A stretch of DNA of 29,298 bases from positions 1-29,298 of IMG/VR virus record IMGVR_UViG_3300020180_001233; one strand, given 5' to 3'. The translations under genes and the position numbers were made by a program. Below, piece after piece: positions 1 to 29,298 of the stretch. Numbering within the stretch: position 1 is the stretch's first letter; the number at the start of each line of letters is the position of its first letter. The notes beneath the pieces are model-generated. The model was not told where the DNA came from, searched no databases, and saw nothing but the letters and a program-made list of their open reading frames with translations. Source of the stretch: a virus.

Positions 1-44
1 ACACAAGCGCTCGCGTCGCCGCGAGCCGAAAGGCAGTGAACAAC

Positions 45-1583
45 ATGGCCAAGCGTCAAGGATCGACGAATCGGGCCGGCAGCACCATCGCGGCCGGCGG
101 GACCACCACCCTCAACGACATCGACGAGACGTCGATCGAGGCGGGCAATCACGACGAGATCGACACGTCGATCGAGGCCGGTGCCCAGCACGGCGATGTC
201 GAGGCCTCGGATGTCATCGCCCAGCTTCAGGGCGACGCCGTGAAGACCATCCGGGCCGGCGCAGCGGCCGAGCACAAGCGCATCGCGGCGATCACTGCCG
301 CGGCGAAGGGCCACTCCGAGATCCTCGCCAAGGCCATCGAAGATGGCTGGACCACTGACAAGACCGAGCTCGAGGTGCTCCGCGCCGAGCGGAAGAACGC
401 GCCCCCGATGGCCGGCGGCGGTGGCGGAGGCAACGTCTCCGCAGCCGCGTGCGAAGCGTCGATGCTGCTCGCCACGGGCGTCAGCGAGGAGCGAGTCGGG
501 AAGCTCTACCCCGAGAAGGTCGTCGAGGCCGCGATGTCTCGCGACATGCGCGGCATGGGTCTGCAGGGCCTGTGCGCCCGCGTGATCGCAGCGACCGGCG
601 GCTGGGCCCAGGCGGGCAGCTTCGGTGACGACACGATCAAGGCCGCGTTCGAGGCGGATCGTCAGATCCGTGGCAGCTACGGGTTCTCGACATTGAGCCT
701 CACGGGAATCCTGAGCAACGTTGCGAACAAGACGCTGCTCAGCTCGTTCCTGGCGGTCGAGTCGGTCGTCCCGCTGATCTGCGCCGAGGCCGACAACAGC
801 GACTTCAAGCGCGCCTTGCGCTATCGGCTCACCGCCCAGGGCAAGATGGAGAAGATCGGTGCCGGCGGCGAGCTGCAGCTCGGCACGATGACGGACGAGC
901 CCTACGGGAATCAGGTCGACACCTTCGGGCGCCTGATCGCAATCACGCGGCAGATGATGATCAACGACGACCTGGGCGCCTTCACCCAGATCCCGCGCAT
1001 GCTCGGTCGCATGGCTGCACTCTCGCGGGAGGAGGCGGTCTTCACGCTGCTCCTCTCGAATCCTTCGAGCTTCTTCTCGGTCGGCAACAAGAATTTCATC
1101 ACCGGTGCAGATACCGCGCTGAGCATCAATGCACTGACGGTCGGCGAGCAGGCCTTCCTTGACCAGGTCGACAGCGCTGGCAAGCCGATCATGCTGTCGC
1201 CGGCGGTGCTCTTGGTGCCCACGTCTCTGAAGACCTACGCAGGGCAGATCTGGAAGGACACGGCGGTCAACGAGACCACCTCGACCGACAAGCCCAAGCC
1301 GGCGAGCAATCCGCACGCGGGCAAGTGGACGCCGGCGTCCTCGCCGTTCCTGAACGCGCAGGGCATCAGCGGGGGCAGCGCCAAGGCCTGGTACCTCTTC
1401 GCCGACCCCGCGACCGGAGTGGCCGCCATCGAGGTGGCATATCTCCGCGGGCAGCGGACCCCGACGATTCAGTCTGCGGAGACCGACTTCTCAACGCTCG
1501 GCGTGCAGATGCGCGGCTTCTGGGATTTCGGCGTCGAGATGCAGGACTTCCGCGGCGCAGTCAAGAGCAAGGGCGAGGCGTAA
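45..1583 (+). CDS. Phage major capsid protein with N-terminal delta/scaffold-like region
   Basis: Forms the icosahedral shell (HK97-type fold inferred). About residues 50-120 (from ATG 45) are helical and charged and resemble the C-terminal helical part of ClpP-type prohead proteases, including the stretch DGWTTDKTELEVLR. A run of six glycines near residue 125 then leads into the capsid domain, which ends in YLRGQRTPTIQSAETDF and GFWDFGVEMQDFRG, typical of protease-fused capsid families. I chose ATG 45 because AAAGG lies about 10 bases upstream and a TGA at 37-39 can close an upstream gene. GTG 36 is the alternative. The frame is also open to the left edge, so a ClpP-protease/capsid fusion entering from outside the window cannot be excluded. 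It heads the structural operon. The family call is confident; the start is not. Confidence 0.8.
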   Translation: MAKRQGSTNRAGSTIAAGGTTTLNDIDETSIEAGNHDEIDTSIEAGAQHGDVEASDVIAQLQGDAVKTIRAGAAAEHKRIAAITAAAKGHSEILAKAIEDGWTTDKTELEVLRAERKNAPPMAGGGGGGNVSAAACEASMLLATGVSEERVGKLYPEKVVEAAMSRDMRGMGLQGLCARVIAATGGWAQAGSFGDDTIKAAFEADRQIRGSYGFSTLSLTGILSNVANKTLLSSFLAVESVVPLICAEADNSDFKRALRYRLTAQGKMEKIGAGGELQLGTMTDEPYGNQVDTFGRLIAITRQMMINDDLGAFTQIPRMLGRMAALSREEAVFTLLLSNPSSFFSVGNKNFITGADTALSINALTVGEQAFLDQVDSAGKPIMLSPAVLLVPTSLKTYAGQIWKDTAVNETTSTDKPKPASNPHAGKWTPASSPFLNAQGISGGSAKAWYLFADPATGVAAIEVAYLRGQRTPTIQSAETDFSTLGVQMRGFWDFGVEMQDFRGAVKSKGEA

Positions 1584-1685
1584 GTCGCGGGCACGGCGGG
1601 GCCGGGTGGCATGCCCGACTCCGCCGACTCTCCGCAGCGAGCGACCTCCACACCACACCAATCACCTCTCACTCACGAGGCAGAC

Positions 1686-2018
1686 ATGGCAACGACCATC
1701 GCATCGGACAATCTCATCGACTACACGCCCGGCGCCGCAGTTGCGGCGGGGGCGGTGGTCGTCATCGGCGACTTGATCGGCATCGCGGCGGTGCCCATCG
1801 AAGCCAACCGCCTCGGATCGCTCGCGATCCGAGGCACCAGCCAGTTCCCGAAGGCCGCGGGCGCCGCGATCAATGCCGGTGCGAAGGTCTATTGGGACTC
1901 GGCCAACTCGGTGGCGACTGCCACGTCGGGCGGCAACAAGTTCCTCGGCGTGTCGCCCGCCGGGGCGCTCAGCGACGCGACCACGGTCGTCGTCGTCCAC
2001 TACCCGCCCGGCGCCTGA
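1686..2018 (+). CDS. DUF2190-like capsid decoration protein
   Basis: A 110-residue, Ala/Gly/Val-rich protein with a beta pattern, VAAGAVVVIGDLIGIAAVPI near the start and AGAKVYWDSANSVATATSGG later. This matches the small DUF2190 proteins that decorate or stabilise phage capsids, usually encoded right after the capsid gene, as here. GAGG about 5 bases before ATG 1686 is a clear ribosome binding site and favours this start over the in-frame upstream codon at 1611. The 100-base gap after the capsid gene shows no other gene. The family call rests on pattern and position. Confidence 0.72.
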   Translation: MATTIASDNLIDYTPGAAVAAGAVVVIGDLIGIAAVPIEANRLGSLAIRGTSQFPKAAGAAINAGAKVYWDSANSVATATSGGNKFLGVSPAGALSDATTVVVVHYPPGA

Positions 2019-2025
2019 TCCACCG

Positions 2026-2400
2026 ATGCCCGACATGATCGCCAACGGCGCCGAGTGGCTGACGTCGCAGCGAGAGGCTCACCTCTCACGCGACGTCGCC
2101 TACACGCGCGCCGGTGGCGGCGTGTCGCTCACGCGCAAGGCGTCAATCGGCCGCACCGAGTGGGAGACGACGGATTCGTCGGGCGTGCAGACGCGCACCG
2201 AGTCGCGGGACTTCATCTTCGCCACATCGTCGATCACCTTCACCCCGACTCGGGGCGATCGGATCCGCGAGACCGTCGGAGCGGAGGTCCTGGTCTACGA
2301 GGTGATGGCACCGGGCGAGGAACCCGTCTTCAAGCCGGGTGACGCTTTTCGCTCTTCGATCCGCATCCACACCAAGCTGGTAGGCAAGGAGGCCGCGTGA
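2026..2400 (+). CDS. Head-tail joining / head completion protein (putative)
   Basis: A 124-residue beta-rich protein. The N-terminal helix (MPDMIANGAEWLTSQR) is followed by strands that contain RDFIFATSSITFTPTRGDRI and end in IRIHTKLVG. Size, fold pattern and position right after capsid and decoration genes fit the stopper/head-completion proteins of siphoviruses, which close the portal and receive the tail. The start is set at ATG 2026, 7 bases past the previous stop. The open frame continues upstream to 1873 but that part overlaps the DUF2190 gene and is Arg-rich shadow. Its stop overlaps the next GTG start by four bases (GTGA). Confidence 0.6.
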   Translation: MPDMIANGAEWLTSQREAHLSRDVAYTRAGGGVSLTRKASIGRTEWETTDSSGVQTRTESRDFIFATSSITFTPTRGDRIRETVGAEVLVYEVMAPGEEPVFKPGDAFRSSIRIHTKLVGKEAA

Positions 2401-2642
2401 CCGACATCATTCAGATCGCGACGCTCTTGACGGTCGGGATCGGGCTGGCCGGAGTCGCCATCAAGCTGGGGCGGCTCATCGAGACGATCGAGCGGCACGA
2501 CTCGTTGATCCGCGAAATCGCCGAGAACCTCGAGGAGACCGGACGGGTTCAGAGCAGGACCACCACCGAGATCACGGCGATCCGCACCACCGTGAACGAG
2601 CACGAGAGGCGCCTGAACCGCCTCGGGGGGCATGCCACCTGA
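2397..2642 (+). CDS. Small membrane-anchored coiled-coil protein in head-neck module
   Basis: Eighty-one residues, not assigned to a family. One hydrophobic segment (residues 4-24, IIQIATLLTVGIGLAGVAIK) is followed by about 45 residues of heptad-like charged helix ending in VNEHERRLNRLGG. This resembles small phage proteins variously annotated as holin-like or DUF2746-like, but holin function is only a guess. It starts at GTG 2397 inside the previous stop and ends overlapping the next ATG, so it is translated as part of the head-neck operon. Confidence 0.6.
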   Translation: MTDIIQIATLLTVGIGLAGVAIKLGRLIETIERHDSLIREIAENLEETGRVQSRTTTEITAIRTTVNEHERRLNRLGGHAT

Positions 2643-3076
2643 TGCCCTCACGCAGCGTCCAAGTCGCAACCGCCATCGTCACGCTGATCAACGGCGCGAC
2701 GCTGCCTCAGCCCGTCACCGCGGTGCGGAGCTGGCTGCCCGAGTCCGCCCTCGAGGGACTGGCCCCGGTCCGCTGTGACGTGTTCCCACGCAGCCAGGTG
2801 CAGGGAGCGCTGAGTCGGGGCGAGGCATCGTTCGAGATCGAGACCGCAGTCGCGATCCAGAAGCAGGCCATCGGCACCGCCGCAGTCGATCCACTGGTCG
2901 AACTGCTCGAAGCGATCGGGGTTCTGCTCGATCGCACGCCGCTGCCTGGCATGTCGACTGCCCGCTACCGCGGACAGCGGTTCGAGCCGATCGCGTCGGT
3001 CCTCGATCTGAAGGACAAGAACCTCTACGTCGGTCTGCTGATCGTCACGCACGTCGTCTACGAGGAGATCTCCTGA
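2642..3076 (+). CDS. Neck / tail completion protein (putative)
   Basis: A 144-residue protein with the usual build of tail-completion proteins: an N-terminal helix (SRSVQVATAIVTLINGATLP), beta strands with FEIETAVAIQKQAIG, a helix around VDPLVELLEAIGVLLD, and a final strand LYVGLLIVTHVVYEEI. Such proteins cap the tail tube and attach it to the head. The call rests on position between the head completion and tail tube genes and on this pattern, not on a diagnostic motif. ATGA-type overlaps on both sides tie it into the operon. Confidence 0.5.
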   Translation: MPSRSVQVATAIVTLINGATLPQPVTAVRSWLPESALEGLAPVRCDVFPRSQVQGALSRGEASFEIETAVAIQKQAIGTAAVDPLVELLEAIGVLLDRTPLPGMSTARYRGQRFEPIASVLDLKDKNLYVGLLIVTHVVYEEIS

Positions 3077-4803
3077 TGCCGCTTCGCCTCTGGAACGAGA
3101 TCGGGACGACCTACGGATCGGCCGCGGTCAAGCGGCGGTTCGCGCTGTTGATGCGCGCTGCGCGAACCCGCACGGTGCGTCTCCTCGAGGAGGGCGACTC
3201 GAGGACCACGAGCCCGACCGGCCAGGGCACAGTGCTGTGTGCCGCGAAGACCGCCGCCATGCGGCGGCACTACAGGAATCTCCCGGAGACCCCGTACGGG
3301 TTCCCGAGCAACTACGGTGGCGGAATTCCGGGCGCGCACGTGGTCTGGCGTTGCACTGTGATCGGCGGCGCCACGTCGACCGAGTTCACCTCGCAGATGG
3401 GATTTGCCGGCTGGACGGCCCGCTCGCTCAGCGAGACGGCCGCACAGGGGGCGATGTTCTTCCTCGAGCCGTTCGGCGAGGACATCCCGCGGGGCGCCCG
3501 GTTGAACGGCTCGGTCTTCTGGGACATCACGACCCCGGTCGAGTGCACGTTCCTGTTCGCGCGGAAGCCGACGAGCTCCGGCGCGATCATCCAGAGCCTG
3601 CGTCGCAACGATTTCGTGCTCTCGTGGTTCAGCGGCACCCTGGTCGACACGACGAACGTCGACGCCGCGTCCCTGACCGGGCCGGCCGGCGGGGTCGTGG
3701 CCATCACCACCCCTCCGATGTCCCTCAGCGGGGACAAGTACCCGTTCTGGCGAGTGCGGAGCGATGGCGCCAACCAAGCCGACCTCATCGGGGCAATCGC
3801 ACGAGTGCCACAAAAGAAGCATGGAGTGGTGATCCACTGGGCCGGGGCTGGCGGCTATACGGCCGCATCCCACGCAGCGAATCATGGAAGCGTGGCCAAT
3901 CTCGCGCGAGTGATGGGGTTCGACGCCATCGGGATGCGCTGCGACTACAACGACGCGAACAACAACGTCACCGCGGTCCAGTTCCAGGCGGATCTTCTGG
4001 CCTGGATCGCCGCACGCCGCGCGCAGCTCAACCGCCCCGATCTCCCGGTGTACATCGAACTCCCGCACGAGTGTCTCTATCTCTCAGCGCCCAAGAAGGC
4101 CGAGTTCGACGAGTACGCAGGGGCCGCGGCGAACGTCGCGGACATCGACGGCAACACCCTCGTCATCAACACGCGGCTTGCGGTCGAGTCGGCCGGCGTC
4201 ACTGCGGCAGAGCACGACGCCACGGGCATGGTCGACCGCGGCAACCACGCAAACAGCACGGCCTACACCACGAGCGAATTCGTCGCGAGCGGGACGGTGG
4301 CGCCTCTCTACTTCAGATGCATGTTGAACCACACCTCGGCGGCAGACGGCACCGATGCTCCGCTCACGGGGCTCGGCCACGGCAAGTGGCGCCCGCTGTG
4401 GTTCTACACGAGCCCAACTGATGGCGTCCACCCGAGCGGCCAGGGCAGCCGCACCGTCGGTGATGAGTTCGTGCGGATCCTGACATCACTGGAATCGACT
4501 CTCGACGAGGAGGCCGCATCCATGAGCGGAGCAAACGACCTGGTCCAGATCCGCACCACCGTCAACGGCGCGACGTGGGTGCCGGTCGCCGCAGCGCGAA
4601 CGGTGCTCAGCGGTCGCCTCCTGATCCCCAGCGGCAACGCGAACCCCGTGGAGATCCGTGTCGACGGCGGTGCCGGCGTGACCTGGCCGGCGGGCTCGCA
4701 GTTCGACGTCCAGCGCATCGATCTCTCGGGCATCGAGGTCCGCGGCACCGGCACGACCGACGTCGTGCTCTTCGCCGGCGGCAACTGGCCCATCAACTCC
4801 TGA
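3076..4803 (+). CDS. Virion-associated SGNH/GDSL-type hydrolase
   Basis: A 575-residue protein with the SGNH hydrolase blocks in order: GDS at residues 40-42 (nucleophile Ser42, block I), a Gly patch around AGAGGYT (256-262, block II), a block-III-like YND (291-293), and DGVH (Asp449, His452, block V). All catalytic residues are present, so it is probably an active esterase or deacetylase. The last ~90 residues form a separate beta-rich domain (VEIRVDGGAGVTWPAGSQFD), likely for virion attachment. Placed between neck and tail-tube genes, it is probably a tail or neck enzyme that trims acyl groups from host surface glycan; the substrate is unknown. ATG 3076 overlaps the previous stop. Confidence 0.66.
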   Translation: MPLRLWNEIGTTYGSAAVKRRFALLMRAARTRTVRLLEEGDSRTTSPTGQGTVLCAAKTAAMRRHYRNLPETPYGFPSNYGGGIPGAHVVWRCTVIGGATSTEFTSQMGFAGWTARSLSETAAQGAMFFLEPFGEDIPRGARLNGSVFWDITTPVECTFLFARKPTSSGAIIQSLRRNDFVLSWFSGTLVDTTNVDAASLTGPAGGVVAITTPPMSLSGDKYPFWRVRSDGANQADLIGAIARVPQKKHGVVIHWAGAGGYTAASHAANHGSVANLARVMGFDAIGMRCDYNDANNNVTAVQFQADLLAWIAARRAQLNRPDLPVYIELPHECLYLSAPKKAEFDEYAGAAANVADIDGNTLVINTRLAVESAGVTAAEHDATGMVDRGNHANSTAYTTSEFVASGTVAPLYFRCMLNHTSAADGTDAPLTGLGHGKWRPLWFYTSPTDGVHPSGQGSRTVGDEFVRILTSLESTLDEEAASMSGANDLVQIRTTVNGATWVPVAAARTVLSGRLLIPSGNANPVEIRVDGGAGVTWPAGSQFDVQRIDLSGIEVRGTGTTDVVLFAGGNWPINS

Positions 4804-4839
4804 TCCACCCGACCGCAAGGTCCTCGCGAAAGGAATCGC

Positions 4840-5277
4840 ATGGCTCTTCTTGGAATGCAGGCGGTCGTGTACCGCAACACCGGCACGTACGTGTCCCCGA
4901 CGTGGGTGGCGATCTCGAGCGTCAAGGACGTCACGCTCCAGCTCGAGGCCGCCACGTTCGACGTGAGCAAGCGCGGCAACAACGGCTGGCGGGCCGAGGT
5001 GGCCACGCTCAAGACCGCGACCATCGAGGGCAACATGATCTGGCTCCCGGGCGATGCCGGGTTCGAGGCCCTGAAGGACGCGTTCCTCGCGAACGGCTCG
5101 ATCGAGCTGCTCGTCCTCGACCAGCCGATCGCGACGAGCGGTGCCCAGGGGCTTCGCGCCACCTGCATGGTCACCAACTTCTCGCGGAATGAGCAGCTTG
5201 AGGAAGCGATCACGGTCGACTTCACCGCCAAGCCTACCGATGCCGTGAACGCACCCATCTGGCACGAGGTCGCATGA
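4840..5277 (+). CDS. Major tail tube protein (putative)
   Basis: A 145-residue beta-rich protein beginning MALLGMQAVVYRNTGTYVSP. It has paired strands (VKDVTLQLEAATFDVSKRG, ATIEGNMIW) and a C-terminal strand EAITVDFTAKPTD, the pattern of tail-tube subunits that polymerise around the tape measure. An AAAGGA ribosome binding site lies about 8 bases before ATG 4840. It directly precedes the tail assembly chaperone gene, the canonical order in siphoviruses, and its stop overlaps that start by four bases. It is set off by a 36-base gap from the hydrolase gene. Confidence 0.72.
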   Translation: MALLGMQAVVYRNTGTYVSPTWVAISSVKDVTLQLEAATFDVSKRGNNGWRAEVATLKTATIEGNMIWLPGDAGFEALKDAFLANGSIELLVLDQPIATSGAQGLRATCMVTNFSRNEQLEEAITVDFTAKPTDAVNAPIWHEVA

Positions 5278-5765
5278 CCCACTTCATTGACACAAAGGGG
5301 CGGAAGTGGACGCTCGACGTCACCGTCGCCGCAATCAAGCGCGTCCGGTCTCTCGCCGGCGTGGACCTTCTGGCCATCCTCGACAAGGGAGAGATCCCCA
5401 GCATCCTGCTGGACCCGATCCGACTCGTCGATGTCCTGTTCGCCCTCGTCAAGCCGCAGGCCGATTCGCTCAACATCTCGGACGAGCAGTTCGGTGAGGC
5501 AATGGCAGGCGATTGCATCGCGGCGGCCGGCGAGGCGTTCGTCGAGGGCCTCGTGCGTTTCTCCCCGAACCCGAGCGATCGAGCCGTCCTCGCGCGGGTG
5601 CACGAGCTGACGCGGGCGGCGATGGATCGGGCGCGGGCAGTGGTGACGGCCCGACTCGAGTCGGGGGTGGTGGAGCGGGCGATGAACGAGGAGATCGACC
5701 GAGCGATCCATGGGATGGCATCTGGCAATGCGCCGGGATCGTCGGCGTCGACCCTGGGCCCCTGA
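5274..5765 (+). CDS. Tail assembly chaperone, short form (gpG-like)
   Basis: A 163-residue helical protein starting MTHFIDTKGRKWTLDVTVAA, with IKRVRSLAGVDLLAILDKGE and a helical C-terminal half. It lies between the tail tube and tape measure genes, the place of lambda gpG-type chaperones, which coat the tape measure during tail assembly. A second open frame (-1 relative to this one) overlaps its 3' end and carries a conserved-looking extension without its own good start codon, as expected for G/GT programmed frameshifting. The in-frame tail after about residue 130 may be only the unshifted terminus. ATG 5274 overlaps the previous stop. Confidence 0.68.
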   Translation: MTHFIDTKGRKWTLDVTVAAIKRVRSLAGVDLLAILDKGEIPSILLDPIRLVDVLFALVKPQADSLNISDEQFGEAMAGDCIAAAGEAFVEGLVRFSPNPSDRAVLARVHELTRAAMDRARAVVTARLESGVVERAMNEEIDRAIHGMASGNAPGSSASTLGP

Positions 5766-5989
5766 CCCTCCGCGAGTTGCTGGCGATGGCCAAGGCCCGT
5801 GAGCGATCGGAGTGGCGGAGGACCGCCGAGACGCTCAGCTTGTTGGCGAACGTGAACCGCGACCCGAAGCGTCGGTCGCGGCCGTTCACGGCGGACGACT
5901 TCGACCCGTGGGGCAAGCGTGACCGCGGGCGGAAGGCAGGAATCACCATGGTCGTGGCAGCCGATATGCGGACTGCGCTCGGCCTCTGA
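5663..5989 (+). CDS. Tail assembly chaperone frameshift extension (GT-like)
   Basis: In the -1 frame the sequence reads PWDGIWQCAGIVGVDPG, LTLRELLAMAKARERSEW, then LLANVNRDPKRRSRPF and DFDPWGKRD. This is far more protein-like than the Arg/Gly-rich shadow upstream and resembles chaperone extensions I know from planctomycete phages. From 5514 to the conserved part the only in-frame start is a TTG at 5513; ATG 5786 comes too late. I infer a -1 ribosomal shift, possibly at the five-G run 5663-5667 (codon GGG at 5664 can re-pair). The fusion would be about 237 residues. The exact slip site is not proven, so the listed start is the candidate site. Confidence 0.55.
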   Translation, partial: GGGGAGDERGDRPSDPWDGIWQCAGIVGVDPGPLTLRELLAMAKARERSEWRRTAETLSLLANVNRDPKRRSRPFTADDFDPWGKRDRGRKAGITMVVAADMRTALGL

Positions 5990-6008
5990 CCGTACGGAGG
6001 TCTTTCAC

Positions 6009-6941
6009 ATGATGCGACATCGATCGTTCCACGTGCTGGCCATCTTCGCCTTCCTGGTTTGTCTGCCGCTCGTGTCGATGGGCGGCTGCAGCGGCTTTCG
6101 CGACGGCGTGGCCAAAGTCATCGGTGCCCCGACCAGCGAGGACCTGCACGCTGCCCGCGACGAGCTCGAGCTGGCGAAGGCCGAGGTGGCGAAGATCGCC
6201 GAGGCTGCAATCGGCGCCGAGGCGCAGCTCTCGAAGCTCACGCGCGAGGATGAGCTGGCGCAGGTGCGCCGGTCCTCGATGCAGAAGCATCAGGCGTTCC
6301 TGGCCCAGCAGCTGGCGACCGCCGACGAGGCCTCCCGACCCATGATCGTCGCGGCGATCCGAGAGGCCGATCTCCTGATCCAGGAGACGACGGACTCGCT
6401 CGCCCGCATCGCGGTGACGGCAGGGGAGTGGACTGTCGCCAGAGCCAAGGCTCAGGCGGCCGCGAACCAGATGACCGAGCGCGTCGCCGGGCTCGAGGCC
6501 GAACTCGAGTCCTTCGGCCTTCGGACCCAGGAGGCGGTGGCGAGCGCCACGGGCGCGATCGCGGGCATTGGACAGACGATCGGGAACCTCGGCGTTCCAG
6601 GCGCCGGCGCGGTCGCCGACCAGGTGTCCGGGGGAATCGGCCTGCTGCTGACCACGATCCTCGGCACTGGCGTTGGAGCGCTCGCCGGTCGCCGGAGCAA
6701 GCGGCGAGCGATCGAGACAGTCGAGGCGGAGAGGGATGACTTCGAGTCGGAACGTGACGACATGCAGGCTCGCCGTGACGCCCTCCGGTTCGTCGTCGCG
6801 ACGAACGAGCGAGTCGGGGGCATCGCGAAGATCGCCACTGATCCCAGCGCCAAGGCCCAGGCGAAGCTCGCCGTTGCCGGCAACCCCCTCGCTCTCGAGG
6901 AGTTCGCGATGGCCAAGGCACTGTCGACGGCGATCGTCTGA
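6009..6941 (+). CDS. Lipoprotein-like coiled-coil protein with one further membrane segment
   Basis: About 310 residues. The N-terminal hydrophobic stretch (HVLAIFAFLVCLPLVSMGGC) ends in a cysteine at residue 27, suggesting a lipoprotein signal, although the residues before the cysteine (MGG) are an imperfect lipobox. Then come long helical, Ala/Glu-rich segments likely to form coiled coil (about 40-190), a Gly-rich hydrophobic stretch (GGIGLLLTTILGTGVGALAG) followed by basic residues, and another charged helix. Not assigned to a family. A strong GGAGGT lies about 10 bases before ATG 6009. Lying between the tail chaperone and tape measure genes it could act in lysis, in superinfection exclusion or in the tail; none of these is shown. 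Confidence 0.65.
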   Translation: MMRHRSFHVLAIFAFLVCLPLVSMGGCSGFRDGVAKVIGAPTSEDLHAARDELELAKAEVAKIAEAAIGAEAQLSKLTREDELAQVRRSSMQKHQAFLAQQLATADEASRPMIVAAIREADLLIQETTDSLARIAVTAGEWTVARAKAQAAANQMTERVAGLEAELESFGLRTQEAVASATGAIAGIGQTIGNLGVPGAGAVADQVSGGIGLLLTTILGTGVGALAGRRSKRRAIETVEAERDDFESERDDMQARRDALRFVVATNERVGGIAKIATDPSAKAQAKLAVAGNPLALEEFAMAKALSTAIV

Positions 6942-6984
6942 CCGGGTCACGCAGGGACGCGCCGAACGGCGCAAGGACGCGCTC

Positions 6985-7569
6985 ATGATCACGATGGGAT
7001 TGTCACGATCGGCCGCCAAGAATCTCTTCTTCGACCGCGAGGCGGTCGCACTGGCAGTCGACAAGGGGACCCGTCAGGCCCTCCTGAAGACGGGTGCGAT
7101 TGTCATGCGCCGGGCGCGAAATTCGATCAAGGAATCGAGGCGATACCAGCGGAGGGCGCGTGGGAGCGATCCGCAGGCGCGTCGGAAGGTCATCGGTCGG
7201 GTCACCTCCAAGCCTGGTGAGCCGCCGAGGTCGATCACCGGCCAGCTCAAGGATGGCATCTGGTTCGCGTTCGATCCAGCGACCCGCGGAGTCGTCATCG
7301 GACCGGTGCGAATCAACACCCCCACTCCCGCGCCGCGAACGCTCGAGTTTGGCGGCACTGCTCTCATCGAGAAGCGGGAAGTGATCCGCACTCGATCGAA
7401 GAGTTCTGGCCGCTTTTCCGGCGCGACGACGACTCGCACCGTCCTGCGCCGCGTGCAGATTGCCGCGCGTCCCTACATGTCGCCAGCGCTGATGAAGGCC
7501 CTGCCCAGGATTCCCGAGCAGTTCCGTGACATCCTCTCTCGCCCCGGGGCGATCCAAGGAGCCGTGTAA
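6985..7569 (+). CDS. HK97 gp10-like / minor tail protein (putative)
   Basis: A 194-residue basic protein. The helix AVDKGTRQALLKTGAIVMRR is followed by KPGEPPRSITGQLKDGIWFA and GVVIGPVRI, then LEFGGT and a C-terminal RPYMSPALMKALP. The order basic N-terminal helix, GxPPRS..G.L, VIGP, LEFGG, RP(Y/F)MxPA is that of HK97 gp10-type and Mu-G-like virion morphogenesis proteins, which join tail and head. AAGGA about 8 bases before ATG 6985 sets the start. The longer open frame upstream overlaps the lipoprotein gene and is shadow. Its TAA overlaps the tape measure ATG. Confidence 0.62.
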   Translation: MITMGLSRSAAKNLFFDREAVALAVDKGTRQALLKTGAIVMRRARNSIKESRRYQRRARGSDPQARRKVIGRVTSKPGEPPRSITGQLKDGIWFAFDPATRGVVIGPVRINTPTPAPRTLEFGGTALIEKREVIRTRSKSSGRFSGATTTRTVLRRVQIAARPYMSPALMKALPRIPEQFRDILSRPGAIQGAV

Positions 7570-9638
7570 TGGCCGGAGCTGCAGGCATCAAGGCCGGTCA
7601 GGCGTACGTCCGCCTCGGCCTCGACGACCGCATGACGGCGGGCTTGAAGAACGCGCAGGCCCGCCTCGCGGGATTCGCCGCCGGCGTCAAGGCGATCGGT
7701 GTTGGTCTGCGTGTCGCAGGCGATGCTGTTCGGGACTTCGGCGCGGGCCTCACAGCAATCGGAACCAGGGTCGCCGGCTTTGGAGCGCTCGTCGGCGCGC
7801 CGCTTGCGGCTGCCGTGACGACGTTCGCAAAGGTCGGCGACGCCCTCGATGAGATGGCCACCAGGACCGGCGTCTCGGTGGAGGCCCTCTCCGAACTCGG
7901 TTACGCCGCAGACCTGGCCGGCGTCGACATGATTACCCTCGAGTCGGCGATCAGGAAGGGGCAGAAGGCGATCGTCGACGCCGGCTCGGGGACTCAGGCC
8001 TCGATCGAGGCGCTTGATGCGCTCGGACTCTCCGCGGCCAGCCTCAAGGGACTGACGCCCGAGGAGCAGTTGCTGGCCATGGGCGAGGCGATCGCGCAGA
8101 TCGAGGATCCGGCGAAACGCACCGCGGCCGCGATGGATCTATGGGGGCGCAGCGGGACCCAGCTTCTGCCGCTCTTCGCGGATGGAGCCGCAGGCATCGA
8201 CAAGCTCCGCAAGCAGGCGAGAGCATTCGGGATCACAATGTCGGGCGAGGCAGCAGCCGGGGCGGCCGACCTTTCCGACGCACTGGACCTGGCCAGGCGA
8301 ACGGTCATCGCACTGACGGTGCAGGTGGGCGCCGCTTTGGGCCCGGTGGTGAAGGAGCTTGCTGCCGACGTCGCGTCCGTCGCCGCCAGGGTCGGGTTCT
8401 GGGTCCAACAGAACCAAGGGCTCATCCTGACGATCGCAAAGGCAGCGGTTGTCGCCGTTGTTGCGGGCGCGGCGCTGATTGCGCTTGGAAGCGCCGTCAT
8501 CACCATTGGGTTTGGGATCATCGGGCTCGGCGCCGTGGTCGGGGTGCTCGGTGCGGCCCTCTCCGCCGTTGCCGCCACGATCGGGGCAATGCTCACTCCA
8601 ATCGGTGCGGTGGTGGCCGCCGTTGCGCATCTCGCTGTGGGGATCGCGTGGTACACAGGGTCCGGCGGTCGGGCGGTGCAGCGCTTCGGCGAACAGTGGG
8701 CGTGGCTTTCCAGCGCAGTCGGTGACTCCGTTGTCGCGATTCGGGAAGCGATGATGGCCGGCAACATGGGAGGTGCGATGAAGGTCCTCTCCGCGGGACT
8801 GAAAGTGGCGTGGGAGGCGGCCGCGCTCGCTCTTCGCACCGCGATCCCACAGTCCGGGGCCGCCATCCAGAAGCTGATCACCGATCAACTGGAAGGGTTC
8901 GACTCGGCGTGGATCTTCGGCCTGGACCTGGTCCTTCAGACGTGGACGAAGTTCTGGGCGTCGATGGAGCGCATCGGCACGCGCATGATGACCCCGGTGT
9001 GGCAGTTGTCCACGCAGCTGTTCGGCAAGATCTCGGAAGCAGTCGCGCAGTTGGTCGAGGACTACCCCGATCTCGTCTCGGGGATGTCAGAAGCACAGAA
9101 GACGGCATTCAAGCTCAGCCTGGAGACGTCGCAGGTTCGCGCCCGCGCGAGCAAGACCGATGGTGAGGCAGCTCGCGACGAAGCGATCAGCGGCATCAAC
9201 GCGAAGGAGCAGGCGGACCTGGCGGCTCTCACGGTTGATCGCGACACGGCGCTGGGCCACATCGTCGACGAGGCACGGATGCGCCGCGAGAAGATCGACG
9301 CGGAAGCTGCGGCAAAGCTCACGGGCGCGGAGGCGGAGCTCGTCGCGGCACGGGCGGAACTCGATAAGGCGGTGCTGGATGTCAAGGCTTCATCGATGGG
9401 CCCGCCTCGGCCTCGCGACCTCGATCCGTTCCCGTCGATGAAGGGCATCAACGAGTTCGATCCTGACGACCTGCACCGCCCATCCGTCGCGGCCCAGGGC
9501 GCGTTCAACGCCGCGGCAGTTGCCGGCCTCCAAAGCGGTCCGTTCGCGGCGATCGAGACCGCGACCAAGGAGACTGCCCGCAACACCCACAAGATCGCCG
9601 CCGCCGCCCAGCAGGGCGGCCTGACCTTCGGTCCGTGA
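7569..9638 (+). CDS. Phage tail tape measure protein
   Basis: A 689-residue protein with tape-measure organisation: a helical Ala/Gly-rich N-terminus, then a conserved TP901-type core (GDALDEMATRTGVSVEALSE, LGYAADLAGVDM, AMDLWGRSGTQLLPLFADG), long hydrophobic Gly/Ala-rich segments at about 285-355 that could span the host membrane during DNA entry, and helical repeats toward the C-terminus (about 510-610). Tape measure length sets tail length; at about 0.15 nm per residue this predicts a tail near 100 nm. ATG 7569 overlaps the previous stop. It is the longest gene in the window, as is usual for this gene. Confidence 0.88.
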   Translation: MAGAAGIKAGQAYVRLGLDDRMTAGLKNAQARLAGFAAGVKAIGVGLRVAGDAVRDFGAGLTAIGTRVAGFGALVGAPLAAAVTTFAKVGDALDEMATRTGVSVEALSELGYAADLAGVDMITLESAIRKGQKAIVDAGSGTQASIEALDALGLSAASLKGLTPEEQLLAMGEAIAQIEDPAKRTAAAMDLWGRSGTQLLPLFADGAAGIDKLRKQARAFGITMSGEAAAGAADLSDALDLARRTVIALTVQVGAALGPVVKELAADVASVAARVGFWVQQNQGLILTIAKAAVVAVVAGAALIALGSAVITIGFGIIGLGAVVGVLGAALSAVAATIGAMLTPIGAVVAAVAHLAVGIAWYTGSGGRAVQRFGEQWAWLSSAVGDSVVAIREAMMAGNMGGAMKVLSAGLKVAWEAAALALRTAIPQSGAAIQKLITDQLEGFDSAWIFGLDLVLQTWTKFWASMERIGTRMMTPVWQLSTQLFGKISEAVAQLVEDYPDLVSGMSEAQKTAFKLSLETSQVRARASKTDGEAARDEAISGINAKEQADLAALTVDRDTALGHIVDEARMRREKIDAEAAAKLTGAEAELVAARAELDKAVLDVKASSMGPPRPRDLDPFPSMKGINEFDPDDLHRPSVAAQGAFNAAAVAGLQSGPFAAIETATKETARNTHKIAAAAQQGGLTFGP

Positions 9639-9641
9639 CCC

Positions 9642-10478
9642 ATGCCGATCACCTACATCGAGAAGTTCGAGAGCCCTCGATCGACGTCCGGCCCCTCGCC
9701 GACGCGAGAGAGGGTGTACGTGTTCTCGGGCTCCTCCGTCGAAGCCGACATCCGCGCCGACGCGGAGACCAACCTGCCGGCGTCGATCGACGGGCTGACG
9801 CTCCGCGAGATCGAGTTTGAGGCCATCAATGACACATATTGGCTCGCCCGCGCGAACTGGCGGCGCCACACCATCAGCGACGAGCCGCCTCCTGAGGCGC
9901 CGACCGCGGGCGACTCGTCGTTCGAGTTTGACGTCACGACCGAGACGGTGCACATCAGCCAGGCCAAGGCCACGGTGGGGGGATTCGGTCCGCCGTCCTG
10001 GACACTCACGATCCCGAGCTTCGCTGGCGCAATCGGCGTCACAACGGATGACATCGAGGGCTGCGACGTCCAGGTGCCGCGGTACACGTTCTCCGAGACG
10101 CACTACCTCAACTTCGCCGACACGAGCGCCGTCAACGCCTTCAAGGCGACGGTCTACGGGCTGACGGGCAAGACCAACGCCGCGTCCTTCAAGGGGTTCG
10201 CTGCCGGCGAGGTCCTCTTCCTCGGCGCCCGCGGTGCCAGGCGTGCGTCTGACGGGCTCTGGGAGGTGACCTTCCGATTCTCCGCCTCGCCGAATGTGAC
10301 CGGGCTCACGATCGGAACCATCACCGGCATCGTGAAGGGCGGATGGGAGTACCTCTGGGTGCTCTACGACGTCGTGCAGGACGCCGGTGCGAAGCGCCTG
10401 GTGAAGCGGCCGGCCTTCGCGTACACCGAGCGGGTGTACGACCCAGGCTCGTTCAGCGCACTCGGGATTGGCACCTGA
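9642..10478 (+). CDS. Distal tail protein of unknown family (planctomycete-phage type)
   Basis: A 278-residue protein immediately downstream of the tape measure, where distal tail proteins lie. The second half has IEGCDVQVPRYTFSETHYL, FKGFAAGEVLFLGARGARR, LWEVTFRFSASPNVTGL and GGWEYLWVLYD. I associate this combination with conserved but unnamed tail-module proteins of planctomycete prophages. No enzymatic motif is visible. Beta-rich throughout. The start is ATG 9642, three bases after the tape measure stop, and its stop overlaps the next ATG. Confidence 0.65.
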   Translation: MPITYIEKFESPRSTSGPSPTRERVYVFSGSSVEADIRADAETNLPASIDGLTLREIEFEAINDTYWLARANWRRHTISDEPPPEAPTAGDSSFEFDVTTETVHISQAKATVGGFGPPSWTLTIPSFAGAIGVTTDDIEGCDVQVPRYTFSETHYLNFADTSAVNAFKATVYGLTGKTNAASFKGFAAGEVLFLGARGARRASDGLWEVTFRFSASPNVTGLTIGTITGIVKGGWEYLWVLYDVVQDAGAKRLVKRPAFAYTERVYDPGSFSALGIGT

Positions 10479-11272
10479 TGGCCAAGCTCCAGTACGTGCG
10501 CCAGGGGCAGCCCTTCCGGCCGTCGGCCGACGACTGGAATGCCATCGTCGACGCGGCGCGCCTGCGCGGCGGGCCCGTGCGCACCGGCGGCGAGCTGCTC
10601 TCGATTGCGAATCCCGACCCGAACTGGATCACCGTTCGGAACGACGACGCCGTCGAGATGCCGCGCTGGGGCTGCTGCGTGCTCGGCGGACCCGTGATCG
10701 AACCCGGTGCCCCGGGCGACGGCCTCGAGGGGTTCCTCGCGCAGCTCGCCTTTACAGCCACGCGCCCGGTCGAGACGGATCTCCCCCGACGCGCGAGACT
10801 GGCCATCCTCTTGGAGCCGCTCCAGCCCGGAGCCTTCGGTCGCGCCGCAATCGCCGGGCTGGTCCGGGTGAAGCTGACGGTCAACTCGCTCGTCCACACT
10901 CGAGCGACCGTCGTGCCTGGCACCGACTACCTGCAGACGACGGCGGGGGAGGGTCAGTGCACGGTGATCTGGACCGAGGCGTCGACGGGCGCCGGCAAGT
11001 GGGGGATCGTCCAGGTCGGTCTGCTCGTGTGCCGGAGCAGATCCACATCCGCATTCTCGCCGGCGCTGCCACGATCGCCGGCGAGACGAATCGGTGGTGG
11101 TACCCCTTCGAGGAGGTCGCGCTGGCGTCCGATGGCCACTCGTGGGGCGTTGTCTCGGGAGGTGAGATCGGCGCTGCCGTCGCCGCCTCGGGGGCCATCA
11201 ACGGGGCCGAGAGCGGCAACGAGGGCATTGGGCGCGAGGTGGTCGGTCGCGTTGTCGACCCTGCCGGGGTGA
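10478..11272 (+). CDS. Virion-associated protein; reading frame disturbed near 11030
   Basis: The first ~184 residues (MAKLQYVRQGQPFRPSADDW to GAGKWGIVQVGLLV) look like a genuine virion protein of the type that follows the previous gene in planctomycete phages. From about 11030 on, the same frame becomes Arg/Ser/Pro-rich shadow, while convincing protein continues in the -1 frame (the next entry). The listed end is simply the first in-frame stop. Either two genes overlap by about 240 bases, which is unusual here, or a 2-base change in the GTGTG at 11027-11031 has split one gene. Function unknown. Confidence 0.55.
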   Translation: MAKLQYVRQGQPFRPSADDWNAIVDAARLRGGPVRTGGELLSIANPDPNWITVRNDDAVEMPRWGCCVLGGPVIEPGAPGDGLEGFLAQLAFTATRPVETDLPRRARLAILLEPLQPGAFGRAAIAGLVRVKLTVNSLVHTRATVVPGTDYLQTTAGEGQCTVIWTEASTGAGKWGIVQVGLLVCRSRSTSAFSPALPRSPARRIGGGTPSRRSRWRPMATRGALSREVRSALPSPPRGPSTGPRAATRALGARWSVALSTLPG

Positions 11273-11418
11273 CGATCACGCTGCGACCGATCGGCTTCGG
11301 CGGTTCGAAGCCCGTGCTGCCGGCTCACCGAGTCAGCTATGTCGACGGCGACGACGAGCTGCGGACGCGGTGGGTGTTCGCCGTCCCGAACGACGAGGAC
11401 GCGGTGTGTGACGCATGA
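11029..11418 (+). CDS. Tail-module protein, or 3' half of the preceding gene in a shifted frame
   Basis: From GTG 11029 the frame reads VPEQIHIRILAGAATIAGET, WWYPFEEVALASDGHSWGVV, and ends VRTRWVFAVPNDEDA-like (exactly RTRWVFAVPNDEDAVCDA). It is about 129 residues with balanced composition, unlike the overlapping frame. No strong ribosome binding site precedes the GTG. If TG were removed from the GTGTG at 11027-11031 the previous gene would read through as GLLVPEQIHIRIL, a smooth junction. Its stop overlaps the next ATG by four bases, so it is in operon phase. Family not recognised. Confidence 0.5.
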   Translation: MPEQIHIRILAGAATIAGETNRWWYPFEEVALASDGHSWGVVSGGEIGAAVAASGAINGAESGNEGIGREVVGRVVDPAGVTITLRPIGFGGSKPVLPAHRVSYVDGDDELRTRWVFAVPNDEDAVCDA

Positions 11419-12104
11419 ATCGGGCCCGGCTCTCCTGCTGCTGCGGTGGAGCTCCGCCACCACCGTTCGAGTTCTGTGTCTGCCTGTGCCAGTCGGAATA
11501 TCTCGTGGAGTTCGTCGCTGACGCAACTGCGCCGGACGGCACCAATCTCCATGTCGCGGCATCATTCGACCTGTTCCAGAGAGTTCACCCGGAACTCGGC
11601 CCCTTGTGCCAGTGGGACTCCTGCTCGCAGCAGGGGTCGTACTTTGATGCCACGGTGAGCGGGGAGATCTACGAGCCATTGGTTCCACCCTCGGGTGGGC
11701 TCGTCCCCTTCGATGAGTGGGTGCAGGTTGGCCCGGTGCCGTTCGACGGCGTGGTCGAAATCTGCGGCTGCTACAGCGAGTACGCATTCCCGGCTCCCGG
11801 AGGTGGCGTCATCGTGCTGCCCGAGACGTTCGCCAGGATGAGCTGCAGCGATGCAAGCGGCGTGCCGACCTGGACGCTGTACATCGAACTGCGGTGGCGT
11901 TGCGCTGAGACGGTGCATTACGACGAGTTCGGGGGCCTGATCGTGAGCGAACTCAAGGTGATCACCTTCGCGTTCACGCAGGTTCAGGCGGAGGAAGGGC
12001 AGTGCCCTGAGGACGGGGTGTGGACCTTCGTTGGATCGACTGGCGGCGGAGACTGGTCGCTCGGCGCTGGCGCCGTGTGGACATGGGATCTCGACCTTGA
12101 CTGA
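11415..12104 (+). CDS. Cysteine-rich protein at distal end of tail module
   Basis: A 229-residue protein, family unknown. It has more than ten cysteines, several near the N-terminus (SCCCGG, FCVCLCQSE) and others in CQWDSC, EICGCYSEY, MSCSD and RWRCAE. It is acidic and beta-rich in the second half, ending WSLGAGAVWTWDLDLD. The cysteine pattern suggests disulphides or metal binding in an exposed virion protein, for example at the tail tip. It has no signal peptide. ATG 11415 overlaps the previous stop. Confidence 0.6.
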   Translation: MNRARLSCCCGGAPPPPFEFCVCLCQSEYLVEFVADATAPDGTNLHVAASFDLFQRVHPELGPLCQWDSCSQQGSYFDATVSGEIYEPLVPPSGGLVPFDEWVQVGPVPFDGVVEICGCYSEYAFPAPGGGVIVLPETFARMSCSDASGVPTWTLYIELRWRCAETVHYDEFGGLIVSELKVITFAFTQVQAEEGQCPEDGVWTFVGSTGGGDWSLGAGAVWTWDLDLD

Positions 12105-12351
12105 CTCCCCACGATGGCCGAAGGGTCCACCTGTCCGATGGCTCGGGGTGACATGGCTTGGCGAGCCGTGGCCCATCAGGGTGTGGTGGCTTCTCCGTCT
12201 CGGCATCCCGATGGACACGATGCCGGGATGTGGGTGCGTCGCTTCCCTGCGGTTCCTTGTGACTGGAATCTGGCTGGCGAAGCTGCGTCGCCTGCAGTGG
12301 GAGGCGTTGCATCACCATCCCAAAAGGACCAAGGGGTGTTGCGACAAATGA
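12097..12351 (+). CDS. Small conserved-looking protein, TTG start
   Basis: An 84-residue protein: PRWPKGPPVRWLGVTWLGEP, WPIRVWWLLRLGIPMDTMPG, CGCVASLRFL, ending HHPKRTKGCCDK. The Trp-rich N-terminus followed by a P-G-C-G-C motif matches short proteins at the end of tail modules in planctomycete phages, of unknown role. The start is placed at TTG 12097, which overlaps the previous gene's end, because the frame otherwise opens only inside that gene. There is no clear ribosome binding site, so translational coupling is likely. A competing frame from 12114 has shadow-like composition until 12348. Confidence 0.5.
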   Translation: MTDSPRWPKGPPVRWLGVTWLGEPWPIRVWWLLRLGIPMDTMPGCGCVASLRFLVTGIWLAKLRRLQWEALHHHPKRTKGCCDK

Positions 12352-12539
12352 CGCCTGGGACCGGCCCCACGGTCCAGCTGGTGCTCCGTGCCATCATCGG
12401 GACGATCGGGGTGGCGGTGCGCGAGCTCGGCATGTGGATTGGCCGGCGAGCGGACTCGATCACGCCGACGCCCAGGCGCCGGGAGGCACAGGCGCTCCCT
12501 GTACAACGCGAGGAGCAGGCCGGCGGCAGGATTGCATAA
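12348..12539 (+). CDS. Small single-helix membrane-type protein
   Basis: Sixty-three residues from ATG 12348, which overlaps the preceding stop (ATGA). One amphipathic or hydrophobic segment (VQLVLRAIIGTIGVAVREL, about residues 9-27) is followed by a basic, Gln/Glu-rich tail. Not recognised. As the last gene before the terminator of the structural operon, a small lysis role is conceivable but not supported by any motif. Confidence 0.45.
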   Translation: MTPGTGPTVQLVLRAIIGTIGVAVRELGMWIGRRADSITPTPRRREAQALPVQREEQAGGRIA

Positions 12540-12920
12540 CCAATTGCACAAACGCGGTCCGGCCAGACGGTTCCGTTAGACACGCCGCATCTCTCGCCTC
12601 GCGAACGGTCGCGACCGAGCGGGAGGGTCAGGGCGTCCGCCCGACCTCCGTCACCTGCGCTTCCCGCGGGTCCAGTGCCTGAGTCAGCCCACGTTCCCGA
12701 CGCGTCGAGGTAGGATCCCGGCCCGCACGACCATGGAAGGGCCGTGCGTGGCGAACCCCCTGAAGGGCTCGGTCTGAGGCTTGCCTCGACCGGGCCTTTT
12801 TCGATTCCTGCCAGGACAGCCCGCTGCGCAGAACGGCCGCAAATATTCCATTTTCTATACCGGCGAATCCGTCGCTGCCGTGGCGTCGTCGACTGCGTGG
12901 CCGAACTGCGATTCGCGAAC
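12540..12920 (+). other. Intergenic region with hairpins between convergent transcription units
   Basis: I see no gene in these 380 bases. They hold a perfect 12-base palindrome (CGGTCGCGACCG, 12606-12617), a hairpin at about 12725-12747 (GCACGACC against GGCCGTGC, one mismatch), the terminator at 12766-12801, and an AT-rich patch at 12840-12862. The stacked hairpins ending in a terminator could be a small non-coding RNA, but no family was recognised. Confidence 0.5.
12766..12801 (+). terminator. Rho-independent terminator of the structural operon
   Basis: GGCTCGGTC (12766-12774) pairs with GACCGGGCC (12788-12796) with one G-T pair. GAGG/CCTC extends the stem inside, around a CTTG loop, and TTTTT follows at 12797-12801. 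The T tract lies on the + strand only, so it ends rightward transcription from the tail module and shields the - strand cargo from read-through. Confidence 0.85.
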
Positions 12921-13724
12921 TCACCCGTGGGAGCGGATATCGTCTTGAAGTTGAGTGGCGAAGCCGCCAAGATCCACCGAACGGATGTAGTCAGTGCCAA
13001 ACTTCGAGAAAGCCTCAACCACCGCCACCTCCACCTCGGGTGAAGGCGACTCCGACTCCGGCACCGCCACGACTCGGGTCTCCGTGCCACCCGGGTTGTG
13101 TTCCATCTTGACCAACAGACCCTCCCCTGCAATCTTGATCGCCGCGTCGATCGCTTTCGCGTGACCTCGATCGAGTCGGCAAACCTTTACCATGGTGACC
13201 TGTCCGTTCTGGTAGGCCAGCGGAGAGTGAATCACCTTGTCGAGCGACGTGAGGGAAAACTTGTAGTCACGGAACACGTTGTGGCGAAAGCCAATCTCGA
13301 CTAGGGCCCTCTCAATGATCCTGGGCAAGCGGGTCTTGTGTCTCTGAAGGACGGGACACGGCGATAGGAACTCGTCGAAAAGCGATTGGAGCGTCGCCGC
13401 CGGGTCGTTGCTCCGAACGCCACGGGGAGTCGTCAGTCGAATTGCATTCCCGAGGCGCGACCCGTACTCAGCGAGCGCCTTCGAGTCCAGCACGTCTGGC
13501 CAGCGTCGAAGCCGCTCGGCTACCGACTGGGCCGCCGCAGCCAGGCTTGGTACGGACTGTTCCGACTTGAAGAGCTTCTCCGCCCTCGCCATCTCCTGGT
13601 CGACCCGTGCCCCGACGAAGCCTCGGTCGGGCACGATGAGCACCACCCCGACGTTCACGCGCTCATCGCGGGCGTCGTCCGGACAGACCTGCAAGAGGCT
13701 GTACCAAGCGGTGGGAGAGGTCAT
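12921..13724 (-). CDS. DUF3037 domain protein, partner of HipA-like kinase
   Basis: A 267-residue protein whose start (AWYSLLQVCPDDARDERVNV, then GVVLIVPDRGFVGAR) is the hallmark of DUF3037: tYsllqy.pd..r.E.vNvGVvl. DUF3037 genes are commonly found next to HipA-like kinase genes, as here. ATG 13724 overlaps the kinase stop by four bases, so the two are translated together. Molecular role unknown; it may be an antitoxin, a substrate or an adaptor. Base composition is less GC-rich than in the phage structural genes, pointing to acquired cargo. The gene runs towards the tail module, with the terminator region between. Confidence 0.8.
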   Translation of the reverse strand: MTSPTAWYSLLQVCPDDARDERVNVGVVLIVPDRGFVGARVDQEMARAEKLFKSEQSVPSLAAAAQSVAERLRRWPDVLDSKALAEYGSRLGNAIRLTTPRGVRSNDPAATLQSLFDEFLSPCPVLQRHKTRLPRIIERALVEIGFRHNVFRDYKFSLTSLDKVIHSPLAYQNGQVTMVKVCRLDRGHAKAIDAAIKIAGEGLLVKMEHNPGGTETRVVAVPESESPSPEVEVAVVEAFSKFGTDYIRSVDLGGFATQLQDDIRSHG

Positions 13725-14635
13725 GGGGTACGCGGCGTCGCGAAGCCGAAGAGGCCTTGCGCTCCTTGTCCAGCAAACGCATTCCGAGCATCGGTTATTG
13801 CGTCCACGACTCTATCGGCGAGGAACGCCGCTCGCGACGAAATCAGCCTCACCACGGCAGCCTCGGCATCCCGGGAAAGATCCCACCCTTCAGGGACCTG
13901 CTGGAGGAGACACAGCACGCGATCTGGAGTGAGCTGCTTCAGACGCCTCCGACATTTCTGGGCGACCACTACATCAAGTAGGCCCACCCACTCTGGGTAC
14001 AAGCCATAGATACCGTCGTCCTTGATCAGATCGACTAGGCACATGTGTGATGTGAGCTGGCGGCCGCTCGTGATGGCGTTCGAAAAGTCCATCGCGATGA
14101 GTTCGAGCTTGGCCTCGCGGGACCCGCCCACCAGACGGAGCATCACGTTCTCTAGGTTGGGCTTCCTGGAACTCGCGGCTGGGTGCTCGGCGGCCGAGTT
14201 GCTGCTAGCACGGCGAGGGTGTCGGTCGTTGTTCACCAGCAGGGTGTCGAGCACCACGAGCCTGGTCAGATCACTCAGGTTGGTGATCCGTCTGATCTGT
14301 CCAGGCGAACCGTCGTACGGGACCACGTGCTCCACCGTCGCCGTCGCCCATCCAACCCCCGGAGCGACAACTTCACCGTGCGAGTACCTCATCTCTACAG
14401 CCCCATCGTGTTCAAGCAGTGCCCACGTCAAAGTAGGAATCTGCAGGATCGAGGCAATCTGGGTACCGAGCAACTCGCAGACCAGCGCATGCGGGCCCAT
14501 CCTGTTCTCAGGCATCTTGAGGTACGCAGGGCCGGCGTCGGTCTCGACGACGAGTGGCGAAGTGCTCGTAGCGACAGCCCGCTCGAAGCGGTCGATCCGG
14601 CTGGGCTTCCATGTGGCAGGTCGTCGTCTCGCCAT
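13721..14635 (-). CDS. HipA-like serine/threonine kinase (HipA_2 type)
   Basis: A 304-residue protein with the compact HipA-like kinase layout. AYLKMPEN carries the likely ATP-contacting Lys40, followed by a helix with HALVCELLGTQIASILQIP. The catalytic loop is NNDRH (Asp137), with the downstream asparagine in PNLENVML (Asn160) after a 17-residue insert rich in Ser/Ala. MDFSNAI (Asp183) is the metal-binding DFx motif. All key residues are present, so it is probably active. HipA kinases phosphorylate aminoacyl-tRNA synthetases or related targets and stop growth; the target here is unknown. It is the first gene of a two-gene operon with DUF3037. No HipB-like repressor lies next to it. Confidence 0.75.
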   Translation of the reverse strand: MARRRPATWKPSRIDRFERAVATSTSPLVVETDAGPAYLKMPENRMGPHALVCELLGTQIASILQIPTLTWALLEHDGAVEMRYSHGEVVAPGVGWATATVEHVVPYDGSPGQIRRITNLSDLTRLVVLDTLLVNNDRHPRRASSNSAAEHPAASSRKPNLENVMLRLVGGSREAKLELIAMDFSNAITSGRQLTSHMCLVDLIKDDGIYGLYPEWVGLLDVVVAQKCRRRLKQLTPDRVLCLLQQVPEGWDLSRDAEAAVVRLISSRAAFLADRVVDAITDARNAFAGQGAQGLFGFATPRTP

Positions 14636-14710
14636 AGGTTCGGATCCGTTCTCTTGTGCGGCCCAGCGATCGCAAAGCGAAAGTCGATCATCTGCGATCT
14701 TGTCCAGTGA
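14636..14710 (-). promoter_or_regulatory. Leader of the HipA-like/DUF3037 operon with inverted repeat
   Basis: This short gap upstream of the kinase holds GATCGCA at 14668-14674 and its complement TGCGATC at 14693-14699, separated by 18 bases. This could be an operator for autoregulation, as HipBA-type operons are usually autoregulated. No clear -35/-10 pair was seen, so the operon may also be read from further upstream. Confidence 0.3.
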
Positions 14711-15226
14711 CTACCTCGCCGTAGCTCCGGCGGTGGCGGAAGACGCGGGCGATGGGACCAGAATTTCGGCTATGCAATCCCGCGCTCTCGACGTCGCCGT
14801 AGCCGTGTGTTCGTTGACCGATTGGTCAGTCACACTATGCTGCGCATTAATCAACTCAGCGGCCGTGTTGCGCAGTGTTCTCGAGTGCTCGGGAAACTCA
14901 GCAGCGAGGCGGACCAGTGAGCTGTAGCAGCAGCCAAGCACTCGGCTTGGTACGCGGTGGCGACCGTTGACTGGAACCTCTCCACTCACTTCGTTGGATG
15001 ACGCGTCGCTGAGCTGCCTCGCTCGGGACTCGACGGCAGCGAGCGACGCCAAGGTTTCGGCGATCAGGCTCTGAGCTCTCACTCGCCGCGATTCTTCTGC
15101 CCTTGACTGCGTCCTGCGCTCGTCTCTTCTGCCGAGTTGCCAATTGTTCAACAGAATGCCTAGGACGGTCACGAGTCCGCCGATCACGAATCCGAGCCAC
15201 TCAGGGAAAGCCAGGCAGTAGTACAT
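14711..15226 (-). CDS. N-terminally anchored membrane protein, unknown family
   Basis: A 171-residue protein with one N-terminal membrane helix (LGFVIGGLVTVLGILLNNW, about 11-29), a highly charged Arg/Glu stretch (GRRDERRTQSRAEESRR) and then a helical soluble domain, which would be cytoplasmic. AAGGA about 9 bases upstream supports ATG 15226. It lies upstream of the HipA-like kinase on the same strand, separated by 75 bases. Membrane-anchored helical proteins are frequent in defence cassettes as effectors or sensors; that role is only inferred from location. Confidence 0.6.
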   Translation of the reverse strand: MYYCLAFPEWLGFVIGGLVTVLGILLNNWQLGRRDERRTQSRAEESRRVRAQSLIAETLASLAAVESRARQLSDASSNEVSGEVPVNGRHRVPSRVLGCCYSSLVRLAAEFPEHSRTLRNTAAELINAQHSVTDQSVNEHTATATSRARDCIAEILVPSPASSATAGATAR

Positions 15227-15247
15227 GATGCAGGTTCCTTGCTCGCC

Positions 15248-15552
15248 TCAGCGCGTGGGGCGCCGGGACATCTCGTCGTATGCACTGAGCACACCTTCGC
15301 CGCATCCCCCGTGTCTCCACTTCCCACCATCAACGTCCCGATCGCCCGGATCGAGATAGCCGGTGGCCGTGAAGGTGCTCAAGATGTACTCGACGTCGTC
15401 CTTCAGGATCCCGTACAGGTGGAAGTAGTACGAATGTCGAACGACAGTTCATCAAGCGGACTATTCTCGATCTTGGCTGCCAAACGCAAACTCCAGTAGG
15501 GGTTGTAGTGACCGCGATCCGGGCGGAGACCAGTGGTCGCGATGAGCGGCAT
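15248..15552 (-). pseudogene. C-terminal remnant of an Eco57I-type DNA methyltransferase, frameshifted
   Basis: Reading leftward from ATG 15552: MPLIATTGLRPDRGHYNPYW, then LRLAAKIENSPLDELSFDI; the frame soon meets a TGA. In a shifted frame from about 15430 it continues YYFHLYGILKDDVEYILSTF and ends VLSAYDEMSRRPTR before a TGA at 15248. The pattern (A/F)FHLYG..+DDV.YIL.TF with a terminal VL..YDEM is the C-terminus of large N6-adenine methyltransferases of restriction, BREX-like or DISARM-like systems. Only this end is present and it is broken by a frame change, so it is a fossil. The + strand open frame here (15239-15499) has no support. Confidence 0.55.
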
Positions 15553-15563
15553 CTTTCTCAGGC

Positions 15564-16547
15564 TCAGTCATCCTCAATCTCATCCGGCGCCCACGCCCTG
15601 AACTGCGGCACCGCGAGCGGCGCCTTCTTCAGGGCCCTATACGACTGACTCAGCTGGTCAAGCTTCGAGATGCGGTCGAGCCTGAACGTGCGCCAGCACG
15701 GCGACATGAGGGCCGGCTGAAGCTGCCAGCCCTGGAGCATGACGACGCCGCGGTAGTAGAGCCCTTCAGCGGGTTCGATGACCCGTGGCGAGGGTTCGTC
15801 CTGATGGCTGGACTGATACTCGATCCGAACGGCCTGCTTGGATCGCGCGGCGTTGATCAGCCGCTGAGTCATCTCGGCCATCTCGCCGCCGAGCCGCACC
15901 GTTCGTGGGCCGGCGTCGTATCCGTCTGGCCTCGCGACACGCGGGATCTCGAGCGTGCAGTGGTCGTCGACTCCAGGCGTGTGAATCGCCGCGTCGACGG
16001 TGACCGCCGGAGCTCTCGCGACCTCCCTCAGATGGACCAGTTGGCCACGAGCTGAGGCGGAGAGGGCGATCGCGACCTCAGCCGCCGACGCCGCACTCTC
16101 CTTCGCGAACCTTCCAAGTCCCGCGGCGCCGTCGACAGCCTTGCCCATCAGGCTTCTGGGTCGTCGTCGGACCTCCCCGGTTTCGGGGTCAAAGGAGGGC
16201 GGCATGTCGACGAGGTCATGTACGGCGGCACGGTCGCCGGACGTGAGCTCGAGCCTGTCGGCGATCCAGGCGAGCTGGTCCTCCTCGACGGGCGTCAGTA
16301 GATCGTCCGCGGCAGCCTTCTGACAGGAGCGCCGGTAGACCGCGGCAGACGCGTCCTTCAGCTCGTCCGCGCTGAGCCCGTGTCGATGTCCGAAGGCGGC
16401 AAGTTGAAAGGCGCCGCGTTCTTGACGGAGGGTCCGCCAGAGGAGTGGCGTCGCCGCTTCAATTCTCGCGGCATGACCGGGCCTCGAAGCGTCGGCGGCG
16501 GCTGCGCGCAGCCAGTCGAACGCTCTGATGATCGCCAACTTCGCCAT
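15564..16547 (-). CDS. WYL-domain protein with helical N-terminal domain
   Basis: A 327-residue protein. The N-terminal ~120 residues are helical and TerB-like in rhythm (DDLLTPVEEDQLAWIADRLE). The C-terminal ~100 residues form a WYL-type domain: LINAARSKQAVRIEYQS, PRVIEPAEGLYYRGVVMLQG, WRTFRLDRISKLDQL. WYL domains sense nucleic acid or nucleotide ligands and often regulate phage-defence genes. No winged-helix DNA-binding domain is evident, so it may be a ligand sensor rather than a classical regulator. The ribosome binding site AGGGGGAC comes from a 30-base element that is repeated upstream of another gene in this island. It lies just upstream of the methyltransferase remnant. Confidence 0.66.
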   Translation of the reverse strand: MAKLAIIRAFDWLRAAAADASRPGHAARIEAATPLLWRTLRQERGAFQLAAFGHRHGLSADELKDASAAVYRRSCQKAAADDLLTPVEEDQLAWIADRLELTSGDRAAVHDLVDMPPSFDPETGEVRRRPRSLMGKAVDGAAGLGRFAKESAASAAEVAIALSASARGQLVHLREVARAPAVTVDAAIHTPGVDDHCTLEIPRVARPDGYDAGPRTVRLGGEMAEMTQRLINAARSKQAVRIEYQSSHQDEPSPRVIEPAEGLYYRGVVMLQGWQLQPALMSPCWRTFRLDRISKLDQLSQSYRALKKAPLAVPQFRAWAPDEIEDD

Positions 16548-16577
16548 GAGTCCCCCTGCGGCCGTGCCGCGATCTAC
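16548..16577 (-). repeat. 30-base repeated gene-junction element, copy 1
   Basis: The element is identical to 17460-17489. Read on the - strand it spans the stop TAG of the upstream gene, a small hairpin (GCGGC-ACG-GCCGC) and the AGGGGGAC ribosome binding site just before the WYL gene start. The two copies sit at equivalent junctions of neighbouring genes. Confidence 0.8.
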
Positions 16578-17458
16578 CCCTTCTCCCCCTTGTGATCCTC
16601 CCGTGCCGGCTTGCCGGGGGTCTCTGCTGGCGGCGAGTCGAGATTGGGAGGCGCCTTCGATTTCAGCTTCTCTCCTCGAACCTCGACCGCGATGTTCTCT
16701 GCGTTGGCGGCCACGCGTTCGTCCATCAAGGCAGCGAACTGCTTTCCGCGGGCCTCGGCGCCCGGCTTGAGCTCTCCGGCGGCAGTTGGAATGGGGCGCA
16801 CAACGAAGACCGTGTTCGTGGAGCCGAGCGGCGTGGGATAGGTCTCGGTGCCCTCGATCAGGACGAGCTTGGAGAAGGTGTCAGCGAGATACGCGCCATC
16901 GGTAAGGTTCTTGGTCCCGACGCCCTCCAGCAAAACGTACTTGTCAGGCCTTTTGAATGACTCGTATGCGATGAGCAGTCTCGAGTCGCTCAGGACTTGG
17001 GCCACCTTGAAGGCGCCGGCCCCAGAGCGAAGGTCGCCGATCTGTCCGGTGGACATCGCCTCTGGCCTCAGGACTGGGATGCGTAGATGCCCCTTTCGCA
17101 GCTCGTTGCATGTGGAAAACGCAACCGTCGCTGCGGTGCGCCACTCCTCGAGCAGCCGATCCCGAGTCGCCTTCGACTCCCACTGGATGACCTTCCGGCC
17201 CCTCGAGTCGACCTCGCGGTATCCCTCGGGAATCCTCTTGCCAGAAACGAAGCCGCGTTCACCCATGGCGATGCGAAACTCCATCTCGAGCAGCTGTGCA
17301 ATGGCTTCCTTTCCCTCAGTCTCAGCCTGCTTGGCAGCCCAGGCGTTGTATTTCGCGACCAGCTCCTCATCGGAGAGCCCGGGGGAGGTCGCTCCGCCGC
17401 TCAGCCCGATCACGAGCGCGGCCACGGTGAAGATGCCAGTGAGTCGGAGAAAGCCCAT
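16574..17458 (-). CDS. Secreted protein of unknown function, planctomycete-type
   Basis: A 294-residue protein with a Sec signal peptide (MGFLRLTGIFTVAALVIGLS, cleavage probably after SGGA). The mature part has a helical region rich in Glu/Lys/Ala, then a beta domain (AFKVAQVLSDSRLLIAYES, KYVLLEGVGTKNLTDGAYLA, VLIEGTETYPTPLGSTNTVF) and a low-complexity Lys/Pro/Glu tail. The GT.N.TDG...L and GT.TY.T.LGS.NTVF patterns recall secreted planctomycete proteins, so it is likely host-derived cargo. It shares an identical upstream 30-base element with the WYL gene. Confidence 0.6.
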   Translation of the reverse strand: MGFLRLTGIFTVAALVIGLSGGATSPGLSDEELVAKYNAWAAKQAETEGKEAIAQLLEMEFRIAMGERGFVSGKRIPEGYREVDSRGRKVIQWESKATRDRLLEEWRTAATVAFSTCNELRKGHLRIPVLRPEAMSTGQIGDLRSGAGAFKVAQVLSDSRLLIAYESFKRPDKYVLLEGVGTKNLTDGAYLADTFSKLVLIEGTETYPTPLGSTNTVFVVRPIPTAAGELKPGAEARGKQFAALMDERVAANAENIAVEVRGEKLKSKAPPNLDSPPAETPGKPAREDHKGEKG

Positions 17459-17459
17459 C

Positions 17460-17489
17460 GAGTCCCCCTGCGGCCGTGCCGCGATCTAC
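17460..17489 (-). repeat. 30-base repeated gene-junction element, copy 2
   Basis: This is the second copy. It holds the TAG stop of the RHH gene (17486-17488), the 5-bp hairpin and the ribosome binding site of the secreted-protein gene. One extra base separates it from the start codon compared with copy 1. Confidence 0.8.
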
Positions 17490-17848
17490 GCCTTCTTCCC
17501 CTTGCCCTTCGGTTCCGGCTCCCACACCTTCGGCTTCGGGATGGCGTCGAGGGCTGTCGTGGTCTTGGCCCCATCCCTGCCATACCGGTGGAGAGTGCGC
17601 CCGCGATTCTTCGCGAGTTCAAGGTTCACTTCCGCTGTCCACTCGTTCGTGATAGCGGCCCACTCCTCTGCGGTGAGCCGGCCAGCGTGCCAAGCCAAAG
17701 CTGAGACCACCTTTCCCAGCGTGTCGGCCGAGTGATCGACCAGTCGCTCCAGGGCGGAGTGAGTCGAGGTGGTGATCTTCACTGCTTGGGTCGGGCGTTC
17801 CACTGGTGCACCGATGGTAAACCGAAAGTGCGGAGAATTGGTGAGCAA
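17486..17848 (-). CDS. Ribbon-helix-helix-like regulator (divergent switch, leftward)
   Basis: About 120 residues. Residues 21-55 (QAVKITTSTHSALERLVDHS, then ADTLGKVVSALAWHAG) show a beta strand followed by two helices in the order and spacing of a ribbon-helix-helix DNA-binding domain. The tail is basic (KPKVWEPEPKGKGKKA). I place the start at TTG 17848 because AGAAGG lies 10 bases upstream; the open frame extends further but would run over the divergent control region. It faces another RHH-like gene across 55 bases that contain two overlapping palindromes. Probably a repressor; the RHH call is by pattern. Confidence 0.5.
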   Translation of the reverse strand: MLTNSPHFRFTIGAPVERPTQAVKITTSTHSALERLVDHSADTLGKVVSALAWHAGRLTAEEWAAITNEWTAEVNLELAKNRGRTLHRYGRDGAKTTTALDAIPKPKVWEPEPKGKGKKA

Positions 17849-17903
17849 GTTTTTGATACCTTCTGGTTGACTGATAAGTAACCGCTGGTAACTTACCGGT
17901 GTA
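17849..17903. promoter_or_regulatory. Divergent control region with palindromic operators
   Basis: Between the two RHH-like genes lies GGTAA-C-TTACC (17887-17897), a perfect 5-1-5 palindrome. It overlaps AAGTAACC-GCT-GGTAACTT (17876-17894, one mismatch). A candidate rightward promoter is TTGACT (17867-17872), 16 bases, TAACTT (17889-17894). The -10 lies inside both palindromes, so a bound repressor would block it. The start of transcription would fall within a few bases of ATG 17904, so that mRNA may be leaderless. Confidence 0.55.
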
Positions 17904-18341
17904 ATGCCCCGCACCCTTCGACCCGTTACTCGGATTACTGCCCGTGGCCTCGCGGTCGCGAAGCGGCTCGCGAAGAGCCAGCGCCGTTCGGTCAACCAAG
18001 TGCTCGAGGATGCAGTGCACGTCTACGACGCGGCAGGATCTCCGATCCTCGACCCGCGCAAGGCGATCCAGCCGCCGACGTTCCCTGGCGCACCCGATGC
18101 GATAGCGGAAACCGCCGGCGCCGCGCCCAATCCCGATCTCCCGAAGGGGGCGGCGGCTTCCCCTGGCCCCGCCCCTTCATCGACTCCTTCCACCGCCGCC
18201 GCGTGCGCAACGGCTGCGGTCGCAACCCCGCGCAGAAAGCGAGGTGCAGCTCCATGTTCACGTTCTTCCGATGGTTGCGATCGGTCCTCGACATCGGCGA
18301 CCAGCATCCGCCGGACTGACCATCCGGCACCGGCCTCTTGA
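17904..18341 (+). CDS. Ribbon-helix-helix-like regulator (divergent switch, rightward)
   Basis: The N-terminal ~45 residues (VTRITARGLAVAKRLAKSQR, RSVNQVLEDAVHVYDA) give a strand and two helices typical of CopG/Arc-type regulators. The rest of the 145 residues is Pro/Ala/Ser/Arg-rich without clear structure, and its last third looks like shadow of another frame, so the true C-terminus may be shorter or disturbed. No ribosome binding site precedes ATG 17904; together with the candidate promoter this suggests a leaderless message. It is divergent from a second RHH-like gene and probably forms a regulatory switch with it. Confidence 0.5.
   Translation: MPRTLRPVTRITARGLAVAKRLAKSQRRSVNQVLEDAVHVYDAAGSPILDPRKAIQPPTFPGAPDAIAETAGAAPNPDLPKGAAASPGPAPSSTPSTAAACATAAVATPRRKRGAAPCSRSSDGCDRSSTSATSIRRTDHPAPAS
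18254..18319 (+). CDS. Possible 21-residue peptide
   Basis: ATG 18254 opens MFTFFRWLRSVLDIGDQHPP ending in Asp and a stop. A GAGGTGC lies about 8 bases upstream. It is in a different frame from the RHH gene whose 3' end it overlaps. The frame further upstream (a GTG at 18203) is also open and reads fairly naturally. An amphipathic start followed by an acidic end could be a leader peptide or a small protein. Weak support. Confidence 0.25.
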   Translation: MFTFFRWLRSVLDIGDQHPPD

Positions 18342-18375
18342 CAATTTCTCCCTGGGTCGTCGGCGTGACAAGTTC
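18339..18375 (+). promoter_or_regulatory. Direct repeat and -35-like element upstream of the tRNA gene
   Basis: TGACAATTTC (18339-18348) and TGACAAGTTC (18366-18375) are direct repeats 27 bases apart. The first copy lies within a consensus -35 (TTGACA, 18338-18343). I cannot find a matching -10. These may be binding sites that control the tRNA and the following operon. Confidence 0.35.
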
Positions 18376-18392
18376 GCCGGCGATCCACTTGT

Positions 18393-18464
18393 GGCGGGGT
18401 GGACCAGCAGTAGGTCGCCGGCCTCATAAGCCGGATGTCGCAGGTGCAAGTCCTGCTCCCGCTA
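18393..18464 (+). tRNA. tRNA-Met(CAT), initiator-like, phage-encoded
   Basis: The sequence folds as a complete cloverleaf. Acceptor GGCGGGG/TCCCGCT (G-T at both ends), D stem GACC/GGTC, anticodon stem CCGGC/GCCGG around the loop CTCATAA (anticodon CAT), a five-base variable loop, T stem GCAGG/CCTGC, discriminator A, no encoded CCA. It resembles initiator tRNA: the GGGTGGA 5' context, A11-T24 in the D stem and a weak first acceptor pair. Oddities: a seven-base D loop (AGCAGTA) without the usual GG, and T loop TGCAAGT with G at position 55, so the normal G18-Psi55 contact is lost. It could also serve as an elongator or be partly degenerate. Confidence 0.75.
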
Positions 18465-18469
18465 TTCAC

Positions 18470-18501
18470 GTCGTCGGCGCCTCGGCGGGGGCGCCGACGA
18501 C
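18470..18501 (+). terminator. 12-bp perfect hairpin just 3' of the tRNA
   Basis: GTCGTCGGCGCC (18470-18481) and GGCGCCGACGAC (18490-18501) form a perfect stem with an 8-base loop. It begins five bases after the tRNA end. There is no T tract (ACACCCCC follows), so it may be a processing or stability signal, an attenuator for the downstream gene, or a T-less terminator. Confidence 0.5.
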
Positions 18502-18529
18502 ACCCCCAACACCGCCAGGAGCACCCGAC

Positions 18530-19129
18530 ATGGACCGTCCAGAGACCACCACACCGCCGCCCGTCGACACCGCCGCGCTCGCCGAGGATGCCGCGGATCA
18601 GACCGCGGCCTGTGCCGGCATCCAGCCCCTGATGGGCGGTGCTGTCGTCGGCGCGGCCGCAGCCGCCGCCGAGCGTCAGAACGCGCGCAAGCAGGCGGAG
18701 CGAGCGACGGTGGTGACGCCGAATCTCGCTGATCAGCGCCACGACGTCGCGGCTGGGCGGGATCTGCCGCCCTACGAGCGGGGCATCGAGGTGCGAGACC
18801 ACGTCCTCGATGCCGATGACCCGCAGCCCACGGTCAGTCGCGTTGGCACCGACAACCTCGGTGATGGGACCGAGCGGCGCGACTACCGCATCGTGACGGG
18901 GAGCGACGAGCTCCAGATGCGTTTCTCTCGACCCGGGCGAAGGGGCCTCACCCACGAGGCGCTGCTCGCCGTCCTCATCGATCGCCTCCGCGGATTCCAG
19001 GGGGGGGCGACCGGCAGGTCACGCGAGAACGCCATCGTCGTGACCAAGCTCGAGGAGGCGCTCCACTGGCTCCAGGCCCGCACGCGTGATCGTCGCCGGC
19101 GTGGCGTCGTCGGAATCGCCACGCCCTGA
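18530..19129 (+). CDS. Protein with Acb2/Tad1-type hairpin domain (candidate anti-defence sponge)
   Basis: A 199-residue protein. The C-terminal ~58 residues (GLTHEALLAVLIDRLRGFQG, then RSRENAIVVTKLEEALHWLQ and ARTRDRRRRGVVG) match my memory of the phage hairpin family typified by IDRL.gFQ.gp...RENa.a.tkLeeAl.wL..RT..R..RGVeG, to which the Acb2 and Tad1 cyclic-nucleotide sponges belong. Such proteins bind signal nucleotides of CBASS or Thoeris. The middle has ERRDYRIVTGSDELQMRFS; the N-terminus is Ala/Arg-rich. AGGAG before ATG 18530 sets the start; upstream in-frame codons overlap the tRNA. Family assignment by pattern; sponge activity is unproven and the domain is also common in uncharacterised phage proteins. 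Confidence 0.58.
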   Translation: MDRPETTTPPPVDTAALAEDAADQTAACAGIQPLMGGAVVGAAAAAAERQNARKQAERATVVTPNLADQRHDVAAGRDLPPYERGIEVRDHVLDADDPQPTVSRVGTDNLGDGTERRDYRIVTGSDELQMRFSRPGRRGLTHEALLAVLIDRLRGFQGGATGRSRENAIVVTKLEEALHWLQARTRDRRRRGVVGIATP

Positions 19130-19164
19130 ACACACGCCCCGCCGCATTGGGGCCATTCGTCCTC

Positions 19165-19184
19165 GGCGCGCCGACAGGCGCGCC
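19165..19184 (+). repeat. GGCGCGCC inverted repeat
   Basis: Two copies of the self-complementary GGCGCGCC are separated by GACA and can form an 8-bp hairpin, extendable by CCT/AGG. It lies in the 85-base gap between the hairpin-domain gene and the dockerin-like gene. No T tract follows; the role is unknown. Confidence 0.5.
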
Positions 19185-19214
19185 AAGGCATTGCAAGCGA
19201 ACCGGAGACACCAC

Positions 19215-19799
19215 ATGATCACCCCTGAGAAGTCGATTGCGTTTGAGCTGACCGTACCCCTTGAGAAGTCGATTGCGTTGGAGCCGAGCACACGTGTTCT
19301 CGGCGGCAAGATCGTCGTCGAGAACCATGAGACCACGAAGCAGCTCGTCGAGGTCCGTTGCGACCTCGGCACACTCAGCTTCGCCGGCGTGACGGGCTTC
19401 TCCGATCTGCGACTGACGTCGATGGTGCAGGGCGGAGACATCTCCTTCCAGCCTGCTCCCGACGCCGACTGGGTCTACGCCATCGTCGGCCTGCCGGAGG
19501 GCGATCTCACGGGCGACGGATTCGTCGACGGCGCCGACATCGGCGCGGCGCTCGAGTCTTGGGACACCGGCAGCGGAGCATTGGTCGGCGACGTGCTGGC
19601 TGGCTGGGGTGCCCGGGCTGAACTCCTCTGCCGTGCCTCGATCGGCATGGCGGGGGCGGGCCAGATGACGGCGCGCGTGATCCCGTTCGCCGGCGGGATC
19701 AGGCAGTCGCCGCCCGTGCGGGCTCAGCTCGTCCTGCGCGGCATGCTCGGTGCGCGGTGCCAGGTGGCGTTCACCGTGCAGGCGAAGGTGATTCCGTGA
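19215..19799 (+). CDS. Phage protein with a dockerin-like calcium motif
   Basis: A 194-residue protein, mostly beta in pattern. At about residues 96-113, GDLTGDGFVDGADIGAALES is a calcium-binding dockerin-type loop-helix of the form D.tGDG.VDgaDi...l..W, typical of planctomycete secreted proteins. Only one clear F-hand is present instead of the usual two. The N-terminus contains a short internal duplication (EKSIA twice, 36 bases apart in DNA). No signal peptide is seen. GGAG before ATG 19215 sets the start. Location suggests an accessory or structural virion protein. Overall family not recognised. Confidence 0.6.
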   Translation: MITPEKSIAFELTVPLEKSIALEPSTRVLGGKIVVENHETTKQLVEVRCDLGTLSFAGVTGFSDLRLTSMVQGGDISFQPAPDADWVYAIVGLPEGDLTGDGFVDGADIGAALESWDTGSGALVGDVLAGWGARAELLCRASIGMAGAGQMTARVIPFAGGIRQSPPVRAQLVLRGMLGARCQVAFTVQAKVIP

Positions 19800-19838
19800 T
19801 TCCCGAGATCTACAGACGAAGCACCTGATCTCTCCACC

Positions 19839-20309
19839 ATGATCACCCACTCCACACCGATGCGGCGGGATGGAGGCGAGCGACTCCGGTCGCTGCCACG
19901 CCCGATCGCCCGAATCGATCACAGATGTGCCGAGCGGGCCATCGCGGCCAGCCTGGCCACGTTGATCCTGCTCGGCCTCGTTTCAATCCCCTTTGGCCTC
20001 GGGCTTGTCGAGATCTCGGGGCTCGCCGGCACGGTCGCCGGGCTGCTCGCCTGCGTCGTCGCGCTGGTCCTCACGGCGCTCGGCGCAATCTCTGCGCTGA
20101 TCGCTGAGGAGGGCCGGCGCGACGGTGTCGTCGCTCCGCCGATCGGCTGGAGCCATTCAGGCGAGCCGCTCATCGGGGTGATCGACGATCACATGCAGAT
20201 CGCGATCGTCGACGACGGCGGCTCCGGTCCCAAGAAGCCGTCGCCGCCTCGGGGCGACGTGGCTCGGCCCATTCACCAGCCTGCACGAGCCGGAGGGTGG
20301 GAGCTGTGA
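19839..20309 (+). CDS. Small membrane protein, two transmembrane helices
   Basis: A 156-residue protein with two hydrophobic segments (IAASLATLILLGLVSIPFGL and TVAGLLACVVALVLTALGAI, about 35-90) separated by a short turn. It has a basic N-terminus and a hydrophilic C-terminal tail ending ARAGGWEL. Topology with both ends inside is likely. No family recognised; a superinfection-exclusion or holin role is possible but unsupported. Its stop overlaps the next GTG start. Confidence 0.55.
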   Translation: MITHSTPMRRDGGERLRSLPRPIARIDHRCAERAIAASLATLILLGLVSIPFGLGLVEISGLAGTVAGLLACVVALVLTALGAISALIAEEGRRDGVVAPPIGWSHSGEPLIGVIDDHMQIAIVDDGGSGPKKPSPPRGDVARPIHQPARAGGWEL

Positions 20310-20542
20310 GCGCACAGACCTGGGGGGTCTGGGTGCAGACGGACTACTCGCCGGAGGGCCACTGGCTCACCAGCGGCGTCGTGGCCTGCGACTCGGCGGC
20401 GGTGTTCCGCAGCCAGGAGGACGCTCAGCTCGCCATCGATGATTGCGATCGGCAGAGTGGGTGGGTTGTTCCAGGGCTCGCCTGCGAGCCGCGGCCATTC
20501 ACATGGGACGCGCAGCCGCGTCCAGAGGACATCCGCCGATGA
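20306..20542 (+). CDS. Small protein of unknown function
   Basis: Seventy-eight residues from GTG 20306 (overlapping the previous stop); GTG 20297 is a possible alternative. It is Trp-rich (WGVWVQTDYSPEGHWLTSGV) with a central SQEDAQLAIDDCD helix and ends in RPEDIRR. No motif recognised. The stop overlaps the next ATG, so it belongs to a run of translationally coupled small early genes. Confidence 0.55.
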   Translation: MSAQTWGVWVQTDYSPEGHWLTSGVVACDSAAVFRSQEDAQLAIDDCDRQSGWVVPGLACEPRPFTWDAQPRPEDIRR

Positions 20543-20784
20543 CACTCGGCACCAAGTCCACCACTGATCGGACGCCCTACGAGCGGGCGGTCGACCTCAT
20601 CCACGCGCTCCACCAGAGCGGCCGCCTGCACGACATGAAGGTCTGCGACGTGCAAGGTCAGGTGCAGCGCGAGTGTGGTCTCACGATGACCGAGGCGATG
20701 GTGCTCCGGCTCATCTTCGACGCCGGCACGAAGCTAGCACTCGTGCGGCGCGCGGAAGCCATCATGCGGGGCAATTGGAACTGA
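20539..20784 (+). CDS. Small helical protein of unknown function
   Basis: Eighty-one residues from ATG 20539, overlapping the previous stop. Helical: TPYERAVDLIHALHQSGRLH, VQRECGLTMTEAMVLRLIFD. The upstream continuation of this frame overlaps the previous gene and was left out. No recognised domain. Confidence 0.55.
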   Translation: MTLGTKSTTDRTPYERAVDLIHALHQSGRLHDMKVCDVQGQVQRECGLTMTEAMVLRLIFDAGTKLALVRRAEAIMRGNWN

Positions 20785-20821
20785 ATCGATGCGCCCACTC
20801 CGGGCGTAGAAAGGGAACCAC

Positions 20822-21277
20822 ATGACCACGAAGAAGACGGAACCCACCCATCTCGAAAGCCTGCCCTCCGGCACGATGGTCGAACTCTCGACCGGACTGA
20901 TCGGCGAAGGCAAGTTCATCGAGGAGATCGACCGCGCTCTGGCCGAGGCCGCGGCGGCGCTCGTGAAGCGGAAGAGCTCTGGCGAGCGATCGGGGAGCTG
21001 CAAGATCACGGCGACCATCGACGTCGGCTACGACCCCGACATCGAGGACCACGTGACGGTGGTCCACTGCGTGGTCTTGAAGACACCGAAGAACGAGAAG
21101 ATGACTCTCGTGAAGGAGAAGGGCGGCAGGCTGCTCTGCGACCCGAGCGGCAGCACCGCAAGCACGCCCGACCAGCTGCGGCTCTTCGACCGCAACGGTC
21201 GCCCCACGGGCGTCCTCGACACCAGGACTGGAGAGCTGCTCGAGCCGCCGACGACGGCCGGCAAGATCGGCACGTGA
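20822..21277 (+). CDS. Phage early protein of unknown function
   Basis: A 151-residue protein. The N-terminal half is helical (GLIGEGKFIEEIDRALAEAA), followed by strands (CKITATIDVGYDPDIEDHVT, VVHCVVLKTPKNEKMTLVKE). It ends in a short modular tail that repeats the sense of RLFDRNGRPTGVLDTRTGEL. An AAAGGGA ribosome binding site lies about 8 bases before ATG 20822. It precedes the DUF2303-like gene, and the pair probably acts together. The function is not recognised. Confidence 0.6.
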   Translation: MTTKKTEPTHLESLPSGTMVELSTGLIGEGKFIEEIDRALAEAAAALVKRKSSGERSGSCKITATIDVGYDPDIEDHVTVVHCVVLKTPKNEKMTLVKEKGGRLLCDPSGSTASTPDQLRLFDRNGRPTGVLDTRTGELLEPPTTAGKIGT

Positions 21278-21327
21278 TCTCGACACACTGATCGCGGCAG
21301 AGGCCGCACCAAACCAAAGGAGCACAC

Positions 21328-22257
21328 ATGGGCAAGCACGACGACGACCAGGACAACGGGCAGGCAGTGAAGCAGGAGCGGCCTCTCGACGGACCGCTCG
21401 CGACTCTGATCTCGGAAGCGGCGAACGCCGGCGGCGGCTTCGCGTTGACCGTGGCGAAGTCCCTCGACCAGGGCGAGGCTGGGGGCTCCGGCGTTGACAC
21501 GCGGGTCTTCCGGGTCGAGGCAAAGGTGCCCCCCATCGATGGGTACCAGCGGCCGACCGACCTTCGCGACTACCGCCTCGAGACCATCGACGGGTTGATC
21601 GCGGTCGCCAATCGATACGGCTCGAAGGAGCGGAGCCTCGTCCTGTTCGACAACGAGCAGGTGGTACTGGTCGTCGACGATCAGGTCGAGCAGGGTGATC
21701 GCGAGCGGATGACGATGAAGTTCCGCACCTCACCTGACTGGCAGCAGTGGCGATCGATCCTGGGGAAGTCGGTCACGCATCGGGAGCTCTTTGTGTTCCT
21801 GCGGCAGATGCAGCACACTCTGGCCCACGCGCCGATCCTCGACCGGATGCGGCAGGTCAAGGCCACCGCGCAGGTCAAGATCGACAGCGACGTCCGGCTC
21901 GACGGTGAGACGGCCGGCGTGGTCTTCACCGTCTCGGGCGGCGACGAGCTCGTGAAGTTCCCTCGATCGTTCGAAGTGCTGCTCCCAGTGCTGGCGACGG
22001 ACGTCGGTGATGCCACTCTGGAGGCGCCTGATCCACCCGTGCAGCTCGAGATCCGGTTGGAGATCGAGATGCCGACGGAGCCGAAGCAGCCCATCCGCTT
22101 CATCCTCTTCGCCCCAGGCATGGATCGGGCGATGGACAAGCGCGTGAACGATGAGCTCGAGGAGCTGCAGAGTGCACTCGTGGACTGGGTGGTCGTCCGC
22201 GGTCAGTTCTGCGAGCGCAACCGCCGCATCGGCCAGAAGGAGAACGCACGGTCGTGA
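21328..22257 (+). CDS. DUF2303-like phage protein (YfdQ type)
   Basis: A 309-residue protein with the DUF2303 signature: a middle segment SLVLFDNEQVVLVVDD, a strand TMKFRTSPDWQQWRS, then the motif SVTHRELFVFLRQ. In this family (YfdQ) the same positions hold a beta domain followed by a W..W and T...F..FL pattern. Role unknown; it is frequent in temperate phage early regions. AAGGAG about 8 bases before ATG 21328 supports the start. The C-terminus ends in a basic CERNRRIGQKENARS. Confidence 0.65.
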   Translation: MGKHDDDQDNGQAVKQERPLDGPLATLISEAANAGGGFALTVAKSLDQGEAGGSGVDTRVFRVEAKVPPIDGYQRPTDLRDYRLETIDGLIAVANRYGSKERSLVLFDNEQVVLVVDDQVEQGDRERMTMKFRTSPDWQQWRSILGKSVTHRELFVFLRQMQHTLAHAPILDRMRQVKATAQVKIDSDVRLDGETAGVVFTVSGGDELVKFPRSFEVLLPVLATDVGDATLEAPDPPVQLEIRLEIEMPTEPKQPIRFILFAPGMDRAMDKRVNDELEELQSALVDWVVVRGQFCERNRRIGQKENARS

Positions 22258-22402
22258 GACGCGGCGCCGAGAACACACTTCCAACCACACTTGTCTGAGG
22301 CGGAGCTGCCCCCCGAGGCAACTATCCGGAAATTCCGGATAGCTCAAACCGACTTTCAATTCTGCTTGAGATCAAACTCCCATTCAAACCATCAGAGGAC
22401 GC
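22258..22402 (+). promoter_or_regulatory. Early control region with perfect 21-bp palindrome
   Basis: CTATCCGGAA (22322-22331), one A, TTCCGGATAG (22333-22342) is a perfect palindrome in an AT-richer gap just before the run of genes that includes excisionase and integrase. It has the form of an operator for a dimeric repressor. No convincing -35/-10 pair was seen, and no second copy of the palindrome was found in the window. Confidence 0.65.
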
Positions 22403-22684
22403 ATGACCACACCACACGCAGTCAAGAAGCAGCGACGGCGGCCGTCGTGGAGTCGCGATCAACTGCTCGCCACCGCGATGCGGAAGTCGACGGCCTTGCG
22501 ACAGGCGGTCTACGGAGCGGGCGATCAGGCTCGGGCCGCTGAAGCGCGCCTATTCCGTGCCAGGGAATGCATGGAGACCGTGAATCACGAGATCAATCGC
22601 ATCGAGTCATTCGTGGTGCGCCCCCCGCTCAACCCACCGCAGTTTCCGTTCTCTGGGTGGAACACCAAAAGGATCAACCGATGA
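22403..22684 (+). CDS. Small basic helical protein
   Basis: Ninety-three residues. A Lys/Arg-rich N-terminus (KKQRRRPSWSRDQL) is followed by helix with coiled-coil character (AAEARLFRARECMETVNHEI) and an aromatic/proline tail. First gene after the 21-bp palindrome; AGAGGA about 5 bases before ATG 22403. Possibly DNA-binding by charge, but no domain recognised. The stop overlaps the next ATG. Confidence 0.55.
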   Translation: MTTPHAVKKQRRRPSWSRDQLLATAMRKSTALRQAVYGAGDQARAAEARLFRARECMETVNHEINRIESFVVRPPLNPPQFPFSGWNTKRINR

Positions 22685-22953
22685 ACCAGTTTCAGTTTTC
22701 GATCGACTGCATCGCCAACCGCGGCGGCGCGGTCGATTCTCGGGACCTGCTCCAGTTCACGGATGCGCTGCAGGACGAGTTGAGCAGCTTGGTGATGATG
22801 ATCCGACAGCTGGAGAGCGAGCTGCGGCGAGACATCAAGTGTGCACAGGATCGGAGCATGGATCTGGAGTGGCGGGGCGAGGTGCTCGAGCGTGAGATCC
22901 GCGGTATGAAGGCCTCAGCCACGCAGTCGGTTGCGATGGGAGCAAAGCCGTGA
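22681..22953 (+). CDS. Small coiled-coil protein
   Basis: Ninety residues from ATG 22681 (ATGA overlap with the previous gene). Mostly helical with heptads: TDALQDELSSLVMMIRQLES, DLEWRGEVLEREIRGMKA. No recognised family. Its stop overlaps the excisionase GTG start, so it is coupled to it. Confidence 0.55.
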   Translation: MNQFQFSIDCIANRGGAVDSRDLLQFTDALQDELSSLVMMIRQLESELRRDIKCAQDRSMDLEWRGEVLEREIRGMKASATQSVAMGAKP

Positions 22954-23189
22954 CACAGCAGCGGATGGTCCAGCGGGGGGAGGCGGCGAAGATCCTCGGC
23001 GTGTCGACCGACACGCTCGATCGATGGTGGCGGCGGGGGGTCTGCCCCGCGCCCGTGGGTCGGTTCGATGACCGGAAGGGCCGACCGCGGATGCTCTTTT
23101 GGGCGGCCGAGCAGCTCACGACGTGGGCTGAATCCGGGATGGGTCCCGCCGCTCGACGCTCGCGCCGCCGCGAGAAGGAGCGATGCTGA
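22950..23189 (+). CDS. AlpA/MerR-like helix-turn-helix excisionase
   Basis: Seventy-nine residues with a winged helix-turn-helix of the MerR/AlpA type: RGEAAKILGVSTDTLDRWWR, then RGVCPAPVGRFDDRKGRPRM and a LFWAAEQLTTWA helix. Proteins of this kind bind att DNA and direct excision or regulate int. It sits directly before and overlaps the integrase gene, which supports an Xis role. GTG 22950 overlaps the preceding stop; the tail is very basic. Confidence 0.75.
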   Translation: MTQQRMVQRGEAAKILGVSTDTLDRWWRRGVCPAPVGRFDDRKGRPRMLFWAAEQLTTWAESGMGPAARRSRRREKERC

Positions 23190-24859
23190 TGGCACGCGGC
23201 GACATCTTCATGGTCCGGCCCGACGGCCCGTTCTACGCCATCTTCTTCGACTCGCGGAAGCGACGGTGGCTGCGCCGTTCGACGAAGACGAGGACCAAGG
23301 CCGCGGCCCGGGAGGTGGCGCGGCAGTGGCTTCACGATGGAGAGATGGTCGAGCTGGGCCGCGTCGATCGGACTGCGGACGCGCGGAAGACGCTGGAGGC
23401 CCACATCGGCGACTACGTGGCCATGAAGCGGCTCTCACCGAAGCAGGTGACGGCGACGCACATCACCAACACCGCGGATCACCTGCGGGAGCTGGCGGCG
23501 GCCGCAGGCTGGAAGCGGCTGGATGAGATCACGAGAGACACGTGGCTCCGCGGGCTCGAGCGGATGCTCGAGCTGCGGCGGGAGCGGGGGGCGGAGATGG
23601 CTGCCGACGCGGAGAAGCGGCTCGCGGCCCTGAAGTCGGACCGGATGGCGAGGAATGCCAGGGGTGGCCGCGAGCCGGTGCGGAGGGTGGTCGGGAAACT
23701 GCCGTCGGTCGCGCCGAGCAACAGCACGCTGCAGCACTGGCGCGCCTACTGGAAGGGCTTCATCCGCTGGGCCCACCGAAACGGCCGTGTGAGCGTTGAC
23801 GGCCTCGCTTCGCTCGAGAGCTGGGCCATCGTCGGGATGGAGCGGACGCGGCGCAGGGCGATGAGCGTCGATGAGATCGAGCGGCTGCTGTCGGCTGCCG
23901 GCGATGGTCCGACGCGCTGGAACGTCTCTGGCCGTGATCGGATGATGCTGTACCTGGTGGCGCTGTCGACGGGGTTCCGAGCCGGCGAACTGGCGACCCG
24001 TCGGGTCATGGACTTCATCCTTGATTCGGGGTCCCCTCACCTTCGGCTCGAGGCCCGATCGGCGAAGAACCGGAAGCCGGTCGAGCAGCGGCTGCCGCCG
24101 GAGATCGTGCCGATGCTCCGGCAGTGGCTGTCCGGTCGGTCGCGTGAGGGTCTGGTGTGGCCGGGGCTGTCCCAGTCGCCGGCGTCCCGGATGATCAGGA
24201 CCGATCTGCTGGCGGCGAAGGTCGCCCGAGTGGACGCGGACGGTCGGAAGCTCGACTTCCACGCGCTCAGGCACACCTTCGGGACCCAGATGGCGCGAGG
24301 CGGTGTGCCTCTGGTCGAGGCGCAGCGCGCGATGCGTCACAGCTCGCCGGCGCTGACCGCGAACATCTATACGCACGTCCAGAGTGGAGATCTTGAGGCC
24401 GCCGCCTCGAAGGCAATCGCCGGACTGCGCTGCGCAAATGTTGCGCGCGATGTGCGGTCGCCAGCGGTCGCCAGCGGTCCACGGCCGCAGGATTCCAGCG
24501 CAGCGCCGGAGTCGCAACCAGAGGAGTCGCCAATGAGTTACGTCAAAAACACCGAGGAAAACGGGAATGGGCTGGGTGGGATTCGAACCCACGTCGAACC
24601 GATTATGAGGCGAGATGTTGGCGACTCCCAATCTACGGCAGGGGGAGTGGTTGCGCGCAATGGTGCGGACAGCGCTGCGCCGGCGCTGCGCGAGGACGCC
24701 GATGCGACCGCCGACCAATCCAGAGATGTCGATTTCGAGCCCGATCCGAGCCTGCCTCAGCACGCCCGTGATCGTGCTGAAGCCGGAATGGAGCCGAGCG
24801 TCGATCGCGCCCTCAGGCCCATCTTCATGTACCTGCGAGAAGCGGGGGTGCTCAAGTGA
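23189..24859 (+). CDS. int: Tyrosine recombinase integrase with attP inside its 3' end
   Basis: A 556-residue tyrosine recombinase. The N-terminal arm-type domain (FFDSRKRRWLRRSTKTRTK) and a core-binding domain are followed by the catalytic domain with all six residues: Arg264 in STGFRAGEL, Lys293 in ARSAKNRK, His358 and Arg361 in DFHALRHTFGT, His384 in MRHSSP, Tyr394 in ANIYTHVQ. The fold ends near residue 412. A further ~145 residues are low-complexity and include GLGGIRTHVEP, which is the antisense translation of a tRNA 3' half, i.e. the attP core (codons ~460-474). ATG 23189 (overlapping the Xis stop, AGAAGGAG upstream) is preferred over ATG 23183. Integration would change the last ~80 codons. 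Confidence 0.9.
   Translation: MARGDIFMVRPDGPFYAIFFDSRKRRWLRRSTKTRTKAAAREVARQWLHDGEMVELGRVDRTADARKTLEAHIGDYVAMKRLSPKQVTATHITNTADHLRELAAAAGWKRLDEITRDTWLRGLERMLELRRERGAEMAADAEKRLAALKSDRMARNARGGREPVRRVVGKLPSVAPSNSTLQHWRAYWKGFIRWAHRNGRVSVDGLASLESWAIVGMERTRRRAMSVDEIERLLSAAGDGPTRWNVSGRDRMMLYLVALSTGFRAGELATRRVMDFILDSGSPHLRLEARSAKNRKPVEQRLPPEIVPMLRQWLSGRSREGLVWPGLSQSPASRMIRTDLLAAKVARVDADGRKLDFHALRHTFGTQMARGGVPLVEAQRAMRHSSPALTANIYTHVQSGDLEAAASKAIAGLRCANVARDVRSPAVASGPRPQDSSAAPESQPEESPMSYVKNTEENGNGLGGIRTHVEPIMRRDVGDSQSTAGGVVARNGADSAAPALREDADATADQSRDVDFEPDPSLPQHARDRAEAGMEPSVDRALRPIFMYLREAGVLK
24455..24479 (+). repeat. 10-bp tandem repeat near attP
   Basis: CGGTCGCCAG occurs twice in tandem (24455-24464, 24465-24474) followed by a half copy. 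It lies ~90 bases left of the attP core inside int and may be a recombinase or Xis binding site, or only a local slippage product. Confidence 0.5.
24568..24609 (-). other. attP core: 3' half of a tRNA-Met(CAT) gene
   Basis: On the - strand: anticodon loop CTCATAA (anticodon CAT), 3' anticodon stem, variable loop TCGAC, T arm GTGGGTTCGAATCCCAC, acceptor CCAGCCC and A. No matching 5' half lies upstream, so it is a half-tRNA, the classic sequence a phage carries to restore a tRNA gene on integration. The bacterial target should be a tRNA-Met/Ile2 (CAT) gene ending in the same 42 bases. Phage genes lie on both sides, so this is attP and not attL or attR. Confidence 0.8.
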
Positions 24860-25362
24860 CCATCGACGTCGAGACCAACGCCCACGATGCCTCACCCAGG
24901 CCAAAGCCGTCGGCGAAGTCGGCAGCGCGGCCAGGCAAGCCCCACCGCATCTGCGGCATGTGCAGATGCTTCGACTGGGGCCGGTCGAGGACCAGATGCC
25001 CGCATTGCGGCGCCATCTGGGGAGTCGGACTCGAGCCCCACATCGCGAGCGAGGCGATGGTGGCAGTGATCCAGTCCGGCGTGCTCTGGCGAATCCGCGC
25101 GGTCGCCGACGGCAACCCACGCCAGCCCAGGGTCGGCTTGTGGGTCGTGGAGTCGTTTGGCTATATCACCATCGCCTTTCCGACGAGGCGTTCAGGGGTC
25201 CGCCGATCTAAGGCTCGGGGGTGGACGATTCCGCGGTGGTTTCCCTCCGCCTGCGTGCTGGCCACCAGCAAGCAGGATCGATTCCTGCTCCTGCAGGACA
25301 TCGTCGAGATCGGGCCGCCCGCCGAGATCGGGCCGCCCGCCGAGATCGGTGGTGCAGGATGA
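24856..25362 (+). CDS. Zinc-ribbon protein of unknown function
   Basis: A 168-residue protein. CGMC and CPHC (about residues 33-50) form a four-cysteine zinc ribbon. The rest includes VLWRIRAVADGNPRQPRVGL and a strand ESFGYITIAF. It ends in the tandem peptide EIGPPA twice, from an 18-base DNA repeat (25306-25341). Its N-terminus (DVETNAHDASP) is nearly identical to that of the next gene, so a duplication joined these starts. GTG 24856 overlaps the int stop; in an integrated prophage the attP break would separate this gene from int and its upstream promoter. Confidence 0.6.
   Translation: MTIDVETNAHDASPRPKPSAKSAARPGKPHRICGMCRCFDWGRSRTRCPHCGAIWGVGLEPHIASEAMVAVIQSGVLWRIRAVADGNPRQPRVGLWVVESFGYITIAFPTRRSGVRRSKARGWTIPRWFPSACVLATSKQDRFLLLQDIVEIGPPAEIGPPAEIGGAG
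25306..25349 (+). repeat. 18-bp tandem repeat at gene end
   Basis: GAGATCGGGCCGCCCGCC occurs twice (25306-25323, 25324-25341), followed by 8 bases of a third copy. It is in frame and gives repeated EIGPPA. Likely variable by slippage. Confidence 0.8.
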
Positions 25363-25877
25363 GGCACGACGTCGAGACCAACGCTCACGACGCTTCGCCC
25401 GCCGCAGCGGGCATGGGGGCATGGGCGGGCTCCCAGCCTCGGGGCCCGTCCGGATTCCCGCAAAGCGTCGCGATCGAACTCGCTGGCGCGAGGCGGAAGC
25501 ACGCGACCCCAGTAGCGTCACTGCACGAGGGCTACGCCATCATTCAGGAGGAGCTCGACGAGCTGTGGGATCTGGTCCGGCGCAAGTCGCGGGACCGGTC
25601 CGACGAGGCCCTCTACGAGGAGCTCGTCCAGATCGCGGCGATGGCGCAGCGCGTCGCCGATGACCTCGGGATCGGGACGCGCGCGATGCGTTCCACGGAA
25701 CAGACCTGGTTCCAACGACTCCAGCACGCTCAGCTCGAGTCACGCCTCGATCGAGCCCGGGTCCAGGCCGTCAACGAAGAGATGCGCAGCCTCATCCGCG
25801 AAACCGAGCGGCTTGAGGCCAAGTTGGCTCGCCTGCAGGCGCCGGCAGCGAAGCGCAAGAAGGGAGGGAGGCCGTGA
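25359..25877 (+). CDS. MazG-like phage protein
   Basis: A 172-residue protein. The core (HATPVASLHEGYAIIQEELD, ELWDLVRRKSRD, EALYEELVQIAAMAQRVADD) resembles all-alpha NTP pyrophosphohydrolase-like phage proteins. EELDE matches the EExxE metal motif, but the usual second ExxD reads ELVQ, so metal binding may be altered or lost. A coiled-coil region follows (EEMRSLIRETERLEAKLARL), ending KKGGRP. The N-terminal ~12 residues duplicate those of the previous gene. ATG 25359 overlaps the previous stop. The family is a pattern call. Confidence 0.55.
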   Translation: MRHDVETNAHDASPAAAGMGAWAGSQPRGPSGFPQSVAIELAGARRKHATPVASLHEGYAIIQEELDELWDLVRRKSRDRSDEALYEELVQIAAMAQRVADDLGIGTRAMRSTEQTWFQRLQHAQLESRLDRARVQAVNEEMRSLIRETERLEAKLARLQAPAAKRKKGGRP

Positions 25878-26278
25878 AGCCGAAGCCCGTCGAGGTCACG
25901 TGGGAGCAGCTGGTCGCAGCGATCGAGGGTCAGCGGCCGGAACTGCTGCGCGTCGCGTGTGTCGAAGGTAGGAGCGATATCGCCTGCGCGCAGCTCGTCC
26001 TGGAGGCGCTCTGCCGCCGCGCGTTCGACGCGGGCGAACAGGACGTAGTGGCCAACACAGACGGGGTGTGTTCAGTCGCGGGATCAATGGAGCGTGGTTC
26101 GGGTTGGGCGTGGTGCGCATACCGCAGTGAGGGTGGTAACCGAGTCTTCGTCGGTCCAGCTGCGTGCGCCGCGGCACATGCGTGCGCCGTTGGAATCGAT
26201 TTCAGTGACGGCATCCTGTCACCCGAGGCACCGCCTGGCGCCTCGCCAATGCCAAACAAGAAGGGAGGCCGGCCGTGA
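25874..26278 (+). CDS. Unknown protein, tandem paralogue A
   Basis: A 134-residue protein from GTG 25874, preceded by GGGAGG. It begins MKPKPVEVTWEQLVAAIEGQ, has VLEALCRRAFDAG in the middle and ends with AACAAAHACAVGIDFSDGIL and KKGGRP. The next gene is a paralogue with the same blocks. No known domain; the conserved His/Cys near the C-terminus may be functional. It overlaps the MazG-like gene by four bases. Confidence 0.6.
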   Translation: MKPKPVEVTWEQLVAAIEGQRPELLRVACVEGRSDIACAQLVLEALCRRAFDAGEQDVVANTDGVCSVAGSMERGSGWAWCAYRSEGGNRVFVGPAACAAAHACAVGIDFSDGILSPEAPPGASPMPNKKGGRP

Positions 26279-26757
26279 GGCGAAAGCCGGTCAAGGTCAC
26301 GTGGGAGCAGATCGCCGCAGCGGAAGGGAGGCCGGCCGTGAGGCGAAAGCTGGTCAACATCACATGGGAGGAACTCGTCGCAGTGATCAATCGGCAGCGG
26401 CCGGAACTGCTGTACGTCGGTGATGGCTCGGTCGCGGCGAGTAGCTATCAGCCCGTCAACCCCCGGGAGCAGCTCGTCATCGAGGCGCTCTGCCGCCGCG
26501 CGTTCGACGCGGTCGACCTGAACGTCTGCGTGGCGTCGCCGGATCGACAGAGTCCGGATGGCGCGTACATCGCTTACCGCCCACCGGGCAATGCCATGGA
26601 GTTCATGGGTCCGGCTGCATGCGCCGCGGCACATGCGTACTGCGTTGGGATTGATTTCAGTGACGGCATCCTGTCACCGGAGGCACCGCTGGGCGCCTCG
26701 CCATCTTCAGAGGCGCGCGGTAGTCACTCCGAAGGAACGGAGGACACGACCAGATGA
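26275..26757 (+). CDS. Unknown protein, tandem paralogue B with remnant of a third copy
   Basis: A 160-residue protein paralogous to the previous gene (IEALCRRAFDAVD, AACAAAHAYCVGIDFSDGIL). Its N-terminus carries the gene start twice: RRKPVKVTWEQIAAAEGRP at GTG 26275 and RRKLVNITWEELVAVINRQ at GTG 26338, each behind GGAGGCCGGCCGTGAGG. The first is a 21-codon stump of a third copy, now fused in frame. Translation may start at either GTG; 26338 gives the length closest to paralogue A. No known function. Confidence 0.6.
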   Translation: MRRKPVKVTWEQIAAAEGRPAVRRKLVNITWEELVAVINRQRPELLYVGDGSVAASSYQPVNPREQLVIEALCRRAFDAVDLNVCVASPDRQSPDGAYIAYRPPGNAMEFMGPAACAAAHAYCVGIDFSDGILSPEAPLGASPSSEARGSHSEGTEDTTR

Positions 26758-27926
26758 GCTCACGACGACTGACCAAGAAGCTGGACCTCTGCGCAGCGGC
26801 CCGGCTCTCGCACCTGATGCGAGAGCGAGAGGCCGCCGGCAAGTCGACCGTGACGCCCTCGACGGCCAAGGCAGTGCTCTGGTCCCTGGTGAACTGGTCG
26901 GACGACGAGGGCGTGTGCTGGCCATCGATTGCCACCATCGCCGACGACGCCGACGCGTCCGAGCGCACGGTGCAGCGGGTGATCGCGCTCCTCGAGGATG
27001 AGCGCATCCTGCAGGTGCGGGATCGAACCAAAGGAGCAGGCGCAGGGCAGAAGCGGGAGGGCGAGCGAGGCGCGACGAACCTCTACCGACTCGATTGGGA
27101 CGCGCTCGAGCTGCTCGCCCGACCGGGGCGCAAGAACGCACGTCAGGATGACGCCCGTTCAGATCAGGACGGACGACACGCTGACGTCCGAACAGACGAC
27201 ACGCTGGCGTCTGAACGGACGCCAGCGGAGACAGGAACGGACGCCAGCGGAGACAGGAACGGACGCCAACCCAGCGCGCCTCTAAGGAGGAACCTCCTAG
27301 GAACCGCCATAGATCCCCCCCCAGCCCCCACGGGGGGAGAACAGCGGGGGGGGGATCGGTTCAGCGACACACCAGCGGAGACGTCGACCATCCGCGACTT
27401 CGCCCTGGCCGTGCTCGAGGCCTACCCGACGACGACGAGCGACGTGTACGAGCGCGACCTCGATGCTGTCGGCGAAGCGATCGAGCTAGAACGCACCACA
27501 TCGGAGCGGATCACCTGGTCGGAGATGCGGGACGCGGCCGTGGCGGTGCGGAAGGCGGCGCCGACCAACCCGATGTACCTGCGGAACTGGGCCAAGGGAC
27601 GCGGGTACGTGACCGCGGCGCTCACAGCCCGGGCCGTCGCCGAAGCCGCTGCGAAGGCACAGGCGAAACGCGACGCCGCGGTCGGTCGCGATGACGCGGA
27701 TCGGGCTGCGGCGGCCGCGGAACGGCAGCGCGTCGACGGGGTGATCAGCTCGTTGACGGATGAGGAGATCGAGCGATTCCGGGTGCTGGCCATCGACCAG
27801 GCGACGCCGTTCCAGCGGCGGCTGCTCGAGGGGGCCGACCTCGTGAAATCACGCGCCCTGCGGCTTGCGATTGCGGGCCTCGCCGAAGCGTGGCGACGCG
27901 ACGCGGAACAGCGAGGTGCGGCATGA
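26754..27926 (+). CDS. Helix-turn-helix replication initiator-like protein
   Basis: A 390-residue protein. Residues ~35-100 form an HTH_36-type winged helix: AKAVLWSLVNWSDDEGVCWP, SIATIADDADASERTVQRVI, ALLEDERILQVRDR. This is usual in phage replication initiators of the lambda-O type. Residues ~128-210 are low-complexity and encoded by iteron-like repeats. The C-terminal half is helical (TIRDFALAVLEAYP, then Ala/Arg-rich coiled coil). ATG 26754 overlaps the previous stop. The DNA repeats suggest that the origin lies in the gene and is bound by its product. Confidence 0.65.
   Translation: MSSRRLTKKLDLCAAARLSHLMREREAAGKSTVTPSTAKAVLWSLVNWSDDEGVCWPSIATIADDADASERTVQRVIALLEDERILQVRDRTKGAGAGQKREGERGATNLYRLDWDALELLARPGRKNARQDDARSDQDGRHADVRTDDTLASERTPAETGTDASGDRNGRQPSAPLRRNLLGTAIDPPPAPTGGEQRGGDRFSDTPAETSTIRDFALAVLEAYPTTTSDVYERDLDAVGEAIELERTTSERITWSEMRDAAVAVRKAAPTNPMYLRNWAKGRGYVTAALTARAVAEAAAKAQAKRDAAVGRDDADRAAAAAERQRVDGVISSLTDEEIERFRVLAIDQATPFQRRLLEGADLVKSRALRLAIAGLAEAWRRDAEQRGAA
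27172..27268 (+). repeat. Iteron-like direct repeats, candidate replication origin
   Basis: There are two families. A 23-bp unit beginning GACGACACGCTG is at 27172-27194 and 27195-27217 (three differences). A 22-bp unit beginning GGACGCCAGCGG is at 27217-27238 and 27239-27260 (identical), with an 8-base third start. CTGGCGT (27204-27210) and ACGCCAG (27219-27225) also form an inverted repeat. Tandem ~22-bp repeats inside an initiator gene are the layout of lambda-type origins. Confidence 0.65.
27283..27357. repeat. Inverted repeats with G/C homopolymers next to the iterons
   Basis: AGGAGG-AA-CCTCCT (from about 27285) is followed by GAT with eight C (27312-27322), an inner C5/G6 hairpin (27325-27337), and nine G with ATC (27346-27357), giving an 11-bp perfect outer stem. 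It could act as an origin hairpin, primer site or transcription block. The sequence is in frame within the initiator gene (PPPAPTGGEQRGG). Confidence 0.6.
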
Positions 27927-28411
27927 GCACCGACCGAAACACGCAGTTCGAACAGGGCGTCAAGATCGCTGCGGTTCTCGCCAAGACCGGCGACGCGTTC
28001 CTGTCAGACGACACGCAGATGATCCTGGCGTGCAAGCGTGTGAATGCGATGGCGTCGGCCGCCGCGCACAAGATCGGAGATCAGGACGCCGCTGTGCTGT
28101 CTGACCACGTACGAGGCGGCGTGGCCATGATCAGGGCCTTCGGCTCGGAGGATGGCCTCGCAGAGGCTGGAGACATCAGCCGGATCGCATACGCGACCGT
28201 GCTGATCGCACTTGAGCTCGGGACGCAGGTCGTGGCGGCGGGTCTCGGCGCTGGTCTGCTCACCACGAACGGGCAGCGGTCGAATCGAGCGGCGCTCGCG
28301 ATGCGGATCGTCGATCGCATGTATCGGCAGCACCTCGCCGGGGGCGGCGATCTCATGACTCCAGAGCTGCTGGACGAGCTGGTGGAATGGGGGCGCGATC
28401 ACAATGAGTGA
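27923..28411 (+). CDS. Helical phage protein of unknown function
   Basis: A 162-residue protein from ATG 27923 (ATGA overlap with the initiator gene). Mainly helical: NTQFEQGVKIAAVLAKTGDA, TVLIALELGTQVVAAGLGAG, RAALAMRIVDRMYRQHL, ending LLDELVEWGRDHNE. The hydrophobic stretch near residue 105 is too polar to be a sure membrane helix. No family recognised. It lies between replication and resolvase genes, so a replication accessory role is possible. Confidence 0.55.
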   Translation: MSTDRNTQFEQGVKIAAVLAKTGDAFLSDDTQMILACKRVNAMASAAAHKIGDQDAAVLSDHVRGGVAMIRAFGSEDGLAEAGDISRIAYATVLIALELGTQVVAAGLGAGLLTTNGQRSNRAALAMRIVDRMYRQHLAGGGDLMTPELLDELVEWGRDHNE

Positions 28412-28688
28412 CCACCACCCGACGTTGGCCGAGATCTATGGTTCGATCGTCGCGGACGAGGCGCAAGGGCAGCTCATCGCAGCAATCCTTCAAGTGGCCA
28501 CCGAAGTGTCGCAAGAGGCTGTGCAGAACGGCCGAGAGCGATTGTTGAGGGAGGAAACCATCGGCTGCGCACTCAACCCAACGGCCTATCTCGACGGGGC
28601 GAGGTTTGCTCGCATTCAGCAGCACCAAGCGATCCTCGGCGCGCTCGCGCTGATGATCCACGCGATGCAAGGGGCCGGCCGTCGCTGA
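28404..28688 (+). CDS. Small helical protein upstream of RuvC-like gene
   Basis: Ninety-four residues from ATG 28404, overlapping the previous gene by eight bases. Helical: EIYGSIVADEAQGQLIAAIL, ARIQQHQAILGALALMIHAM, ending QGAGRR. No recognised domain. Its stop TGA (28686-28688) lies inside the start of the RuvC-like frame, one base out of phase, so the two are coupled or joined by a shift. Confidence 0.55.
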   Translation: MSDHHPTLAEIYGSIVADEAQGQLIAAILQVATEVSQEAVQNGRERLLREETIGCALNPTAYLDGARFARIQQHQAILGALALMIHAMQGAGRR

Positions 28689-29298
28689 GATCCTCGTCGC
28701 GCTCGACCCCTCGTCCACCTGCACGGGCTACGCCGTGTGGCGTGGCCGCACGCACATCGAGATCGGGCGGCTCACGCCGACACGATCGAAGGACCCCTAC
28801 CTCGAGCGCATCGACGCGATCGTCGTGGACCTCGAGGCGCTGCTCCGCGAGTACGACCCCAACGACGTCGTGATCGAGGTGCCGAGCGGCAAGCGCGGCA
28901 AGGGATCGCAGGCCGGTGCGACCGGCCACCTGGCCATCTACGGCGTCGCGGTCGGCGCGGTCCGCCGGACCATCGCGGTCGCCGCGCCCAACGCACGCGT
29001 CACGTCCGTCGACGAGCGCACCTGGACGCGCGGTCGGTCGCAGCGAGAGCGGGTTGCGCTGGCCGTTGCGTCGGTCTCGACCTACGACCGCGCCGCCGAC
29101 CCGGGTGCCGACGTGGCGGACGCGATCGGTCTTGGCCTCTGGTGGCTCGACCACGCCGCGGTCGCCACTGGTGGCGACGTCGTGGCCCAGGAGCGCTCCA
29201 GCGAGCCGCCCCGGCGCCCGGGGCGGCGCACCCCCCCCCGGTCTGGGTCCTCCCCAGCGGCGGGATCGGCGGCGCTCCCCAAGGGAACAGCTGCAATA
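28681..29298 (+). CDS. RuvC-like Holliday junction resolvase, runs off window
   Basis: The frame 28681 onward reads VAEILVALDPSSTCTGYAVW, with catalytic Asp near residue 9, then DVVIEVPSGKRGKGSQ (Glu) and ADVADAIGLGLWWLDHAA (Asp pair). These are the acidic residues of RuvC/RNase-H-fold resolvases, which cut branched DNA before packaging. The frame is open to the window edge. No ATG, GTG or TTG precedes the first strand: after the stop at 28654 the codons give only GTC 28681, preceded by AAGGGG, or ATC 28690. Near 29230 a run of nine C may shift the frame. Family call is confident; start and C-terminus are not. Confidence 0.7.

Follow-up and report, generated by a model that had tools for sequence, protein, structure and literature searches.

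An attachment site within a phage integrase gene and the integrase tail that integration would replace

Organization of the integration locus

The window, the whole stretch of DNA analyzed here, is a linear IMG/VR record of 29,298 nucleotides. The features around its integrase gene (int) are as follows.

22950..23189, + strand: xis/Uoi-like gene for a MerR-type HTH protein (Pfam MerR_1 and HTH_17; PHROG excisionase phrog_66, 6.6e-7)
23189..24859, + strand: int, tyrosine integrase (PF00589, phrog_1, residue alignment)
24371..24567, + strand: linker from the catalytic Tyr394 to attP, modeled as disordered from residue 417 onward
24568..24609, - strand: attP core, tRNA-Met(CAT) 3' half from anticodon loop to discriminator base (39/42 identical to the tRNA-Met of genome G179)
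24603..24609, - strand: anticodon loop CTCATAA, end of the host-tRNA homology in the G179 comparison (int codons ~472-474)
24610..24859, + strand: int tail beyond attP, ~82 codons, predicted to be lost on integration (best of six frames, borderline; predicted helix 539-551)
24856..25362, + strand: orf168, whose start overlaps the int stop (GTGA) and is supported by a shared N-terminus
25359..26754, + strand: three more ORFs with overlapping stop/start codons (ATGA/GTGA), starting at 25359, 25874, and 26275
26754..27926, + strand: replication initiation O-like gene, repO (HTH_36, 2.9e-10; phrog_391, 3.4e-20)

The int ORF (23183/23189-24859, + strand) is uninterrupted and comprises 556 codons from the ATG at 23189 or 558 codons from the ATG at 23183. 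Its product was assigned to the tyrosine integrases by PF00589 (2.6e-20) and phrog_1 (8e-40), and R264, K293, H358, R361, H384, and Y394 (numbering from 23189) were invariant in the alignment of the relatives described below. This R-K-H-R-H-Y set and the catalytic fold, both present in the window Int, place it among the PF00589 tyrosine recombinases. Whole-protein scans with int revealed no close relative, and the model of a more distant one (L171) matched the XerA, Tn1549, and lambda integrases in the PDB. In the AlphaFold2 model of the window Int, residues 417-517, which include the part encoded by attP, showed pLDDT values below 50, and a C-terminal helix was predicted at residues 539-551 (pLDDT ~73-81). 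As modeled, the window Int is laid out on the plan of its relatives: a catalytic domain is followed by a disordered linker, which includes attP, and by a helix at the C-terminus.

The xis stop overlaps the int start (TGATG), and rightward of int the overlaps continue at 24856 (GTGA), 25359 (ATGA), 25874 (GTGA), 26275 (GTGA), and 26754 (ATGA), repO being the last gene in the series that begins with xis-int. Support for placing the orf168 start at the int stop comes from the N-terminus xxxDVETNAHDASP, which orf168 has in common with the next ORF (window 24856-25877 for the pair) and whose 11 codons DVETNAHDASP differ between the two genes by synonymous changes only. The ORF after orf168 contains what we take, from reading its sequence, to be a MazG-like helical stretch. 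Two adjacent paralogous ORFs (VTWEQ...; GPAACAAAHAxxVGIDFSDGILSPEAPxGASP) at 25874-26757 appear to be a duplication. Promoter and terminator scans of the + strand around attP gave nothing usable. Since the stop/start-overlapped series spans xis-int to repO, integration at attP would part xis-int from the rightward early genes, and this part of the original prediction follows from the window sequence.

The attP core lies, as had been predicted, within the int frame and past all six catalytic residues. It begins ~66 codons downstream of the catalytic Tyr, occupies codons ~460-474, and is translated in the antisense direction as NGLGGIRTHVEPIM. The minus strand of 24568-24609 reads CTCATAATCGGTTCGACGTGGGTTCGAATCCCACCCAGCCCA with the anticodon CAT; in the tRNA sense its 42 nt are composed of the segments CTCATAA, TCGGT, TCGAC, GTGGG, TTCGAAT, CCCAC, CCAGCCC, and A, all positions of which are canonical. 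It is not credible that a canonical tRNA half of 42 nt arose here by chance. ARAGORN found no complete tRNA at the core, which indicates an attP-like site rather than attL or attR.

A search for the core at the end of a host tRNA gene had been proposed, and it was successful in part. The best host match was the tRNA-Met(CAT) gene of the Phycisphaerae genome G179 (L148; elongator tRNA-Met), which is identical to the core at 39 of 42 positions, and an exact 38-mer of the core had no match in 84,980 species genomes or in IMG/VR. The true attB was thus not found in these collections, nor was an integrated copy of the window phage found in the genome and viral collections searched. Beyond the anticodon loop the G179 tRNA-Met matched the window at 12 of 32 positions, which corresponds to background. 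The homology ends exactly at this loop, as it does in an attP that crosses over within the loop; such sites form a common class among tRNA integrations (PMC4383910), and the core repeats of the relatives likewise end at or near the loop. It is therefore likely, judging from these alignments, that the anticodon loop at 24603-24609 is the region of strand exchange.

Lysogeny that depends on a phage tRNA was considered and rejected. In that system a short core (~10 bp) fails to rebuild the host tRNA and the phage supplies a tRNA of the same isotype (PMC10865867); the core of the window is a full 3' half of 42 nt. The window does contain a complete tRNA gene with the anticodon CAT at 18393-18464 (+ strand; Rfam tRNA, 60.2 bits), which has the anticodon of the attP target and a different sequence. 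A tRNA-Gly called by ARAGORN at 25207-25296 was discarded because Rfam did not support it.

After the exact core searches had given nothing, the host was approached through relatives of the capsid. Capsids ~60% identical to that of the window occur in Phycisphaerales genomes, which makes a planctomycete a likely, not proven, host of the window phage. The integrases of the capsid-related phages are of a different, short-tailed type, and relatives of the replication gene added no useful context. Elsewhere in the window, a DUF3037 gene adjoins a HipA_2-like kinase gene (12921-14635, - strand) on the strand opposite to the structural genes, and the two look like a cargo or defence pair.

Integrase tails in planctomycete relatives

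Planctomycete genomes were searched with the integrase and IMG/VR with an alignment, which yielded 85 usable ORFs after removal of one duplicate. The generality of what follows rests on these relatives, which are ~25-43% identical to the window Int and whose counts come largely from draft genomes. The length of the tail past the catalytic Tyr was bimodal: 47 ORFs had short tails of 10-72 residues and 38 had long tails of at least 92, with a gap between 72 and 92. With a detector that accepted four of five stem pairs of a tRNA fragment, an antisense tRNA T-arm was found in 32/38 long tails, typically 81-111 codons past the Tyr, and in 0/47 short ones. Homologues that end near residue ~415, which the original prediction had set against itself, do exist as the short-tailed group without a tRNA piece, and the long-tailed group carries one in the proportion just given. 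By this sequence criterion, attP within int is the rule for the long-tailed class.

In most genomic cases a complete tRNA gene overlapped the 3' end of int, which marks the junction of an integrated copy, and the tRNAs concerned were Ser, Asp, Leu, Thr, Cys, Arg, Lys, Met, and SeC. The new end of Int after integration, a short piece encoded by antisense tRNA or by the host, differed by host and by tRNA frame, and all catalytic residues were retained. The rewriting of the Int C-terminus, which had been predicted and follows from the window sequence, is thus directly visible as an end swap in the integrated relatives. In one relative (L169) the attP in the 3' tail is a tRNA-Arg-like 5' half in the sense orientation, as opposed to the usual antisense 3' half, and the tail module described below is still in frame. 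As a separate observation, contig 1 of Planctomycetes bacterium syqfu (G054) carries a series of ~10 short-tailed integrases, all much alike and all on the same strand, over ~0.6 Mb (2.55-3.17 Mb; e.g. L133, L145).

To obtain free forms, attP was rebuilt in 13 elements by locating the second core copy and joining int to the sequence after it; only the attP junction was rebuilt. These elements are mostly 7-17 kb long, with one of 31 kb, and reside in tRNA-Ser, Thr, Arg, Asp, Cys, and SeC genes. A repeat near L247 (81% identity, 3.6 kb away) was rejected as an att pair and excluded from the counts. The int frame continued through attP in all 13 rebuilt forms and in three natural ones. Past attP, 13 of these 16 free forms encode a helical hairpin with the motif W-x2-LP-x2-(I/V)R-x2-I, always in the int frame, so that the frame through attP, whose conservation had been in question, leads into a conserved module. 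Among the rebuilt forms the module, as W-x2-L(P/T)-x2-(I/V/L)(R/K/Q)-x2-(I/V), was present in 10/13, in the int frame in 10/10 and in other frames in none; the natural uncut viral contigs (L169, L171, L206) had it in frame in 3/3. Unrelated loci gave a background density of 1.7e-6 motifs per residue. One rebuilt form (L235) was without the module, and the other two (L226, L239) had in common a different tail module with two similar halves (ERAAI..H...L / S..KRAAI..LT). The tRNA was read through in all three frames (16/11/5). That int and tail stay in phase even though the tRNA is crossed in any frame is a strong argument for translation across attP.

In related tRNA-Asp elements the dN/dS of the module was 0.11-0.32 as compared with 0.58-0.81 for the linker, a rough estimate from three sequences only. 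In the AlphaFold2 model of the L171 free form, the catalytic domain was confident, residues 427-536 with attP were disordered, and the C-terminus formed two helices with pLDDT of 85-88. No Pfam family covers the module. When genomes were searched with a profile of the module, orphan copies, most of them within short open frames, turned up in 62 of the 101 Phycisphaerae-order genomes; the 61 genomes from the phylum to which a Fimbriimonadales genome belongs gave none. An antisense T-arm opened the same frame upstream in 18/30 orphan loci versus 3/30 on the control strand; the 30 loci include six attR sites already rebuilt. From this arrangement, an orphan module after an antisense T-arm is read as the piece left behind at attR.

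The tail of the window Int shares only its layout with the relatives: the W-x2-LP-x2-(I/V)R-x2-I module is absent from it, and no relatives of it were detectable. Its codon score was the best of six frames yet borderline (0.065; 6.7% of non-coding frames exceed it). That the 82-codon frame is open was rejected as evidence, since the DNA is rich in G+C and the same region contains an antisense ORF of 561 aa. Because the window tail has neither the module nor detectable relatives, its function rests on analogy. Given a G179-like tRNA, the end of a hypothetical lysogen Int would start ...EPIMSRWLWAAELPAP, which is meant as an illustration only.

Possible role of the exchanged tail

In the free genome, int would be read through attP into the C-terminal tail. 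Int-catalyzed recombination between the host tRNA gene and the tRNA-Met 3' half, with the crossover at the anticodon loop, would integrate the phage and restore the host tRNA. The integrated Int would keep its whole catalytic domain and acquire an end made of the antisense 5' tRNA half and host DNA, while the lost tail would stay at the opposite junction together with orf168 to repO; excision would give the tail back to Int. If the tail promotes integration, or contacts with a partner, the Int of the lysogen would be weaker or altered. Integration would then serve as its own directionality control and would here also uncouple int-xis from the replication genes.

We consider it probable, at about 0.66, that the window carries a temperate-phage integration module with attP in int, the severed tail of which promotes integration or partner contacts. 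Most relatives conserve the piece that is removed, whereas the end gained is arbitrary; these sequences are therefore most simply read to mean that the tail matters for integration: it would be needed when Int acts from the free genome and be dispensable or unwanted in the lysogen. By analogy, we infer that the swapped tail may control Int activity, with oligomerization, partner binding, or stability as its possible points of action. More tentatively, planctomycete tRNA-targeting elements in general could possess a severable Int with a conserved C-terminal hairpin, which Int would bear only in the free circle and lose by its own crossover within the disordered linker; this would constitute a self-limiting, DNA-encoded directionality switch usable with many tRNAs and in any frame; this generalization falls somewhat short of being probable.

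The arrangement may instead persist because a compact cassette of gene plus site transfers well, the tail being a passive, tolerated read-through and the two forms of Int being alike. Compactness has been argued for in a review of archaeal systems (PMC8371274), and the idea agrees with the integrated Int, which has all catalytic residues and a new end that is different per host and tRNA frame, and with the window tail, which lacks a conserved motif. However, a passive tail would not have kept a two-helix module in frame with int in 10/10 module-bearing rebuilt forms and in all three natural ones, and the low dN/dS of the module is unexpected for it, which makes this explanation unlikely. The constancy of phase also bears on the idea that int normally ends earlier and that the module forms an independent small gene, which has a start codon of its own and is expressed in the lysogen. 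Although ATG, GTG, or TTG precede the module in some orphan tails, several tails have no start before it (e.g. L122) or TTG only (L225, L227), and in 13/13 forms the module remains in phase with int, whichever of the three frames the tRNA is read in; a separate gene is thus very improbable.

The protein end could also be incidental to the genetic wiring, if the main point is that attP cuts an early operon and parts the replication genes of the lysogen from a putative xis-int promoter. The overlapping stop/start codons that join xis, int, and the five downstream ORFs to repO are consistent with this, as is the same gene order in the Myxococcus phage Mx8. On the other hand, a coupled downstream gene is not a consistent feature of the relatives, mostly of ~7-17 kb and one of 31 kb, and the module is still conserved in them; we regard wiring as the main point as quite unlikely. 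Finally, the record is a linear fragment, and the junction might belong to a tandem or hybrid of two elements at one tRNA instead of a free attP. Phage genes on both sides, the overlap of the int stop with the start of the next phage gene, and the absence of a complete tRNA render this most improbable.

Comparison with known systems

An attP within the cognate integrase gene has been described as very rare (PMC4701971), and Mx8 is the standard bacterial case. The present comparison suggests that a large class of planctomycete elements is commonly built with attP in int and that the piece which integration removes is conserved and not junk; no planctomycete paper on this architecture was found in the searched literature, which takes in few subscription journals. 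With dozens of natural Int pairs, each comprising a free and an integrated form, the role of an Mx8-type end swap, a question of long standing, becomes open to comparative testing. The scheme would further explain why some integrases have antisense-tRNA peptides, e.g. GGIRTH and GFEPT, at their ends and why orphan W..LP..IR reading frames lie beside tRNA fragments in planctomycete genomes.

SSV1 had been proposed as a precedent, and the likeness is partial. The archaeal suicidal integrases of the SSV1 and pNOB8 type also have the attachment site in the integrase gene, which is altered on integration; the integrase is partitioned, and an unbroken copy is believed to be required for excision (PMC8371274). 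SSV1 integrase is, however, split through the catalytic protein, whereas the whole catalytic domain would stay in one piece in the window, to which Mx8 is closer. The streptococcal ICEs in rumA differ from the window in that they use a serine integrase and a protein-coding target, with no tRNA. In the integration-dependent immunity of mycobacteriophages, the gene altered is the repressor. As in that reported system (PMC4929511), attP of the window lies in a coding sequence and integration would change the C-terminus of the product, but the gene is int and not a repressor.

In Mx8, as in the window, a MerR-like gene, uoi, overlaps a tyrosine int and is followed by small genes and a replication initiator, and the Mx8 Int of 533 aa is similar in size to the window Int. 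Its attP lies inside the int ORF, and integration changes the Int C-terminus and alters Int activity according to reviews (PMC6070905, PMC4701971). The trait of the Mx8 type, a tRNA-half attP in int past the catalytic residues, is present in the window at 24568-24609. BLASTP between the Mx8 and window Int detected no similarity (best E = 1.3), and the Mx8 tail lacks the module of the planctomycete relatives. Mx8 further differs in that its host belongs to another phylum and that function was measured in Mx8 and is a prediction here. The closest precedent is nevertheless Mx8, which is alike in gene order though not in integrase sequence.
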